This document shows, in pieces, positions 1 to 64,000 of a DNA stretch of 64,000 nt. The notes beneath the pieces were generated by a model, which was not told the DNA's origin, did not search any database, and was given only the letters and a program-made list of their open reading frames with translations. Source of the DNA: Phycisphaerales bacterium. GTDB taxonomy: Bacteria > Planctomycetota > Phycisphaerae > Phycisphaerales > UBA1924. The position numbers were made by a program, and so were the translations under genes. Location: positions 62,001 through 126,000 of the forward strand of contig JADLFE010000054.1 of NCBI GenBank assembly GCA_020845755.1. The letters are read 5' to 3'. The number at the start of each line of letters is the position of its first letter. Position 1 is the stretch's first letter.

Positions 1-1
1 G

Positions 2-379
2 GGCATGACCGCGGCCTCGCAGGGCGCGGCCTGGGATCAATCCGTCTCGATGCTCATCGATCGCGACGGCAACGACATCTACCGCGCCGACGGGCTCTCG
101 CAGGGCTCCGCCGCGCAGCAGGCCGTCGGCCTGCTCATCGATCTCGGCGGGAGCGATCGTTACATCGCACCCGACGGTGCCACACAGGGCGCGCCCGGCG
201 ACAACACATACCACTTCGACGCCGACCAAGTCTTCAGTTTCTCGGCCCTCTTTGACCTCGGCGCCAAGAACGACTGGTATTCAACGCCCCGCGGCGAAAA
301 GACCACCACCAAACTCGGCGGGCTCAACGACAAAGACCCCAGGGCGTCCAGTCTTTTCGGGTTGTTCGTTGATGAATGA
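2..379 (+). CDS. C-terminal part of a repetitive, probably exported protein
   Basis: The reading frame is open from the window edge to a TGA stop, so the N-terminus lies outside. The visible 125 residues hold imperfect repeats of about 25 residues built around phrases such as LLIDLGGSDRY and MLIDRDGNDIY, separated by SQG or TQG steps. Repeats of this Gly/Asp/Tyr type are seen in large secreted or surface proteins of planctomycetes. No catalytic motif is visible and the function is unknown. It converges with the nucleoside transporter, leaving only 11 bp between the two stop codons. Confidence 0.7.
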   Translation, partial: GMTAASQGAAWDQSVSMLIDRDGNDIYRADGLSQGSAAQQAVGLLIDLGGSDRYIAPDGATQGAPGDNTYHFDADQVFSFSALFDLGAKNDWYSTPRGEKTTTKLGGLNDKDPRASSLFGLFVDE

Positions 380-390
380 GAGCACCCCGC

Positions 391-1644
391 TCACCCGATG
401 AACACGCCCGCGATCGACCCGGTCATCCAGCACGCCAGCGCGCCCGCCAGCATGGCCCGCGGAGCCAGACGCACCAGGTCCTGACGCCGTTCCGGCGCCA
501 TCGCCGAGAGCCCGCCGATCTGAATCCCGATCGAAGGAATGTTGGCGAATCCGCACAGCGCATACGTCCCGATCTGGCACGCGCGCGGGCTCATCGTGCC
601 GCTCGCGATGTGCCCCGACAAATCCAGGTATGCCTTGAACTCCGTCGCGATGATCTGCGTGCCCAGGAGCGAGCCAAATTTCCCGCTCTCATCCCAGGGC
701 ACGCCCATCAGCCACGCCGCCGGTCGGAACACCACGCCCAGCACGCGCGTCAAACTCCATCCATCCCCGATCTGGCGGAGCGGCCAATCGATCAGCGCGA
801 TCAGCGCCACGAACGCCACCAGCATCGCCGCCACGTTCAGCGCCAATTTGAGCCCGTCGCCCGCCCCCACCACCGCGGCATCGATCACGTTCGCGCTCGT
901 CCGCTCGGCCTTCATCAGCGAGCCCAGCGACTCATCACGCGGCGATTCGCCCTCGGGAAACATCAGTTTCGCCATCACCAGCCCCGCCGGCGCCGACATC
1001 ACGCTCGCCGTCAAGAGGTGCTTGGCGAACAGCACCCGCCCCGCCTCCGTCTCACCGCCGAGAAGTCCGACGTACGCCGCCATCACGCTCCCCGCGATCG
1101 TCGCAAAGCCGCCGGTCATGATCGCCATGAGCTGCGACCTGGTCATCCCGGCGATATACGGCCTGACCATCAGCGGCGCCTCGGTCTGCCCCACGAAGAT
1201 GTTGGCCGCGGCGCTGATCGCCTCCGCGCCCGTCACGCCCAGCGCCCGGCGCAGCACCCACGCCACGCCCGCGACGACCACCTGCATCACGCGCAGGTGA
1301 TACAGCACGCTCATGAGCGCCGCAAAGAAGATGATCACCGGCATGACTTTGACCGCGAAGATGAATCCCCACGAGCCGCCCGCGTCGCCCAGTTTGCCGA
1401 AGATGAACTCCGTGCCCGCGTCGGCGAATGAAATCACGCGCGTGAAGCCGCGCGCGATCGCGTCGATCACGCCGACCAGCCCGCCGCCGGGCAGAAAATC
1501 ACCCAGGCACGCCGCGGCCACCACGAACTGCAAGAGCAGCCCCGCGATGACGAGCCGCCAGCGGATCCGCCGCCGATCGTTCGACAGTGCCACGCCGATG
1601 AGCACGAACACCGCGATGCCAAGCAACCCCGAGTATCGATCCAT
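391..1644 (-). CDS. Concentrative nucleoside transporter (CNT/NupC family)
   Basis: A 417-residue inner-membrane protein with many hydrophobic segments, the usual size for CNT permeases, which import nucleosides with a cation gradient (H+ or Na+). The signature GQTEAPLMVRPY lies at about residues 152-163, matching the G-x-[ST]-x-E substrate and ion site of the family. The N-terminal segment and the Gate domain after residue 95 are both present. The gene has no purine-rich ribosome site. Instead TACGCT ends 6 bases before the ATG, so the message is probably leaderless. Substrate choice cannot be read from the sequence. Confidence 0.9.
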   Translation of the reverse strand: MDRYSGLLGIAVFVLIGVALSNDRRRIRWRLVIAGLLLQFVVAAACLGDFLPGGGLVGVIDAIARGFTRVISFADAGTEFIFGKLGDAGGSWGFIFAVKVMPVIIFFAALMSVLYHLRVMQVVVAGVAWVLRRALGVTGAEAISAAANIFVGQTEAPLMVRPYIAGMTRSQLMAIMTGGFATIAGSVMAAYVGLLGGETEAGRVLFAKHLLTASVMSAPAGLVMAKLMFPEGESPRDESLGSLMKAERTSANVIDAAVVGAGDGLKLALNVAAMLVAFVALIALIDWPLRQIGDGWSLTRVLGVVFRPAAWLMGVPWDESGKFGSLLGTQIIATEFKAYLDLSGHIASGTMSPRACQIGTYALCGFANIPSIGIQIGGLSAMAPERRQDLVRLAPRAMLAGALACWMTGSIAGVFIG

Positions 1645-1650
1645 CGCGCC

Positions 1651-1656
1651 AGCGTA
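1651..1656 (-). promoter_or_regulatory. -10 box for leaderless transporter gene
   Basis: On the minus strand TGATACGCT (extended -10 form TGn plus TACGCT) is followed by exactly 6 bases and then the ATG. Transcription would start at the A of the ATG. The same TGATACGCTGGCG string precedes the HAD gene at 54762. Confidence 0.55.
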
Positions 1657-1711
1657 TCAAAAGTGTTCGGTTGATCGAGTGGTCTGGTGGACGAGTCGTT
1701 GAGTGATCAGG

Positions 1712-1810
1712 TCACAGATCCACGATCTTCGCCAGGAACTCTTCCACACTGATGCCCGATGCCTTCGCCTTCCGTCAGTAGCCGGACCGTGAGGGAGGGC
1801 GTTGCCTTGA
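1712..1810 (-). pseudogene. Decayed antitoxin-like remnant
   Basis: On the minus strand one frame reads AKASGISVEEFLAKIVDL and then a stop. This is the typical C-terminus of small ribbon-helix-helix type antitoxins. It has no start: a TGA lies just upstream in frame. A neighbouring frame just before it reads LTVRLLTEGEG, resembling the usual N-terminal strand of the same kind of protein. The two pieces suggest a gene broken by a frameshift and small deletion. No toxin gene is visible beside it. Confidence 0.4.
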
Positions 1811-1875
1811 TGTGCCCGAAGCCATCGAGGGGGTCTCTCTTCGTCTCGAGGTCTCTTCCGGAGCGCCAAGAGCCC

Positions 1876-1888
1876 AGTGCCAAGTGCC
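1876..1888. repeat. AGTGCC heptamer repeat, copy 1
   Basis: AGTGCCAAGTGCC, two turns of the heptamer AGTGCCA, in the gap after mreD. The same heptamer recurs near 49714, so it appears to be a dispersed intergenic simple repeat. Confidence 0.5.
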
Positions 1889-1894
1889 TGTCTC

Positions 1895-2458
1895 TTATCT
1901 CGCCGAAAACCGGCGCGGTGCGCCCGCCGTCAGCCCCAGCATCCCAGTCAAAGGCAGGAGCGCCAGTGACACGATGATCGCCGCGCCGCCCGTGTACAGC
2001 GCGGAGCCCATCCGCTGCATCAGTTGCCCCGTCGCGTCCCACACGATCGGGTCATAGAACCCGCGCAGCGTGTACGCCGCCACCACCACGCTCTGGCACA
2101 CCACCGACGCCAGCAGCGTCAGGAACGCGATCGCAAAGGGATTCCGTTTGAAGATCATCCCACGAAGCGTCATCACGAAGTGCCCGCCGAGCAAGTACCC
2201 CAGCGCATACGGCCCGATCACGCCCACCGCCTCGCCCTGGTCCTTCAACTCCACGACGTTCAGCAAATCCGTCAGAAGACCGATCGCCAGACACGCCCAC
2301 CACGCCTGCGCCCGCGGCGCCGACGCCGCCACCAGCACCGCCAGCGGCATCACAAAGCTCGGCGCGATCCCCGTCGGACCGAGTTTCAGCGCATCACGCA
2401 GCCCAATCTCGAGCCCGAACAGCACCCACGATACCAGCGTGAATAGCAGCCAGTTCAT
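1895..2458 (-). CDS. mreD: Rod shape-determining protein MreD
   Basis: A 187-residue integral membrane protein with about five hydrophobic segments, third in an mreB-mreC-mreD order. MreD works with MreC, MreB, RodA and PBP2 to place lateral wall synthesis. MreD sequences are poorly conserved and the call rests mainly on position, size and membrane topology. Its start overlaps the mreC stop by 4 bases (ATGA), showing translational coupling. It begins MNWLLFTLVSWVLFG without a cleavable signal. Confidence 0.85.
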   Translation of the reverse strand: MNWLLFTLVSWVLFGLEIGLRDALKLGPTGIAPSFVMPLAVLVAASAPRAQAWWACLAIGLLTDLLNVVELKDQGEAVGVIGPYALGYLLGGHFVMTLRGMIFKRNPFAIAFLTLLASVVCQSVVVAAYTLRGFYDPIVWDATGQLMQRMGSALYTGGAAIIVSLALLPLTGMLGLTAGAPRRFSAR

Positions 2459-3360
2459 GACCGCCCCCCCGCCTTGGCGTCCTCGATCGCCGCCTCACGC
2501 GACAACCGCAGGATCACCTCGCTCACACGCTCCAATCGGAGCGACGGCCTCACCACGATCGTCGGTCGCAGCGGCATCGCAGGGTTCGGCTCCACACGCT
2601 CAATCGTCCCCACCACCAGATACTGCGCGTTCTTCGGCCACCGCTCCGTGTCGCTCAAGCGCACCGTCGCGCCAATCTTCACCGACAGTTCCCAACCGGG
2701 CTTCTTGTCCGCCGATTCGCCCACGTCGCCCTTCAACGAACCGTCGCCCGTCGGGCTCAGACGGCACGTCGCGCCCGGGCGTTCGTCATCGAACATCACC
2801 ACGCCGATCAGACCGCCCGACGCCTTCGACGTGATCGGCTGCACCTGGCACTGGCGATTCGACACCTCGATGACCTTGCCGAGCAACTGCAAACCCGCGG
2901 CCGCGACCACCGCGCTCTTGTCCACGCCGTCCGACGACCCCGCGCGAACCCGCATCACCGCGCTGGCCAGATCGCTCGACACCCCCACCACCGGCGCCGC
3001 AAGCTGCGTCACCGGCAGATCGGGGTTCAGTTTCATGCCGCGCTGGAGTTCGGTGATGAGGTCGCGAAGCCGCGCGTTCTCATCCCGCTGCTGAAGGAAC
3101 AGGGTCTGGAAGCGATCGCGCTCCTCCGTGAGTTCCCGCTGCACCTCCGGCACCACATCCGGCCCGCCCGAACTCGAGAGCCAGCGCGACACGCCCGAGA
3201 GCGGGTGCGAGATCGGCGTCAGCACTGTCTCGAACAGTCCGCCGATCCAGCGGACCCAGCCCGAATAGCGCGCGGGCAACAGCGCGAGGATTAGCATCAC
3301 GCACACGACCAACGCGAGCGTCCGTCCGGCGCCTGAATCATGGGACTGCGGGCGGGCCAT
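2455..3360 (-). CDS. mreC: Rod shape-determining protein MreC
   Basis: A 301-residue bitopic protein. Residues about 14-30 form one membrane anchor, and a coiled coil around residues 75-110 (VQRELTEERDRFQTL and onward) is followed by the periplasmic beta domain, as in known MreC. The beta domain carries an insertion rich in Asp, Gly and Lys around residues 195-225. The ATG has an AGGA ribosome site. It overlaps mreD by 4 bases and lies 40 bp after mreB, so all three are one operon. MreC scaffolds the elongasome outside the inner membrane. Confidence 0.93.
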   Translation of the reverse strand: MARPQSHDSGAGRTLALVVCVMLILALLPARYSGWVRWIGGLFETVLTPISHPLSGVSRWLSSSGGPDVVPEVQRELTEERDRFQTLFLQQRDENARLRDLITELQRGMKLNPDLPVTQLAAPVVGVSSDLASAVMRVRAGSSDGVDKSAVVAAAGLQLLGKVIEVSNRQCQVQPITSKASGGLIGVVMFDDERPGATCRLSPTGDGSLKGDVGESADKKPGWELSVKIGATVRLSDTERWPKNAQYLVVGTIERVEPNPAMPLRPTIVVRPSLRLERVSEVILRLSREAAIEDAKAGGRS

Positions 3361-3400
3361 CGGTTTCCTGTGCCCTCAGTCGCGCGACGCGACCGGGCCG

Positions 3401-4450
3401 TCAGACCTCCAGATCGTTCTCGAGCGTGTCCTTCCACTCCTCGATGTGCTCGAGATAGATGCACGTTCCGCGCGCGACGCACGTCAGCGGGTCGTCGGCC
3501 AGTTTGGTCGGCAGGCCCGTCGCCTTCTGCACCACGTTGGGCAATCCGCGGAGCAGCGAACCGCCGCCGGCCATCACGATGCCGTTCTCCACCAGGTCCG
3601 CCGCCAGTTCCGGCTCGGCCCGCTCCAGCGTCCGCGTCACCGCTTCGATGATCGCCGTCACCGGCTCCTGCAGTGCCTCGCGGATCTCCTCGCTGGTGAT
3701 CGGGGCCTTGCGTGGGAGCCCGCTGATCATGTCGCGCCCGCGCACCTCCATCGACAGTTCCTTGTCCATGGGTGCCGCCGACCCGATCTCTATCTTGATC
3801 CGCTCCGCGGTCTGCTCGCCGATCATCATGTTGTACGTGCGCTTCATGTGGTTCATGATCGCTTCGTCCATATCGTCGCCCGCGACGCGCACGCTCTCGC
3901 ACACCGCGATATCAGCCAGCGACATGATCGCGACCTCGGTCGTTCCGCCGCCGATATCCACGATCATCGACGCCGTCGCCTCCGCGAAGGGAAGCCCCGC
4001 GCCGATCGCCGCCGCCACCGGCTCCTCGACAAGGTACGTCCGGCGCGCACCGGCCCGCTCCGCCGAATCAAAGACCGCCCGCTTCTCCACCGCCGTGATG
4101 CCCGACGGGATCGAGATCACCACCCGCGGCCCGAAGATCTTGCTCCGCCCATTCACCTTGCGGATGAAATAACTCAGCATCGCCTCGGTGATCTCAAAGT
4201 CGGAGATCACGCCGTCCTTCAACGGCCTCACCGCCGTGATCGACCCCGGCGTCTTGCCCAGCATCTCCTTGGCCACCCAGCCCACGGCCTCGCCGTTCTT
4301 GAGCACCTGGTTCGTGCCCTTGCGCACCGCCACCACGCTGGGTTCGTTGAGCACGATCCCCTGCCCGCGGACCGACACGAGCGTGTTGCACGTGCCCAGG
4401 TCGATCCCCATGTCCACGCTGAAGAGCCCAACGAGACGATCCAATAGCAC
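3401..4450 (-). CDS. mreB: Rod shape-determining protein MreB (actin-like)
   Basis: A 349-residue actin-fold ATPase that polymerises under the membrane and directs cell-wall elongation. The phosphate-1 loop MGIDLGTCNT, the phosphate-2 loop VDIGGGTTEVA and the adenosine loop AGGGSLLRGLP are intact. I place the start at the GTG at 4450, which gives the standard N-terminus VLLDRLVGLFSVD and puts AAGGAG 11 bases upstream. A GTG at 4459 is only 2 bases from that site. The frame stays open to 4531, but those extra residues match no MreB. It heads the mreBCD operon. Confidence 0.95.
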   Translation of the reverse strand: MLLDRLVGLFSVDMGIDLGTCNTLVSVRGQGIVLNEPSVVAVRKGTNQVLKNGEAVGWVAKEMLGKTPGSITAVRPLKDGVISDFEITEAMLSYFIRKVNGRSKIFGPRVVISIPSGITAVEKRAVFDSAERAGARRTYLVEEPVAAAIGAGLPFAEATASMIVDIGGGTTEVAIMSLADIAVCESVRVAGDDMDEAIMNHMKRTYNMMIGEQTAERIKIEIGSAAPMDKELSMEVRGRDMISGLPRKAPITSEEIREALQEPVTAIIEAVTRTLERAEPELAADLVENGIVMAGGGSLLRGLPNVVQKATGLPTKLADDPLTCVARGTCIYLEHIEEWKDTLENDLEV

Positions 4451-4590
4451 GGGCGTCACGACTCCTTGCTCGGCCGGGAGCTGCCGATCGAATCGGCCCA
4501 CCGCTCGCGCGGCCATACGCGAGCGCCACACAATATCGCCCCCGGACGGTTTCCGCCATGAAAGCGCGGGGCCGCCCGACCCTCAACTCC

Positions 4591-4630
4591 CCAAAAACGT
4601 CAGACCCCCGGGCTTCCGGGGGTCCGACTT
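4591..4630 (-). terminator. Rho-independent terminator of the coiled-coil gene
   Basis: Read on the minus strand, a 13-bp GC-rich stem (GTCGGACCCCCGG paired with CCGGGGGTCTGAC, one G-T wobble) is followed by CGTTTTTG. It lies just after the stop at 4657 and insulates mreBCD from the gene before. Confidence 0.85.
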
Positions 4631-4656
4631 GTGTCCTGCTTTCGAGCGATTCCGGC

Positions 4657-5613
4657 TTAGTCGACACGGACTGCAGAGGGCTTGGCCTCGACGTCGTGCG
4701 AATCCGGACGAATCTCGATCACCTGGGGCTGGGCCGGACGCAACTCAAAGGTCTGCGGCTTGGCCGTCGCGCCCTTGGCGTCGATCTCGATCTTGGCCCG
4801 ATCCTCATAGTTCACGCCGGTCCGGGCCCGCGACAGCATCTGCAGCGTCGCCTCCTGCTTGGTCCGGATCTCCGCGAAGCGCGACTGGAGCTGCTCAAGG
4901 CTGGCGGCACGGTACCGGCTGTGCTGCTCGATCGTCTCCTCGCGGTCCTTCATGACCTCGATGAGACGCTCGTTGCGGCTGATCGCGTCGATCTGACGGT
5001 CCAGGTCCCAGATCTGCGTCTGGAAACTGGCGTGCTCGGTCTCCAACTGCGTGAGCAACTCGCCCAGACGCCCTTCCTGCTGCCCGATGTAGCCAAGGTC
5101 ACGCTCGATGTCCGACGCCCGCGACGCATACGCCCCGCGAACCTGCTGCATCCGCTGGGCCTTGGCGTAGGCCTCGTCCATGCTCAGCGACTCGTTGCCG
5201 AACACCACGCGCACCACCGGCACGCTCGTGTTGGTCGACACCCCGATCACCTGCGTCGCGGTCGCCTCGGCTTTGGCCAGGAGCGGCTGGATCTGCGACA
5301 GGTCCACGTCCGCAAGCGCCACAACACGACGGCTCACCTCGAGATCACGCTCCAACTGCGACTTCTGCTCGCGCAATTCCGCCAGGTCGCCGCGGACCTC
5401 GCCGATCCGCTCCGGATATTCCTTCTCGAGGGAGCGCAGCTGCGAACGCAGCGCCACCGGGTCCTTGATATTCGCGTCAATCGTCGTGTTGATCTTCTCA
5501 CGCGTCTGGTGCAGGATCGCACCCACGCGGTCCGGACCCGCGATCAGCACCGCGGCCCCTCCCGCCAACGCCGTGATCACCCCGTACCGAACGATGCTCT
5601 TGCCCATGCACAT
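4657..5613 (-). CDS. Membrane-anchored coiled-coil protein, function unknown
   Basis: A 318-residue protein. The start MCMGKSIVRYG is chosen because GGAG lies 8 bases before it. One hydrophobic segment (VITALAGGAAVLIAG, about residues 11-25) is followed by long heptad-rich helices at about 55-110 and 165-265, with many Glu, Arg, Gln and Leu. The tail is rich in Pro, Lys and Val. This suits a periplasmic or membrane-tethered scaffold, but no known family can be named. It lies just upstream of mreBCD, separated by a terminator, so a link to cell shape is only suggested by position. Confidence 0.75.
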   Translation of the reverse strand: MCMGKSIVRYGVITALAGGAAVLIAGPDRVGAILHQTREKINTTIDANIKDPVALRSQLRSLEKEYPERIGEVRGDLAELREQKSQLERDLEVSRRVVALADVDLSQIQPLLAKAEATATQVIGVSTNTSVPVVRVVFGNESLSMDEAYAKAQRMQQVRGAYASRASDIERDLGYIGQQEGRLGELLTQLETEHASFQTQIWDLDRQIDAISRNERLIEVMKDREETIEQHSRYRAASLEQLQSRFAEIRTKQEATLQMLSRARTGVNYEDRAKIEIDAKGATAKPQTFELRPAQPQVIEIRPDSHDVEAKPSAVRVD

Positions 5614-5872
5614 GATCGCGTCTCCATACAACGCCTGACGACCGTCCCAGGGTCCCCGCGACATCCACCGATCCGCGGCCCGGAGCGACCCGCCCGGCTT
5701 GGCGTATCCGACCCCATTGGTCGGAACCCGACCCCGCCAATTTCACCTCCCCACAATTTCCGCGATGTTCAGGGAATGTTCGTGCCAACACGCAAACAAT
5801 TGAAACACGGACGCTCGTCTCCCGAACAACGGGCGAGCCTTGGCTGGTATCACTCCCGAGGGTCACGCGCGC

Positions 5873-6640
5873 ATGCTCACGTCACTGACAACGAACTTCA
5901 TCGCCAAACTTAAACGCCGGGACGAAACCGCCTGGTTTGAACTCTGGGAAACCTTCGGGCCCGTCGTGCGCGCCCAACTCGCCAAGTGGGGACGTGGGCG
6001 GATCGGCAGCGAAACCGTCCGCGACCTCTCGCAGGAAACGATGACGGCGCTCTCTGAATCAATCGACCGCTACGACCCCGCGCGCGGCGCCCGCTTCTCA
6101 ACCTGGCTGCTTGCTATCGCCAAGCACGTCCTGGGCGACGAGATGGACCGACGCAACGCCCAGAAACGCGGCGGCACCAAACGCCCGACCGAACTCGACG
6201 AGTCCTGGATGGCCGCCAGCGCCGGCACCGGCGTCGACGACGCCTACGAGGCCGCCGTCTTCCGCGCCAAGGTCGAGGCCGCCATCCGCATGGTCGAGAA
6301 AGAGTGCGATTTCATGGACTTTTCCATCTATCGCATGCGTGTGCTCGACGGCATGCCGGGCAAGGAAGTCGCCGCCGCCCTGGGCACCAGCGAGCCCACC
6401 GTCTCTCGCCGCCTGACCAAGGTCCGCGACAAACTCCGCGATCGCCTCGCCGAGGTCATCACCACCTACTCCTTCACGGAAGACGAACGCGCCGAAGCAG
6501 CGCGAAACGGACTGGTCCTCAAACCCAAAGACGCACCTGTCGGGGCCGACGAGGCCCTCTTCGACGAGGCGATCGCCGAGATCTACCACCAGCAGATGGA
6601 ACTGCGCCGCCTCGATCAGGCTACACGCCTCGAACGATAG
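5873..6640 (+). CDS. ECF-like sigma-70 family RNA polymerase sigma factor
   Basis: A 255-residue sigma factor. The region 2 helix is seen in ETVRDLSQETMTALSESIDRY and FSTWLLAIAKHVLGDEMD. Region 4 shows a helix-turn-helix in GKEVAAALGTSEPTVSRRL. Region 3 is short, as in the ECF group. I use the ATG at 5873 (GAGGG about 10 bases before it) over an upstream TTG at 5840. The gene has a long acidic C-terminal extension after region 4. Only 17 bp separate it from a membrane Ser/Thr kinase, so the two are probably co-transcribed and the kinase is a candidate regulator of the sigma factor. Confidence 0.85.
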   Translation: MLTSLTTNFIAKLKRRDETAWFELWETFGPVVRAQLAKWGRGRIGSETVRDLSQETMTALSESIDRYDPARGARFSTWLLAIAKHVLGDEMDRRNAQKRGGTKRPTELDESWMAASAGTGVDDAYEAAVFRAKVEAAIRMVEKECDFMDFSIYRMRVLDGMPGKEVAAALGTSEPTVSRRLTKVRDKLRDRLAEVITTYSFTEDERAEAARNGLVLKPKDAPVGADEALFDEAIAEIYHQQMELRRLDQATRLER

Positions 6641-6657
6641 TCCGAAAGGAACGCGCC

Positions 6658-9141
6658 ATGGCCATCGGCCCAGTCCTGCTCATCATCCTCGGCGTGCTCG
6701 TCGCGATCCCCGTCGGCGTCTTCCTCATCATCTACCTCTTCGTCCCCGCCATGAAGGGCATCGCCTTCCTCTTCAAGCACCTCTGGCGCTTCATCAGCGG
6801 CATGGTCTACGACACCCTCCGCTTCGTCGGCGCCGTCGTCACCAGCATCGTCCTGGTCCCCATCACCATCCTCAATGTCCTCGTCGGACGCTGGTCGGCA
6901 TCAGCCCACTACGGCAAGGCCATCGGCGGCGAAATCCGCAACGCCTTCCTCTGCGTCTATCGCCTCGCGATCGGTCACCCCTTCCGCTTCCTGGGCCTGG
7001 GTGTCGTCACCGAGGGCATCGAAAAGCGCCTGCCCCAGGTCGTCGCCTACGCGCCAACCTCCGATCTTCCCAACAAGCGCACCGGCCAGTTCGACGGCTA
7101 CAAGATCGTCGGCTCCCTGGCCTCGGGCGGCTCGGGCGGCAAGCTCTACATCGCCGAGCCCGACGCCATCAAGCAGGCCGTCTTCGCCCGGGCCGGGCGC
7201 CCCGACGTCCGCCAAGTCGTCATCAAGTCCTTCAGCCTGCGCGACGGCTCGTCGCTCCCGCAGATCATCCGCGAGAGCCAGTCGCTCGAGGCCGCCAAGC
7301 GCCTCGCGCTCGTGCTCGATCACGAACTCACCAAGGACCGATTCTTCTACGTGATGGAATATGTGCCCGGCCAGTCGCTGGCCGCGCTCACCACGCAGAT
7401 GCACGCCGCCTCGGGCGATCCGCATGGGCTCGACACCTCGTCGCTCCGCGCCGCGCTCGGCTACACCAGCGACCTGCTTCGCACGCTCGACACCTATCAC
7501 AAGGGCGGGCTGTGGCACAAGGACGTCAAGCCCGACAACATCATCGTCGACGGCACGCGCGCCCATCTGGTCGACTTTGGTCTCGTCACGCCGCTGGCCT
7601 CGGCCATGACCCTTACGACCCACGGCACCGAGTACTTCCGCGACCCCGAGCTCGTTCGCCTGGCGCTCAAGGGCGTCCGCGTTCACGAGGTTGACGGCAC
7701 GCGCTTCGACATCTTCGCCGCAGGTGCCGTTCTCTATTCGATCATCGAGAACTCGTTCCCCGCGCACGGCGTGCTGTCGCAGATCTCGCGTCGCTGCCCC
7801 GAGGCGCTCCGCTGGATCGTCCGGCGCGCCATGACCGACTACGACAAGCGCTACCGCTCCGCGGGCGAGATGCTCGCAGACGTCGAGGTCATCCGGCGCG
7901 CGCCCGATCCCTTCGCGGTGCGCCCCATCGACCTCCCCAGCATGCGCGCCGGGCTCGAGGAGATCGAAGCCCCCGCGCCGGACGCGGCCCAGGTCGCCTT
8001 CGCTCGCGCCGCGTCGCCGGTCCCGCCGCCGATCCCGGGCGCGGGTGTGGCGCCGGGCGTGGCGGCGGCTGGTGTCGCCGGCAAGCCCAAGTTCAAGATC
8101 GTGAACTGGTGGAGCGGACGCTACGAGACCGACGCGGTTCCTGCGGGCGCGCAGCCCACGCCGGGCGTGGTAACTCCGCAGGTTCAGTTTCAGCGCGACA
8201 TCCACAACGCCGCGGATGATGTCGAGCGTGCCGCGCGTGAAATCGGCGGCAAGTTCCGCAACGCCGCCGCGCCGTACATGGGCGGCATGGCGACCCCCGC
8301 GGCGCAGCGAAACGATCGCCAGGTTCGCTCTGCGCGCAGCGCCGATGAACAACTCAAGAGCGCCCGCGCCCGCGTGCAGGCCCGGCGCGACGCCGCCCAG
8401 GCCCGCATCTCACGCCGCCGGCGCGAGCGTGGCGACTACTCCAACAAGCCCAACGCCGGCGTGATCTTCGCGGCGTTTGCGTTGCTCGGCGTCTGCGTCG
8501 GAATCCCGGCCCTGATCATCACCAGCAACGAGCGCTCGAGCGTCGCCTCCATCGAAACGACGCTCTCCGACCCGATCGAGGCGGTCAACGGCGTGCTCGT
8601 CGCGCCCATCGCCATCACCACCAGCGGCGAGAATGCCGCGCCCGCGATCGAGACCAGCGCTGAGAGCGCCCAGGTCTTTGAGATCGGCGCGCCCAAGCCG
8701 CCGGCCCCGCCGCTGGCGCCCGATCAGAAGGTGTCGGGTCGCGTGCTTGTCGTGGTGAACCTGAACAAGCCGCTCTCGAAGGAGTTTGCCGATTCGATCG
8801 CGTCGATCACCGCGCGCCTGGCGGCGATCGGGCTCGACGTGCAGGGGGATTATCCCGGTAACAGCGCGACGCCCGAGCAATTGTCGTCGCAGCTCGACCT
8901 GACCGCGCGGGCACTGGCCGCCGCCGGCTCGTTGGGCGCGCCGGTCGAGGAGGTTCACGCCAAGCTGCAGGGCTGGCTGAGCGGCTCGCGCGAGACTGAC
9001 TTGATTGTTTGGATCGCCAAGAGCGATCCGGATGCCGCCGAAGCGCCGAAGTCTCTAGCGGATGTTTCGCTCACGCTCATCGCTGACCCGTCCGACGCTC
9101 GACTGAGCGCGGCGTCGAGGGCGCTTGGGCTTGATGAGTAG
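6658..9141 (+). CDS. Membrane Ser/Thr protein kinase
   Basis: An 827-residue protein starting at an ATG with GAAAGGA upstream. Two hydrophobic segments lie at about residues 3-30 and 58-80. The kinase domain (about 148-420) has the ATP lysine K190 (VVIK), the catalytic loop HKDVKPDN with D289, and DFG at 306-308. The usual HRD is HKD. A region rich in Ala, Pro and Gly leads to a third membrane segment at 601-621 and a roughly 200-residue extracytoplasmic domain of unknown fold. The frame is open upstream to 6304, but that part is an overlap with the sigma gene. Such kinases relay envelope signals, and the partner sigma factor is the obvious target to test. Confidence 0.88.
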   Translation: MAIGPVLLIILGVLVAIPVGVFLIIYLFVPAMKGIAFLFKHLWRFISGMVYDTLRFVGAVVTSIVLVPITILNVLVGRWSASAHYGKAIGGEIRNAFLCVYRLAIGHPFRFLGLGVVTEGIEKRLPQVVAYAPTSDLPNKRTGQFDGYKIVGSLASGGSGGKLYIAEPDAIKQAVFARAGRPDVRQVVIKSFSLRDGSSLPQIIRESQSLEAAKRLALVLDHELTKDRFFYVMEYVPGQSLAALTTQMHAASGDPHGLDTSSLRAALGYTSDLLRTLDTYHKGGLWHKDVKPDNIIVDGTRAHLVDFGLVTPLASAMTLTTHGTEYFRDPELVRLALKGVRVHEVDGTRFDIFAAGAVLYSIIENSFPAHGVLSQISRRCPEALRWIVRRAMTDYDKRYRSAGEMLADVEVIRRAPDPFAVRPIDLPSMRAGLEEIEAPAPDAAQVAFARAASPVPPPIPGAGVAPGVAAAGVAGKPKFKIVNWWSGRYETDAVPAGAQPTPGVVTPQVQFQRDIHNAADDVERAAREIGGKFRNAAAPYMGGMATPAAQRNDRQVRSARSADEQLKSARARVQARRDAAQARISRRRRERGDYSNKPNAGVIFAAFALLGVCVGIPALIITSNERSSVASIETTLSDPIEAVNGVLVAPIAITTSGENAAPAIETSAESAQVFEIGAPKPPAPPLAPDQKVSGRVLVVVNLNKPLSKEFADSIASITARLAAIGLDVQGDYPGNSATPEQLSSQLDLTARALAAAGSLGAPVEEVHAKLQGWLSGSRETDLIVWIAKSDPDAAEAPKSLADVSLTLIADPSDARLSAASRALGLDE

Positions 9142-9479
9142 AAGCAGGAGATTTCAAGGCAGGAGTCGCGAGTCAGAGATCGCGGCAAATCTGCATACCG
9201 GTACACAGGGCGCGATTCTGAGGAGACTATGCCCGCTCATCAAGGGTCGCCCGTCCCATGTGTGGTCCACCCCCGAATTGCCATCAATACAACACACTTA
9301 TGGCCGATTTTGTTCGTACACCTGTCCGGACGCTTGCTGGGCCGCGCAGTCAACAGGTTATTGGTCGTTCACCCGGCCTCCAACGTACGTATTTATGGGC
9401 AGAAAGCCCCAAAAAGTTCTTTGCGGACCTTCACGGGTCGGTTAATGTGCTCCTTCCAATTTTCACTCGGGAGAGAGCC
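9142..9479. other. Gene-free stretch before the sorting-signal gene
   Basis: 338 bp, richer in A and T than its surroundings. It probably holds the promoter and a long leader for the exported protein at 9480. I see no convincing ORF, no T-tailed terminator and no clear -35/-10 pair. Confidence 0.4.
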
Positions 9480-10187
9480 ATGTACAGCCGTTCCATCGTT
9501 GCGTGTTCCGTCATCGCCTGTGCCGGTGTGGTGACCTCGGCCTCGGCCGACATCGTGCTGTCCAGCCAGGCGGCAAGCGTGAACGTTCAGGGGTTCGTGC
9601 AGTCGCCGAACTCATCGCTGGGCGGATACAACCACGGCCCGAGCGACAACACGCTGCTGGCCCCTGTGAATATGTTCGACGGCGACTCTGCAACTTCCGG
9701 CGCCGCGTCGGTTGCATCGGATATGACTTCAACGATCACAGGCACCGCCTTCGGCACCACCGGCCTGCTCATCACCGGATCGTCCCTGGGGCATGCCTCC
9801 TCCGTGGGCACGGGCGCGGTGAACACCACCGTGGGAGCATTCCAGAACTACCAACTTGCGTTCAGCATCGACGCGCCGACCGCGATCTACCTCAGCGTCA
9901 CGATCGGATCGAGCAGCCCCGTCACCTCGGGCTCGATCGGCCTGCTCTCAAACCCCAACAGCATCGGATGGGGCGCGGGTCCGGGCACCTACGAGTTCAA
10001 CGACGTGCTGTCTGCGGGCTCGTACACGTTCAACATGAACACAAACTTGTTCTATTCGACCGGCGGCACCACCGATTCGTTCGCTTCCGACGCGACTTTC
10101 CGCTTCGAACTCGGCAGCGTTCCGACTCCCGGCGCGGTCTCGCTCATTGGTCTGAGTGGCCTGGCCGCTCTGCGTCGTCGTCGCTAA
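9480..10187 (+). CDS. Exported protein with PEP-CTERM-like sorting tail
   Basis: 235 residues with an N-terminal signal peptide (MYSRSIVACSVIACAGVVTSASA, probable cleavage after ASA) and a C-terminal tail reading VPTPGAVSLIGLSGLAA and then RRRR. A short Pro-containing motif, one hydrophobic helix and an arginine cluster is the planctomycete form of the PEP-CTERM signal used for exosortase-type anchoring. The middle is rich in Ser, Thr, Gly and Asn and looks like a beta-sandwich; no enzyme motif is seen. GGGAGAG precedes the ATG. The frame extends upstream to 9258, but the signal peptide fixes the start at 9480. Confidence 0.85.
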   Translation: MYSRSIVACSVIACAGVVTSASADIVLSSQAASVNVQGFVQSPNSSLGGYNHGPSDNTLLAPVNMFDGDSATSGAASVASDMTSTITGTAFGTTGLLITGSSLGHASSVGTGAVNTTVGAFQNYQLAFSIDAPTAIYLSVTIGSSSPVTSGSIGLLSNPNSIGWGAGPGTYEFNDVLSAGSYTFNMNTNLFYSTGGTTDSFASDATFRFELGSVPTPGAVSLIGLSGLAALRRRR

Positions 10188-10450
10188 CGCCAACCCGCAA
10201 CCGCCCCCCAGCCAGACACGAAACGAGCAAAGCCGAACGCTCCGGTCCCCTTCGGGCGAGTTGCGCCATGACCTCGTGTGCGAGGCGGCCGTGTCGAGTG
10301 ATGCATCCGGGCGGTGCCATTACCCACCTCCCCGCCGGGCGGCTGAGGAAGTAGCATTCAGATCCCGAGCCAGCACCCGATCGGTGTCTTTCTCCTGGTC
10401 AATTCACGCTTCACTTACATCTTCGTTCTGGGCGGTCTCTCTGCGTTGGA

Positions 10451-11014
10451 CTATTTCTTCGATGCGCAAACCGCGTGTCGCGGGCACAAGAGCAGGTGAT
10501 CGTTCACCATGCCGGTCGCCTGCATCAGCGCGTAGCAGATCGTCGAGCCCACGAAGCGGAAGCCGAGCTTCTTGAGCGCCTTGCTCATCGCGTCGGACTG
10601 GGGCGTTGACGCGGGCACATCGCTCATCGCCCGCCTTCGATTCACGATCGGACGATGGTCCACGAAGCTCCACAGGAGCGTGTCCAGCCCGCCGATCTTT
10701 TCGCGGACCACGAGCGTCGCCCTGGCGTTGCTGATCGTGCTCTCGATCTTCAGGCGGTTGCGCACGATGCCGGGGTCTTTCATGAGCCGCTCGACCCGAC
10801 GCTTGTCGAATCGCGCCACCTCCGCTGCGTCGAACCCTGCGAACACCTCGCGGTAGCGTTCGCGCTTGTTCAGGATCGTGGACCACGAGAGCCCGGCCTG
10901 CGCGCCCTCGAGAATCAGGAATTCAAAGAGCACACGCTCGTCGTGCACCGGCACGCCCCACTCGCGGTCGTGGTATTCGATCTCCAGTTCGCTCCGGGCC
11001 CAGGGGCATCGCAT
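10451..11014 (-). CDS. tag: DNA-3-methyladenine glycosylase I
   Basis: A 187-residue base-excision repair enzyme that removes 3-methyladenine from alkylated DNA. The start MRCPWAR places the zinc ligand Cys at residue 3 as in E. coli Tag. The YHDREWGVPVHDE block, the catalytic LEGAQAGLSW block, SFVDHRP and the C-terminal zinc ligands in MVNDHLLLC are all present. It is transcribed away from thiL with only 33 bp between the start codons. TATTCT lies 5 bases before the ATG, so a leaderless message is likely. Confidence 0.95.
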   Translation of the reverse strand: MRCPWARSELEIEYHDREWGVPVHDERVLFEFLILEGAQAGLSWSTILNKRERYREVFAGFDAAEVARFDKRRVERLMKDPGIVRNRLKIESTISNARATLVVREKIGGLDTLLWSFVDHRPIVNRRRAMSDVPASTPQSDAMSKALKKLGFRFVGSTICYALMQATGMVNDHLLLCPRHAVCASKK

Positions 11015-11019
11015 GAGCA

Positions 11020-11025
11020 AGAATA
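11020..11025 (-). promoter_or_regulatory. -10 box of tag
   Basis: TATTCT on the minus strand with 5 bases to the ATG. No ribosome site fits between. It lies back to back with the thiL -10 box four bases away, so both polymerases would need the same DNA. Confidence 0.5.
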
Positions 11026-11029
11026 CGCG

Positions 11030-11035
11030 TACGCT
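11030..11035 (+). promoter_or_regulatory. -10 box of thiL
   Basis: TACGCT on the plus strand, 12 bases before the thiL ATG, predicting a leader of about 6 bases. The palindrome TACGCGTA spans the space shared with the tag promoter. Confidence 0.4.
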
Positions 11036-11047
11036 CTGGCGAATCAC

Positions 11048-12037
11048 ATGCGCGAGTCAGAACTGCTTGCTCACATCGTCAACATCGCGGCCCATCAGCC
11101 GCGGCGGTATCCGTTTGTCGCGCTCGGGCCGGGAGACGACTGCGCCGTTGTCCGTTCGCCCTCGGGCGATCCGCTTTTGCTGACGGTCGACAACGTGGTC
11201 GAGGGCCGGCACTTCACGCCGGACACACCGGTTGACCTCGTGGCTCGCAAGGCGATCGCACGCTCCATCAGCGACATCGCGGCGATGGGCGCGCGACCGC
11301 TGTGCGCGCTCGCCGCTGCCGTCCTCCCGACCGAGTATCCCCACGCTCGTGAACTGACCAGCGCCCTCCACCGCTGGGGCGAATTCTTCCACTGCCCCGT
11401 CGTCGGCGGCGATGTCTCCAGCGCCCACGGGCCCCTGGTCATCTCTGTCAGCATCGTCGGCACACGCCCCGAATCCATCCCCGCTCCAGAGCACGACTCG
11501 TCGCACACCTCGCCGCACCCATCGTCGGTTCCACCTTCGTGGCGCCCGCTCACGCGCGCCGGCGCTCGCGCGGGCGATGAACTCTGGCTCACCGGACCGC
11601 TCGGCGCTTCGTTCATCTCCGCCCGTCACCTCCGATTCACGCCCAGAATCAACGAAGGCCTCGCCGCCGCCCACTCCCCGCTGGTCCACGCGATGATGGA
11701 CCTCTCGGATGGCCTGGGTCGCGACGCAACTCGAATGGCCGAAGCCTCCGGCGTACGCATCGTGCTCGACGCCTCGCGCCTCCCACGTTCCACCGAGTGT
11801 CGATCATGGCTCGGCGCATGCCGCGACGGAGAAGATTACGAACTGCTCATCGCAGCGGATCCCGAACTCCGCACCACGCACGCGGGCGTCATTCCCGCCG
11901 CCGCGGGCCTCCCGCCTGTGCCCCTGATCGGACCTGTCGGGATCGTCGCGGCCATCGACGAACGCCACCCCGCCGAGTGCACCATTTTCACGCCCGACGG
12001 CCCGCACGACGCCTCATCCATGGGGTGGGAGCACTAA
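11048..12037 (+). CDS. thiL: Thiamine-monophosphate kinase
   Basis: A 329-residue enzyme that phosphorylates thiamine phosphate to thiamine pyrophosphate, the last step of the pathway. ThiL/PurM-family motifs are clear: GPGDDCAVV near the N-terminus, TVDNVVEGRHF, the SISDIAAMGARP block, VGGDVSSAHGP and MDLSDGLGRD. A Ser/His/Pro-rich insertion at about residues 145-170 (SHTSPHPSSVPP) is unlike typical ThiL and is probably a surface loop. The ATG at 11048 begins MRESELLAHI. The longer upstream frame overlaps tag in antisense and is not coding. Thiamine pyrophosphate is the cofactor of the Por and Kor enzymes encoded later in the window. Confidence 0.93.
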   Translation: MRESELLAHIVNIAAHQPRRYPFVALGPGDDCAVVRSPSGDPLLLTVDNVVEGRHFTPDTPVDLVARKAIARSISDIAAMGARPLCALAAAVLPTEYPHARELTSALHRWGEFFHCPVVGGDVSSAHGPLVISVSIVGTRPESIPAPEHDSSHTSPHPSSVPPSWRPLTRAGARAGDELWLTGPLGASFISARHLRFTPRINEGLAAAHSPLVHAMMDLSDGLGRDATRMAEASGVRIVLDASRLPRSTECRSWLGACRDGEDYELLIAADPELRTTHAGVIPAAAGLPPVPLIGPVGIVAAIDERHPAECTIFTPDGPHDASSMGWEH

Positions 12038-12059
12038 CCGGTTTTCCACGCACCCCCGG

Positions 12060-12152
12060 TCACACGTGCATCACCGCGTTGGTGCGCGCCAGCGTGCCCG
12101 ACTTCTTCGCCATGTTCCAGATTTCCAAACACATCTCCGCGTGCTTCCCCAC
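12060..12152 (-). CDS. Possible 30-residue small protein in the thiL-tsaE gap
   Basis: A minus-strand frame starting at a GTG reads VGKHAEMCLEIWNMAKKSG and ends TLARTNAVMHV before a TGA. A purine-rich stretch, GGAGAGGGGG, lies about 8 bases before the GTG and an AT-rich AATAAAAC lies just upstream. The composition is less arginine-rich than typical shadow frames here. The surrounding gap (12038-12395) has no other supportable gene, only a stretch with inverted GC-rich runs. Evidence is thin, and this could be chance. Confidence 0.25.
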   Translation of the reverse strand: MGKHAEMCLEIWNMAKKSGTLARTNAVMHV

Positions 12153-12383
12153 GCGCGCAACCCCCTCTCCGGCCTTGTTTTATTCGGCGCCTCGCCGTCC
12201 TCCGCCGGCGATTCCGCCCGCACATCGCCGCGAAAGTGCGCACCAACGCGCCGGCCCGCCCCATGGGTGGAGAGTGCGGCCCCCGCCGCTCTTTGACAAG
12301 TGAAAACCTCGGCCGAGCCGCGGACGCCCAACGCTCCCCTCGGCTCCGCATTCCTGGGTGGCACATCCGCGCAGCGTTTCCTC

Positions 12384-12389
12384 TATACT
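12384..12389 (+). promoter_or_regulatory. -10 box of leaderless tsaE
   Basis: TATACT, a near-consensus -10 hexamer, with 6 bases (TTCCGT) to the GTG start. No purine-rich ribosome site is present. Confidence 0.6.
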
Positions 12390-12395
12390 TTCCGT

Positions 12396-13043
12396 GTGAC
12401 CACGATCCGCCGCCACAGCCCCGAGATCGGTGCGACCGAGGCGATCGCCCACGCGATCGCCGACCTGATCAGGCCCGGCGATTGCATCCGACTGATCGGC
12501 GAACTCGGCGCGGGCAAGACAACGCTGGTTCGCGGCATCGCGGGCGCGATGGGGTGCGATCCCGCCCTTGTCAACAGCCCCACCTTCGTGATGATCAACG
12601 AGTATGACGGCCCGCGAGCCAAGGTGGTGCATGTCGATGCCTATCGACTCCACTCGCCCGAGGACCTGGAGGCGCTGGGCTGGGATCGATACACGAGTGA
12701 TCCGCGCGTGATCATGATGGTCGAATGGCCGGACCGGATCGAGTCGGAACTCCCGGAGGCAGCGCGCTGCCTCACCATCACCATCGCCCACGATTCCCCG
12801 ACTTCCCGGGCGATCACGATCGACGTACCCGAGTCGTGGCGCGAACGGCCCGCCTGCGCTCCCTTTGTCGAGCGTGATCCGGTTCGCTGCTCCATCACCC
12901 GGGCATGGGTTGCGCCCACCTCTGTCACCTACCCCTTCGCCAACGACCGTGCCCGCCTCGCCGATCTGAACCGCTGGTTTACCGAGACCTACTCACTCTC
13001 CAGGGCGATCCACGCGGACGAAGACGAAGACTCGCTCGGATAG
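12396..13043 (+). CDS. tsaE: tRNA threonylcarbamoyladenosine biosynthesis ATPase TsaE
   Basis: A 215-residue P-loop ATPase needed with TsaB and TsaD to build t6A37 on ANN-decoding tRNAs. It shows the Walker A GELGAGKTTLVRG, the switch SPTFVMINEYDG, HVDAYRL and VEWPDRI. TsaE is usually about 150 residues. Here there is an extra 65-residue tail with no known motif. The start is taken at the GTG giving VTTIRRHSPEIG, because TATACT ends 6 bases upstream. The frame is open to 12300 but those residues are not TsaE-like. Confidence 0.93.
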   Translation: MTTIRRHSPEIGATEAIAHAIADLIRPGDCIRLIGELGAGKTTLVRGIAGAMGCDPALVNSPTFVMINEYDGPRAKVVHVDAYRLHSPEDLEALGWDRYTSDPRVIMMVEWPDRIESELPEAARCLTITIAHDSPTSRAITIDVPESWRERPACAPFVERDPVRCSITRAWVAPTSVTYPFANDRARLADLNRWFTETYSLSRAIHADEDEDSLG

Positions 13044-13048
13044 CCCGG

Positions 13049-13390
13049 TCACGACGCTGCGTCAGGCTCGATGACCACCGCCGTCCCGTAGCACAACACC
13101 TCCGTCGCCTTGGAGGCTCCGCCCAGTTCGGAGGCGTCGTAGGCGAATCCCACGATCGCGTTGGCGCCGACGGCGCGGGCGTGGTCGATCATCAGTTCAT
13201 ACGCCTGCTGGCGCGCCTGCTCGCACATTTCGGTGTACGCGCCGATCCGCCCGCCGATCACCGACTTCAGCCCGCCCAGAATCCCCTGCGAGATCGTGGG
13301 AGATCGTACGATGATGCCACGCACCACACCCCGGTATTCCTTGATGCGGTGTCCGGCGATCGTGAACGTGGTCGTAACGGGAATCGGCAT
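13049..13390 (-). CDS. YbjQ/UPF0145 family protein
   Basis: A 113-residue protein with the family pattern: a short beta strand start (MPIPVTTTFTIAGHRIKEY), VVRGIIVRSP, then AYELMIDHARAVGANAIVGFAYDAS and CYGTAVVI. YbjQ-like proteins form small beta-rich rings. Their role is unknown, though some are called heavy-metal-binding from sequence alone. AAGGAG lies 6 bases before the chosen ATG. It converges with tsaE with a 5-bp gap. Confidence 0.9.
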   Translation of the reverse strand: MPIPVTTTFTIAGHRIKEYRGVVRGIIVRSPTISQGILGGLKSVIGGRIGAYTEMCEQARQQAYELMIDHARAVGANAIVGFAYDASELGGASKATEVLCYGTAVVIEPDAAS

Positions 13391-13483
13391 AGCGGTCTCC
13401 TTGGATCGCTCCACAGATTATCATGTTCACGCCACGATCACCCCGCGCCACGCCGTCGCGCCGCGCCATCAACCGGAGTCATG

Positions 13484-14101
13484 ATGCCAGGCGGCACACA
13501 CGCCAACCACAAGCACACCATGCTCACCACCCGCGTCCCCGTCGTGCCCCCCACGGTCCATGCGAGCGTGGCCGAAATGCCGACGTCCGACGGCGGTGTC
13601 ACGCCCGATTTCGTCACGATGTTCGAGAATCAGGACGTTCCCTTCTGGCGACCCGGCTCCGGGCACATCGCCAGGGCGATCGGCTGGAAATGGCTGGTCA
13701 TCGGCCCGCTCCTGGCCTTCATCGTCGGCGTGCCGCTCATCTGGTTCATGCACCCCGGCGCCCGGTCCGCCGCCATGGCGGGAAACTTCCTCAAGCCGTG
13801 GATCGTCGCGATCGGCATCATCATCACCATCGTGATCGCGGCGGCACGCAAGGGCGTCGGCGCCCGCAGCGACGATTTCTGCATCCACTGCGGCTACTCC
13901 CTCGCCGGCCTGGCCGACATCGGCGTGTGCCCCGAGTGCGGACGCAAGTACCACAAGGCCATGTGCGCGGAGTTCAAGAAAGATCCCCACTTCTTTGCCC
14001 ACCGCTACCGCTCGCTCCACAAGCACCCGGAGACCCACGGGCTGGTAGTGCCGGCGATCGGCCCTCAGGACGACGGGACGGGCGAGAAGAGCGGGATGTA
14101 G
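13484..14101 (+). CDS. Small membrane protein with C-terminal zinc ribbon
   Basis: 205 residues. Two hydrophobic helices (WLVIGPLLAFIVGVPLIWF and IVAIGIIITIVIAAA, about residues 68-86 and 107-121) precede a zinc-ribbon motif CIHCGYSLAGL with CPECGRKY (C-x2-C, spacer, C-x2-C). Planctomycete genomes carry many such proteins, all of unknown function. GGAG lies 6 bases before this ATG; another ATG one codon earlier is too close to it. Histidine is unusually common in the first 20 residues. Confidence 0.75.
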   Translation: MPGGTHANHKHTMLTTRVPVVPPTVHASVAEMPTSDGGVTPDFVTMFENQDVPFWRPGSGHIARAIGWKWLVIGPLLAFIVGVPLIWFMHPGARSAAMAGNFLKPWIVAIGIIITIVIAAARKGVGARSDDFCIHCGYSLAGLADIGVCPECGRKYHKAMCAEFKKDPHFFAHRYRSLHKHPETHGLVVPAIGPQDDGTGEKSGM

Positions 14102-14315
14102 CACGCGTGGCGCGGGAGCCGGCGCCCGTCCGCGGGTCGTCCCATGGCACACGAAGCGCCGACCGCGGTCCGCACTGGAGCGCGAGGCGTCGGCGCAGAA
14201 CACCCCCGCGACTACGAATCGGACTCTCGAGTCCATTTGACATGATCTGCGGCTAAACTGCGCCGATCGCGGCGCGGGCGACCGATCGCTCGCGCAGCAC
14301 ACGCGGGAGATTGCC

Positions 14316-15647
14316 ATGACGATGCGCCCCCTGATCGGTTCCCTGCTGGCTGTCGCTCTCCAGACACCGGCGTTTGCCCAGACGCCAGTTCCGCACGTCG
14401 CGCCGCACGATACACCCGCACGCGACGCCGACCGCCTGGCGTGGTGGCGCGATGCGCGCTTTGGCATGTTCATCCACTGGGGTCCGGTGAGCCTGCGCGG
14501 GACAGAGATCGGGTGGTCGCGCGGGAAAGATGTGCCAACGGCGGAGTACGACGCGCTGTACAAACAGTTCTCGCCCGAGAAGTTCGACGCTGATCAGTGG
14601 GTGTCGCTGGCCAAGAGCGCGGGGATGAAGTACATCGTGATCACTTCCAAGCACCACGACGGCTTCTGCCTGTGGGACAGCAGGCAATCCGACTACAACG
14701 TGATGAAGAGCCCGCTTGGGCGCGACGTCGACCGGGAGTTGTCCGATGCGTGCCGTCGCGCGGGCGTCCGCTTCTGCACGTACTACTCGATCCTGGATTG
14801 GCGCGATCCGAACTACCCGCTGGGCGAGGCGCCGGGCGGAGGCCCGAAATCCAGGCCCGATATGGACCTCTACGTCGCGGGTATGAAGGGTCAACTCGAG
14901 GAACTCCTCACGCGCTACGGACCGATCGGGCTCGTGTGGTTCGACGGACAGTGGGAAGCGCCGTGGAGCTACGAGCGCGGCATCGATCTCGAGAAGTTCG
15001 TGCGCTCCATCCAGCCCGACACGATCATCAACGATCGACTCGGGCCGGGCAAGGCTGGCGCCCCTCCGCTGGGTGATTACGCCACACCCGAGCAGACGAT
15101 CGGCGGGTTCAACCGCGATCGCCCGTGGGAAACGTGCATGACGATCTGTCAGCAGTGGGCGTGGAAGCCGGGCGACGCGATGAAGTCGCTGCGCGAGTGC
15201 CTGCACGCGCTGGTGCGCTGCGTGGGCGGCGACGGGAACCTCCTCTTCAACGTCGGGCCGATGCCCGACGGGCGGATCGAGGATCGTCAGGCCGATCGGT
15301 TGCGCGAGATGGGCCTGTGGCTTGAGAAATACGGCGAATCGGTGTACGCCACGCGCGGCGGGCCGTACATGCCCGGCGCGAACGTGGCGAGCACGACGCG
15401 CGGCAAGGTCGTGTACCTGCACGTCCTGGCGTGGCCCGAGGGCGGACTGCGCCTTCCGGCGCTGGGCGCGCGAATCGTGTCGAGCGCCGTACTGACAGGC
15501 GGCGAAGCGACCGTCACGCAACGCGACGATGTGCTGCTGCTTGAGGTCCCCGCAAGCGATCGCGACCCGATCGATACGATCGTGAAACTGGAACTCGATC
15601 GCGAGGGATTCGGCATCACGCCGATCGCCAGCGACCCGGTCAAATAG
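14316..15647 (+). CDS. Exported alpha-L-fucosidase, GH29
   Basis: A 443-residue glycoside hydrolase with a signal peptide ending PAFA-QT. The conserved start of the catalytic barrel, WWRDARFGMFIHWG, the YIVITSKHHDGFCLWDS block, and the probable nucleophile D210 in LVWFDGQWE are all seen. It should remove terminal L-fucose from glycans, probably in the periplasm or outside. The length matches the catalytic domain plus a small C-terminal beta domain. GGGAG lies 6 bases before the ATG. No sulfatase or transporter lies next to it. Confidence 0.93.
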   Translation: MTMRPLIGSLLAVALQTPAFAQTPVPHVAPHDTPARDADRLAWWRDARFGMFIHWGPVSLRGTEIGWSRGKDVPTAEYDALYKQFSPEKFDADQWVSLAKSAGMKYIVITSKHHDGFCLWDSRQSDYNVMKSPLGRDVDRELSDACRRAGVRFCTYYSILDWRDPNYPLGEAPGGGPKSRPDMDLYVAGMKGQLEELLTRYGPIGLVWFDGQWEAPWSYERGIDLEKFVRSIQPDTIINDRLGPGKAGAPPLGDYATPEQTIGGFNRDRPWETCMTICQQWAWKPGDAMKSLRECLHALVRCVGGDGNLLFNVGPMPDGRIEDRQADRLREMGLWLEKYGESVYATRGGPYMPGANVASTTRGKVVYLHVLAWPEGGLRLPALGARIVSSAVLTGGEATVTQRDDVLLLEVPASDRDPIDTIVKLELDREGFGITPIASDPVK

Positions 15648-15712
15648 GAGTCGGTCGGCGGTTGTGCGGCCGGGGGAGGTTGGTAGACTGCGCGCAACTT
15701 TGGAGAGAACCC

Positions 15713-16033
15713 ATGACGATGCTCCGCCGCGTTGCGATGATCCCGGTGATGGCGCTGGTGCTGGTTCTGGCCGCGTGCGATGCGGCGATCAGCCAGAACA
15801 CCTATGACCAGATCCAGAAGGGCATGACGCTGGGCGAGGTCGAATCGATCCTTGGCGGCAAGGGCGAGGAGCAGGCAACCAGCGGGATGTCGATCGGCTC
15901 GGGCGGGGTTATCGGCTCGACGGGGTCGTCGTCGACCAAGACGTACGTGTGGAAGGCCGCCGGTCGCAAGGAGGTCTCCGTCACGTTCGACGCTGATTAC
16001 AAGGTCAAGGACAAGAACAAGACCGGGTTCTGA
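15713..16033 (+). CDS. Small lipoprotein, DUF3862/SmpA-like fold
   Basis: 106 residues with a lipoprotein signal (VMALVLVLAAC, lipid Cys at about residue 22). The mature part has YDQIQKGMTLGEVESILGG, a motif shared by small BamE/SmpA-like and DUF3862 lipoproteins, followed by a Gly/Ser linker and two beta strands ending in KNKTGF. GGAGAG precedes the ATG and a TAGACT -10-like box lies about 22 bases further up. The exact role is unknown. Confidence 0.75.
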   Translation: MTMLRRVAMIPVMALVLVLAACDAAISQNTYDQIQKGMTLGEVESILGGKGEEQATSGMSIGSGGVIGSTGSSSTKTYVWKAAGRKEVSVTFDADYKVKDKNKTGF

Positions 16034-16054
16034 AGTCAGCGGTGCGCCGCGGGA

Positions 16055-16498
16055 TCATGCCGCGGCATGGTCCGCCTCGCGGCCCGCACGTCGCACCCCG
16101 AATTCCAACAGGGCGCCCGCCACGACGCCGATCGCGTACCAGATCAGGTCCGTGGCGCTGAACACCTCTCCGAAGACGAGGCGCAGGACCGGGTGCAGCG
16201 CGGAGAGCGTCGCGGGAATCCGCGTGAGTTGCAGGAATTCCACGCCCCACGAGATGGCCAGCGCCAGGGCGGCGGGCGCGACAAGCGCGGACGCCTTGCA
16301 TGCGCCGACGACGTCGCGACGAGCAGCCGTGGCGCGCACAAGCCAGTAGACCAGCGTTGCGTAGAGCGCGACGCCCGCGACCTTGGCTGGCGTGGCGGGC
16401 AGAAGGGCGCGCGACGCCAGGCCGAATGCGACGGTCAGTACGGCGGCGAGAATCAACCATCGCCGTGTGAAGAGCCATGGAGCGAATGATCGCGTCAT
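16055..16498 (-). CDS. DUF2809-type membrane protein
   Basis: 147 residues with four hydrophobic segments. ALAISWGVEFLQL followed by the FGEVFSATDLIWYAIGV block matches the DUF2809 family of small inner-membrane proteins, which resembles VanZ-like proteins in layout. Function is unknown. The start MTRSFAPWLF is the first methionine that gives a normal membrane protein. The frame is open further upstream but that part is Arg/Thr-rich and unconvincing. Confidence 0.75.
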   Translation of the reverse strand: MTRSFAPWLFTRRWLILAAVLTVAFGLASRALLPATPAKVAGVALYATLVYWLVRATAARRDVVGACKASALVAPAALALAISWGVEFLQLTRIPATLSALHPVLRLVFGEVFSATDLIWYAIGVVAGALLEFGVRRAGREADHAAA

Positions 16499-16709
16499 GG
16501 GGTGTGTACGTCGCGTGATGAGGGCAGGATCGCGCTGGGATGTGCGCGAGGAGGTTGAACCCGGGGTCCCGCGGGGCAACGCGACGGCGCGGATCGCGGG
16601 GTCATCAAAGCAGACACGAGCGCGTCAACTCGCGCACTGGTCTCGTCGATCACGCGGTCAGCATGGGTGGCCGCGCTGTCCGAGAGCCAAGGCACGGAGG
16701 GCGAGCGTG

Positions 16710-17153
16710 TCATCGCCAGATGGTGACGCCACGCTCGGTCACGCGCTCTTGGCGTGTGAAGATCTGTGTGTGCGGCGTTCGCGGGATCGAGAGATAGCGA
16801 ACGCGATCGAGCGAGGACTGCGGGACTCGCGGCCACTGATCGAGCGGGTATACGGCGTCACCGGCCCGCGGGGCGAGAGCCGCGTCGCGGCGCGAGGCCT
16901 CCCATCCCGCGGGCTGCGCCGTCGCGAGCATGCCTGCCCACGTCGGCCCGTCCGTCACCACCGGCCCACGATCGCGGCGTGCGATCGCGCTGGAGCAGCC
17001 CGAGAGCACGACAACACCGGCGAGCGCCAGTGCGCTGAACGCACGGACCCGCCAGAGCCCTGTCGCGGCGCGGAGACTCCTCCGGCCCCACGCCGCGTCG
17101 AGGGCAAGACCATCAATCTTGGATTGACTCTCACTCACTCCGTTGTACACCAT
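16710..17153 (-). CDS. Putative lipoprotein, function unknown
   Basis: 147 residues from the ATG at 17153. A lipobox-like segment, ALALAGVVVLSGC, sits at about residues 40-52 after a long N-region, which is unusual for a lipoprotein, so the real start may be a later alternative codon. The rest is a short polar domain, including GPTWAGMLATAQPAGWEA and a C-terminal RVTERGVTIWR. No family recognised. The frame runs up to 17324 but that part is not needed. The gap 16499-16709 before DUF2809 holds nothing I can support. Confidence 0.5.
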   Translation of the reverse strand: MVYNGVSESQSKIDGLALDAAWGRRSLRAATGLWRVRAFSALALAGVVVLSGCSSAIARRDRGPVVTDGPTWAGMLATAQPAGWEASRRDAALAPRAGDAVYPLDQWPRVPQSSLDRVRYLSIPRTPHTQIFTRQERVTERGVTIWR

Positions 17154-17444
17154 ACAAGCGGCGTGCCGGACATCGAAAATGCCGCCGGCACGCGGCCACG
17201 AGGGCTGGCCCGCTCGCAAAGCCCCAGAACCACGATGCCCCAAGGCAACAGCGATGTTGGGCGGCAACGCCTGTGCGGAATCGATGGAACATGCAGCGTG
17301 CGCGGGGTCATGCGCCGCACTCACCTATCTCTTCCCGAACCACGGTTGTCCCGGAGCGTACTTGCGTGTATGTTCGGCGTGGCGAAGCGCCGCGACAAAA
17401 TCGTGGCGGGGGTCGGCGCGCCGAGGCGAGCCCGGGAGAGACAT

Positions 17445-18770
17445 GTGCTGAGGATGCGTCTGTGTCTGGCGGCGTGCATGTTCGCCGCGGCGTGGCAGAG
17501 CGCCGCGCGGGCGACGGACTACTACGTCCAAGCGACGACGGGGAGCGACGCCAACAACGGGAGCGCGGGCGCGCCGTTCCGCACCATGGCGCGTCTGCAG
17601 ACGAGCATGAAGTCGGGGGACCGTGCGTATCTGTCGGGTGTATTCCGCGAATCGCTGTACCTGGAGGGTCTTTCGAACATCACGGTCGCGCAATGGGCGG
17701 GCCGCCCGCAGGCGATCCTGCGCGGCGACCGCGAGATCACGGGTGCGTGGACGGGCGGTCCGGGCGTGTGGTCCACGACAATCGAGCCCGGAACGACCCC
17801 CGGCGCGGTCGTGGTCGATTGGGATGTGAACATCGACGAGCACGGGCGGCACTACGGCTTTCTGCGGGCGGCGTCGGACTTCGCGGGATTGTTGAACCAG
17901 CCCAACTCGTTCTGGTTTGATGACGCGACGGACACGCTGAGCATCAACCTCGCGGGGGATGATCCCGCACAGCACCGCGTGGGATACTCCCGTGTCGGCA
18001 TTGACGGGCTGACGATCTTCGGCGCGCCGTGGGGCGTGACCAATGTCGTGGTCGACGGCATCCACAGCATCCTGTGGGCAGATCCGACGCCCGGCTGGGG
18101 CTACGGCATCAAGATGCTCGATTGCCGTAACAGCGTGCTGCGGAATCATGTGACGATCGACAACGGGTTTCACGGCACGGGGTGGGTGAACTACTACACG
18201 CCCAACACGAACAATCGTGAAGAGCACGGCGCGGTGTGGGGATGCAACGACGATTCGTGTTACGTGTTCTATACGAGCGTTGGCGACATCACGGGCGCGC
18301 GCCTGACCGATTGCGTCGCGTACAAGTACACCTATCTCGGGCGTGACGCGCAGCCCCTGGGCGGGCGCGGATGCCTGGCGTTCGCGTGCCACACGAGCGG
18401 CGACGGTCCGCTGGTGCGAGACTTCGAGATGGTGCGGTGCCGGGTCGTGGAGTTCGACGACGACAATCTCGGGGCGGCGATCGGGCCGCAGAACACTTCG
18501 TACCCGTCCGACGTGACGGACTGGCGTACGTACCCGGTGCGAGCGGTGGAGTGCGTGGTCGAGGGTGGCAAGGCGAACCTGTTGTATCCGAGCGGGCTCG
18601 CGCTGGTGCGCTGTGATCTTCGCTATGACTACCGCGTTCTTGCGTTTGTCATTAGGAGGTGTCTTTATGACGTCGTCTTGGCGCGCGTTCTTTGTCGTGC
18701 TGGTGGTGTGCTGCGCGTGCGTGAGCGGGCGCGGCGCGGATTACTATGTTCATGCATCGCTGGGCGTTGA
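17445..18770 (+). pseudogene. Truncated first copy of a secreted beta-helix protein
   Basis: The frame starts at a GTG with GGGAGAG about 5 bases before it and has a signal peptide (CLAACMFAAAWQSAARA). From TDYYVQATTGS to LALVRCDLRYDY it is closely similar to the next gene over about 390 residues, including GLSNITVAQW, VVVDGIHS, GYGIKM, HGTGWVNY and NDSCYVFYT. Near 18640 the similarity stops and the frame runs out of phase through the start of copy 2, adding about 43 junk residues. It lacks the last third and the dockerin-like tail found in copy 2. It may still be expressed but could not be anchored in the same way. Confidence 0.75.
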
Positions 18771-20628
18771 CAACAGTCCCGGAAGTGAATCCCAGCCTTG
18801 GCGCTCACTCGCGAAACTCTCGCAGGTGATGGCGTCGGGCGACCGGGCGTTCCTGGCGGGCGAGTTCCGGGAGCGTCTGTACCTGGCCGGGTTGTCGAAC
18901 ATCACAGTGGCACAGTGGCCCGGCGAACCTCAAGCGGTGTTGCGTGGTGATCGGATCATCTCCGGAGTGTGGAGCGGAGGAGCGGGCATCTGGTCCACGG
19001 TGATCGCGCCCGGCAAGACTCCGTCGGCGGTTGTCGTCGACTGGGACACGAGCATCGACCAGCACGGCCGGCACTTCGGGTTCCTCGTGAAGATGCCCGA
19101 CCTGGCTTCTGTCCTGGAGAATCCTAATTCGTTCTGCTTTGATGACGCGGTTGACACCTTGACCGTCAATCTTGACGGCGATGATCCTGAATCGCACCAG
19201 ATCGCCTACTGCGAGAAGGGGCTGGACGGCCTGACGATCCACGGCGGGCCGAGCGGCGTCACCAACGTGGTGGTGGACGGCATCCACAGTTACCTGTGGG
19301 GCGATCCCACGCCCGGGTCTGGCTACGGCATCAAGATGCGCGACTGCCGGAACAGCATTCTGCGCAATCACGTGGCGATCGATAATGGGTACCACGGCAC
19401 GGGATGGGTGAACTACTCGGTGCCCAACACCAACAACATCGAGGAGAACGGCGTCGTGTGGGGGGCGAACAACGACTCTTGCTATGTGTTCTACACGGGT
19501 GTCGGCGACGTGACTGGTGCGCGATGGAGCGACTGCATTGCATACAAGTACACGTTCCTCGGGCGCGACGGAAAGCCGTTCGCCGGTGCGCGGTGCGTGG
19601 CCTTTGCGGCGCATACGAGCAATACGGGGCCGCTCGTAAGGGACGTTCTCGCCGAGCGATGCAGAGTGGTCGAGTACGACGATACCAATCTGGGAGCTGC
19701 CTTCACATGCCAGGGTACTTCCTCTCCGAGCGACGAGCGTGTCTGGCAGACATATCCGGTACGGATCGTCGAGTGCACCGTGCTTGGCGGCAAAGCCAAC
19801 TACATCTATCCGAGTTCAATCGCGTTCGTCCGATGCCGGCTGGACTATTCGAACTCGGGCGCATATTCGGGTACGGGTGAGGCGGTGTTCTCCGACAATG
19901 CCGTTGCAGGGAGCGGCGCTGTGTTGTTCGACGCGTGCGAAATCGTTGCGAACCTTGATGGGCCGGCATCGCGCGCGTTCTTTGGCGTGCGTGGGCAGAT
20001 GCGTTGGTCTTTCCTGAATTCGTCGTTCCTCGATTCGGGTGTGAACAGTTTCGCGCACCGACTGTTCATGTGGTACAACCCGCAGGCGGGACTGCTATCG
20101 CGGGGTTCGATCTTTGCGTTCCGCAATCGGGCCGGAACCCGCTGGTTCGGATACAACGACAACAATGCCGCGTGGCTCCCGCTCCACGATTTCAGGGACT
20201 GTGTGTACGCCAACGTGTCGGACACGGCGTATTCCACCGTAACCGGCGGGGCCTACAACGACAAGGGCGAGTGGAAATCGCTGGTCGATCCGGAAGGGAT
20301 GTATCTCACGGACGTGCCGTACGCAGACCCAAGCGGAGCCAGCGGCCTGGGGCTGGATCCACATGGGCCACTGGCGGGTGTGAGGAAGCGCGTGTCGATC
20401 GCGACGTCACTCGGGATCAACGGGGTGATGTACGCCGGGAATTACGGGGCGTATCAGTATCTATGCCCGAGCGACTTTGATGGGAACGGCTTTGTCAACG
20501 CGCTGGACTATGACCAGTTCTCCGGCGTGTTCGAAGAGGGCGGGCCCGAGGCCGACATCAACGCCGACGGCTTCGTCAACGCGCTGGACTACGACCAGTT
20601 CGCCAGCGCGTTCGAGGAGGGGTGCTGA
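18667..20628 (+). CDS. Secreted right-handed beta-helix protein with dockerin-like tail
   Basis: 653 residues with a signal peptide (FFVVLVVCCACVSGRGA). GGAGG lies 7 bases before the ATG. The body is made of repeating beta-helix rungs, as in polysaccharide lyases and related carbohydrate-binding proteins. No catalytic set can be assigned. The C-terminus has two calcium-loop repeats, FDGNGFVNALDYDQF and INADGFVNALDYDQF, and ends in EEGC. Dockerin-like pairs ending in Gly-Cys are typical of Phycisphaerae exported proteins and may serve for anchoring. It follows a truncated copy of itself, evidence of tandem duplication. Confidence 0.85.
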   Translation: MTSSWRAFFVVLVVCCACVSGRGADYYVHASLGVDNSPGSESQPWRSLAKLSQVMASGDRAFLAGEFRERLYLAGLSNITVAQWPGEPQAVLRGDRIISGVWSGGAGIWSTVIAPGKTPSAVVVDWDTSIDQHGRHFGFLVKMPDLASVLENPNSFCFDDAVDTLTVNLDGDDPESHQIAYCEKGLDGLTIHGGPSGVTNVVVDGIHSYLWGDPTPGSGYGIKMRDCRNSILRNHVAIDNGYHGTGWVNYSVPNTNNIEENGVVWGANNDSCYVFYTGVGDVTGARWSDCIAYKYTFLGRDGKPFAGARCVAFAAHTSNTGPLVRDVLAERCRVVEYDDTNLGAAFTCQGTSSPSDERVWQTYPVRIVECTVLGGKANYIYPSSIAFVRCRLDYSNSGAYSGTGEAVFSDNAVAGSGAVLFDACEIVANLDGPASRAFFGVRGQMRWSFLNSSFLDSGVNSFAHRLFMWYNPQAGLLSRGSIFAFRNRAGTRWFGYNDNNAAWLPLHDFRDCVYANVSDTAYSTVTGGAYNDKGEWKSLVDPEGMYLTDVPYADPSGASGLGLDPHGPLAGVRKRVSIATSLGINGVMYAGNYGAYQYLCPSDFDGNGFVNALDYDQFSGVFEEGGPEADINADGFVNALDYDQFASAFEEGC

Positions 20629-20737
20629 GGACGGCAATCAGCGCGCGCATGGCGGCGTGGGACGCCGCTTGCCCGTGCGCCATCTCCTCGCGGGGTTCTT
20701 GAAATGGCGGGGATTGTTCCGGCCAGCGATCGCCCAA

Positions 20738-20811
<74 letters not shown>

Positions 20812-20924
20812 ACGCGGGAAGGATAGGGCCGCACCCGACTGAAGACGGGTGTGCGGAAGCGGGCTGGCGGACGTGGTGCGAGGGATGCGAGTGCGCGGGA
20901 TTGCACACACGCCGCGTTGTGTGG

Positions 20925-20930
20925 TACAAA
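20925..20930 (+). promoter_or_regulatory. Extended -10 box of leaderless pspC-like gene
   Basis: TGGTACAAA: TGn plus TACAAA, with 6 bases to the ATG. It lacks the last T of the consensus, so it is weaker than the others of this class. Confidence 0.4.
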
Positions 20931-20936
20931 GCATGC

Positions 20937-21125
20937 ATGGCACTGAAGCGATCGATGCCGGACCGGATGGTGGCGGGCGTGTGCTCGGGGCTGGCGAAGT
21001 TTCTCGGGTGGGACGTGACGATTGTGCGCGTTCTGTATGTGCTTATCTCGGTGGCTTCGGCGGCGTTCCCGGGGATTCTGGTGTATCTGGTGCTGTGGGT
21101 GCTGATGCCGCGGGATGACTCCTAG
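20937..21125 (+). CDS. PspC-domain protein
   Basis: A 62-residue protein that is nearly all PspC domain: an amphipathic start KRSMPDRMVAGVCSGLAKFLGWD, then VRVLYVLISVASA and a second hydrophobic stretch to VLWVLMPRDDS. Such stand-alone PspC proteins sit in the inner membrane and are linked with envelope stress. No pspA is in the window. Its stop overlaps the stop of the convergent protease by 4 bases. Confidence 0.9.
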   Translation: MALKRSMPDRMVAGVCSGLAKFLGWDVTIVRVLYVLISVASAAFPGILVYLVLWVLMPRDDS

Positions 21126-22747
21126 CGCTTGATGAACGCCATGCGTTCGTGCGGGTAATCGAAGACGAGTTTGAAATTCCGCAGGATGCCTGCGCCGATG
21201 TTGCCGTCGATGTCGGGGTTCGCGAAGGCGCCCTTGTTTTCGAGGGCGAAGGTGGCCGTGAGTTTGTCGAGGCGCTGCCCGCCGATGGTAAACCAGTCGA
21301 GGGTGGCGGCCTTGGCCTTGATCGCGCCGCCCACGCCGCCGAGCATGGTGTCGGTCGCCTTGCGATTGTCGAGGAGTTTCATGCGTTCGACGGTTGGGGC
21401 GTGAAAGGTGAGGGCGGTGTTGGCGCCGGTGTCAAGTCGGAAACGGCCTTCGCCCGTGTCAAAGGTTGCACGAACAACGGGCACGCGGTCGGTAATCTCG
21501 ATCTCGGTCCATGCGGCGCCGTCGAGTTTGAAGTTCTCGGGGTCGTAGAGGGCGACGGAGCCCTTGCCCATGTCGACCTCGGAGACGGAGCGCATGAGGA
21601 ATCCGAAGCCGATGATGCCGCCGATCTCACGCCCGAGCGGGAGCGTGAGGAAAGAGAGATCGAGTTGCATGAGCAGCCCGTCGTGGAGGGTCATTGGCCC
21701 GACGGCGAGGGAATCGGGCCTGAAGAGGGGCGAGTGGGTGACGCCGCCGACGCCACGTGCGGGGACGGCGCCGATCTGGGTGAGGGCGAGTTTCTCTACG
21801 ACGACTTTGGAAACGCAGTTGATGCCGGCGCCGGTGTCGAAGATGAACCAGCCGCAGTCTTGGCCGTTGATCGCGGCCTTGACGAGCAGATGCCCGGTGG
21901 GAGCTCGCTCAACGGCAAGGAGCGCAGGAATCGAGGCGTCGAACGAGGCATGAGTCGGGCCGCCGGAGGGTTTGGCGAACGCGCCGTCGGGCGCACGATC
22001 GAGGAGTTCGATCGATGTGAGTTCGAACGAATCGGTCAGCCCTTCGGCGGCGAGGGTGGCCTTCGCGGGCAGTTTGAGACCGGACTGCTCGCGCCACTCG
22101 GTGATGTCGATCGAGCGAGTGCTGCCTGATTCCTCGGCCTTCCATGAACGAGGGAGCCAGGTCGCGGGGTCGATCGAGACCTTGATCGGCGGTCGGGTGT
22201 GATCGGTCGTGATGACGAGCGACGGCATGTCGGCGGGGTTGGCGGAGTCGTCGAGCGTGATGGTGGCTTTGCTTGCGGGCGAGAAGTACCATGCGGAGAG
22301 CGTGTACGCGTTGAACATCGCGTCGCGCCGATCGCCGCCGTTGGCGCGAGAGATCTCCCCGCCGAGGTCGCGCGTCCAAACTTCTTTGCCGTCAAAGGCC
22401 GAACCGATCTCGATGGGCCCGCGGACATGGCGCGCGAATCGCCCGGAGGCGTCGAGGATGAGGGAGGACTCGGCGGGGGCGCCCAGGAGTGAGCCGGAGG
22501 CCGAGAGTTTGAGGCAGCGTTCGCCGGCGAGAGCGGAGATTCCCAGGGCGGCGCGGACCTTGGCGACGATTTCGTCGGCGGTGGGCGGCTGGGAGATTGC
22601 GCGGATCGGGGCGGGTGCGGCGATGCCCGGCGTCGAGGGGAGAATGGCGCACGCGGTCCAAGCGGCGAGCACGGCAAGCACGGCGGCCGGACGTGCCACG
22701 TCCGTGCGCGGGTGAAGGCTGATGAACGAAGTGCGGTTCCTGGGCAT
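21122..22747 (-). CDS. Exported protein with two retropepsin-like aspartic protease domains
   Basis: 541 residues with a signal peptide (VLAVLAAWTACAILPSTPGIAA). Residues about 35-275 are a beta-rich domain like those of outer-membrane lipoprotein carriers. The C-terminal half holds two aspartyl-protease units: FIFDTGAG near residue 300 and FRLDTGAN near 435, each with a following glycine-rich flap (GVGGVTHSP, GGVGGAIKA). Two DTG motifs in one chain resemble a fused retropepsin dimer. AAGGAG is seen before the ATG. Substrate unknown; likely periplasmic. Confidence 0.82.
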   Translation of the reverse strand: MPRNRTSFISLHPRTDVARPAAVLAVLAAWTACAILPSTPGIAAPAPIRAISQPPTADEIVAKVRAALGISALAGERCLKLSASGSLLGAPAESSLILDASGRFARHVRGPIEIGSAFDGKEVWTRDLGGEISRANGGDRRDAMFNAYTLSAWYFSPASKATITLDDSANPADMPSLVITTDHTRPPIKVSIDPATWLPRSWKAEESGSTRSIDITEWREQSGLKLPAKATLAAEGLTDSFELTSIELLDRAPDGAFAKPSGGPTHASFDASIPALLAVERAPTGHLLVKAAINGQDCGWFIFDTGAGINCVSKVVVEKLALTQIGAVPARGVGGVTHSPLFRPDSLAVGPMTLHDGLLMQLDLSFLTLPLGREIGGIIGFGFLMRSVSEVDMGKGSVALYDPENFKLDGAAWTEIEITDRVPVVRATFDTGEGRFRLDTGANTALTFHAPTVERMKLLDNRKATDTMLGGVGGAIKAKAATLDWFTIGGQRLDKLTATFALENKGAFANPDIDGNIGAGILRNFKLVFDYPHERMAFIKR

Positions 22748-22795
22748 TTCTCCACTCCTTGTCGTGTGTGTGGGCTCGTGCGACGGGCACGCGCG

Positions 22796-23467
22796 TTACT
22801 TGTTCGGGCGGCGCGCGGGACGGGCGGCGCCGTTCACGGCGTTTGCGACGCGATCGGGAAGGTCGGCGGGGGCGAGAATGAAACTGATGCTCATGGCCTT
22901 GGTGCCTTTGGCCGGGCCGCGGTTGTGCATAAGGTCGCGGAGTTCGTTGAGGACTTCGTTGATGCGGCGGATGTTGTGCGGCGTGATCCATCCCTTGATG
23001 CGGGCGCCCCAGAGGTCGCGGGCGTTGCCGCGGACGGTGACGCCGCCCTTGCGGACGGCACGTTTGAAGTCGCGCATGCCGAGTCGCATAGCGGCGGCGA
23101 TGACGGCGGCGACACTGTCGGCAGGCAGGGCGTCGTAGTCGAGTCGGACGGGGCGTTCGGCGACGTCGTAAAGTGCCCAGGCGTGTCGCCCCTGCTGGGT
23201 ACGGCCCGTCTCCTTGATCAGGCCGCAGGACACGAGGCGTCGCAGGTGAAAGTAGAGGCCGTCGGGGGCGCGTCCGATGAGGGAGGCCAACACGGAGACG
23301 GAGCATGGACCCGCGGCATCGAGGGCGTCGACAATCTCCTGTCGTGCGGGGGAGACCAGGGCCCGGACCTGGGAGGCCGAGCGGATCCAGCCCCGGTCGC
23401 CGGCGGGACGGGCCTTGATTTCGGCCTTGAATCGGGGGCGTCTGCTGGCGGGGCGAGCGGTGGCCAT
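22796..23467 (-). CDS. ArsR-type winged-helix transcriptional regulator
   Basis: 223 residues. A winged helix is clear at about 30-95: ALVSPARQEIVDALDAAGPCSVSVLASLIG, then the recognition region GLYFHLRRLVSCGLIKE. The C-terminal 125 residues form a helical domain of unknown ligand. No cysteine metal site is evident. AGGAG lies before the ATG, and an AT-rich run in TTGAATAATATAG just upstream is the likely -10 region. It lies 48 bp upstream of the aspartic protease in the same direction, so it may be co-transcribed with it. Confidence 0.82.
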   Translation of the reverse strand: MATARPASRRPRFKAEIKARPAGDRGWIRSASQVRALVSPARQEIVDALDAAGPCSVSVLASLIGRAPDGLYFHLRRLVSCGLIKETGRTQQGRHAWALYDVAERPVRLDYDALPADSVAAVIAAAMRLGMRDFKRAVRKGGVTVRGNARDLWGARIKGWITPHNIRRINEVLNELRDLMHNRGPAKGTKAMSISFILAPADLPDRVANAVNGAARPARRPNK

Positions 23468-23559
23468 ACGTTTGAACTCCTGCTATATTATTCAATCGTA
23501 CCATGCCCGGGGTTGCTCCGCCACCACCCTGTCCGGGGGAATTTCGAGGGTGGGACGGG

Positions 23560-23608
23560 CAAAAAAACCGCCGACCCGTCACCCCCGGGGCGGGGTGGAC
23601 GGGTCGCG
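23560..23608 (-). terminator. Terminator after the fibro-slime gene
   Basis: On the minus strand GACCCGTCCACCCC pairs with GGGGTGACGGGTC through a short loop, then GGCGGTTTTTTTG, a run of seven T. It lies 54 bp after the stop at 23662. Confidence 0.85.
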
Positions 23609-23661
23609 GCAGTCACGGAGCGTGTGTCAGGGCCGGACGGACGGCCCGGTGTATCCCGCGA

Positions 23662-24582
23662 TCAATCGAAGACCGCGGTGGTCGCGGGCGGATCGACAGT
23701 GCGCAGCTGCATCGTGGTATCGATGCGGCAGTTGGACTGGGTGCGGTGCCGTTCCGCGAAGAAGAAGTTCAGTTTGTACGTCCCGCCGTCCTGCAACCAG
23801 TTCAGGCGATCCAGTTCGATGGTCTGACTGACGGCGGAGTGGATGCCGCCGATGTCGATGACCAGTTTGTTGTCGACGAAGACCCAGACGTCATCGTCAC
23901 CGGTGAAGGTGAAGACCTGGCCCGAGCCCTTCTTGTAGACGAACTCGGTGACCAGTTCGAAGGTGAAGTGGAAGTTCTTGGATTCGTTCTTCGAGTTGCC
24001 GTACAGCTGCCCGTTGATCGGGAAGAAGCCGCCCAGCGACTTGAAGGTGGTGTCGGACTTGTCGTCGAAGGTGTAGACGTTGGAGTTGGCGTTGCGGACC
24101 AGCGTGATCTCCATGTTCTTGGACATGTTCACGCCGGGGACATCACGGAACCACTGGACCAGGCGGTCGCCGCTGGTGATCTGCCCGCCGGTCGTGGTCG
24201 CCAGCGCGCCGGCCTTGTCGCCGGTCTTGGCGTTCATGTAGGAGCGGGGCTTCATGACGTTGCGCCTCTGCGCATCGGTCCAGTTGGTGTTGGTCTTGTA
24301 GCCGGCGCTGTTGAAGACGGGCTTGCCTTCGTTGTCCAGGTCGTCCTTGACGATGCCCTGGTAGTGGCCGAAGCCGCCGGAGGGGTTCAGTTCGAAGTCC
24401 GGATGCCCGTTGGACTCGGTGCGTTCGCGGAAGTCGCGGACGACGCCGGTCAGCTTGATGGAGCCGGGCAGGTTGGCGTAGGGGTCAGCCGACTGCGCCA
24501 TGGCCGAGGAGCCCAGGGCCGCCATCGCCATACCGGCTGCGGCGACCAGCCTCAAGTTGATCCGGTTCACGTTCGTCGTCAT
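23662..24582 (-). CDS. Exported fibro-slime domain protein
   Basis: 306 residues with a signal peptide (MTTNVNRINLRLVAAAGMAMAALGSSAMA-QS). The domain begins at IKLTGVVRDFRE with HPDFE, and has the signature FTGDDDVWVFVDNKLVIDIGG followed by a short W..DG.Y beta segment and FFFAERH. This is the fibro-slime module, a PA14-like beta barrel named from slime-mould cell-surface proteins and found in bacterial secreted proteins. It probably binds carbohydrate or matrix. A GGAGGAA ribosome site precedes the ATG at 24582. A strong terminator follows. Confidence 0.85.
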   Translation of the reverse strand: MTTNVNRINLRLVAAAGMAMAALGSSAMAQSADPYANLPGSIKLTGVVRDFRERTESNGHPDFELNPSGGFGHYQGIVKDDLDNEGKPVFNSAGYKTNTNWTDAQRRNVMKPRSYMNAKTGDKAGALATTTGGQITSGDRLVQWFRDVPGVNMSKNMEITLVRNANSNVYTFDDKSDTTFKSLGGFFPINGQLYGNSKNESKNFHFTFELVTEFVYKKGSGQVFTFTGDDDVWVFVDNKLVIDIGGIHSAVSQTIELDRLNWLQDGGTYKLNFFFAERHRTQSNCRIDTTMQLRTVDPPATTAVFD

Positions 24583-24912
24583 AGGTCGATTCCTCCAAAG
24601 CGTCGTAGGACCGCCGCCGTCCGGCACACGCCCCGGGTCGCCGGGTCGGTCCCAACTTGCTCAAGACTGAAAAACACCCCGGCGGGCGTCCACCAATGTG
24701 GCTGCAAGACGAGCGGTTGTCGTCGGCCTATGCGGCCTGGGCGGGGAGTGAGGACGGGCGAGCGGGAATCGAAGGTTGGAAATGCGGAACGCCGATGTAT
24801 GATCGGACCTGCGCGCCGGGCGACGGACGCCCCCGTGCACCTGGATTCCTTGTTTGGCAGAATCAACCCCGTGCCGGAGCCAGCGCGCCCAAGCGGGACC
24901 AAGGAGGACATC

Positions 24913-26238
24913 GTGGATACGTTCGTGATCGAGGGCGGGCGACGGCTGACGGGACGCGTGCGGGTGAACGGGTCGAAGAACGCGGCCTTACCCCTGACCG
25001 CGGCGGCGCTGCTGACGGATCAGCCGGTCACGCTCCGCGATGTGCCTGATCTGGCGGATATCCGGAACATGCTCCGCCTGCTGGCCGAACTGGGGTGCCA
25101 CCGGGTCAACGAGGGGCAGGACGCGACAACGCTGAGGCTTCATACGGGGGAGGGCGGGAGCAGCCACGCCCGATACGACATCGTGAGGACGATGCGGGCG
25201 AGCATCTGCGTGCTCGGGCCGCTCCTGGCCAAGCGCGGGGTGGCGTGCGTTTCCATGCCCGGCGGGTGCGCGATCGGTGACCGCCCGGTGGACCTGCACC
25301 TTCGCGGACTTGCGGCGTTGGGCGCGGAGATCACGCTGTCGGGCGGCGACATCACGGCCAAGACGCCGCGCGGCGGGCTGCGCGGGACCACGATCTTCCT
25401 CGGCGGGCCGATGGGCTCGACGGTGCTGGGCACCGCGAACGTGATGTCGGCGGCGACGCTCGCCAAGGGCACGACGATCATCGAGTGCGCCGCGTGCGAG
25501 CCGGAGATCGTTGACCTGGCGCGTCTGCTAACGGCGATGGGCGCGAAGATCTCGGGCGCCGGTTCGCCGCGGATCACAATCGAGGGCGTGGATCAATTGG
25601 GCGGGGCGGACCATACGGTGATCGCAGACCGGATCGAAGCGGGAACGCTGCTGATGGCTGCGGGGATCACGAATGGTGACATCGTGGTCGAAAACTGTCC
25701 ATTGGACGCGCTTCTGGCGGTGACGGATCGCCTGTCGGCAATCGGGATCGATGTTCGGCCGCTGGACCCCAAGGCAGACCCCTGGCGCACGGCTGTGCGT
25801 GTCACCTGCGGGCGGGTGCTCAAGCCGGTGGAGGTCACTACGCAGCCGTACCCGGGCTTCCCAACTGATCTTCAGGCTCAATTGATGGCGGTGCTCACGC
25901 TTTCGGACGGCAATTCCGTCATTACAGAACGGATCTTCCCCGAACGATTCTTGCACGTGGCGGAATTGTCACGCATGGGAGCGCGGCTGTTTAGGCAAGG
26001 GCCGACGGTTGTGGTCTCTGGGGTCCGCAATCTGGTTGGTGCGCCGGTGATGGCCAGCGATCTGCGTGCGTCGGCGTGTCTGGTGCTTGCGGGCATGGCG
26101 GCCGAGGGTACGACGGTTGTCAACCGGGTGTATCACTTGGACCGTGGTTACGAACGACTTGAGGATCGTCTTTGCGCCTTGGGAGCATCCATCCAGCGAG
26201 TCGATGAGAAAGAACTTGGAAGCACGCCGGGCGACTGA
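24913..26238 (+). CDS. murA: UDP-N-acetylglucosamine 1-carboxyvinyltransferase MurA
   Basis: A 441-residue enzyme, the first committed step of peptidoglycan synthesis (enolpyruvyl transfer from PEP to UDP-GlcNAc) in the cytoplasm. K22 in NGSKNAALPL and the active-site cysteine C119 in SMPGGCAIGDRPVDLH are present, so fosfomycin sensitivity is expected at the target level. The start is the GTG at 24913, with AAGGAGG 5 bases before it, giving VDTFVIEGGRRL. The long upstream frame is antisense to the fibro-slime gene. Its presence with mreBCD shows a peptidoglycan wall. Confidence 0.96.
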   Translation: MDTFVIEGGRRLTGRVRVNGSKNAALPLTAAALLTDQPVTLRDVPDLADIRNMLRLLAELGCHRVNEGQDATTLRLHTGEGGSSHARYDIVRTMRASICVLGPLLAKRGVACVSMPGGCAIGDRPVDLHLRGLAALGAEITLSGGDITAKTPRGGLRGTTIFLGGPMGSTVLGTANVMSAATLAKGTTIIECAACEPEIVDLARLLTAMGAKISGAGSPRITIEGVDQLGGADHTVIADRIEAGTLLMAAGITNGDIVVENCPLDALLAVTDRLSAIGIDVRPLDPKADPWRTAVRVTCGRVLKPVEVTTQPYPGFPTDLQAQLMAVLTLSDGNSVITERIFPERFLHVAELSRMGARLFRQGPTVVVSGVRNLVGAPVMASDLRASACLVLAGMAAEGTTVVNRVYHLDRGYERLEDRLCALGASIQRVDEKELGSTPGD

Positions 26239-26322
26239 GTTTTTTGCCTGACACGCCGTAGAATCGAGCTTCAATCCGATCGCGCGTGGGTATGCTTTGG
26301 TAACGCACGGGGGATCGCACGC

Positions 26323-26757
26323 ATGAATTCAAAGCACGGCTCGGAATGCGTGACACGATGCGTGCGCGTGCGAGTTCATCCCGCGTACCTTCCCGATCAT
26401 TCACATCCCGGCGAAAGCAAGTTTGTGTTCGGCTACCGCATCCGCATCTCCAACGAGGGAGATGTGCGTGTCAGGCTGATGTCTCGCCATTGGATCATCG
26501 TCGACGGCGACGGCGCGCGGCGCGAGGTGAAGGGCGATGGCGTGGTGGGTCAGCAGCCCGAGCTCGCGCCCGGCACGTTCTTCGAATACTCGAGTTACTG
26601 CCCGCTCGAACACTCCTGGGGAACGATGGAGGGCTCGTACCAGATGATCGACCACCTGGGCGAACGGTTCGAGGTTCGCATCGAGCGGTTCTATCTTGTC
26701 TCTGAGTTTGCCGATGCGGGCACGGGCGACGAATCTCCGGACGACGTCGAGTTCTGA
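26323..26757 (+). CDS. apaG: ApaG domain protein
   Basis: 144 residues with an ApaG fibronectin-III-like fold: CVRVRVHPAYL, YRIRISNEGDVRVRLMSRHWIIVDGDG, GVVGQQPELAPGTFFEYSSYCPL and GSYQMID. ApaG proteins are small beta sandwiches of uncertain role, linked in some bacteria to Ap4A or metal metabolism. It has an 18-residue acidic C-terminal extension. GGGGGA lies 8 bases before the ATG, and TATGCT further upstream could be its -10 box. Confidence 0.9.
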   Translation: MNSKHGSECVTRCVRVRVHPAYLPDHSHPGESKFVFGYRIRISNEGDVRVRLMSRHWIIVDGDGARREVKGDGVVGQQPELAPGTFFEYSSYCPLEHSWGTMEGSYQMIDHLGERFEVRIERFYLVSEFADAGTGDESPDDVEF

Positions 26758-26827
26758 TGCGCGAATCTGACATCAATTCTCACACGAACGCGACCTCGGG
26801 GGCGGGCGCGCCCGCTGAGGAGCGCTG

Positions 26828-27373
26828 TTGAATCCGGCATCGGGATCCATCACGGAGACGTCGGGTGGGCCCGAACGGTACGGGGAGCCGTCGGCGTTGC
26901 ACCCAGGTCCGCCGGAGCGCACGCTGGAGTATGTGCAAGAGTTTCCCCGACCTCGGCCGGAGGTGTTCCGCTTCTTTGAGGACGCGTTCAATCTTGACGC
27001 GATCACACCCCCGACGCTGCGTTTCCGGATCCTGACGGCGAGGCCGATCGAGATGCGCGAGGGCGCTTTGATCGAGTATGCATTGCGGATGCGGGGCGTG
27101 CCGATCCGATGGCGCACGCGGATCGAGGCGTACGACGCTCCGGCGCGGTTTGTGGATCGGCAGGTGCGCGGGCCGTACCGCCTGTGGTGCCACGAGCATG
27201 TGTTTGAGGAGATCGAGGGCGGAACGCGGATGACGGACCGTGTTCGCTACCAGACGCCGCTGGCGGAGAATTGGCTGGGGCGGTGGATGCACGATCGATT
27301 CATCAGACCGGACCTTGAGGGGATCTTTGCCTTCCGACGGGCGAAGATGGAGGCGATGTTCGGGGTGATGTGA
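26828..27373 (+). CDS. SRPBCC (START-like) ligand-binding protein
   Basis: 181 residues. The start is a TTG with GAGGAG 5 bases before it. After a Pro/Gly-rich N-terminal 30 residues comes a cyclase/dehydrase-like SRPBCC domain: EYVQEFPRPRPEVFRFFEDAFNLDAITPP, VDRQVRGPYRLWCHEHVFEEIEGGTRMTDRV cut by normal loops, and a C-terminal helix ending AMFGVM. Such proteins bind hydrophobic ligands; no ligand can be named. Confidence 0.82.
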   Translation: MNPASGSITETSGGPERYGEPSALHPGPPERTLEYVQEFPRPRPEVFRFFEDAFNLDAITPPTLRFRILTARPIEMREGALIEYALRMRGVPIRWRTRIEAYDAPARFVDRQVRGPYRLWCHEHVFEEIEGGTRMTDRVRYQTPLAENWLGRWMHDRFIRPDLEGIFAFRRAKMEAMFGVM

Positions 27374-27448
27374 GGATCGGCTTCGGGCCGGATATCAAGC
27401 CAGGAAAGCACAGAAGTTCGGCACGAACCGGGGGGAGGGGCCGGCTCC

Positions 27449-27454
27449 TATCCT
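27449..27454 (+). promoter_or_regulatory. -10 box of leaderless PTPS-family gene
   Basis: TATCCT with 6 bases (TGTAGA) to the ATG; no ribosome site between. Confidence 0.5.
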
Positions 27455-27460
27455 TGTAGA

Positions 27461-27883
27461 ATGTACGAATTGTCGGTCCAGGGCGAGTTCTGCGCGGCGC
27501 ACGCGCTCGTGATCGGCGGCGTGAGTGAGCCGATCCACGGGCACAACTTTCGCGTCCGCGCGTGCGTGTGCGCGGCGGAACTCAACGCCGACGGATTCGT
27601 GTGCGATTTTCACCTGGTACAGGAATCGCTTGGCGGGATTCTGGCCGATCTTTCCAACTGCAACCTGCAGGATCACGCGACGTTCGAGAGGCGGAGCCCG
27701 ACTGCCGAGCACATCGCGCGTTGTATCCATGACGCGCTCTCGCGTCGGCTCCGCGACAAACTCGCGAGCGGCGCGTGGGTGTCGAGTGTGAGCGTCACCG
27801 AGGCGCCCGGGTGCGAGGCGACGTACCGGATTGAACGACCGACCAACGCCGGGCGGACGGGCAAGGAAGCGGAGCGGGGATGA
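27461..27883 (+). CDS. 6-pyruvoyl-tetrahydropterin synthase family protein, PTPS-III-like
   Basis: A 140-residue T-fold enzyme. The zinc histidines are seen in FCAAHAL and IHGHNF. QueD enzymes have Cys in CxxxHGH. Here the sequence is SEPIHGH: Cys is replaced by Ser and a Glu sits in ExxHGH spacing. That is the pattern reported for PTPS-III proteins, which make 6-hydroxymethyl-dihydropterin for folate in bacteria lacking FolB. So folate rather than queuosine synthesis is the better guess. TATCCT lies 6 bases before the ATG. The stop overlaps ppk (ATGA), so the two are co-translated. Confidence 0.82.
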   Translation: MYELSVQGEFCAAHALVIGGVSEPIHGHNFRVRACVCAAELNADGFVCDFHLVQESLGGILADLSNCNLQDHATFERRSPTAEHIARCIHDALSRRLRDKLASGAWVSSVSVTEAPGCEATYRIERPTNAGRTGKEAERG

Positions 27884-30084
27884 ACTCAGGGAAACGGACC
27901 AAGTTGAAACTCGCCGGTGATGAGCCGGCGGCGGTCGGGGAGATCGGCGATGCGAAGTTCTTCAGCCGCGATCTCTCGTGGCTGGAATTCAATCGTCGCG
28001 TGCTGGCGCAGGCGGCGGACGCGCGGGTGCCGCTGCTGGAGCGTGTGAAGTTCCTCGGGATCTTCTCGAGCAATCTCGATGAGTTCTTCATGAAGCGCGT
28101 GGGCCTGCTCCGCCGGCAGTTGCACGCGGGCGGCGACCAGGCGTTGCCGAGCGGGCACACGGCCCGCGAACTTCTGTCCGAGGTGCGGGCGGCGGTTGTG
28201 TCGCTTCAGGAGGAGCGGTTTCGCATCTATTCGGAGGAACTTGTTCCGGGGCTTTCCAAGGTGGGTATCCATCTGCTCCGCTACCAGGATCTGGCCGGGA
28301 AGGACAAGGCGTGGCTGTCGGAGGCGTTCCGGGCAAACATTTTCCCGGCGCTCACGCCGCTGGCGGTTGATCCCGGGCACCGATTCCCGTTCATCTCGAA
28401 CCTGTCGGAAAACCTGGCGCTGCTGGCGACGGCTCCTCTGCATCCGGCGCACGCGGCGGCGCTGGGCGCCACGGGCGGCGACGACGAGGCCCAGTTCGCG
28501 CGTGTGAAGATCCCGCCGACACTGAAGAAGTTCATCACGCTCCCGACGCACACGGGCTCCAAAGACGTTCGACTGGTGACGCTGTCCGACACGATCCGCA
28601 ACCACCTGGGCGAACTCTTCCCGGGCACGTCGATCCACGAGCAGATTCATTTCCGCGTGACGCGGTCGGCGGGGATCCAGCGCGGCGACCCCGGCGCGCT
28701 GGTCGAGGGAGACAACCTGCTCACGTCGGTCGAGGCGGAGTTGAAACAGCGGAAGTTCGCCAAGGCGGTGCGCCTGGAGATCGAGCCCGATCCGTCGCCC
28801 CTCCTCCTGCGGCAATTGCTCGACAAACTGAACCTGGACCAGCAGGACGCGTACGAGCGCGCGGGCCCGATGGATTACTCGGCCCTGTTCGAGATCGCGG
28901 ATCTTGATCGCCCCGACCTGAAGGAAAAAGCGTGGCGCGGCGTGGTGCCGTCGCGCCTGATCACCGATCCCGCCTCCGGGAGCGCGGGAATGTTCGCCGC
29001 GCTGCGCAAGCAGGACGTGCTGGTGCATCACCCCTACGAGAGTTTCCGCGATAGCGTGGAACGCTTCATCGCGACGGCGGCGGCCGACCCCGACGTGGTC
29101 GCGATCAAGCAGACTCTGTATCGAACCAGCCCCGATTCACCGTTCATCCAGTCGATGATCCGCGCGGCGGAGGCTGGCAAGCAGGTGGCGTGCCTGGTCG
29201 AACTCCGCGCACGCTTCGACGAGGACCGCAACGTGCGCTTCGCTCGCCAACTCGAAAAGGCCGGCGTTCACGTGGCGTACGGCGTGCTGGGGCTCAAGAC
29301 CCACAGCAAGACATCGCTGGTCGTTCGCAAGGAACGACAGGGGCTGCGCTGCTATGCGCACATCGGCACGGGAAACTACCACCCGAAGACGGCGCAGTTA
29401 TATACCGACGTGGGCCTGCTCACGGCGGACCAGGAGATCACCGGCGACCTGGTCAACTTGTTCAATTACCTGACGGGCCTTTCTACGCCGCAGGCGTTCC
29501 ACAAGTTGCTGGTCGCCCCGTTCAACATGCGGCAGAGATTCGCGGAACTCATCGCGCGCGAGGCGACGAACGCCAAGCGCGGTCTGCCGGCGCGGATCAT
29601 CGCGAAATTCAACAGCCTCGAGGACCTTGACATCACGGAGCGATTGTACGAGGCATCGCAGGCGGGCGTGAAGATCACGCTGATCGTGCGCGGGTTCTGC
29701 TGCCTGCGGCCGGGCGTGAAGGGATTGAGCGAGAATATCCGGGTGATCTCGGTGATCGGGCGGTTCCTGGAGCACTCGCGCATCTTCCACTTTGCCGCGG
29801 GGCAGGAGGACGTGCTGGACGGCGACTGGTACATCGGGAGCGCGGACTGGATGCACCGCAACCTCAACACACGCGTGGAGGCGGCGTGCCCAGTCGAAGA
29901 TCCATCGGCGCGACGCAGGCTGCTGCGGATTCTGGAAGTCTCGCTCGAGGACGGACGGAACGCGTGGGAATTGCTCTCGAACGGAAACTACACGCGGCGC
30001 ACCCACGCGACCGACGCGCCGGCGGACTCGCCCGGCGTCATCGGCACGTTCGCGACGCTCATGGCAGACGCGCAGGCGGGATGA
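27880..30084 (+). CDS. ppk: Polyphosphate kinase 1
   Basis: A 734-residue enzyme that makes inorganic polyphosphate from ATP. FSSNLDEFFMKRV near the N-terminus, HHPYESF, VCLV-type VELRARFDE, and the active-site block GLKTHSKTSLVV with the phosphorylated His at 475 and AHIGTGNYHPKTAQLYTD are all intact. The length is normal for PPK1, with a short extra tail. It overlaps the PTPS gene by 4 bases and converges with the heptosyltransferase gene (23 bp gap). No ppx is adjacent. Confidence 0.96.
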   Translation: MNSGKRTKLKLAGDEPAAVGEIGDAKFFSRDLSWLEFNRRVLAQAADARVPLLERVKFLGIFSSNLDEFFMKRVGLLRRQLHAGGDQALPSGHTARELLSEVRAAVVSLQEERFRIYSEELVPGLSKVGIHLLRYQDLAGKDKAWLSEAFRANIFPALTPLAVDPGHRFPFISNLSENLALLATAPLHPAHAAALGATGGDDEAQFARVKIPPTLKKFITLPTHTGSKDVRLVTLSDTIRNHLGELFPGTSIHEQIHFRVTRSAGIQRGDPGALVEGDNLLTSVEAELKQRKFAKAVRLEIEPDPSPLLLRQLLDKLNLDQQDAYERAGPMDYSALFEIADLDRPDLKEKAWRGVVPSRLITDPASGSAGMFAALRKQDVLVHHPYESFRDSVERFIATAAADPDVVAIKQTLYRTSPDSPFIQSMIRAAEAGKQVACLVELRARFDEDRNVRFARQLEKAGVHVAYGVLGLKTHSKTSLVVRKERQGLRCYAHIGTGNYHPKTAQLYTDVGLLTADQEITGDLVNLFNYLTGLSTPQAFHKLLVAPFNMRQRFAELIAREATNAKRGLPARIIAKFNSLEDLDITERLYEASQAGVKITLIVRGFCCLRPGVKGLSENIRVISVIGRFLEHSRIFHFAAGQEDVLDGDWYIGSADWMHRNLNTRVEAACPVEDPSARRRLLRILEVSLEDGRNAWELLSNGNYTRRTHATDAPADSPGVIGTFATLMADAQAG

Positions 30085-30107
30085 AGGGCGACGAGGCAGG
30101 CGCGGTG

Positions 30108-31172
30108 CTACCCACGTGCGGCGGCGATCACACGATCAAGGGCCGCGATCACATCGGCGGTCGAGATGCGATCGACGCGACATCGCTCTGGATTGTCGTT
30201 GGCGAGTTCGCCCTCGGGGAGCGTCGGATCGGCCAGCAGCAGTTCCTCCGGCGCGTTCGCTCGTGTTGGAAGAATCGTCCAGCGGTGATCGGTCGGGCCA
30301 AAGAGGGAAACGAGGGGCACCGCGAACGCGGCCGCGATGTGGCGCGGGCCGGTGTCGTTGGTGAGCATGACGCTCGCGCGGGCGACGACCCCTTTGAGCG
30401 AGCCGAGCGTGATGCCAAGGTCGGTGAGTGAGACGCCGGCGCAGGCTTGGGCGATGGTGCCGACGATATCTCGCTCGCCGGGCGAGCCGTTGACGAGAAT
30501 GCGGAGGTCGTGCCGCTGGGCGAGGGAGCGTCCCGCTTCGATGAAGCGATCGGGTGGCCAGCGTTTGGCTTCATCGTTGCCGCCGGGGTTGAGAATCGCA
30601 AAGCGCGTGGTGTCGGCGATTCCGGCGCGCGCGAGGATGTCGGCGCTGGCGGCGGACTGCTCGGGCGTGGATGCGAGTTCCATGAACCGGATCAAGGCGT
30701 CGGCGTCGGGCGCGAGGAAGGTGCGCGCGAGCGTGTCGTAGTAGCGCACGGCGGAGATGGGGGCCCAGGAACCGTCTGGGCGCTTGGGGGCGTCGAGTTT
30801 GTGGGTGAGGAGCAGGCCCCGCGCGTCACGCTCGTAGCCGATGCGATGGCGGATGCCGGCAAGACGCGTGATGAGCGCGGACGAGAAGGAGTTGGTGAGG
30901 AGGAGGGCGGTGTCGTAGCGACGCTGGCGGACTTTGGCGGCGGCGTGCTTGGGGCCCATGACACCGCCGGAAGAGGCGACATGGACTTCGTCGAAGACAT
31001 CGAGGCCCGCGAGGAGTTGGTCGATGCCGGGGCGGACCAGAGCCCCGATGAACGAGCCCTTGAGGGTGTCACGGAGGAATCGGAAGGTGGGTGTGGCCAT
31101 GACGGCATCGCCGACCCACGAGGGGACGACGACCAGCAGGCGGAGGGGGCGGAGGGCTGGCGCATCTCGCAC
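30108..31172 (-). CDS. waaF: Glycosyltransferase family 9, heptosyltransferase-like
   Basis: 354 residues with the GT9 layout: N-terminal LLVVVPSWVGDAVMATPTFRFL, and the C-terminal donor site LTNDTGPRHIAAAFAVPLVSLFGPTD with NPGG. WaaF-like enzymes add ADP-heptose to lipopolysaccharide core on the inner side of the inner membrane. The start is the GTG at 31172, six bases after TACCCT, with no ribosome site. Planctomycete LPS genes are often scattered, and no other LPS gene is near, so the exact acceptor is unknown. Confidence 0.88.
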   Translation of the reverse strand: MRDAPALRPLRLLVVVPSWVGDAVMATPTFRFLRDTLKGSFIGALVRPGIDQLLAGLDVFDEVHVASSGGVMGPKHAAAKVRQRRYDTALLLTNSFSSALITRLAGIRHRIGYERDARGLLLTHKLDAPKRPDGSWAPISAVRYYDTLARTFLAPDADALIRFMELASTPEQSAASADILARAGIADTTRFAILNPGGNDEAKRWPPDRFIEAGRSLAQRHDLRILVNGSPGERDIVGTIAQACAGVSLTDLGITLGSLKGVVARASVMLTNDTGPRHIAAAFAVPLVSLFGPTDHRWTILPTRANAPEELLLADPTLPEGELANDNPERCRVDRISTADVIAALDRVIAAARG

Positions 31173-31178
31173 GGATTA

Positions 31179-31184
31179 AGGGTA
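31179..31184 (-). promoter_or_regulatory. -10 box of leaderless heptosyltransferase gene
   Basis: TACCCT on the minus strand, 6 bases (TAATCC) before the GTG start codon. Confidence 0.45.
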
Positions 31185-31365
31185 GGGAGGAAGGCGGGCG
31201 CCGCGGGTGCATGGCACAGGAGGACATGACCCATGGAGCGTGCGTTGAGTGTGATGGAGTGGAGATGCCCGGTCGGGTATCGATGCGCGACGCATCAGGA
31301 CGGTCGACGTCACGACGCGCGTGCACACGATCTGGCACACCGCCACTCTGTCACGATTCGGGTGT

Positions 31366-31683
31366 TCAGGCCGCGATATCGGCGTCGAGACGTGAGGTGG
31401 CGATCGTCTTGCGGAAGATCAACCAGCGGACGCGCGGGTAGCGCTCGCGCAGGAGGTCCAGGACATCGTCGATCGCGATGGTGTTCTTGGGGTCGATGAT
31501 AACCGAGCCCAGGTCGCGCATCAGTTCGACGCGGCCGTGCGCGTCGGCGAGTTCGACGGGCATGCGGGCCTTGCGTTCCGCGGGCCAGGTGTGAAGGTGG
31601 CGCGAGCCGAGATCGATCGCCCACGCTTCGATCGCACCGGCCCGCCGGTCGTGCCCGATGTCGTGGGATGCCATGATCGACAT
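31366..31683 (-). CDS. Hypothetical small protein
   Basis: 105 residues from the ATG at 31683, chosen because GGAG lies 6 bases before it. The sequence has a compact alpha/beta look: EAWAIDLGSRHLHTW, VELMRDLGSVIIDPKNTIAI, DDVLDLLRERYPRVRWLIF. No family recognised. The frame is open further to 31851 with another ATG at 31758 that overlaps the stop of an upstream frame (ATGA), so a longer protein of 130 residues is possible. Confidence 0.55.
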   Translation of the reverse strand: MSIMASHDIGHDRRAGAIEAWAIDLGSRHLHTWPAERKARMPVELADAHGRVELMRDLGSVIIDPKNTIAIDDVLDLLRERYPRVRWLIFRKTIATSRLDADIAA

Positions 31684-32224
31684 GAAACGCTCCGCTCGGC
31701 GCGACACGATCGCGACGGGTGTGAGCGTCGTATCGACTCGCCGGGTTGAGCACGTCATGCCGCGTTGAGTGCGTAGGCGGAGTAACACGAATAGGGCGCG
31801 GCACGGATGCGCCAGGCGCGACAGGCGTCGTGCTCGACACGCGCGGGACACAAGGCGCAGGCGGCGCGAGCGTCGCGGTCGACATGGTCGCGCGAAGCTG
31901 GAAGTCCGGCCCTGACGGCACGGACGGACCGCGTGGCAACTCCCCCACGACCGCCCGAGGCGTCACAGGCGTCACAGTCCTCCGGACGCTGGGGGCCGTC
32001 TCGTGCGTTATCCGAGCGTGGACCGGCGGGCACACGGGTTCTCGGAAGTCGTCCGCGCGTCGCGTCGGCGAATAACGCGGAGCATGCGCCGCGGTGATCC
32101 CCCGGCCCGAGCCCGAACATGTGGAACAGGGCATGGCCTTGACCGCGCCGATCGATCTTCTACGATCACGCCTGCCTCGGAAAGGGCCGATGTGTTTGGG
32201 CGGCCCGATGGGGCATGACAATTC
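31684..32224. other. Gene-poor stretch before tRNA-Ala
   Basis: About 540 bp without a gene I can support. Two minus-strand frames remain open: one (31755-32120) ends in a Cys-rich tail with CALCPARVEHDAC, and another contains MSTATLAPPAPC and onward near 31890. They overlap each other, so at most one is real, and the region may be a frameshifted gene continuous with the one at 31366. Confidence 0.3.
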
Positions 32225-32299
32225 GGGGGCGTAGCTCAGTTTTGGTAGAGCGCATCCATGGCATGGATGAGGTCACGAGTTCGAGTCTCGTCGCCTCCA
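32225..32299 (+). tRNA. tRNA-Ala, anticodon GGC
   Basis: Acceptor GGGGGCG pairs with CGCCTCC (one G-T), D arm TAGCTCAGTTTTGGTAGAG, anticodon stem CATCC/GGATG around ATGGCAT (anticodon GGC), T arm ACGAGTTCGAGTCTCGT. CCA is not encoded. A hairpin terminator follows at once. Confidence 0.95.
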
Positions 32300-32310
32300 C
32301 TCGACGAAGA

Positions 32311-32343
32311 GACCTCCGCGAAAGCGGAGGTCTTGTCGTTTTG
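32311..32343 (+). terminator. Terminator after tRNA-Ala
   Basis: GACCTCCGC, loop GAAA, GCGGAGGTC, then TTGTCGTTTT. A perfect 9-bp stem with a GNRA loop and a broken T tract. Confidence 0.75.
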
Positions 32344-32406
32344 CACCCAGGCGCTCCCGGTCGGTGTCGCCGACCACTCCGCCCCGGCGCCCGCTTACAC
32401 GGCTCC

Positions 32407-32988
32407 ATGACGATTCATCCCGTACATCCCGACCACGCCATTGCCGCGATTCAGCCCGTCGTCTTGGTGGGCGGCAAAGCCACACGCTTTGGACGCGACA
32501 AATTGCGCGAACCGTGGCGCGACGGTCTGCTCGTCCAGCGCCCCATCGACGCTCTCCGCGCCGTCTTCGGCCCGCGTGTCGCGCTCGTCGGCGATTGCGA
32601 TCCCTCGCTCCTCCCACTCGCCGACGGCGTGATCCCCGATCACCACCCCGGCGTCGGGCCGATCGGCGGCGTGATCTCCGCCCTCGCCCACACGAACACC
32701 GCCGTCTTCATCGCCGCAGGTGACATGCCCGCCATCGACACCCCCACCATCCACGCGCTGGTCTCGGCCTATTCCACGCAGCCCGGGGCTTGGGCGGTCA
32801 TGGCGTGCGACCCCTCGCCGCATCCCACGCTGGCGATCTATCGCGCCGAGGCGCTCACAACCCTTCGTGACAAACTCGCGTGCGACAAGCGTGCACTTCA
32901 TTCGGCGCTCCCCGCCGGACGCGTCGTGCTGGTTCCATGCGATCCGCGAGCGCTGAGCAACGTGAATTCGCAGTCGGACGTGCGGTGA
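32407..32988 (+). CDS. mobA: Molybdenum cofactor guanylyltransferase MobA
   Basis: A 193-residue nucleotidyltransferase that attaches GMP to molybdopterin. The GTP-loop is VVLVGGKATRFGRDK, where typical MobA has LAGGxSxRMGxDK. GVGPIGGVISAL and FIAAGDMPAID with the metal Asp are present, as is HPTLAIYR. The ATG at 32407 has no ribosome site; TTACAC lies 6 bases before it and may be a poor -10 box. No other molybdopterin gene is nearby, so a role on a related nucleotide cannot be excluded. Confidence 0.85.
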   Translation: MTIHPVHPDHAIAAIQPVVLVGGKATRFGRDKLREPWRDGLLVQRPIDALRAVFGPRVALVGDCDPSLLPLADGVIPDHHPGVGPIGGVISALAHTNTAVFIAAGDMPAIDTPTIHALVSAYSTQPGAWAVMACDPSPHPTLAIYRAEALTTLRDKLACDKRALHSALPAGRVVLVPCDPRALSNVNSQSDVR

Positions 32989-33052
32989 TCGACACGCCCC
33001 AAGCCCCCCGACGTATGCTCGAACGCGCCACGCCGTGGGAGATCCGCCGCCG

Positions 33053-33835
33053 ATGTTGTATGTCGCGCTGGTGATTCTGGGAATCGTGATCGGCGGCATC
33101 GGCACGCTCATCGGCGCCGGCGGCGGTTTCCTGCTTATGCCCGTGCTCGTGCTGCTCTATCCCCACGAGCGCCCGGAAACACTCGCCAGCATCTCGCTCG
33201 CCGTCGTCGCGTTCAACGCCGCCTCGGGCTCGATCGGCTACGCACGACAGAGGAAGATCGACTACCGCGCCGGCAGGCTCTTCATCGCGCTCGGCATCCC
33301 CGGAGCGATCGGCGGCGCGATCGTCACATCGCATATCCCTCGTGCCGCTTTCGACCTCTGGCTCGGATCACTTCTTGTCGTGGTCGCGATGTCGCTCCTG
33401 ATCGCCGGTTCGGCCCGGCCGCTTAGCAACATCGACCGCCGCTCCTCCGTGCCAAACGCGAAGGTCCGCGGCGGGCTCCTCAGTCTCCTGGTCGGCTTCG
33501 TCTCCAGCCTGCTGGGAATCGGCGGAGGGATCATCCATGTCCCCGCCATGGTCTATGTCCTCCGCTTCCCGGTCCACCTGGCGGCGGGCACATCGCACTT
33601 TGTCCTCACTTTCACGGCCTTGGCCGGAACCCTCGTCCACATCTCAGGCGGCGAGTTCCACACCGGTATCCGGCGCACCACCGCACTAGCCGTCGGCGCC
33701 ATCATCGGAGCCCAATTCGGAACTCAACTCTCACGCCGCACCCCTGCTGCGTGGATCCTTCGGGTTCTGGCGGTCGCCTTGGGAGCCGTCGGCATGCGTG
33801 TCGTCATCCAGTCCCTGCACGCGGTTTCGCCATGA
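33053..33835 (+). CDS. TauE/SafE family sulfite or organosulfonate exporter-like permease
   Basis: 260 residues with about eight hydrophobic segments in two repeats. The repeated motif is seen in IGTLIGAGGGFLLMPVLVLLYPHERPE and LLGIGGGIIHVPAMVYVLRFPVHLAAGTS, typical of TauE/SafE proteins. They move small sulfur-containing anions or other substrates across the inner membrane. The ATG at 33053 gives MLYVALVILGIVIG; a TATGCT box lies about 35 bases before it. Confidence 0.88.
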   Translation: MLYVALVILGIVIGGIGTLIGAGGGFLLMPVLVLLYPHERPETLASISLAVVAFNAASGSIGYARQRKIDYRAGRLFIALGIPGAIGGAIVTSHIPRAAFDLWLGSLLVVVAMSLLIAGSARPLSNIDRRSSVPNAKVRGGLLSLLVGFVSSLLGIGGGIIHVPAMVYVLRFPVHLAAGTSHFVLTFTALAGTLVHISGGEFHTGIRRTTALAVGAIIGAQFGTQLSRRTPAAWILRVLAVALGAVGMRVVIQSLHAVSP

Positions 33836-34021
33836 AGATGCCCGTGGGCTCTCTTTTCTTGGAAACTATCGGAACTTCGATTCTCAATTCTGATAACCAC
33901 CGCCACGACGATGGGAATCAGTCAGCATTTTGTTCGTAATACAAGTGGTGGGGCCTTCCCGGTGCAATCTCTTGTCCGGCGGCACTCTCGTGGTTTCATC
34001 GTCCGTATTCCTCCGTATTTG

Positions 34022-34051
34022 TTGACTTTTGGACTCACACGTCCTCAATAT
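34022..34051 (+). promoter_or_regulatory. Candidate promoter of the por/kor operon
   Basis: TTGACT, 18 bases, CAATAT. The -35 matches 5 of 6 consensus bases; the -10 is poor. It lies about 55 bases before the first gene in an AT-richer gap and is the only good -35 there. Confidence 0.35.
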
Positions 34052-34103
34052 GGCGCGTGGTTTGCAGAAGGTAGCCACGGCGCTAAGCGCCAAGGGGACC
34101 GCC

Positions 34104-34706
34104 ATGTTTGAAGTTCGCATCCACGGGCGGGGTGGCCAGGGCGTGGTGACGGCAGCGGAAATGCTGTCGATCGCCGGTTTCGAGGAAGGGTTCTGGGCCC
34201 AGGCGATTCCGAGTTTCGGCTCGGAGCGCATGGGTGCGCCGGTGGTGGCGTTCTGCCGCCTCAACGAGCGCGAGATCCGCTCGCGCGAGCCCATCACCTC
34301 TCCAGACGCCGTGATCATCCAGGACCCGACGCTGCTCCATCAGGTCAAGGTCTTCGAGGGCTTGTCCCCCGAGGGCTATGTGCTCATCAACTCCAGCCGG
34401 AGCCTCGATCAACTCGGGATCGGCGAGTTCGTGAACAAACTCCCGCGTGGGCACGCCGCGTGCCTGTCCGCGACGGACCTGGCGCTTCGCCACGTCGGGC
34501 GCCCGGTGCCCAACGCGGTGCTGCTGGCCGGGCTGTGCGCGATGACGGGCAAACTCAAACTCGCCTCGATCGAGGCCGCCATCCGCCGCAAGTTCAAGGG
34601 CGAGGTGGGCGAGAAGAACATCGCGGCGGCCCGCGATGCGTTCGCCATGTTCGCCAACGTCGATCTCAAGAAGGAAGGAGCACGGGCCCATGCTCAAACA
34701 GTGTGA
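34104..34706 (+). CDS. porG: Pyruvate:ferredoxin oxidoreductase gamma subunit
   Basis: A 200-residue 2-oxoacid:ferredoxin oxidoreductase gamma subunit. The family start RIHGRGGQGVVTAAEMLS and QAIPSFGSERMGAPV, plus SREPI, are seen. The ATG at 34104 has AAGGGG 6 bases before it; the frame upstream to 34029 adds an unlikely N-terminus. It is first of eight genes. Its end overlaps porA by 17 bases. The gamma subunit helps form the CoA site in the assembled enzyme. Confidence 0.93.
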   Translation: MFEVRIHGRGGQGVVTAAEMLSIAGFEEGFWAQAIPSFGSERMGAPVVAFCRLNEREIRSREPITSPDAVIIQDPTLLHQVKVFEGLSPEGYVLINSSRSLDQLGIGEFVNKLPRGHAACLSATDLALRHVGRPVPNAVLLAGLCAMTGKLKLASIEAAIRRKFKGEVGEKNIAAARDAFAMFANVDLKKEGARAHAQTV

Positions 34707-35943
34707 GGGCTCTCAGGCCGTCGCCGAGGCGATCGGTTTGTGCCGTCCGCAGGTTATCTGCGCCTATCCGATCACGCCCCAGACCCACATCGTCGAGGGG
34801 CTGGGCTCGCTGGTGAAGAGCGGGACGCTGGCCAACTGTGAGTACATCAACGTCGAGAGCGAATTTGCGGCCATGTCGGTCGCCATCGGTGCTTCCGCCG
34901 CCGGCGCCCGGGCCTATACCGCCACCGCCAGTCAGGGCATCCTCTACATGGCCGAGGCGGTCTACAACGCCGGCGGGCTGGGCCTGCCGATCGTCATGAC
35001 GGTCGGCAACCGTTCCATCGGCGCCCCCATCAACATCTGGAACGACCATACCGACAGCATGGCCCTCCGCGACGCGGGCTGGATCCAACTCTTCGCCGAG
35101 GACAACCAGGAAGCCGTCGACCTTCACATCCAGGCGTTCAAGCTCGCCGAGGCCCTCTCGGTCCCGGTGATGGTGTGCATGGACGGCTTCATCCTTACGC
35201 ACGCCTACGAGCGCGTCGATATCCCGACGCAGGAACAGGTCGACCAGTTCCTCCCGCCATACGAGCCGCGCCAGGTCGTCGACCCCGACGACCCGGTCAC
35301 CATCGGCGCGATGGTCGGGCCCGAGGCGTTCATGGAAGTGCGTTACCTCGCGCACGCCAAGCAACTCCAGGCGCTCGAACTCATCCCCGAACTCGCCGCG
35401 GAGTTCAAGCAGAAGTTCGGACGCGATTCCGGCGGGCTCATCCGCACCTACCGCGCCGACGACGCCGAGACCATCGTCGTCGGGCTCGGCTCGGTCAACG
35501 GCACGATCAAGGACGTCGTCGACGACATGCGAAACGATGGCGTGAAGATCGGCGGCGTGAGCATCTGCTCCTTCCGTCCCTTCCCCACCGCCGAACTGAA
35601 CAAGGCCCTCGGCAAGGCCAAGCGCATCATCACCATCGAGAAGAGCCTGTCGGTCGGGATCGGCGGCAACGTCTCCCACAACCTCCGCATGGCCCTCCCA
35701 GATCGCAACACCACCGTCTACACCGTCATCGCCGGGCTGGGCGGGCGACCCATCACCCGCGCCAGCCTGAAGAAGGTCTTCAAGTCGGCGCTCGACGGCG
35801 CGCTCGAGCCCGTCAGCTTCCTCGACCTCAATCTCCCCGTGGTGGAGCGTCAGCTCGAACGCGAACGCCTCGCCCGACGCACCGGCCCCGCCGCCGAGGC
35901 GATCCTCCGCGACATGAACGCCGCCCCCGCGACGGCCCGTTAA
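34690..35943 (+). CDS. porA: Pyruvate:ferredoxin oxidoreductase alpha subunit
   Basis: 417 residues. The alpha subunit supplies the pyrimidine-binding part of the thiamine pyrophosphate site: CAYPITPQTHIVEGL, then ESEFAAMSVAIGASAAGARAYTATAS split by normal loops, and NDHTDSMALRDAGW. The C-terminal transketolase-like domain follows (IRTYRADDAETIVVGLGSV). AAGGAG lies before the ATG inside the end of porG. Together with PorG and PorB it should convert pyruvate, CoA and oxidised ferredoxin to acetyl-CoA, CO2 and reduced ferredoxin. Confidence 0.93.
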   Translation: MLKQCEGSQAVAEAIGLCRPQVICAYPITPQTHIVEGLGSLVKSGTLANCEYINVESEFAAMSVAIGASAAGARAYTATASQGILYMAEAVYNAGGLGLPIVMTVGNRSIGAPINIWNDHTDSMALRDAGWIQLFAEDNQEAVDLHIQAFKLAEALSVPVMVCMDGFILTHAYERVDIPTQEQVDQFLPPYEPRQVVDPDDPVTIGAMVGPEAFMEVRYLAHAKQLQALELIPELAAEFKQKFGRDSGGLIRTYRADDAETIVVGLGSVNGTIKDVVDDMRNDGVKIGGVSICSFRPFPTAELNKALGKAKRIITIEKSLSVGIGGNVSHNLRMALPDRNTTVYTVIAGLGGRPITRASLKKVFKSALDGALEPVSFLDLNLPVVERQLERERLARRTGPAAEAILRDMNAAPATAR

Positions 35944-35967
35944 TGGCCTCTCTGCAAAGGACTCTCC

Positions 35968-36975
35968 ATGAGCGGTCCGCAACGCGTCAAGTTCTATCAG
36001 ACCGGCACGTTCACCGTCGGCAATCGTCTGCTCGACGTTTCCGTGCGCAGCGTCCAATCCGACAGCACCCGCAACAACTCGCTGAACTCGGGGCACAGGG
36101 CGTGCCAGGGGTGCGGCGAGGCGTTGGGCGCACGCTATGCGCTCGACGCGGCGATGCGGGCCGTGAAAGGCAAACTCGTCGTGGCCAACGCCACCGGGTG
36201 CCTCGAAGTCTTCTCCACGCCGTACCCCGAATCCTCGTGGCGCGTCGCGTGGCTCCACTCGCTCTTTGCCAACGCCGCCGCGGTCGGCACGGGCATGGCC
36301 GCCGCCATGCGCGTCAAGGGCCGCCATGACGTCCGCGTCATCGCACAGGGCGGCGACGGTGGCACGGTCGACATCGGCTTTGCCTGCCTCTCGGGCATGT
36401 TCGAGCGCAACGACGACGTGCTCTACATCTGCTACGACAACGAGGCCTACATGAACACCGGCGTGCAGCGCTCCAGCGCCACGCCTGCCGCGGCCCGCAC
36501 CGCGACGACCCCCGCCGTCGGCGATCAGCCCGGCAACGTCTTCGGCCAGGGCAAGAGCGTCCCCCTCATCGCCATGGCGCACGGCATCCCGTACACCGCG
36601 ACCGCGTCGGTCTGCGATCTCCGCGACCTCGAGTACAAAGTCGAAAAGGCGATGGGCTTCCACGGCGCCCGCTACCTCCATGTCCACGTCCCCTGCCCGC
36701 TGGGCTGGGGCTGCGACACCGGCGACACCATCAAGGTCGCGCGTCTGGCCGCCGAATCGGGCCTCTTCCCGATCTTTGAGGCCGAGTACGGCGAGGTCAC
36801 CGGGCGCCGCGCCATCCGCAAGCCCATCCCGGTTGATGACTATCTCAAGGCCCAGAGCCGATTCGCGCACCTCTTCAAGGGACGGGGCGACCCGGCCCGC
36901 GTGGCGATGATCCAGGCGATCGCCGACCGCAACATCCGCCGTTTCGGCCTCATCTCGGAAGGAGTACCCGCGTGA
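35968..36975 (+). CDS. porB: Pyruvate:ferredoxin oxidoreductase beta subunit
   Basis: 335 residues with the thiamine pyrophosphate motif GGDGGTVDIGF and YDNEAYMNTGVQRS. The MNTGxQRS signature marks pyruvate rather than 2-oxoglutarate enzymes. Cysteines for the proximal 4Fe-4S cluster are seen in CQGCGEALG, NATGCLEVF and CPLGWGC. There is no PorD gene of its own in the operon; the ferredoxin part appears to be supplied by the flavoproteins that follow. AAAGGA precedes the ATG. The stop overlaps the next start (GTGA). Confidence 0.93.
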   Translation: MSGPQRVKFYQTGTFTVGNRLLDVSVRSVQSDSTRNNSLNSGHRACQGCGEALGARYALDAAMRAVKGKLVVANATGCLEVFSTPYPESSWRVAWLHSLFANAAAVGTGMAAAMRVKGRHDVRVIAQGGDGGTVDIGFACLSGMFERNDDVLYICYDNEAYMNTGVQRSSATPAAARTATTPAVGDQPGNVFGQGKSVPLIAMAHGIPYTATASVCDLRDLEYKVEKAMGFHGARYLHVHVPCPLGWGCDTGDTIKVARLAAESGLFPIFEAEYGEVTGRRAIRKPIPVDDYLKAQSRFAHLFKGRGDPARVAMIQAIADRNIRRFGLISEGVPA

Positions 36976-38597
36976 ACAAGCCGTTTGCCATCACGCTGGA
37001 CATCGGTTCGAGCCTCGTCAACAAGACCGGCTCGTGGCGCACCGAGCGCCCCGTGTATGTCGATCGCCTCCCGCCCTGCAACAACGCCTGCCCGGCGGGC
37101 GAGAACATCCAGCACTGGCTGTACCTCGCCGAAGAGGGCAACTACGAAGAGGCGTGGCGCGAGATCATGAAGAACAACCCCATGCCGGCGTGCATGGGCC
37201 GCGTCTGCTACCACCCGTGCGAGGACTTCTGCAACCGCGCGCGGATCGACACCGCCGTCTCGATCCACAGTGTGGAGCGGTTCCTGGGCGATCTGGCGAT
37301 CAAGAACAACTGGCGTATCAAGCCCGACGCGCCCAGCACCGGGCGCAGCGTGCTGGTCGTCGGCGCTGGGCCCTCGGGCCTCTCGGCCGCGTACCACCTG
37401 GCGCGGATGGGGCACCACGTCACCATCTACGAGGCCGGCCCGTGGGCGGGTGGCATGATGCGATTCGGCATCCCCAAGTATCGCCTGCCGCGTGACGTCC
37501 TCGACGCCGAGATCAAGCGCATCACCGACCTGGGCGTCACCATCAAACTCAACCACAAGGTCGCCGACCTCGACCAGACGATGCGCACCGAAAAGTTCGA
37601 TGCTGTCTTCCTCGCCGTCGGCGCACACCTGGCCAAGCGCGCCTACATCCCCGCCGGCGACGCGGGCAAGATCCTCGACGCCCTCCAACTCCTCCGCGGC
37701 GTGGAAGCCGGCGACCAGCCGCTCCTGGGTCGTCGCGTCCTGATCTACGGCGGCGGCAACACCGCGATGGACGTCGCGCGTTCCGCCAAGCGCCTCGGCG
37801 CGTCGGAAGCGATCGTCGTCTATCGGCGCACGCGTGAGAAGATGCCCGCCCACGACTTCGAAGTCCGCGAGGCCGAGGAAGAGGGCGTGATGTTCAAGTG
37901 GCTCTCGACCATCAAGGCCGAGAGCGAGGGCAAGTTCACCGTCGAGAAGATGAAACTCGACGACAAGGGCAAGCCGCAGCCCACCGGCGAGTTCGAGACC
38001 ATGGAGGCCGATTCGTGCGTGCTGGCCCTGGGCCAGGACGTCGATCTCTCGTTCCTCTCGAAGGTCAATGGCCTGACGATCACCGACGGCGTGGTCGAGG
38101 TCGGGCCCGACATGATGACCGGACGTCACGGCGTCTTCGCCGGCGGCGACATGGTCCCCGCCGAACGCACCGTCACCGTCGCGATCGGGCACGGCAAGAA
38201 GGCCGCACGACACATCGACGCCTTCCTCCGCAACACGACCTACGTCCCCGCGCCCAAGCACGAGGTCGCCAAGTTCGAGAACCTCAACCCCTGGTACTAC
38301 ACCGACGCGCCCGTCACCGTCCAGCCCGCGCTCGACGCCGCCCGGCGCATCTCCAACTTCGAAGAGGTCGTCGGCGGGCTCGATGAGTCCAACGCCCTCT
38401 TCGAGGCGCGCCGCTGCCTCTCCTGCGGCAACTGCTTCGAATGCGACAACTGCTTTGGCGTGTGCCCTGACAACGCCGTCATCAAGCTCGGCCCAGGCAA
38501 TCGTTTCAAATTCAACTACGACTATTGCAAGGGTTGCGGCATGTGCTCGACCGAATGTCCCTGCGGCGCGATCCGCATGGAGCCCGAGACGATCTGA
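36972..38597 (+). CDS. GltD-like flavoprotein fused to a 2[4Fe-4S] ferredoxin domain (first)
   Basis: 541 residues. Domains in order: an N-terminal GltD-type Fe-S helical domain (Cys at 36, 40, 74, 79, 83 and 87), an FAD Rossmann motif VVGAGPSGLSAAYHLARMG at 129-147, an NAD(P)H motif YGGGNTAMDVARSAKRLG at 259-276, and a ferredoxin domain at about 482-541 with two CxxCxxCxxxCP motifs (CFECDNCFGVCP, CKGCGMCSTECP). It resembles the beta subunit of glutamate synthase and NfnB, with a PorD-like ferredoxin added. It is placed to pass electrons between ferredoxin from Por/Kor and NAD(P)H. It starts at a GTG overlapping the porB stop. Confidence 0.88.
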   Translation: MNKPFAITLDIGSSLVNKTGSWRTERPVYVDRLPPCNNACPAGENIQHWLYLAEEGNYEEAWREIMKNNPMPACMGRVCYHPCEDFCNRARIDTAVSIHSVERFLGDLAIKNNWRIKPDAPSTGRSVLVVGAGPSGLSAAYHLARMGHHVTIYEAGPWAGGMMRFGIPKYRLPRDVLDAEIKRITDLGVTIKLNHKVADLDQTMRTEKFDAVFLAVGAHLAKRAYIPAGDAGKILDALQLLRGVEAGDQPLLGRRVLIYGGGNTAMDVARSAKRLGASEAIVVYRRTREKMPAHDFEVREAEEEGVMFKWLSTIKAESEGKFTVEKMKLDDKGKPQPTGEFETMEADSCVLALGQDVDLSFLSKVNGLTITDGVVEVGPDMMTGRHGVFAGGDMVPAERTVTVAIGHGKKAARHIDAFLRNTTYVPAPKHEVAKFENLNPWYYTDAPVTVQPALDAARRISNFEEVVGGLDESNALFEARRCLSCGNCFECDNCFGVCPDNAVIKLGPGNRFKFNYDYCKGCGMCSTECPCGAIRMEPETI

Positions 38598-38641
38598 CCC
38601 CGTAGGAGTCTTCGTCCCCGCCAGTGCGGAGGAGTCTGAAC

Positions 38642-40360
38642 GTGACCACGATCCCCAGCGCATCGCTCCTTGGGCCCGTCGCGCGTGACGCCCACCCGAC
38701 CCTCACCGAAGCCGAGGCCGTGCTCGAGGCCGAGGCGTGCCTTCAGTGCGGCGGGCCGTGCACCTCCGCGCCGTGCGTGGGCGCCTGCCCCGCCGGGATC
38801 GACATCCCCGGCTTCATCCGCGACATCGCCCAGGGTCGACCCGTCGACGCCGCCACCAAGATCTTCGCCGACAACATCCTGGGCGGCACGTGCGCCCGCG
38901 TGTGCCCGGTCGAGGTCCTCTGCCAGGGTTCGTGCGTTCTCCTGAAGGAAGGCCGCCGCGCCATCCAGATCGGTCGCCTGCAGCGCTTCGCGACCGACAA
39001 GGGGCTGGAGGCGGGAACAGCCGTCGCTGCGCCGCGTCCAAACGCACAGCGCTTCGCCAGCGTCGGCGTCATCGGCGCCGGGCCCGCGGGCCTCGCCTGC
39101 GCCGCCGAACTCGCCAAGCTCGGCTATCAGGTCGTGGTCTACGAGCAGCGCGATTTCCCCGGCGGCCTCATCACCCGCGGCATCGCGCCCTACAAGCAGC
39201 AGTACCGCCCCCTCCCGGAAGAAGTTGAACAGATCAAGCGCCTTGGCGTGCAGCTCAGGTTCGGCGTGAGCGTGGGAACGCAGATCACGCCTGCCCAGCT
39301 CCGCCAGGCGCACGAGGCCATCTTCGTCGGCGTCGGCATGGGCGACGACATGCCCGCCAAACTCCCCGGTGAATGGCTCCCCAATGTCTGGGAGTCTCTG
39401 AAGTTCATCGAGGCCCTCAAACTCGGGCCCGCCGGCGGCCTGACCATCGGGCGACGCGTCGCGGTCATCGGCGGCGGCAACACCGCCATCGACGTCGCTC
39501 GCGAAGCCGTCATGCTCCACTCCACCGAGGCCACCAGCGCCAACACCGCCGTCGACGTGGCCCGCCAGTCGGTGATGATGGGCGCCAGCGAAGTCGTGAT
39601 GCTCTACCGGCGCAGCGAGGCCGACATGCCCGCCTTCGCCCACGAGATCCACTCCGCCAAGCGCGAGGGTGTGAAACTCATGACCCAGGTCGCGCCGCTG
39701 GAATTCATCGGCACCGACCGCGTCACCGGCGTGCGCTGCATCAAGATGCGTCTGGGCGCGCCCGACGCCTCCGGCCGCCCGCGTCCCGAGCCCATCCCGG
39801 GTTCGGAGTTCGTCGTCGAGGCCGACATGGTCGTCAAGGCCATCGGCCAGAAGCCGCTCCTGGAGCTCTTCACCGCGCTCGGTGTTGAGATGAAGGGCAG
39901 CGTCGTCAAGGTCGACGACGAGATGCGGACCAACGTCCCGAACCTCTTCGCCGGCGGCGACTGCATCAACGGCGGCTCGACCGTCGTCCAGGCCGTCCGC
40001 GACGGGCGCAAGGCCGCCCTCGCCATCGATCGCACCCTCGCCGGCAAGGCCCGCACGCCGCGCCGCGAAACGCCCTCGCCCAAGATCGAGACCGACAACG
40101 GGCAGATCAAGCACTACCAGGCGGACTACCGCCTGACGACGGCCCCGAAACTCTGCAAGGGCTGCAACGTGTGCGTGACCAGTTGCCCCACCAACACACT
40201 GGCGCTGGACCAGGCCACCAAGATCATCGTCAAGGACCCGAACACCTGCGTGTTCTGCGGCATGTGCGAGGCTCGCTGCCCCGACTTTGCCATCTGGATC
40301 CAACGCGGCGCATCCGATCGCGCCCGCGTCTTCGCGAAGGAAGGAGCGCCGGTGTTGTGA
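38642..40360 (+). CDS. GltD-like flavoprotein fused to a 2[4Fe-4S] ferredoxin domain (second)
   Basis: 572 residues from the GTG at 38642, with GGAGGAG before it. Same plan as the gene before, with low identity: N-terminal Cys-rich GltD domain (CLQCGGPC, CARVCPVEVLCQGSC), FAD motif VIGAGPAGLACAAEL at about 144-158, NAD(P)H motif VIGGGNTAIDVAR at 275-287, and a C-terminal ferredoxin (CKGCNVCVTSCP, CVFCGMCEARCP). The NAD(P)H motif is followed by a second copy, NTAVDVARQSVMMG, 21 residues later, an in-frame internal duplication. Together the two flavoproteins may form a heteromeric oxidoreductase. The stop overlaps korA. Confidence 0.88.
   Translation: MTTIPSASLLGPVARDAHPTLTEAEAVLEAEACLQCGGPCTSAPCVGACPAGIDIPGFIRDIAQGRPVDAATKIFADNILGGTCARVCPVEVLCQGSCVLLKEGRRAIQIGRLQRFATDKGLEAGTAVAAPRPNAQRFASVGVIGAGPAGLACAAELAKLGYQVVVYEQRDFPGGLITRGIAPYKQQYRPLPEEVEQIKRLGVQLRFGVSVGTQITPAQLRQAHEAIFVGVGMGDDMPAKLPGEWLPNVWESLKFIEALKLGPAGGLTIGRRVAVIGGGNTAIDVAREAVMLHSTEATSANTAVDVARQSVMMGASEVVMLYRRSEADMPAFAHEIHSAKREGVKLMTQVAPLEFIGTDRVTGVRCIKMRLGAPDASGRPRPEPIPGSEFVVEADMVVKAIGQKPLLELFTALGVEMKGSVVKVDDEMRTNVPNLFAGGDCINGGSTVVQAVRDGRKAALAIDRTLAGKARTPRRETPSPKIETDNGQIKHYQADYRLTTAPKLCKGCNVCVTSCPTNTLALDQATKIIVKDPNTCVFCGMCEARCPDFAIWIQRGASDRARVFAKEGAPVL
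39479..39604 (+). repeat. 63-bp in-frame internal duplication
   Basis: The Asn codons of NTAIDVAREAV (39479) and NTAVDVARQSV (39542) are exactly 63 bases apart. Base identity between the copies has decayed, so the duplication is not recent. It lies right at the dinucleotide-binding helix. Confidence 0.7.
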
Positions 40361-41496
40361 GCAAGAAGCGTCTCATCCAGGGCAACGAGGCGTGCGCCCA
40401 CGCGGCCTTGTATGCCGGGTGCAATTTCTACGCCGGCTACCCCATCACCCCGAGTTCCGAGGTGATGGAGATCCTCTCGTACGAGATGCCCAAACTCGGG
40501 CGAACCTTCATCCAGATGGAAGACGAGATCGCGTCCATCTCCGCCATCATCGGCGCCGCCTGGGGCGGGGCCAAGACCCTGACCGCCACCAGCGGCCCGG
40601 GCTTCTCGCTCATGCAGGAAGGCCTCGGATACGCCTCCATCACCGAGACACCCTGCGTCATCGTCAACTGCCAGCGCTGGGGCCCCTCCACCGGCCAGCC
40701 CACCAAGGGCGCGCAGGGCGACGTCATGCAGTCCATCTGGGGCACGCACGGCGACCACGCGATCATCGTCGTCACCGCCTCCACCGTGCGCGACGCCTTC
40801 GACATGACCGTCAAGTCCTTCAACTTCGCCCAGCAATACCGCGTGCCGGTCGTGCTGCTCATGGACGAAGTGCTCGCCCACATGCGTGAAAACATCGATT
40901 GGCCCGAGCCGGGCGACATCGAGGTGATCGAGGCCAAGCGTCCCGCCGACGTGAAGACCTACAAGCCATTCGCCAACGACGAGTTCCTCCCGTTCGGGCA
41001 CGGCGCCCGCTACCACATCACCGGCTTGGCCCACGGCGCCGAGGGATTCGCCGTCAGCGACGAGGCCGCCGCCCGCGAACTCAAGCGCATGGTCGGCAAG
41101 GTCCAGGACCACGTGCGTGACCTGGCGCTCCATGATCGCTACCTGCTCGACGACGCAGAACTGGCGATCATCAGTTATGGCATCACCAGCCGCCCGGCCC
41201 AGTCCGCCGTCGACCTGCTCCGCGCCCAGGGCATCCGCGCTGGCCTCCTCAGCCTCAAGACCCTCTGGCCCTTCCCCGACTTCCTGATCGACGAAGTCGC
41301 CGAGCGCGTCGACACGATCGTCGTGCCCGAACTCAACATGGGCCAACTCGTGCGTGAGATCGGGCGCGCCGCCGGCGGCCGCAGCCAAGTCATCCCCGTG
41401 AGCCGCATCGACGGCCACCTCCTGACGCCGGCCCAGATCGCGGACGCCGCCGTCGCACCCTTCGCAACCTCCGCCGGAAAGGTGGTGCGCTCGTGA
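40357..41496 (+). CDS. korA: 2-oxoglutarate:ferredoxin oxidoreductase alpha subunit
   Basis: 379 residues beginning at a GTG that overlaps the previous stop (GTGA). The 2-oxoacid oxidoreductase alpha pattern is clear: FYAGYPITPSSEVME, QMEDEIASISAIIGAAWGG, LTATSGPGFSLMQEG and QRWGPSTGQPTK. The GPSTGxPT element is typical of the 2-oxoglutarate group. It pairs with KorB and KorC to interconvert 2-oxoglutarate and succinyl-CoA with ferredoxin. Confidence 0.92.
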   Translation: MSKKRLIQGNEACAHAALYAGCNFYAGYPITPSSEVMEILSYEMPKLGRTFIQMEDEIASISAIIGAAWGGAKTLTATSGPGFSLMQEGLGYASITETPCVIVNCQRWGPSTGQPTKGAQGDVMQSIWGTHGDHAIIVVTASTVRDAFDMTVKSFNFAQQYRVPVVLLMDEVLAHMRENIDWPEPGDIEVIEAKRPADVKTYKPFANDEFLPFGHGARYHITGLAHGAEGFAVSDEAAARELKRMVGKVQDHVRDLALHDRYLLDDAELAIISYGITSRPAQSAVDLLRAQGIRAGLLSLKTLWPFPDFLIDEVAERVDTIVVPELNMGQLVREIGRAAGGRSQVIPVSRIDGHLLTPAQIADAAVAPFATSAGKVVRS

Positions 41497-42323
41497 GCGA
41501 CAACTATCGCAGATTCCTCCGCACCGCCCAACTCCCCCACGTCTGGTGCCCCGGTTGCGGCGACGGCATGATCGTGAAGGCCCTTCTGGAGGCGATCGGC
41601 GAACTCAACCTCGATCAGAACAAGATCGCGGTGGTCAGCGGCATCGGGTGCTCAGGTCGCACCCCCTTCATCCTCGACTTCAACACCATGCACACCACGC
41701 ACGGGCGCGCCCTGGCCTTCGCCACCGGCATCAAACTCGCCAACCCCGAACTCCGCGTCTTTGCCATCATGGGCGACGGCGACGCCTCCGCCATCGGCGG
41801 CAACCACTTCATCCACGCCTGCCGCCGAAACCTCGACATCACCGCTCTGGTCTTCAACAACGGGATCTACGGCCTGACCGGCGGCCAGCTCGCCCCAACC
41901 ACCCCCGTCGGCAAGCGCAGCACCACCTCAACCATGGGCTCCATCGAGCAGCCCTTCGACCTCGTCCGCCTCGCCCTCGGCGCCGGCGCCGGCTTCGTCG
42001 CCCGCACCACCTCCTTCGACCACAAGCGACTCACCTCCTCCATCAAGCGTGCCATCCTCCACAAGGGCTTCTCCTTCGTCGACATCCTCACCTCCTGCCC
42101 CACCTACTTCGGACGAATGAACGACGTCGCTGAGCCATACGACATGGTCCACTACCTCCGCGACACCAGTTCGCCCCTCCACGATTGCACCTGCGGCGAG
42201 ACCGACCAGCCCAAAGCCGAAGTCATGCCCACCGGCATCTTCCGCGAGGAAGAACGCGCCGATTACGAAGCCCTGTACAAGCAGAAGATCGCCGCCGCCT
42301 GCGGGAAACGGAGCGTCTCGTGA
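41493..42323 (+). CDS. korB: 2-oxoglutarate:ferredoxin oxidoreductase beta subunit
   Basis: 276 residues, GTG start overlapping korA. The thiamine pyrophosphate site is MGDGDASAIGGNHFIHA, and NNGIYGLTGGQLAPTTP is the signature of 2-oxoglutarate enzymes. Fe-S cysteines are seen in WCPGCGDG, GIGCSGRTP and later CTCGE. The length is normal for the short KorB type. Confidence 0.93.
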   Translation: MSDNYRRFLRTAQLPHVWCPGCGDGMIVKALLEAIGELNLDQNKIAVVSGIGCSGRTPFILDFNTMHTTHGRALAFATGIKLANPELRVFAIMGDGDASAIGGNHFIHACRRNLDITALVFNNGIYGLTGGQLAPTTPVGKRSTTSTMGSIEQPFDLVRLALGAGAGFVARTTSFDHKRLTSSIKRAILHKGFSFVDILTSCPTYFGRMNDVAEPYDMVHYLRDTSSPLHDCTCGETDQPKAEVMPTGIFREEERADYEALYKQKIAAACGKRSVS

Positions 42324-42883
42324 GCAACACCCTCAAAGACCCGATCCAGATCCGCTTCAGTGGCGCGGGAGGCCAGGGCCTCATCACCGCCGGCGTCATC
42401 CTCTCCGAAGCCGCCATGATGGACGGTCGAAACGTCGTCCAGACCCAGACCTACGGGCCTGAAGCCCGCCTGGGCTCCAGCCGGGCCGAGGTCATCATCT
42501 CCAAGGGCACCATCGCATATCCCGAAGTCACCCTGCCCGACGTGCTCCTCTGCATGTCTACCGAGGCCGCCAGGAAATACGGCGCCAAGTGCACGGCGGA
42601 CACGGTCGTGATCTTCGACTCGACGAACATCGGCCCGGAATTCACCAGCCCCGGACGCGTCTTCCGCCTGCCCATCACCGAGACCGCCACCAAGGTCGGG
42701 AGCAAGGTCGTCGCCAACACCGTCGCCCTGTGCGTGCTGAACACCCTTGTGCCCGTCGTGCCGCGCGAGACCCTCGCCGCCGCGATCGCCGCACGAGTCC
42801 CCGCCAAGTTCCGCGAACTCAACCAGCGTGCCGGCGAAGCGGGCGAACAACTCGCCGCCGGCCTCCTGACGCCCTCCGCGTAA
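42320..42883 (+). CDS. korC: 2-oxoglutarate:ferredoxin oxidoreductase gamma subunit
   Basis: 187 residues, GTG start overlapping korB. The gamma-type motif IRFSGAGGQGLITAGVILSEAA and QTQTYGPEARLGSSRAEV are present, with TDVVIFDSTN-like middle strands (TVVIFDSTNIG). It is the last gene of the operon; a hairpin terminator follows within 30-60 bases. Confidence 0.92.
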   Translation: MSNTLKDPIQIRFSGAGGQGLITAGVILSEAAMMDGRNVVQTQTYGPEARLGSSRAEVIISKGTIAYPEVTLPDVLLCMSTEAARKYGAKCTADTVVIFDSTNIGPEFTSPGRVFRLPITETATKVGSKVVANTVALCVLNTLVPVVPRETLAAAIAARVPAKFRELNQRAGEAGEQLAAGLLTPSA

Positions 42884-42910
42884 CCCTCCTCGTCTCCTTT
42901 CTGTGTGTGG

Positions 42911-42942
42911 AGGCCCGCTTCTTTGAGGCGGGCTTTCTTATT
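42911..42942 (+). terminator. Terminator of the por/kor operon
   Basis: GCCCGC, loop TTCTTTGAG, GCGGGC, then TTTCTTATT. A 6-bp GC stem; the T tract has one C. Confidence 0.7.
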
Positions 42943-42991
42943 GCGCCGACGACACGAAAATCCGCTGCGAGGATTCGATCCTCTCGTTCCT

Positions 42992-43011
42992 GATGCCCGA
43001 TGCCCGATGCC
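42992..43011. repeat. GATGCCC tandem heptamer
   Basis: Nearly three turns of GATGCCC in the gap after the operon, directly before the promoter of the next gene. Confidence 0.6.
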
Positions 43012-43047
43012 TATTCCCGTCGCCCGGTGCCGTCCGCCCCGTCCCGA

Positions 43048-43053
43048 TACACT
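43048..43053 (+). promoter_or_regulatory. -10 box of near-leaderless LEA-like gene
   Basis: TACACT with 7 bases (TCTGCCC) to the ATG; no ribosome site. Confidence 0.5.
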
Positions 43054-43060
43054 TCTGCCC

Positions 43061-43537
43061 ATGAACCCTGCCGCACGACTCTTCCTGCTCTCTCCGCTCA
43101 CGCTCCTGGCCGCATGCTCGTCGTACCGCGCCCCGGTGCTGACCGTCGCGGAGACCCGCGTGCGAGAGGCGGCACCCTCCGGCGTGGTAGTTGAGTTCCT
43201 CGTTGACGCCGAGAACCCAAACCCAGAGCCCATGCCCCTCCGCGAGGTTCGCTACGCGATGCATGTCAACGGCCAGCGGGTCTTCGAGTGTGTCCGCTCG
43301 CCCGAAGCAACCCTCCGCCGCTTCGGCACGCAGCGCCTCATCCTCCCCGTCGTCCTCCCCCTCGCGCCCGGCGCTACGCCGCCCAGCGCGTCCAGCGTCA
43401 CGCTCTCCGGCACGCTGTCGTACACCGCGCCCGGCCAACTGGCCGAGACCCTTTTCGACACGGGCGTCAGCCGGCCCGAGGCCTCATTCACCACCAGCGC
43501 GCCCGTCGATTTCACCCGCGAGCCGGTCGCGAACTGA
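43061..43537 (+). CDS. Lipoprotein with LEA14/WHy-like domain
   Basis: 158 residues with a lipoprotein signal (FLLSPLTLLAAC, lipid Cys at about 19). The mature part reads like a LEA type 2 (water-stress, WHy) beta sandwich: VVVEFLVDAENPNPEPMPLREVRYAMHVNG split across strands, with the NPNP element. Such domains are found in bacterial lipoproteins of unknown role. The message is probably leaderless. Confidence 0.78.
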   Translation: MNPAARLFLLSPLTLLAACSSYRAPVLTVAETRVREAAPSGVVVEFLVDAENPNPEPMPLREVRYAMHVNGQRVFECVRSPEATLRRFGTQRLILPVVLPLAPGATPPSASSVTLSGTLSYTAPGQLAETLFDTGVSRPEASFTTSAPVDFTREPVAN

Positions 43538-43688
43538 CCGAGGCCCTCAGATCGGCACACGCATCAAACTTCGGTTCTCCGCCTCTTTTCCACACTCCGC
43601 CACTTGACCACTCCGCCACCTCCTCTTCCCCGCTTCTCTCCGCCTCCCCTTCTCTTCTCTACCACTGATGCCTGCTGCCTTCTTCCCA

Positions 43689-43694
43689 TATACT
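43689..43694 (+). promoter_or_regulatory. -10 box of leaderless HEAT-repeat lipoprotein gene
   Basis: TATACT with 6 bases (CCCCCC) to the ATG. The C run excludes any ribosome site. Confidence 0.65.
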
Positions 43695-43700
43695 CCCCCC

Positions 43701-44534
43701 ATGTCCAGCACCACTCGTGGTCGCCCCTTCATCGCACCGCTCATCACGGCCGCCTTGGGCGCGTTCTTCGCACCGTTCTTGTCGGGCTGTGACACCGGCG
43801 ACGTCAAGCCCGGCGCCGAAGGACTCCTCTCCCTCGTCACCGAGCCCTCCGCCGTTGAGTCCGCAACCTGGGCCATCGATCCCTACGACGCCGACAAGCG
43901 TTACCGCGGCACGCTCTTCCTCGCTTCCAAGCCCTATGGCGGGGACGACGTGTACATCCAACTCTACCTCGACAACATCAAGGACGAGGACGCGGGCGTC
44001 CGCGCGGCCGCACTCCGCGGCCTGGGCAACCACGGGCGACCCGAGCAGGCGCAGGTCGTCGCCGAATCACTCAAGGACAAGGACCCGATCGTTCGGCGCG
44101 AGGCCGGCCGTGCCCTGCAGCGCCTTCACTATCCCAAGGTCGTCCCCGATCTCCTCCGGGTCGTCCCGGAAAAGAGCGAGCAGGACGCCGATGTGCGCCG
44201 CGAGGCGGCGGCGGCACTGGGCCAGTACCCCGACCCGCGCGTGCTCCAGCCGTTGATCGCGGCCTTGGGTGAGGACACCTCCCTCGCCGTCCAGCAGGCC
44301 GCCCGTACCTCGATGCGCACGCTCACCGGCCAAGACTTCGGCTTTGATCGCCGCCAGTGGCTCGACTGGCTGAGCGCGACCAAGGAGCCTTTCGCCGCGC
44401 GCCTCGCCTACATGTACCCCGCGTTCAACCGAGACAAGGTCTGGTACGAGTATCTGCCGTTCGTCCCGCCCCCGCCCAACGAGGCTTCCGCCTCCCCCGC
44501 TGGCTCATCGCCCTCGATCGGCGCGGAGCAGTAA
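43701..44534 (+). CDS. HEAT-repeat lipoprotein
   Basis: 277 residues with a lipoprotein signal ending FLSGC (Cys at about 30). Three HEAT/PBS-like repeats follow at about 90-210: DAGVRAAALRGLGNHG, DPIVRREAGRALQRL, DADVRREAAAALGQY, then VQQAARTSMRTLTG. The C-terminus has YEYLPFVPPPPNEA and a Ser/Pro-rich tail. The repeats suggest a scaffold for protein contacts on the periplasmic side. Function unknown. Confidence 0.8.
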   Translation: MSSTTRGRPFIAPLITAALGAFFAPFLSGCDTGDVKPGAEGLLSLVTEPSAVESATWAIDPYDADKRYRGTLFLASKPYGGDDVYIQLYLDNIKDEDAGVRAAALRGLGNHGRPEQAQVVAESLKDKDPIVRREAGRALQRLHYPKVVPDLLRVVPEKSEQDADVRREAAAALGQYPDPRVLQPLIAALGEDTSLAVQQAARTSMRTLTGQDFGFDRRQWLDWLSATKEPFAARLAYMYPAFNRDKVWYEYLPFVPPPPNEASASPAGSSPSIGAEQ

Positions 44535-44791
44535 GGCCATTCACAGACTGGTCGCTGAGGGCACGGCCAAACTCGAAGGCCACGAAGCAGAGGTCGTTGC
44601 GTTGGGCCGCGTGTACTCTCAGACCCCTTCGAGTTCCAACTGATCGACCTCCCAACTCACTTCATTCCTCTGCGTTCTCTCCTGCTGCCGAGTGTCTTCG
44701 CGTCCTTCGGGTCCTTCGAATTGACCTCTCCGCCGCTTCTCCTGCTCCGCGACCTCTGCGTTGAATCTCTCTCTTCACGACTCTCTTCTCT

Positions 44792-45763
44792 ATGCGAGCC
44801 CTCCGAATCATCTCCGGCACACTGACCCTCGACCCCAAGGCCGCGGACCCCGTGCCGGCGCCGGGTGATGTGCTGGTCCGCCCCGTCGTCGCCGGCATCT
44901 CCGCCGCCGATCGCCACATCGCCGCCGGGCGCGTGGCCTCCGGCGCGATCATGGGCTCCGAGTTCGTCGGCGTCGTCGACAGCTCATCGCCCAAGCTCGC
45001 CGGAGCACGCGTCGTCGCCTCGCCCGTCATCACCTGCGGCGTGTGCGACCTCTGCAAGGGCGGCCTGCCCAATCACTGCCGCGCCCGCCGCGTCATGGGC
45101 ACCCACGCCCGCGACGGCTGCTTCGCCGATCGCATCGCCGTCCCGCTCCTCAACATGCTCGAAGTCCCGCGCGCTATCGACGACGAATCCGCCGTGTTCG
45201 CCTGGCCTCTCTCCTGCGTCGCGCACATCCGCAACCTTCTGCCCGCCACCCGCAAGTCGTCGTTCATCACGATCCTGGGCGACGGCGTGATCGGCCTCCT
45301 CGCCGCCCAGGTCCTCGCATCCACCAACGACACCGTGCGCCTGCTCGGCAAGCACCCCGACAAGTTCTCGCTGTGCGAAAAATGGGGCGTCAAGCACCGA
45401 CACGTCGACGAGCCCGGCCGCCGCCAGGACCAGGACGTCGTCATCGACTGCACCGGCGCTCCGGGCGGCCTGGCCCTGGCCATGCAGATGGCCCGCCCCC
45501 GCGCCACCATCCTCACGCTCTCCACGCCCACCACCGCGCCGGGCGCTTCCGGCGGCTCGGGCGTCGACCTCTCACCCGCCGTCGTCAACGAACTCACCAT
45601 CCAGGGTGTCCGCGGCGGGCGACTCGCCGAAGGCCTCGAACTCCTCGCGCAACGCCGCGTCGACGTCCTCAGCCTCATCACCGCGCGCTACCCGCTCACA
45701 CAGGCGCGCGACGCCATCGCCCGCGCCGCCTCCGGCCTCAAAGTCCTGCTGACATTCGCGTGA
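44792..45763 (+). CDS. Medium-chain dehydrogenase/reductase lacking catalytic zinc ligands
   Basis: 323 residues with the MDR fold: a GroES-like N-domain with GARVVASPVITCGVCDLCKGGLPNHC (structural-zinc lobe, four Cys) and a Rossmann domain with ITILGDGVIGLLAAQVLA. The usual catalytic-zinc Cys (GICGTD) reads GISAAD, and the usual GHE reads MGSEFVGVV, so both ligands are changed to Ser or Ala. It may be a zinc-free reductase or a non-enzymatic relative. It converges with the NTF2-like gene (14 bp gap). No ribosome site or -10 box is clear. Confidence 0.82.
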   Translation: MRALRIISGTLTLDPKAADPVPAPGDVLVRPVVAGISAADRHIAAGRVASGAIMGSEFVGVVDSSSPKLAGARVVASPVITCGVCDLCKGGLPNHCRARRVMGTHARDGCFADRIAVPLLNMLEVPRAIDDESAVFAWPLSCVAHIRNLLPATRKSSFITILGDGVIGLLAAQVLASTNDTVRLLGKHPDKFSLCEKWGVKHRHVDEPGRRQDQDVVIDCTGAPGGLALAMQMARPRATILTLSTPTTAPGASGGSGVDLSPAVVNELTIQGVRGGRLAEGLELLAQRRVDVLSLITARYPLTQARDAIARAASGLKVLLTFA

Positions 45764-45777
45764 GCGCACGCGGCCCG

Positions 45778-46335
45778 CTACTTCTTGGGCGCGGGCTTCT
45801 CCGCCTTGGCGGGGACCACCGGTGGCTTCTTGGTGAACTCGCGGATCTTCTCCGCAAAGCCCGGGAGCAGGTCGTTGGGGATCGGCACCGTGAGGCTGTA
45901 GTGCGCGATCTTCCACTCCTCGCCGTCGCGCAGCGCCACGCCCGTACCGCGGCATTCGCCGAACTTCGCGTTGTCCAGCACCTCGTCAAACCACGCCACT
46001 TCGCCGTTACGCGAGAGCATCACGTGGCGCTCACGCGGCAGGTACGTCCAGCCACGCCCCTGATCAAAATACGGCCTGGCGAACGCCTTGAACTGCTCGA
46101 GCGTCCAACGCTCCGTCGCGTCGGTGCCCAGGAACACGGCGTCGCCGGTCATGTGACCGAAATACCGCACGCCGTCGGCCCGCGACGCCGCGTCGTGCCA
46201 GTCGTCGAGCATCGCTTCCACGGCCGAGGGGCCGAGCGCGGGACGCTCTTCGCGCAGCCCCGCCGCGAGCATCGATAGCCCCGCGAGCGAGAGGGCGGCC
46301 ATCACCAGCGACGCGCGACGTGTGGACGTTGACAT
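45778..46335 (-). CDS. Exported NTF2/SnoaL-like protein
   Basis: 185 residues with a hydrophobic N-terminal signal (ASLVMAALSLAGLSMLAAG). The domain, AVEAMLDDWHDAASRADGVRYF, GHMTGDAVFLGTDATERW and VAWFDEVLDNAKFGECRGTGVALR, is the cone-shaped NTF2 fold of the SnoaL/DUF4440 group. A Lys/Pro/Ala-rich tail follows. AAGGAG lies before the ATG at 46335; an ATG at 46356 is possible but has no ribosome site. Activity unknown. Confidence 0.8.
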   Translation of the reverse strand: MSTSTRRASLVMAALSLAGLSMLAAGLREERPALGPSAVEAMLDDWHDAASRADGVRYFGHMTGDAVFLGTDATERWTLEQFKAFARPYFDQGRGWTYLPRERHVMLSRNGEVAWFDEVLDNAKFGECRGTGVALRDGEEWKIAHYSLTVPIPNDLLPGFAEKIREFTKKPPVVPAKAEKPAPKK

Positions 46336-46390
46336 GAATCGGCTCCTTTGCTGCATGATACCGATACCGTGCGATCGAGCACGCGTGACT

Positions 46391-48517
46391 TCACTTCCCC
46401 TTCCACGCCGAGCGGAGTTCGTGAACGACCAGCGAATCTACTTTCACCTCGCCGTTCAACGCGCTGATCGACGCGGATCGATCCTCGGCGTTCGGAATGA
46501 TCGCCATCGGGATGTACACAAGTCCGCCCGCGGCGAAGACCTCCACCCCCACGCGATCGCAGTAGATGGTCAGTTCGAGTTTGCCGTTCACGAGCGGCAC
46601 CTTGACGTGGTGGTCGTTCACGACCAACTCGCCCGGCTTGGCCTCGTACGCGATCTTCACGGCGCGGATGTTGAGCGTGACATCGCCCTTTGGCTCGATC
46701 GTCGTCCGCATCTCCAGCAATTCCGCGTTAACCGTGCCGAGCGGATTTCGCGACGTTTCGGGCGTGAGCGTGAACGACCTGATCTCGTGCGTCTTGGCGC
46801 GCAGCGATTCCATCTCGCGCGCGGGGTTCCAGCACAGGCGCGGGCCGTCGGGCGTGGAGACAAGGGTCAACTCCAGCGGGATCGTCATGGACTGGTTGAA
46901 CGCCATTCCGGGCGTCTCGGTCTGGAACCAGCCGATCTGGATGCGACGCCCGTCGGGCATGTCGCTGAAGGTCTGGGCCGCGTAGAACCCGCGCCCGCGA
47001 TGGCCCGGGAGTTTCGGCGTCTCCGGCGTGAACGTCGTGCCGTCGAAGGTGCCGACCATGTACTCGCTGCTGGCGGCGGTCAGCACCCACTTCTTGTGCG
47101 CCGGATCGCCGTCCAGCGGCAGTTCGAAGAAATCGGGGCACTCGTAGAAGCCCTCGACGCGGCTGATCTGTTTCCACTCGCGGAGGTTCTTGGAACCCAG
47201 GAAGTAGATCCAGGGCTTGCCCTCCGTGCCAACCCAAAGCGTCATGATCCAATGCTTGGTCGGTTCGTGCCACACGACCTTGGGATCGCGATTGTCGGAG
47301 GCGATGTTGCCGACGACCGGGTTGGACTCGCTCTTCGTGAACGTCCGTCCGTCGGTCGACGACACCAGGCACTGCGTGAACGGGTTTCCGGCGGCGGTGT
47401 AGAACATGACCATCGCGGGCGCGCCGGGTTTGCCCAGGCCGCTGGTGTCGGCGTGATCGACGACGGCGCTCCCGCTCCACACCGGGCCGCGTGCGTCGGG
47501 CGCGATCGCGTCGTCGAGTTCGGTCCAGTGGACGAGGTCCTTGCTGACGGCGTGCCCCCAGTACTTGGCCGCCCAGCCCTGCAGGCAGAACGGGCAGTGC
47601 TGGTAGAACATGTGATACTCGCCGTTGAAATAGACGAGCCCGTTGGGGTCGTTCAACCAGCCGCGGCGTGACGAGAAGTGGAACTGGGGGCGGAGTTTTT
47701 CGTCGTAGAGATTCTCCGCGTCGCGGATCGTGTCGGTGAGCGTGATGCTGGAGAGCGCGGCGGAATCATCGCGGAGTGAATTCACCTCCAGCGCGATGGA
47801 CTTGCCCTGATACGCGGACAGATCGATCGGGGCCCACCAGTCCGGCTGCGCGTCGGCGAGTTCGATGTCGTCACCGCCCAAGACCCGGCCGTCGACGATG
47901 AAGGAGACATGGCGGAGCGGTGCGCCGTTCTTGATGGGGATGTTCATGTAGCGTGCGGTGACGTTGAAATCACGCGTTACGTTACTGAGCGTGATCGGCG
48001 GCTTGCGATCGGTCTGGACGATGTGATCGACGTTGATGTGCCCCCAGCCGCCCTTGGCGTTGTCGATGATGCGGATCTTCGCACGCTTGCCGATCAGATC
48101 TCGGACGTCCCAGCCGTCGGGTCCGAGGCGCTCGCTGCCGCCGGGCCTGTCGTTGGGCCCGGTGGCGACGCGGAAGACGGTGTCGGCGATGAGGAGCTGC
48201 ATGCAGGTGTTGTCGGGGTCTTTTCCGCCGCCGATGAGGAACGAGATGTAGGGGCGTTCGATCTTGAACTCGGACGAAGTGAGCGTGCCGGTGGATTCGT
48301 CGCCTTTGAAGTAGGTGTTGACGAGGCGCGAGCCCTGAAAGCCGTCGACGTGCATCTGGCCGGGGAGCGTCCCCCGCGCGGGCCCGGAACCGAAGGCCTC
48401 GCCCGTGGCGACCCAAGGTGTATAGGCGTCGGACTCGAAATCGGAGATGAGGATGTCTTCGGCGCAATGACCGTGAAGGACGGGGATGAACGCGGCGACG
48501 GCAGCAAGGATCAGCAT
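46391..48517 (-). CDS. Exported glycoside hydrolase family 32
   Basis: 708 residues with a short signal peptide (LILAAVAAFIPVLHGHCA). About 260 N-terminal residues form extra beta domains absent in classical invertases. The catalytic five-blade propeller follows, with nucleophile D290 in WLNDPNG, stabiliser D411 in NRDPK, and acid/base E459 in YECPD. A C-terminal beta sandwich ends the chain. GH32 enzymes hydrolyse fructans or sucrose-type beta-fructosides. TATCAT lies exactly 6 bases before the ATG, so the message should be leaderless. Confidence 0.92.
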   Translation of the reverse strand: MLILAAVAAFIPVLHGHCAEDILISDFESDAYTPWVATGEAFGSGPARGTLPGQMHVDGFQGSRLVNTYFKGDESTGTLTSSEFKIERPYISFLIGGGKDPDNTCMQLLIADTVFRVATGPNDRPGGSERLGPDGWDVRDLIGKRAKIRIIDNAKGGWGHINVDHIVQTDRKPPITLSNVTRDFNVTARYMNIPIKNGAPLRHVSFIVDGRVLGGDDIELADAQPDWWAPIDLSAYQGKSIALEVNSLRDDSAALSSITLTDTIRDAENLYDEKLRPQFHFSSRRGWLNDPNGLVYFNGEYHMFYQHCPFCLQGWAAKYWGHAVSKDLVHWTELDDAIAPDARGPVWSGSAVVDHADTSGLGKPGAPAMVMFYTAAGNPFTQCLVSSTDGRTFTKSESNPVVGNIASDNRDPKVVWHEPTKHWIMTLWVGTEGKPWIYFLGSKNLREWKQISRVEGFYECPDFFELPLDGDPAHKKWVLTAASSEYMVGTFDGTTFTPETPKLPGHRGRGFYAAQTFSDMPDGRRIQIGWFQTETPGMAFNQSMTIPLELTLVSTPDGPRLCWNPAREMESLRAKTHEIRSFTLTPETSRNPLGTVNAELLEMRTTIEPKGDVTLNIRAVKIAYEAKPGELVVNDHHVKVPLVNGKLELTIYCDRVGVEVFAAGGLVYIPMAIIPNAEDRSASISALNGEVKVDSLVVHELRSAWKGK

Positions 48518-48523
48518 GCGCGG

Positions 48524-48529
48524 ATGATA
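48524..48529 (-). promoter_or_regulatory. -10 box of leaderless GH32 gene
   Basis: TATCAT on the minus strand with 6 bases (CCGCGC) to the ATG. Confidence 0.55.
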
Positions 48530-48577
48530 CTCCAGCGAGGGCGATCGGCTATCTCACTCCTCCAAGCCCCTCGCGCC

Positions 48578-49510
48578 TCACCCGCGCCGTCGGGCCACCA
48601 CCACTCGATCAAACCCCTCATGATCGCGGAGAATCCGCGCATCCTCCAGCATCGCGTGCGCCCGCGCCGATTCCAGCACGTCCTTCGCGTGCGCGTGCGC
48701 CACCTCGATGAGCAGCAGGCCGCCGGCTCGCAGGTGCGCCGGCCCATCCTTCACGATCGGCCGAACCAGGTCCATCCCGTCCGCACCGCCCCGCAGCGCC
48801 GAGTGCGGCTCGTGGTCCTTCACGTTCGGCTCCACCGCGTCCCACTCATGATCCGGGATATACGGCGGGTTGCTCACCAGGTAGTGCAGCGCCGATCGCT
48901 GCGCCGCCGGCGGATACTCATCAAGCGGCGAGAGCAGATTCCCTTCGAGCAAGTCCAGCCGCTCCGACACGCCGTGCTTCTTCGCGTTCTCCAGCGCCAC
49001 GCCCAACGCCTCGCGCGAGAGGTCCGTCGCCACCGCCCGCGCCCCCGTCAGGTGCTTCAAGAGCGACACCGCGATGCACCCCGAACCCGTGCACACATCC
49101 GCGATCAGCGCCCCCTCGCCCTTGGGGCCGCCGAACCCCGGCTGCGTCCGCGCGTGCTGGAGCACGTGCTCGACGATCGTCTCCGTCGACGGCCGGGGAA
49201 TCAGCACCCGCCGATCGACCTGAAACTGCAGCCCGAAGAACCACGCGTGACCGACCAGGTACTGCACAGGCTCGTGCTTCAGGGCCCGCCCGACCAGCCC
49301 CCGCAGCGCCTCACGCTCCAAGGGACTCGCCGGACGATCCGCGTCCGTGTACAACTTCAGTCGGTCGCACGAAAGCACGTGCGCCACCAGCATCTCCGCC
49401 AGGAGCCGCGGCGAATCCAGACCCTTCTTCGTGAACGCCTCGCCCATCCACGCGAGCAACCGCCGCGTCGTCCACGGCCCGTCGGTCGAAGTTGTCGCGT
49501 GCGTCGTCAC
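48578..49510 (-). CDS. prmC: Peptide chain release factor N5-glutamine methyltransferase
   Basis: 310 residues. PrmC methylates the GGQ glutamine of RF1 and RF2. The N-terminal helical domain (RRLLAWMGEAFTKKG, SPRLLAEMLVAHVL), the SAM site IADVCTGSGCIAVSLL and the catalytic NPPY in YLVSNPPYIPDHEW are present. The start is the GTG at 49510 (VTTHATTSTDG), because TACACT ends 6 bases before it. The frame runs on to 49717, but that part overlaps simple repeats. No prfA is adjacent. Confidence 0.93.
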   Translation of the reverse strand: MTTHATTSTDGPWTTRRLLAWMGEAFTKKGLDSPRLLAEMLVAHVLSCDRLKLYTDADRPASPLEREALRGLVGRALKHEPVQYLVGHAWFFGLQFQVDRRVLIPRPSTETIVEHVLQHARTQPGFGGPKGEGALIADVCTGSGCIAVSLLKHLTGARAVATDLSREALGVALENAKKHGVSERLDLLEGNLLSPLDEYPPAAQRSALHYLVSNPPYIPDHEWDAVEPNVKDHEPHSALRGGADGMDLVRPIVKDGPAHLRAGGLLLIEVAHAHAKDVLESARAHAMLEDARILRDHEGFDRVVVARRRG

Positions 49511-49516
49511 CGCATC

Positions 49517-49522
49517 AGTGTA
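49517..49522 (-). promoter_or_regulatory. -10 box of leaderless prmC
   Basis: TACACT on the minus strand with 6 bases (GATGCG) to the GTG. Confidence 0.55.
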
Positions 49523-49713
49523 GTGAACCACGCATCCCCGCGACTTCCGATCGCTTGCCCGCGTGCCGGCTCCGGAGTCCGTGCCTTCCCTTGCTCCGGG
49601 TGGCGTGGTCAACCACGCGCCGAACTCCAGACCGTTCATTGGGTCCGTGCTCGTGAACTTTGCGAGCCCGATCGCGAGCGAGGGAGGTATCCATCCGTCC
49701 TTTCTTCTCTTCC

Positions 49714-49749
49714 CCAAGTGCCAAGTGCCAATTCCTGGTGGCTAGTGCC
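49714..49749. repeat. AGTGCC heptamer repeat, copy 2
   Basis: CCAAGTGCCAAGTGCCAATT and, a few bases on, CTAGTGCC. The same heptamer occurs at 1876-1888. Confidence 0.5.
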
Positions 49750-49899
49750 TTCTTACCGCCGCTTCAGAGCGTACGAGCGTGTCCATCCACCCCCTTGGAT
49801 GGAGAGCGTGCGCGACCCGCCCCTCTTGAGCAAGTGATCACCCGTCGATGTCGAGCCCGGTGGATCTCAACCAGAAAGACCATGCCCAAACCCATGCTC

Positions 49900-52872
49900 T
49901 CACTTCGACTCAAACCAGTTCCGCCCGATGTGCGCATCGGCCTTGAGCGGCACGCGCAGCGTCATCGCCTGCTCCATCCTTCTCACCACCGTGTCGCGCA
50001 CCGACGCCGCCAGTTCCTCCGGCGCCTCGAAGACGAGTTCGTCGTGGATCTGCAGGAGCATCAGCACGCGCCGGTCCTCGCCCGACTTCGCACCGAAGAA
50101 CTCCTCCGCCGTCGCCGTGGATGCAAACTGCTTGTGCAGGTCGACCATCGCCAACTTGATCAGGTCCGCGGCCGAGCCCTGCACCACGCTATTGATCGCC
50201 GTGCGCTCCGCCAGGGCCCGGCGCTGGGGATTCGTCGACTCGATGTCGGGGATCAAGCGCCGACGCTTGAGCATCGTCTCGACATAGCCGAACCGGCGCG
50301 CCTGCTCCACGCACTCCTCGAGGAACGTCGTGATCCCCGCGAATCTCCGCTTGTATCCGTCGATGATCTCGGCGGCCTTGGTGTTGTCGATCCCAAGCCG
50401 TCGCGCCAATCCGAACGGCGTGATCCCGTACACGATGCCGAAGTTCACCATCTTTGCGCCGCTGCGCTGCTCGCGGGTGACGCAACTGGGCGCGATGCTG
50501 TGGATCTGGGCCGCGACGGCGGTGTGAATGTCCTCGTCCCGCTGGAACGCCTCGATCAGTGCCGGATCGCGCGACAGGTGGGCGAGCAGCCGCAACTCGA
50601 TCTGCGAATAGTCGGCCGTCACCAGCACGCGGCCCGCCGGCGCGACGAACGCCTTGCGGATATCCCGCCCGATGTCGGTGCGGATCGGGATGTTCTGCAG
50701 GTTCGGATCGCTCGAAGCCAGCCGCCCCGTCGCCGCCACGGTCTGGTTGAAACTGGTGTGGACGCGCTTGGTGCCGGCGTTGATCGCGTCCTTGAGCGCG
50801 ACCAGGTACGTGCTTACGAGTTTGGTGAGTTGGCGATACTCAAGGATCAAGGACGGGATCGGCGTCGTGACCTCCGCATCCTGCACCAGTTTTTCCAGTA
50901 CCTCCGCGTCGGTTGAGTGCCCCGTCTTGGTCTTCTTGATCGACGCCAACCCGAGCCCCGCCTCGACATCGCCGGGCTTGTTGAAAAGGGCCGCGCTCAA
51001 TTGCTTGGGCGAATCCGGGTCAAACGTCCGACCGATCGACTCCATCGCCTGCTTGTCGATCTCGTGCGCGAGCTCCTTCACGCGTGCCTCGAGCCGCTCG
51101 CGCTGGCGATCCAGTTCGCGCGGATCGACCAGAATTCCGTTCCACTCCAGTTCCGCCAGCACCTCCACCAGCGGGAGTTCAAGATCATGGAACAGGCTCG
51201 CCAAGCCCATCGCCCGAATCTGCGGGAGCATCTTCTGGGCCAGGCGCAGCGAGAGATCGGCGTCGCCGGCGGCATACGGCGTGGCGAGTTCGATCGGCAC
51301 CGATTCAAACGAGCGCTGCGTCTTGCCGCTCCCGATCAGTTCGCTGATCGACTGCTTGCCCATGCCGAGCAGGGCGAGGCCCAGCGCGTCGAGCGAGTGC
51401 GACGAGCGCGAGGAATCGATGAGGTAACTGGCGACCATGGAATCGCACGCGCCGGGGGCCGCGATGCCGCGGAGGTGGATCCCCGCGCCGCGAAGCACCA
51501 TGAGGTCGTACTTCAGGTTGTGCCCATACTTGGGCTTGCCCTCGTCCTCGAGGACCGGGCGGAGCGTGTCGAGCACAGCCTTCTCGTCGAGGTGCTTCGA
51601 AGGATCGGGCGAGCGGATCGGGATGTACCACGCATGCCCCGCCTCGACGCACAGCGAGAGGCCGCAGAGTTTGGCGTCGCGGACCGCCAGCGACGTGGTC
51701 TCGGTGTCCACCGCGACCGCGTCCGCGGCACGCAACTTCGCCACAACCTCTCGCAGTTCGCCGAGCGTGGTCACGCACTCGTACTTGGCGCCCTCCGGCA
51801 CCGGCGCGGCTTTGGGGGCGTCACCATGGCCAAACAGCGAATCGGCAAACAGCGGCGCGTCGTCGGCGCTCGCCGGCTTGGGCTTGACGGCACCTGCTCC
51901 ACCGCCCGACCGTGCGCCCGCCGTAGCGCTGGCGGCGGCAGCACTGGCACCCGCGGCACTTCCCACGCCGCTCTGGCCAAGGAGTGCTCGGACCTCGTCC
52001 TGGTACCGATTGAATCCCAGTTCCTTCAGGATCGGGATGAGCTTTTCGAGTTGCAGTTTCGCCGTCTCGGCCTGATCGAGCGGGAGTCCTTCGCGCGATT
52101 CCAGCGGCGCGTCGGCGTCGAGCGTGACCAGTTTCCGCGAGAGCGCGAGCAGGTCGCGCGAGGCGCGGATCTTCTCGCCGCGTTTGCCCGTGATCTTGTC
52201 GGCGTTTGCGAGTAGGTTGTCGAGCGTTCCCCAGGTCTTGATGAGTTCGGCGGAGGTCTTCTCGCCCACGCCCTCGACACCGGGCACGTTGTCGACGCTA
52301 TCGCCCATGAGCGCGAGCATGTCGACGATCTGGTCGGGGCGCAGGCCGCTGGATTCCATGAGCGATCTGGTGTCGATCACGCTGTCGGTGTGGATGTCGA
52401 ACATCTCAACGCCGTCGGCGAGCAACTGCTTGAGGTCCTTGTCCTTGGAGATGATGCGGATGGTGAGATCGGGGTGCGCGCTCTTGAGTTTCTTGACGAG
52501 CGTGGCGATGACGTCGTCGGCCTCGTAGCCCTCGGAGCCCAGGATGGGCACGCCGATCTCGCGCAGGATCGCCAGGCAGCGCTCGACCTGCGGGCGCAGG
52601 TCCTCGGGCGGCGGCGGGCGATGAGCCTTGTAATCGGGGTAGAGTTGCGAGCGGAACGTGCCGCGATCGCCGGAGACATCGAGCACGAGCGCGACGTAGG
52701 CGGGCTTGCCGCCGACCTTGCCCTCGCCGCGGAGGAGTTTGAGGAGCATGCCGATGAACCCGAAGGTCATGTTGGTGGGTTCTTTGGTGACGGGGCTGGT
52801 CATGGGAGTTCGGATCGCGTGGTAAGCGCGAAAGAACTGGGCGTAGCCGTCGATGAGGTAGAGGGTCGGCAT
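49900..52872 (-). CDS. polA: DNA polymerase I
   Basis: 990 residues with all three parts. The 5' nuclease domain (about 1-300) starts MPTLYLIDGYAQFFRAYHAI and has YEADDVIATL. An Ala/Gly/Ser-rich linker covers about 310-350. The 3'-5' exonuclease keeps AVDTETTSL, so proofreading is likely. The polymerase has motif A DYSQIELRLLAHLS, motif B KMVNFGIVYGI and motif C QIHDELVFEAP. The ATG at 52872 follows GAGTGATTC, a weak ribosome site. Right upstream lies the inverted repeat that borders the GxxExxY gene. Confidence 0.97.
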   Translation of the reverse strand: MPTLYLIDGYAQFFRAYHAIRTPMTSPVTKEPTNMTFGFIGMLLKLLRGEGKVGGKPAYVALVLDVSGDRGTFRSQLYPDYKAHRPPPPEDLRPQVERCLAILREIGVPILGSEGYEADDVIATLVKKLKSAHPDLTIRIISKDKDLKQLLADGVEMFDIHTDSVIDTRSLMESSGLRPDQIVDMLALMGDSVDNVPGVEGVGEKTSAELIKTWGTLDNLLANADKITGKRGEKIRASRDLLALSRKLVTLDADAPLESREGLPLDQAETAKLQLEKLIPILKELGFNRYQDEVRALLGQSGVGSAAGASAAAASATAGARSGGGAGAVKPKPASADDAPLFADSLFGHGDAPKAAPVPEGAKYECVTTLGELREVVAKLRAADAVAVDTETTSLAVRDAKLCGLSLCVEAGHAWYIPIRSPDPSKHLDEKAVLDTLRPVLEDEGKPKYGHNLKYDLMVLRGAGIHLRGIAAPGACDSMVASYLIDSSRSSHSLDALGLALLGMGKQSISELIGSGKTQRSFESVPIELATPYAAGDADLSLRLAQKMLPQIRAMGLASLFHDLELPLVEVLAELEWNGILVDPRELDRQRERLEARVKELAHEIDKQAMESIGRTFDPDSPKQLSAALFNKPGDVEAGLGLASIKKTKTGHSTDAEVLEKLVQDAEVTTPIPSLILEYRQLTKLVSTYLVALKDAINAGTKRVHTSFNQTVAATGRLASSDPNLQNIPIRTDIGRDIRKAFVAPAGRVLVTADYSQIELRLLAHLSRDPALIEAFQRDEDIHTAVAAQIHSIAPSCVTREQRSGAKMVNFGIVYGITPFGLARRLGIDNTKAAEIIDGYKRRFAGITTFLEECVEQARRFGYVETMLKRRRLIPDIESTNPQRRALAERTAINSVVQGSAADLIKLAMVDLHKQFASTATAEEFFGAKSGEDRRVLMLLQIHDELVFEAPEELAASVRDTVVRRMEQAMTLRVPLKADAHIGRNWFESK

Positions 52873-52893
52873 GAATCACTCGGAAGAGGTTCA

Positions 52894-52913
52894 ACACGGA
52901 GGGACACGGAGAG
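52894..52913 (+). repeat. Left inverted repeat of the cassette
   Basis: Two turns of a CACGGAG-type unit, in the short gap between polA and the GxxExxY gene. Confidence 0.65.
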
Positions 52914-52946
52914 AAACGGCGGGGAAAAGCCTACAGGCCGGTTAGA

Positions 52947-53327
52947 TCAGATTACCAAACGGCGGAACTGCTCCATGAGTCGGCGGGAGTTGAATTTGAG
53001 GAGCGAGCCGACGCGGCGGCCGCTGAGGCGAAGATACGTCACGAGTTGGGCCTCGTGAATCGCGGCAAGAGACTCGACCGCTTTCAATTCCACGATCACG
53101 GCGTCATCAACGAGCAGATCAATCCGAAAGCCCGCATCAACGTGCGTTCCCTCGCACATAATCGGAAGCTCGACCTGACGGCGTACCGCGGCGCCTCGCG
53201 CTACGAGATCTTGATCAAGGCACGCCTCGTACGCGGATTCAAGCAGACAAGGTCCGAGCCGCTGGTGCACTTCGATCGCGGCCGCGATGACCTGCGCGGA
53301 GACCTCCTCGTGAATCAGATCTCCCAC
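52947..53327 (-). CDS. GxxExxY family protein
   Basis: 126 residues. AAIEVHQRLGPCLLESAYEACL is the family start, though the first Gly of the GxxExxY motif is Cys here (CLLESAY). RIDLLVDDAVIVELKAVESL has the D...ExK spacing of PD-(D/E)xK nuclease-like folds, and it ends with LLKFNSRRLMEQFRRLVI. Function is not proven for any member. It starts at a GTG with GAGGAGG 5 bases before it, 10 bp after the GlmU-like stop, so it can be translated from that gene's mRNA. It is bounded by inverted repeats. Confidence 0.88.
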   Translation of the reverse strand: MGDLIHEEVSAQVIAAAIEVHQRLGPCLLESAYEACLDQDLVARGAAVRRQVELPIMCEGTHVDAGFRIDLLVDDAVIVELKAVESLAAIHEAQLVTYLRLSGRRVGSLLKFNSRRLMEQFRRLVI

Positions 53328-53337
53328 GGCATCCTCC

Positions 53338-54657
53338 TCACTTCCTCCCTCCGTGCCCCTCCGTGTCGCTCCGTGGTGAGGAGAGGTCTTTCAGCAGTTC
53401 CATGTACGCCTCGCTGGGGGTGACGGCACGCCGGGACATCATCGCCCGCGCGACCTCGATGAATTTCTCGAAGCGGTACGCGCGAGCGCCGGCGTCGGTC
53501 CGCCATGTGAACGCGTCGACGCACCCGCTCACGGGCTCGGTGGCGGCCCACATCGATCCGGTCCCCACGATCGAGCCGGTCATGATGCGCGTGCCGATCG
53601 CGGTCTTCACGTGGTCGCCCAGCATGCAGCCCAGGAACTGCTGGCCTGTTCGCTCATTCGACGAGTGCGGCGTGGCCTTGGCGATGATCTCGCCGTAGGT
53701 GTTGAGGAGATTTGAGTTGTTGGTCGCAGCGCCGAGGTTGACCCACTCGCCGAGGTAGGAGTCGCCGAGGTAGCCGTCGTGGCCTTTGTTGGAGAAGGCC
53801 TGGAAGATCGTGCCGCCGACCTCGCCGCCGACCTTGCACCAGGGACCAATAGAGGTCTGGCCCCGAATGGTGGCATGCTCGTTGATAATTGCGTGGGCGC
53901 CGATGAAGACCGGACCGATGACGATCGCGCCGGGGCGGACAACCGCATGTTCATCGATGATGATCGGGCCGTGCTCGAGATCGAAGGTTGCGCCGGGATA
54001 GACCTTGGCGGACGGATGGATGTGGAGGCGGGCATCGCCGAAGATGGTCGCGCCCTTGGCGTGCCCGCCGCCCAGGAGTCGCTCGGGGAGCAGACGGAGA
54101 TCGACGGCGAGGGCGGCGTCGCGGTGGGCGCGGATGCTCCAGGGTCGGTCGAGCGTGAAGGACTTGGCGGCGCGGATGGTGTTGGCGGGCTGAATGAGCG
54201 CCCCGGCGAGGAAGGCCGCGGCGGCGCGAGCGTCGACCCGAATGGCAAGCACGGCGCCGGCGGCGTCGGTGATGGCGGAGTTGAGCGGGAGCGAGGCGAG
54301 TGATTTGGCGTCGAGGGGCTCGGCGTCGAGCGAATCAGCCTTCACGATGGGCGGGAGCGTGCACCGCCCGCTTACGAGCGTGATCTGCTGGTCGGGGTTT
54401 GCGGCAATGTCCGTGCCGACGAGGGTGTTGACGGGGATGCTGATCTCGCCCTTGGCGTATCGCTCGGCGGTGGTTGGCGCGAGCGAATCGGGCGTGCGGA
54501 GCGCGATGACGCGGAGGTCGAGGAGGGCGGCGAGGCGCTCGAGGTTGGTGAGCGCGCCGGTGCGGATGTCGAAGGCGGGTCGGGTGTGGGTGAGGGTGCC
54601 GATCTGACCGAGCGAGTCGTCGAAGACGACGGCCGGGATTTCGCCGCGTGTGAGCAT
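53338..54657 (-). CDS. GlmU-like sugar nucleotidyltransferase with left-handed beta-helix
   Basis: 439 residues. The N-terminal half (from MLTRGEIPAVVFDDSLGQIG) resembles the degenerate nucleotidyltransferase domain of GlmU-like proteins. The C-terminal half has hexapeptide-repeat rungs (ATIFGDARLHIHPSAKVYPG, GPIIIDEHAVVRPGAIVIGP) and NNSNLLNTYG. It probably makes or acetylates a sugar nucleotide for the cell envelope. The last 10-15 residues (SDTEGHGGRK) are encoded by an intergenic repeat, so the native end seems to have been replaced. TACACT lies 6 bases before the ATG at 54657. Confidence 0.82.
   Translation of the reverse strand: MLTRGEIPAVVFDDSLGQIGTLTHTRPAFDIRTGALTNLERLAALLDLRVIALRTPDSLAPTTAERYAKGEISIPVNTLVGTDIAANPDQQITLVSGRCTLPPIVKADSLDAEPLDAKSLASLPLNSAITDAAGAVLAIRVDARAAAAFLAGALIQPANTIRAAKSFTLDRPWSIRAHRDAALAVDLRLLPERLLGGGHAKGATIFGDARLHIHPSAKVYPGATFDLEHGPIIIDEHAVVRPGAIVIGPVFIGAHAIINEHATIRGQTSIGPWCKVGGEVGGTIFQAFSNKGHDGYLGDSYLGEWVNLGAATNNSNLLNTYGEIIAKATPHSSNERTGQQFLGCMLGDHVKTAIGTRIMTGSIVGTGSMWAATEPVSGCVDAFTWRTDAGARAYRFEKFIEVARAMMSRRAVTPSEAYMELLKDLSSPRSDTEGHGGRK
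53347..53366 (-). repeat. Right inverted repeat of the cassette
   Basis: Reverse complement of the left repeat with two mismatches. A third related unit (CTCCGTGGTG) follows at 53370. It encodes the SDTEGHGGRK tail of the GlmU-like protein. Confidence 0.65.
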
Positions 54658-54663
54658 GAGGGG

Positions 54664-54669
54664 AGTGTA
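54664..54669 (-). promoter_or_regulatory. -10 box of leaderless GlmU-like gene
   Basis: TACACT on the minus strand with 6 bases (CCCCTC) to the ATG. Confidence 0.6.
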
Positions 54670-54761
54670 TCGTAAAGCAACAAGGCAACATGGCACAGCG
54701 GCACACTCTCATCGTGGTGCAGGGCATGTGGCCGCCCATCGACCTCACCATCGCCGCGTGA

Positions 54762-54767
54762 TACGCT
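54762..54767 (+). promoter_or_regulatory. -10 box of leaderless HAD gene
   Basis: TGATACGCT with 6 bases (GGCGGC) to the ATG. TCGACC, 17 bases further up, matches the -35 consensus at 4 of 6 positions. Confidence 0.55.
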
Positions 54768-54773
54768 GGCGGC

Positions 54774-55439
54774 ATGAATGCCCAGCGTGCCATCGTGTTC
54801 GACTTTGACGGCGTGATCGTGGACTCCGAGCCGGTGCATGAGGACGCGACGCGGCGTGCGGCCCGGGCGGTCGGGCTGGATTTCCCGCACGAGAAGTACG
54901 TCGAGGAATACATCGGTTATGACGATCGCGACCTGTTCCGCGCGATCGCTCGCGATCACGGGCGAGAACTCACGCCGAGCGAATTGACCGATCTGCGCCG
55001 GGCCAAGGAAGCGTTCGTGCAGGAGATGCTGCATGCGGGGATGGCGCCGGCGTGGCCGGGATCGGTTGAACTCGTGCGCCGGGCGAAGGAAGCGGGGCCG
55101 ATCGCGGTGTGTTCTGGCGCGCTGCGGGCGGAGATCGAGCCGGTGCTGTCGCGCCTCGCGATCCGCGAGTTGTTCGGCGTGATCGTGAGCGCGGATGATG
55201 TGAGCAAGAGCAAGCCGCACCCGGCGTGCTACGAGTTGACGGCGAGGAATCTCGGGATCGCAGCGGCTGCGTGCGTGGCGATCGAAGACACGCCCACGGG
55301 CGCGACAGCGGCACGCGACGCGGGGATGCGCGTCGTCGGCGTGTGCCACGCGTTCAAGCCCGAGGCGTTCCGCGGCATCGCGCACGCGACGTTTGCGTCG
55401 ACGAGCGTGATGAGCGTAGCGGGATTGCTGTCGGTGTGA
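54774..55439 (+). CDS. HAD superfamily hydrolase, beta-phosphoglucomutase-like
   Basis: 221 residues. Motif I is VFDFDGVIVDSEP with the nucleophile Asp at about 10, motif II is CSGA, and motifs III-IV are KSKPHPACYELTARNLG and IEDTPTGATAARDAGM. The helical cap between motifs I and II is of the type found in sugar-phosphate phosphatases and phosphoglucomutases. Substrate unknown. It is transcribed away from the GlmU-like gene. After its stop lies CACCGCGGAGAACGCGGAG, a degenerate relative of the CACGGAG repeats. Confidence 0.9.
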   Translation: MNAQRAIVFDFDGVIVDSEPVHEDATRRAARAVGLDFPHEKYVEEYIGYDDRDLFRAIARDHGRELTPSELTDLRRAKEAFVQEMLHAGMAPAWPGSVELVRRAKEAGPIAVCSGALRAEIEPVLSRLAIRELFGVIVSADDVSKSKPHPACYELTARNLGIAAAACVAIEDTPTGATAARDAGMRVVGVCHAFKPEAFRGIAHATFASTSVMSVAGLLSV

Positions 55440-55584
55440 AGAGAACCCTCACCGCGGAGAACGCGGAGAAAAGGAACTCGAAGAGTGATGAGTGGTGAAG
55501 AAGATCTTGGGGCGCGTACTCCGCGCCCTACGGGGACGAGAATCGCCGCGGCTGCTCGATCGATGAATCGCTTCTCTACGAGCC

Positions 55585-56622
55585 TCACTTCTTCTCGGCG
55601 AGCTCTTCGAATATACCGCGGAGCGTGATGGGACGGATCCACTCGGTGTTGTACTTGTCGTAGGGCTCGGGGTTCATCTTCGCGACGTCCTCGCGCGACT
55701 TGCCGTCCTTGATCTGCTTGGCGACGAAGTCGCACATGCGATCGAAGTACTCGATCTGCTCGGTGAGGGCGGCCTTGGTGCAGACCTCGCCGTGCCCGGG
55801 GACGATGATCGTCTTGTCGTCGCAGAGCTCGATGACCTTGCGGAGCGAGGCGCGCCACCCGACTGTCGTCGCGCCGCCCTCGCGGTCGATGTAGGGATAG
55901 ACCTTGTGGAAGAGCAGGTCGCCGGTATGAACGAGGTTGAGCGACGGGACGTGGACGACGGCGTCGTTGTCGGTGTGTCCGGGGCCGAAGTGGTGCAGTT
56001 TCATCTTGAGGCCGCCGACAGACAGTTCGTGGCCATCTTCAAAGGTCTGGGTGGGCACGAAGTCCTTGACGTGCAGGTCGGCCATGCGGTCGTGGAGTTT
56101 CTTGAAGTCGTCGGCGACGAGTTCGCGTTCGGCGGGCTGGGCCTTGGTCATGTCCCCCACCGCCGACTTGATGCCTGCGATGTAGCGATCGATCTGCCCG
56201 GCGATGCGTGACTCGGCCTTCTTGTGCGCCAGGAGCGGCAGGTCCTTGGTGAAGGCGTGATTGCCGCCGGTGTGATCGGCGTGGTGATGGGTGTTGAGGA
56301 CCATCGTGAGTGTGCCGACGGTGCTCTCGGCCTCGCGTCGGAGAATGTCGCCAAAGACGGGCATCTTCGTGTCGATGAGCAGCGTCTTGCCGGCATCGGA
56401 GATGACGAGCGTGTTGCCGCCCTGGCCGATGGCGGCCCAGGCCTTGGCGTGGAGCGACTTCCACTCAAAGAGTTTCTTGGCCGCGACCTGCGCGCCGGCG
56501 GCGGGCTTGCCGGCGGGCTGGAGGGCCCAGGCGCGGCGCGGGAGCATGACGAGGCCGGCCGAGGCAACCGACAGTCCGAGAAAGCCGCGGCGAGAGATTT
56601 CGATGGTCGGGCGGAGTGACAT
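55585..56622 (-). CDS. Tat-exported metallo-beta-lactamase-fold hydrolase
   Basis: 345 residues. A twin-arginine signal, SRRGFLGLSVASAGLVMLP, marks export of a folded, metal-loaded protein. The MBL zinc motif NTHHHADHTGGN lies at about residue 110, with later ligands in GPGHTDNDAVVH, HTGDLLFHKVYPY and VPGHGEV. A helical insertion of about 60 residues follows the first motif. Similar to class B3-like and quinoprotein-relay-like MBL proteins; activity on beta-lactams is not implied. GGAG lies 8 bases before the ATG. Confidence 0.88.
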   Translation of the reverse strand: MSLRPTIEISRRGFLGLSVASAGLVMLPRRAWALQPAGKPAAGAQVAAKKLFEWKSLHAKAWAAIGQGGNTLVISDAGKTLLIDTKMPVFGDILRREAESTVGTLTMVLNTHHHADHTGGNHAFTKDLPLLAHKKAESRIAGQIDRYIAGIKSAVGDMTKAQPAERELVADDFKKLHDRMADLHVKDFVPTQTFEDGHELSVGGLKMKLHHFGPGHTDNDAVVHVPSLNLVHTGDLLFHKVYPYIDREGGATTVGWRASLRKVIELCDDKTIIVPGHGEVCTKAALTEQIEYFDRMCDFVAKQIKDGKSREDVAKMNPEPYDKYNTEWIRPITLRGIFEELAEKK

Positions 56623-56832
56623 GTCACGTTCTCCGAGGATTGACGGTGTTTGGCCGGGACCCCTCGACTGGGCCCAACGGGAATCCGACGTGTTGAAAGC
56701 CTAGCATGATCCCCTCCCCCGGCGGACGGGGCAGAAAGCCACAACCAACCAAATTCCGATCGGCGATTGGTCGATCGATATGACGGCATCGAGGCAGCGG
56801 CGGCGGAAGGCCGTCGCAAGGGAAGGACGACG

Positions 56833-57387
56833 ATGAAAGCAACCGACCTGCGTCAGGGCCTGGGCGTGAAGATCGACGGCAAGATCGCCGTGCTCACGCT
56901 TGTCGAGCACCGCACCCCCGGCAACCTGCGGGCGTTCATCCAGATCAAGTTCAAGGACCTGATGAGCGGCAAGTCGTTCGAGCGTCGCCTGGGATCAAGC
57001 GACGACATCGACGTGGTCGACCTCGACCGGCGCCAGATGGAATATCTCTACAGCGACAACAGCGGCGCGACGTTCATGGACTCGGAGAACTATGACCAGA
57101 TCGTGCTGTCGACGGAGGTGCTGGGCGACGCGCTGAAGTACCTGCGCCCGAACTCGCAGACGATCGTGCTGCTGTTCGACGGCAATCCGATCTCCTTGGA
57201 ACTCCCGCCGTCGGTCGAGTTGGTTGTCAAGGATTGCCCGCCGGGCGTCAAGAACGCGACGGTGACGAACCAGACCAAGGACGCGACGATGGAGACGGGT
57301 CTTGTGGTCAAGGTCCCGTCTTTCATCAACGTGGGCGAAACGCTCAAGGTGTCGACGATGGACGGGTCGTACCTGTCGCGTGCGTGA
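56833..57387 (+). CDS. efp: Elongation factor P with Asn at the modification site
   Basis: A 184-residue three-domain EF-P, which relieves ribosome stalling at proline runs. The N-terminal KOW-like domain, the OB domain (YLYSDNSGATFMDSENYDQI) and the C-terminal domain (VKDCPPGVKNATV, VVKVPSFINVGETLKV) are complete. In the tip loop E. coli has PGKGQA with the modified K34. Here it is PGNLRA, with Asn 31 at the same place, so EpmA-type lysylation cannot occur. GGAAGGA lies 5 bases before the ATG. A strong terminator follows. Confidence 0.93.
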   Translation: MKATDLRQGLGVKIDGKIAVLTLVEHRTPGNLRAFIQIKFKDLMSGKSFERRLGSSDDIDVVDLDRRQMEYLYSDNSGATFMDSENYDQIVLSTEVLGDALKYLRPNSQTIVLLFDGNPISLELPPSVELVVKDCPPGVKNATVTNQTKDATMETGLVVKVPSFINVGETLKVSTMDGSYLSRA

Positions 57388-57424
57388 GCGGCTGACGAGT
57401 TGACCGAGATCGAGTTGAAGCAAC

Positions 57425-57451
57425 AAACCCCGCGAGAATGCGGGGTTTTTT
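57425..57451 (+). terminator. Terminator of efp
   Basis: AAACCCCGC, loop GAGAAT, GCGGGGTTTTTT. Strong on the plus strand; the minus strand has a weaker T run, so it may also act on gspE, which ends at 57470. Confidence 0.88.
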
Positions 57452-57469
57452 CATGGGATCAACTCGCTC

Positions 57470-59218
57470 TCAATGCAGCACGCGATACACCTCGGCCTCG
57501 TCGGTGTGCCCGGCGGCAACCTTGTCCGCCGCGTCTTCTCGCATGGAGCGGAAGCCCGAATCGCGGGCGGATTCGAAGAGGGTGACGGCGTCGGCGTTCT
57601 GGGCCGTCAGGCGGCGCAGCGTGTCGGTCATGGTCATGAGTTCGTAGACGGCGAGCCGCCCCTTGTATCCGGCGGCAAAGCAGGGCTCGCAGCGCCCGCC
57701 GGTCGCGGACTGGCCGGTGCCCTTGCACGCGGGGCAGATGCGGCGCACGAGGCGCTGGGCGAGCACGCCAACGAGCGAACTGGTGATGAGGTAGGGCTCG
57801 ATGCCGATGTCGATGAGGCGGGTGATGGCGCTGGGCGCATCGTTGGTGTGGAGCGTCGCGAGCACCAGGTGCCCGGTCAGTGATGCTTGCACCGCAAGTT
57901 GCGCGGTTTCCTGGTCGCGGATTTCGCCGACGAGGATGACGTCGGGGTCCTGGCGGAGCAGGGAGCGCAGGCCGGTCGCGAAGGTCACCCCGCGTTTCAC
58001 ATTGACCTGCATCTGGCTGATGCCCTCGAGGTGATACTCGACGGGGTCTTCGATGGTTATGACGTTTCGGCTGGTGCGGTCGATCTGTCCGAGGGCGGCG
58101 TAGAGCGTTGTGGTCTTTCCCGAGCCGGTCGGACCAGTGACCAGAATGATGCCGGTGGGGCGATCGACCAGGTCCATGAGTTGGGCCTGCATCTTCTTGG
58201 TCATGCCGATCTGGTCGAGCGAGAGCTGGGTGGACGACTGATCGAGCAGGCGAAGCACGAGGCGCTCGCCATAGACGGTGGGGATGCAGGAGAAGCGGAT
58301 GTCGACCTTGCGGCTGCCGATGCGGACGCTGGTGTGCCCGTCCTGGGGGCTGTGGCGGTTGGCGATATCGAGCTCGGTCATGACCTTGAGACGCGAGCTG
58401 ATGGCGGGCGCGAGGGAGAGGGGCGGGCTGAAGGCGTCGACCAGCATGCCGTCGACGCGGAAGCGGATGACGAGTTTGTTCTCCATCGGGTGGACGTGGA
58501 CGTCGCTGGCGCGGCGGCGGAGGGCCTCGAAGAGGATCATGTTGACGAGGCGGATGACGGGTGTCTGACGCGCCAACTGCAGGAGGTCGGTCGCCTGTCC
58601 GACCGAGCCGGCGAGGTTCTGGATGGAGCGTTCGTCGAGGGGCATTTCCTCGACGATCTCGGTAACAAGGTCCTGGCGCTGCTCGTAGCCGCGGTTGAGG
58701 AGGTTGGCGACGCCGGCGCGGGGCGCGAGCGTGAGGCGGACGGGCATTCCCAGCGCGTCCTCGATCATGGAGAAGACGGCGGCGGCCATGGGCTGCGCGG
58801 TGGCGAGCGTCATGGTTGAGCCGTCGCTCTCAAGCCCGGCGAGGAGGTGCTGGCGGGCGACTTCGGGCGGGATGGTCTCGTAGAAGCGGCCGGCGGATTC
58901 GTGGAGGCGCGGCTCGGGCTGATAGGGCAGGCCGGTGCGCTTGGAGTAGAGTTCGAGGGCCTGGTGCTCGTCCATCGCAAGGACGGAGAGCATGGTGTCC
59001 CACGGCTCGTGATCGCTCCCGTCGATGGCGGCGAACTGGCGGAGTTGCTCGGACGAGAGCGAGAGGCCGGTGAAGGCCTGCGCGACGCGGCTCCACTCGG
59101 GCGCGACGAGGGGATCGACGGCGGGCGCGGCGGGGCGTGCGGCCAGGGCCTTGGTCGCGCCCGATTTGGCTTGGCCCGCGTGGCTCTTGCCGTTGGATTT
59201 GGAGGCTGGGTCTGGCAT
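57470..59218 (-). CDS. gspE: Type II secretion/type IV pilus assembly ATPase GspE/PilB
   Basis: 582 residues. An Ala/Lys-rich N-terminus leads to the N1 domain (about 50-200), then the ATPase: Walker A GPTGSGKTTTLY, Asp box ITIEDPVEYH, Walker B DVILVGEIRDQETA, His box LVLATLHTNDA, and a zinc-binding C-terminal element CPACKGTG with CEPC. This hexameric motor sits on the cytoplasmic side and drives pseudopilus or pilus growth. It starts 17 bp after gspD, so they are co-transcribed. Whether it serves secretion or a pilus cannot be told without the missing subunits. Confidence 0.93.
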   Translation of the reverse strand: MPDPASKSNGKSHAGQAKSGATKALAARPAAPAVDPLVAPEWSRVAQAFTGLSLSSEQLRQFAAIDGSDHEPWDTMLSVLAMDEHQALELYSKRTGLPYQPEPRLHESAGRFYETIPPEVARQHLLAGLESDGSTMTLATAQPMAAAVFSMIEDALGMPVRLTLAPRAGVANLLNRGYEQRQDLVTEIVEEMPLDERSIQNLAGSVGQATDLLQLARQTPVIRLVNMILFEALRRRASDVHVHPMENKLVIRFRVDGMLVDAFSPPLSLAPAISSRLKVMTELDIANRHSPQDGHTSVRIGSRKVDIRFSCIPTVYGERLVLRLLDQSSTQLSLDQIGMTKKMQAQLMDLVDRPTGIILVTGPTGSGKTTTLYAALGQIDRTSRNVITIEDPVEYHLEGISQMQVNVKRGVTFATGLRSLLRQDPDVILVGEIRDQETAQLAVQASLTGHLVLATLHTNDAPSAITRLIDIGIEPYLITSSLVGVLAQRLVRRICPACKGTGQSATGGRCEPCFAAGYKGRLAVYELMTMTDTLRRLTAQNADAVTLFESARDSGFRSMREDAADKVAAGHTDEAEVYRVLH

Positions 59219-59235
59219 GAGAGTGGGTCGATCGA

Positions 59236-61947
59236 TCAGCGGATTTTCACCACGCCGTTGGATGCGTCCTTCTTGTCCTTGCCCTCTTTGGATTGCGACG
59301 AATCACGTGCGGGCGAGAGGGCGGGCGTGGGCTCGGGCAGCGCATCGGGAAGGATGTCGATCGACGAGGGCTTGAGCGCCGGCACGTCGGCGTCGATCTT
59401 CGACTTGGCCTGCGGACCCTCGGTCAACAGGCGGAGGTCGTCGAAGAGATCGTCGCGCATGATCCGCGGCGTGATGAAGACGTAGAGCGTCGTCTTGCGG
59501 TCGGTCTTGCTGTCGTCGCGGAAGAGGGCGCCGACGATGGGAATATCGCCGAGCAGAGGGACTTTCACGACGGTGCGGTTGTCCGTGGAGACAACCACGC
59601 CGCCGACAACGACGGTCATGTCGGTTGGAACGGTGACCGAGTCGGACTTGACGTTGTTCTTCTGCTTGGGCGGGGGCTGGCCGTCGCTCCCGCTGCCGGT
59701 GAAGTTGGAGAGCTCGATGTCGTACTTCAATCGGAGGTAGCCGCCCTCGGAGATCTGGGGCTTGACAGTGAGTTTGGTGCCGGCGTCGACGTATTCGTAA
59801 CTCTGCACGTCGCGGGCGCCGGTGCTGCCGGAGTTGCCGAGTGTGGTGGTCTGGGTTGGCTGCTGGTCGATGCTGGCGATCTCGGCCTCTTCGTTGTCGG
59901 CGACGAGGAGTTGGGGCGAGGAGAGGATGTGGGTGTCGATATCGCGGCCGAACGCGGTAAGTGCGATGGGAACCTGGTCTGACTTGATGATGGCTGCGGT
60001 GAGGCCGGTCAGGCCGGTCGCGACGTTTTTGGGATTGACGAGCCCGGTGCCGGTGGCGAAGGATGAGAGGCCGAAGTTGGTGTTGAGCACGCCGCCGGTG
60101 CCGCTGGCGTTGATGAGTTGTGTCTCGAAGGCGAGGCGCATTTCATCGGACGCGGTAACGGCGACGATCTTGGCCTCGAGGAAGACCTGCGGCCTGCGGA
60201 GGTCGATCTTCTCGATCAGGCGTGAGAACTCGGGCTGCTGCTTGATGGGCGCCTTGACGAGCACCTGGTTATTAGCCTTGTCGGGGATGACAAAGACGTC
60301 TTCGCCGCCGGCAAGTGAGAGTTCGCCGTCGTTGGCGCCGGTTCCGGGGTTGTAGACGGTCGTGCGTCGTCCGCTGCGGGCGCTGTAACTGGTGCTGCTG
60401 TAGGCACCTCCCGTATCCAGGAGCGGCGAGGAGCCGGTGTCGTTGGGTAGCGACTGGTTTTCGATAAGACCGAGAATGAGCTGCGAGACCTTGTCGGCGT
60501 CGGAGTGCTTGAGTTTGTAGGCACGGATCACGACCCGCTCTTCGGAGGGATTGATCTCCTTGATGAGTTTGGTGAGTTCTTCGTGCTGGCGCGGCGTGGC
60601 GTAGTAGGTGATCTTTCCGGAGGCCTCGTCAACGACCATGGTCGGGCCGCCAGAGATGGACTTATTCTGCTGCTGGCGGCGGCTGCCGTCGTCGTAGTAG
60701 TTGTAGAAGACGGGCCGGTTGGGGTCGCTTTCCTGTGGCTTTTCGATGAGTTGGACCTCGCCCAGGCCGCGGACCTTGGCGATCTCGGCGATCTGCTTGG
60801 CGGAGGAGCCGACCTCGTAGGACTTGGGTTCGAGGTTGTTGGGAACGTCGATGACCTTGAGGACCTGATCAAGGACGGATTCCTCGTCGGGCGTGCCGCG
60901 GAAGACCAGGGCGTTGCCGGTTGGGTCGACGCTGAGGCGTTCGGGGAGCGATTCGGCCTTGCTGGCGCCGGTGCTGGGCTGGCCCTGGACGGGCTGGCCG
61001 GTGTTGGGATCGATGTTGGGCTGGCCCTGGTTCTGCGCGCCGGAGGAATTGACGTTGGCCCCCAAGAGCGCAAGGGCTCGCTCGCGGGCGACGGGCGCGG
61101 AAACGAATTCGAGTTCGCGACGGATGAAGTGATACTTTCCGTACTGCTCGAGGAGCGACCGAACGAGCGATTCGATCGCGCCGAGGCGGCGGACGGAGTC
61201 AGTCGCGACGATCACACCAAGTTCGTCGACATAGGCGATGCCGCGGACGCCGGGCGTGCCGGGGTTGCCGGGATTCGGGGCGCCCCCACCGCCGCCCATC
61301 TGGGCCTCGATGGCGGGCTTCAGGAAGGATGGTTTGACATTGGGGACGGGGAAGACGCGGGTGGTGGCGGTTTCGCCGTCGAGATTGACCTGGACATCCG
61401 TGATCGGATGGACCATGTAGAAGCCGGTGGGGTCGAGGGTGATGGTGAAGTTGTACTGGGCGAGGAGCGCGTCGAGGAGGGGAAGGAGTTGAGTCTTCTT
61501 GATCTTGACCGGCGCGTTGAACGTGATGGTGCCGGTAAGTTGGCCCTTGGTGCTGCTGTTGATGTTGAGCGTGGAGGTGACGTATTCGACAAGGGCGGTG
61601 AGTTCGACGGGCTCGCTGAAGGCCGAGAGAGTGACTTCATCTTCGCCAGGCTCGGGCGTGGGCAGATGCTCGAGGCCCTTGGTGCCCGCGGCACCCTCCG
61701 CGCCCGCGGGAGGCTGGGCGCCTGCGGGCGTGATGGGGTTGACGCCGGGCTGCGTGCCGGGACGTGCGACGGCGGGGTTGTTCTGGTTGTTCCGTCGTGG
61801 GGATCCCCCCGGCGCAACCTGGGCGAGCGTGCCGGAGGCAACGAGCAACGCCGCGAGTGCGGCGCACGCGAAGCCCCGCGTGCTCCCGGCAAGTTCTAAG
61901 TTCCAACCACCCTCTCCGGGGCGAACGATCCGTCCATCGGTGTGCAC
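59236..61947 (-). CDS. gspD: Secretin GspD/PilQ family
   Basis: 903 residues from the GTG at 61947 (GGAGGT five bases before it). After a signal segment (FACAALAALLVASGTLAQ) and a Pro/Asn-rich linker come N0/N1-type ring domains, Gly- and Gln-rich loops, then the secretin barrel with VFLEAKIVAVTASDEMRLAF and the C-terminal signature VPLLGDIPIVGALFRDDS plus TTLYVFITPRIM. It forms the outer-membrane channel. The presence of a secretin supports a true outer membrane. The frame extends to 61995, but that start lacks a ribosome site. Confidence 0.93.
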   Translation of the reverse strand: MHTDGRIVRPGEGGWNLELAGSTRGFACAALAALLVASGTLAQVAPGGSPRRNNQNNPAVARPGTQPGVNPITPAGAQPPAGAEGAAGTKGLEHLPTPEPGEDEVTLSAFSEPVELTALVEYVTSTLNINSSTKGQLTGTITFNAPVKIKKTQLLPLLDALLAQYNFTITLDPTGFYMVHPITDVQVNLDGETATTRVFPVPNVKPSFLKPAIEAQMGGGGGAPNPGNPGTPGVRGIAYVDELGVIVATDSVRRLGAIESLVRSLLEQYGKYHFIRRELEFVSAPVARERALALLGANVNSSGAQNQGQPNIDPNTGQPVQGQPSTGASKAESLPERLSVDPTGNALVFRGTPDEESVLDQVLKVIDVPNNLEPKSYEVGSSAKQIAEIAKVRGLGEVQLIEKPQESDPNRPVFYNYYDDGSRRQQQNKSISGGPTMVVDEASGKITYYATPRQHEELTKLIKEINPSEERVVIRAYKLKHSDADKVSQLILGLIENQSLPNDTGSSPLLDTGGAYSSTSYSARSGRRTTVYNPGTGANDGELSLAGGEDVFVIPDKANNQVLVKAPIKQQPEFSRLIEKIDLRRPQVFLEAKIVAVTASDEMRLAFETQLINASGTGGVLNTNFGLSSFATGTGLVNPKNVATGLTGLTAAIIKSDQVPIALTAFGRDIDTHILSSPQLLVADNEEAEIASIDQQPTQTTTLGNSGSTGARDVQSYEYVDAGTKLTVKPQISEGGYLRLKYDIELSNFTGSGSDGQPPPKQKNNVKSDSVTVPTDMTVVVGGVVVSTDNRTVVKVPLLGDIPIVGALFRDDSKTDRKTTLYVFITPRIMRDDLFDDLRLLTEGPQAKSKIDADVPALKPSSIDILPDALPEPTPALSPARDSSQSKEGKDKKDASNGVVKIR

Positions 61948-62171
61948 GTCTGACCTCCGCCCGCTCCGCGGGCCCCCACAGGATACCGTTCGCAAGGCGA
62001 GGGCATCGGGGTGTCACTGGATCGTCACATCCGGCCCCCGCGGTCCAATGCCGGCGCAAACCGGGCATCGGAACCCAAAACCCGCGTTCCGAGCGTTGGC
62101 CGGGGAGGGGGGCACGGGCCAAATACCGCGACCGGTACGTCGGGAGGGTGCGCCCAGTGCGTGGGCGGAGT

Positions 62172-63344
62172 TCACCTGAACTGATTGCGCATCTGGACGA
62201 TGGCCTCGCAGGTGCTGACCATGGCGCGGAGGAGGCTGGCGGATTCCTTGACGCTCATGGTGGATGCCAGCGACTTGGCGGCCGAATCCGCGACCTTGGC
62301 CAGACGCGTGAATCCCATGGCAGGAGCGGCGCCGGCGAGTTGCATGCAGAGCGAACGGCACACGCTCACGTCATCTCGTTTCATCGCCAGATCAACGCGC
62401 TTGATCATGTCCTGAAGTTGGGTGATGAAGGTGGGGATAAGGCAGCGGTTGGGGTGGTCTTCGCCGAGCGTCGTGCCGTTGGGGTCGGAGCCTCCTCCGA
62501 CGGTGAGGAATTCGGCGACGGCGCGCAGAAGTTTGTCGGGCGTGACGGGCTTGACGAGGAAGGCGGTGACACCGACCTCGCTGGCCTTCTCGCGTGTCTG
62601 CGGGGTGGCGTCGGCGGTGGCGAACATGACGGGGCAGCGGATGTTCCGGGCCCGCATCATGAGGACAAGGTCGGCGCCGGTCTTGCCGTCTCCGAGATCG
62701 TAATCGGTGAGAACCAAGTCGACGCCGCCCTCGGCGATGGTCATGGCCTCCTCGATACTCGACGCTTGCTGGAGGCGGACCTGGGTGCCGCGGAGGTAGT
62801 GCTTGACGAGGGACTGCTCCATGGGCGAGTCGTCGACGTGGAGCATGTGCCCGCTGAGTTCTTCTTTGTTGACGTTCTCGAGGGAGAACCAGTCTTTCAT
62901 GGGATCAACGACGAAGTACTCCTTGGCGTTGATTTCCTTGTCGAACTGGATGCCGAGTTCGTGGATCGTGCCGCGGCGGTGGATGCAGCGTTTGATGGTT
63001 CCGGTGATCTCGGTGGGCCCGACCTTGGGGTGCGGGAGCGTGACGGTACACCGCGAGCCGGTGTGGACGTAGGAGTTGTGGAGGACGCTGATTCCGCCGC
63101 AGGAGAGATTACGCGCGGCGACCGTGAGATGGACGGTGTTCCCGCCGGGATGGACGAGTTTGCAGGGGATGGCGGCGTTTCGGAAGGGCCAGCGGACAAA
63201 GGTCCGGCGCTTGTCGGAATCCCCCTGCGTGCGGTCGAGATCGTCGAGGAAGGGATTGAGTTCGCGCGAGGCGAGCCCGATGGTGTTCTGACGCGATGCG
63301 CCGATCACGGGCTTGCCCTTGCCGCCTGGTGTCACTCCCGCCAT
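62172..63344 (-). CDS. Response regulator with PilZ and receiver domains
   Basis: 390 residues from MAGVTPGGKG. A PilZ-like domain at about 45-165 has RRTFVRWPFRNAAIPC (RxxxR c-di-GMP motif in altered form) and NLSCGGISVL ([D/N]xSxxG). A receiver domain follows at about 165-285: HMLHVDDSPMEQ, phospho-Asp in VLTDYDLGDG, then VKPVTPDKLL. The last 100 residues are an HPt-like helical bundle without a clear His. It could join c-di-GMP and phosphorelay signals. It lies upstream of gspD in the same direction, hinting at control of secretion or pili. Confidence 0.82.
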   Translation of the reverse strand: MAGVTPGGKGKPVIGASRQNTIGLASRELNPFLDDLDRTQGDSDKRRTFVRWPFRNAAIPCKLVHPGGNTVHLTVAARNLSCGGISVLHNSYVHTGSRCTVTLPHPKVGPTEITGTIKRCIHRRGTIHELGIQFDKEINAKEYFVVDPMKDWFSLENVNKEELSGHMLHVDDSPMEQSLVKHYLRGTQVRLQQASSIEEAMTIAEGGVDLVLTDYDLGDGKTGADLVLMMRARNIRCPVMFATADATPQTREKASEVGVTAFLVKPVTPDKLLRAVAEFLTVGGGSDPNGTTLGEDHPNRCLIPTFITQLQDMIKRVDLAMKRDDVSVCRSLCMQLAGAAPAMGFTRLAKVADSAAKSLASTMSVKESASLLRAMVSTCEAIVQMRNQFR

Positions 63345-63508
63345 GTCCGCTTGCTCCCGTGTCGTGCCGACTTCTCGACATCCTGAATCGGCGGAAGCGC
63401 GTGGGCGTATCACCGCGAGGCCGCGCGAGGCGTGTCCACGTGGGATTATGCCCCACCACCGTCGTCATACTCGGACCGGTGCGGGCGGACGGAGGAGTCG
63501 GAACGTCC

Positions 63509-63543
63509 GAAAAGAAAACCGGCGACCACAGGGCCGCCGGTGT
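63509..63543 (-). terminator. Terminator of the pyrophosphatase gene
   Basis: On the minus strand ACCGGCG, a 10-base loop, CGCCGGT, then TTTCTTTTC. Confidence 0.8.
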
Positions 63544-63569
63544 GAGAGATCGCGGGATGGGTGCGTTGC

Positions 63570-64000
63570 TCAGTGCTTGGCGGCGGCGCCGGCGATCTGC
63601 ATGCCGTAGAACGAGCGGTAGACGAAGAAGGCCGAGACGAGGAAGAAGGCGATGGTCAGACCGATCGTCAGGGGGCTGTGGGTAGCGCCGTCGGAGCCCT
63701 TCATGCTGACGGCAAGCTCAACGGCGAGCAGGCCAAAGAGTGTGGTGAACTTGATGACCGGGTTCATCGCGACCGAACTGGTGTCCTTGAAGGGATCGCC
63801 GACGGTGTCGCCGACGACGGTGGCGGCGTGGAGATCCGAGCCCTTGCCGCGCCCAGAGTTCTTGTAGACCGGATCGGTCTCGACGATCTTCTTGGCGTTG
63901 TCCCAGGCACCGCCGGCGTTGGCCATGAAGATGGCCTGGTAGAGGCCGAAGAGCGCGATGGAGACGAGGTATCCGATGAAGAAGTACGACTCATAGAACG
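63570..64000 (-). CDS. hppA: Membrane proton-pumping pyrophosphatase, C-terminal part
   Basis: The gene enters from the right edge; the last 142 codons are visible. YESYFFIGYLVSIALFG, then MANAGGAWDNAKKIVET and ATVVGDTVGDPFKDTSSVAMNPVIKF are hallmark segments of the membrane pyrophosphatase family, with the Asp residues of the hydrolytic centre. The final two helices and GMQIAGAAAKH end the protein. The enzyme couples pyrophosphate hydrolysis to H+ or Na+ export. The residues that tell K+-dependent from K+-independent types lie outside the window. Confidence 0.95.
   Translation of the reverse strand, partial: FYESYFFIGYLVSIALFGLYQAIFMANAGGAWDNAKKIVETDPVYKNSGRGKGSDLHAATVVGDTVGDPFKDTSSVAMNPVIKFTTLFGLLAVELAVSMKGSDGATHSPLTIGLTIAFFLVSAFFVYRSFYGMQIAGAAAKH

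Follow-up and report, generated by a model that had tools for sequence, protein, structure and literature searches.

GxxExxY genes lie between inverted arrays of a degenerate 7-mer that also recur as gene-free hairpins: a possible REPIN/RAYT-like system

Introduction

The comparison system for the element described here is REPIN/RAYT, also known as REPtrons (PMC3116915, PMC3733652), in which the enzyme is an HUH (Y1) tyrosine transposase and the REPIN is an imperfect palindrome tagged with GTAG. Our element resembles it in having palindromes dispersed between genes at high copy, a low-copy cognate gene flanked by those same palindromes, a chromosomal location, and repeat families that are specific to each genome. 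TIRtrons, which carry TIRYT genes, place a single HUH transposase gene between long inverted repeats with the motif GGGGWSAS (PMC3733652); they are similar in this layout and in that some of the repeats recur as dispersed families. MITEs and insertion sequences (IS) share terminal inverted repeats and the existence of both gene-bearing and gene-free copies. At the level of the protein, the likeness is to Cas4 and other PD-(D/E)XK enzymes, in predicted fold and in a D...ExK...Q motif.

Here, we report that a GxxExxY gene in a planctomycete genome is a single instance of a small element with a very wide distribution, in which the gene sits between inverted arrays of a degenerate 7-mer. In the open-access literature that we searched (subscription papers were outside our scope), we found no description of these repeats or of their link to GxxExxY.

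Results

A GxxExxY gene between two facing arrays

The window, by which we mean the whole 64-kb stretch of DNA that was analyzed, contains a GxxExxY gene (PDDEXK_3) at 52947..53327 on the minus strand, with a GTG start and a product of 126 aa. This ORF matches PF13366 with an E value of 1.6e-36 and 125.7 bits (curated cut-off 22) over residues 8-123, which is the whole domain, and TIGR04256 with an E value of 1.7e-36 and 125.1 bits (cut-off 35). Its neighbors on the same strand are a GlmU-like sugar nucleotidyltransferase/acetyltransferase gene upstream (53338..54696; TIGR03991, E 2e-93) and the DNA polymerase I gene, polA, downstream (49900..52872; NF004397, E 1.6e-291).

The arm on the polA side (52891..52923, plus strand) is a tandem CACGGAG array with units at 52895-52901 and 52905-52911, a degenerate third unit at 52915-52921, and the outer end TCAA. 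The glmU-side arm (53347..53379, minus strand) is an inverted tandem array of three CACGGAG units (53349-53355, 53359-53365, and 53369-53375), with GGTGA as its outer end on the plus strand. Pitch is 10 bp in both arms, of which the polA-side arm has two clean units and the glmU-side arm three. The original prediction, made from sequence alone, described an 18-of-20 inverted CACGGAG repeat around a lone GxxExxY gene, and this architecture is shown: we measured a core repeat of 21 nt at 90% (52894-52914 / 53346-53366) that extends to 33 nt with 82% pairing (52891-52923 / 53347-53379), and the PF13366 ORF is the sole ORF between the arms, with no DDE transposase there. That prediction overlooked three things: that each arm repeats a degenerate 7-mer in tandem, that gene-free copies of them are dispersed, and that their copy number tracks the gene.

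A chance origin of the inverted repeat can be ruled out. The flank-to-flank score at the window gene (18.0) was reached by none of 2000 dinucleotide shuffles of the flanks, and the tandem CACGGAG pattern occurs four times in the 64 kb, every time at the GxxExxY locus, compared to an expectation of 0.33. We also rejected a known RNA family as the identity of the arrays, given that an Rfam search of the window region and of nine hairpin loci returned no match.

Two further claims held: the right repeat provides the last codons of the GlmU-like gene, whose product ends in SDTEGHGGRK-stop inside the right array (stop codon 53338-53340), and the GxxExxY GTG begins 10 bp past that stop. A Shine-Dalgarno-like AGGAGG before the GTG (53333..53338, minus strand), read from sequence alone, overlaps the stop codon of the upstream gene. 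The accompanying claim that the gene borrows the host mRNA has not been demonstrated, and use of the host transcript remains an inference.

Facing arrays enclose GxxExxY genes in 15 phyla

We scanned GTDB contigs and obtained 80 GxxExxY loci from 15 phyla, including archaea, 78 of which were scored for flanking arrays by locally aligning the 300 nt upstream with the reverse-complemented 300 nt downstream and taking the best match, with a threshold of 13. Of the 78 loci, 69 scored 13 or more, compared to 5 of 274 control intervals shifted within those contigs (p 3.5e-36); medians were 21.25 for GxxExxY loci, 9.5 for cross-locus pairs, and 9.0 for shifted intervals (n=274). The generality of the arrangement is thus shown, and the prediction is not refuted by an absence of repeats around other family members. 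The general unit is CRCNRAG at a pitch of 8-11 bp, with outer ends of about TTHACC...GGTDAA. At 34 GxxExxY loci that we read from the window's order, facing arrays are present nearly everywhere, with unit variants such as CACAGAG, CGCGGAG, CACGAAG, CAGAGGAA, and GCAGATGAAC. Every GxxExxY locus examined on named replicons (Sphingomonas, Bacteroides, Gemmatirosa, and Bernardetia) also has them.

A phage- or plasmid-borne element was considered and rejected, because GxxExxY is nearly absent from such records: we found it in 6 of 72,556 plasmid records and on 1 viral contig, and in none of 50,697 phage records. This near-absence would be odd for an ordinary transposon and is expected of RAYT-like elements.

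A second gene family, encoding four-helix-bundle proteins (TIGR02436; L298-L327), likewise lies between inverted tandem arrays, here built of different units such as GGGACTAGTGACTAG, GGCATCAGGCACC, and AGTTAAAAGTTAAA; 26 of 28 of these loci score above the cross-locus 95th percentile. That this family has a different array motif suggests protein-specific ends.

Gene-free hairpins follow the gene

To count arrays, we used the pattern ACCACNRAGN{1,4}CACNRAG, which combines the outer end with the next unit, in 201 genomes of the window's order, all of which were searched with PF13366. The median was 12 arrays per genome among planctomycetes with a strong PF13366 match and 1 in the rest, and five or more arrays were present in 56 of 80 genomes with a strong match compared to 11 of 121 others (OR 23), while the reversed-pattern control averaged less than one per genome. 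Genomes that have only a weak PF13366 paralogue, which is array-less like L013 in the window's genome, serve as an internal control for this link; their median of one array is that of genomes lacking the gene. In an acidobacterial order (120 genomes), the medians were 21.5 arrays with the gene and 1 without it (OR 22.9). Neither comparison includes a phylogenetic correction. Co-occurrence of arrays and gene is therefore shown in two phyla, with exceptions: 14 acidobacterial genomes with GxxExxY have fewer than five arrays of the counted type, and five others (G327, G333, G335, G362, and G364) have 31-123 arrays and zero PF13366 matches, possibly reflecting incomplete bins, relics, or another driver. 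Within one genus, array number and gene copy number did not correspond.

When read out, the arrays are mostly paired arms of hairpins about 65-300 bp long. The existence of gene-free copies is shown, as gene-carrying genomes contain up to more than 100 gene-free palindromes with the same arms. Five gene-free hairpins have fold z-scores of -4.8 to -10.9. In other phyla, we counted up to 240 arrays per genome (reversed-pattern control, 0-4), and a Methanosarcinales archaeon has 52.

Some loci depart from the usual layout. In Aridibacter (G221; L328-L331), array pairs face outward (GTGGT...ACCAC, about 33 bp apart), the opposite of the common arrangement. Facing arrays at L225, L226, and L227 surround other ORFs (167 aa and 118 aa), and in one case an apparent IS3-type transposase gene; the last is likely a nested insertion, although the identity of the gene does not come from a family-library search. 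In G047, a second inverted pair (GGCCGCAAAGAGGC... / ...GCCTCTTTGCGGCC) is nested within hairpins at L230, L237, and L239.

Arms match hairpins of the same genome

In genomes where we read both, the arms of gene-bearing copies match hairpins of their own genome better than those of other genomes (23.1 versus 16.4; permutation p 6e-4), which shows same-genome arm matching. Within a genome, a copy's own arms match each other clearly better than they match other arms in G047 and G098, slightly better in G175, and not better in G107. Support for strictly co-evolving arms within a copy is thus only weak, and the cross-genome match therefore mostly reflects genome-specific arm families. GxxExxY copies and hairpins of G047 also have a common spacing pattern.

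Orthologous sites differ in occupancy

The glmU-like gene and polA are adjacent in many genomes of the window's family. Their junction is vacant in six same-family relatives (G005, G007, G018, G031, G032, and G035) and contains GxxExxY with arrays in G000, G001 (same genus), G006 (another genus), and G099 (a third genus). The arrangement is therefore not universal, and the prediction that the cassette is an insertion survives the comparison with empty sites. Insertion at the 3' end of a gene with the upstream ORF kept open, as had also been proposed, is supported by the window locus, G001, G006, and G099; in Sphingomonas (fabD/fabG) and Bacteroides (radA/next gene), the fit between adjacent genes is comparably tight. 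In G002 and G003 of the same genus (L040, L041), the junction contains a nucleotidyltransferase (PF01909) / HepT-like (PF01934) pair, i.e., MNT-HEPN, beside which the polA-side repeat CACCGTGTCCCTCCGTGTTGAA alone remains, as if the pair had replaced the GxxExxY cassette, a possibility we raise without pressing it. Given that the junction can be empty, GxxExxY-filled, or MNT-HEPN-filled among relatives, we consider this site variable.

At L039 in G001, the right arm of GxxExxY is separated from polA by a second array, made of four CTCCGTG units, and by an ORF of about 78-86 aa with no Pfam match. Elsewhere, many genomes in two families have a GxxExxY cassette at the groEL/dnaJ junction (L010, L069, L072, L075, L076, L079, L085, L086, and L091); G000, G015, and G062 also have a four-helix-bundle gene no more than about 3 kb away. 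A third recurrent site (L009, L070, and L083) is located between a dehydrogenase-like gene and the gene downstream; its units vary by genome (CGCGGAG, CGCGGAG/CGCAGAG, and CACAGAG), yet the arms of each copy match.

We joined the flanks of 16 G047 copies and searched for them in the five genomes of its genus, where many of the sites are continuous, that is, empty. One GxxExxY copy, at G047:C58, is missing from G039 (L276), and a sequence of similar length occupies the site in G043 and G055. Presence and absence at orthologous sites is thereby shown. However, these comparisons are made at species level, and the intergenic flanks have diverged too far for the exact ends of the element to be fixed or a target-site duplication to be resolved when filled and empty sites are aligned within the genus, and no transposition event was resolved in them.

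Other loci bear on copying. Over 112-145 bases, four hairpins of the archaeon G231 share 86-98% identity, with surroundings that are for the most part unrelated; one of the four has lost a unit from both arms. The gene of Gemmatirosa kalamazoonensis sits between two complete hairpins, and in 300 kb of sequence that we read there are seven paired copies, two of them around the gene. This hairpin is on both large plasmids of the strain (at least 40 matching pieces per record) and on no other plasmid record.

A predicted PD-(D/E)XK nuclease

Residues D70, E80, K82, and Q94 are conserved in the GxxExxY alignment, and the D...ExK...Q motif that they form is intact in the window copy. An AlphaFold2 model (pLDDT 93.6, pTM 0.87) has a predicted PD-(D/E)XK fold, with Cas4 SSO0001 (4ic1) as its top solved structural match (Z 9.6) and restriction endonucleases and Hjc junction resolvases at lower Z. 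Foldseek returned nothing below 1e-3 with this model, so the placement rests jointly on the Pfam profile, the motif, and the fold; no solved relatives were found by sequence. The nuclease-like D...ExK pattern of the original prediction thus agrees with the predicted fold, placing GxxExxY in the PD-(D/E)XK superfamily closest to Cas4, while nuclease activity itself is only inferred. The protein differs from Cas4 in being much shorter (126 aa), with no Fe-S cluster cysteines noted and no CRISPR context, and sequence similarity is weak (Cas4 profile E 0.005).

The name motif of the window copy reads GPCLLESAY. As had been predicted, Cys stands in place of Gly, which occupies this column in 76 of 76 other aligned members, the same-genus orthologue included. 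In all, 5 of 36 near-invariant columns are changed in the window copy (Gly27 to Cys and Asn111 to Lys are two of these), which may be decaying. With a dN/dS of about 0.19 against the same-genus orthologue (0.085/0.446; 0.13 for a GlmU segment), the gene has been under selection overall. The GxxExxY protein tree requires 38 phylum changes (minimum possible 14, shuffled mean 55.6) and, as far as its few resolved branches allow, is partly clustered by phylum and partly mixed.

Discussion

Because GxxExxY genes are nearly always found between arrays, and gene-free hairpins with the same motif are found in the genomes that carry them, these loci look like overlooked, tiny genome-spreading elements. 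The reading that we narrowly favor, by analogy, is a REPIN/RAYT-like system with an unrelated enzyme, in which the nuclease mobilizes the arrays; cutting and mobilization are inferred. The nuclease, usually present in one to few copies, would recognize the arms of the arrays, probably when extruded as a hairpin or folded as a single strand. It would cut them, such that hairpins are copied into new intergenic sites, often directly behind the stop codon of a gene, and its own gene would occasionally be copied along the same route. That the nuclease is the mobilizing enzyme and that it acts on hairpin DNA are both inferences. Three findings lead us to favor it as the mover: array counts track the gene in two phyla, the gene's arms and the hairpins are cognate, and the four-helix-bundle genes have arrays of a different motif.

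The element meets the REPIN/RAYT criterion that dispersed palindromes follow a cognate gene. It is not a member of that system, as neither the HUH enzyme nor the GTAG tag is found: GxxExxY is PF13366 only, a predicted PD-(D/E)XK protein, and its arms are tandem CRCNRAG units at a pitch of 8-11 bp. Its hairpins are mostly 70-300 bp, and it is spread over 15 phyla, including archaea. The PD-(D/E)XK protein and CRCNRAG arrays likewise set it apart from TIRtrons, with their HUH transposase and GGGGWSAS motif. Unlike MITEs and IS, it has no DDE transposase, and its termini are tandem arrays with a unit that varies between genomes. No target-site duplication was seen, but with flanks as diverged as these, one would not be resolved.

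A bolder reading, which we find slightly harder to accept than to doubt, is that these loci form a separate pan-prokaryotic class of transposable elements. Here, a stand-alone PD-(D/E)XK nuclease, Cas4-like in fold and about 126 aa long, would move tandem-7-mer palindromes, unlike elements driven by HUH or DDE enzymes, with the four-helix-bundle genes at the head of a second class that runs parallel to it and has its own motif.

The main rival, which remains possible, is a passenger model. Another enzyme, such as an HUH transposase, a reverse transcriptase, or an IS transposase, would recognize the array ends, and GxxExxY would be frequent cargo, perhaps with a role in addiction or defense. 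Consistent with this model, inverted arrays enclose other ORFs too (L226 and L227), TIR families around HUH genes are known (PMC3733652), and some genomes have arrays without the gene. Against it, arrays track GxxExxY with an OR of about 23 in two phyla, though co-occurrence with HUH transposases was not compared and phylogeny was not corrected for; GxxExxY arms are cognate to hairpins of the same genome; and the unrelated four-helix-bundle family has its own array motif, which suggests ends specific to each protein.

We consider an RNA-level model unlikely. It holds that facing arrays are kept for pairing in the transcript, affecting translation or stability of the enclosed gene, and that gene-free hairpins are independent RNA elements whose mobility is incidental. 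The arms can pair, gene-free hairpins fold strongly, and the GxxExxY start is close to the upstream array. However, the hairpins are high-copy, present or absent at orthologous sites, and near-identical in one archaeon, all of which calls for a copying process, and no Rfam family matches the window region or the nine hairpin loci searched.

Less likely still is a homing-like model. In it, GxxExxY would be a selfish endonuclease that recognizes the arrays and cuts empty sites, and repair templated by filled copies would spread the arrays. The predicted single-domain nuclease and the filling of the same junctions (glmU/polA and groEL/dnaJ) in different genera and families would fit, but arrays are absent at empty sites, most copies are gene-free, and the sites are many and unrelated, which does not resemble homing. 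Finally, the original prediction taken alone, an isolated local cassette insertion with no wider system, is correct in its local facts and all but excluded as an explanation, as family members in 15 phyla lie between the same arms, which also occur at high copy without the gene.

Returning to the REPIN/RAYT-like reading, the annotations of a great many prokaryotic genomes include GxxExxY genes without assigning them a function, and the link to a repeat family gives these genes a testable role. The same link explains a large group of palindromes, so far unaccounted for, in planctomycetes, acidobacteria, verrucomicrobia, proteobacteria, and archaea. Should the nuclease prove to move these repeats, PD-(D/E)XK enzymes would join HUH and DDE enzymes as drivers of the spread of repeats in bacteria, and the REPIN/RAYT way of life would gain a second, independent origin.
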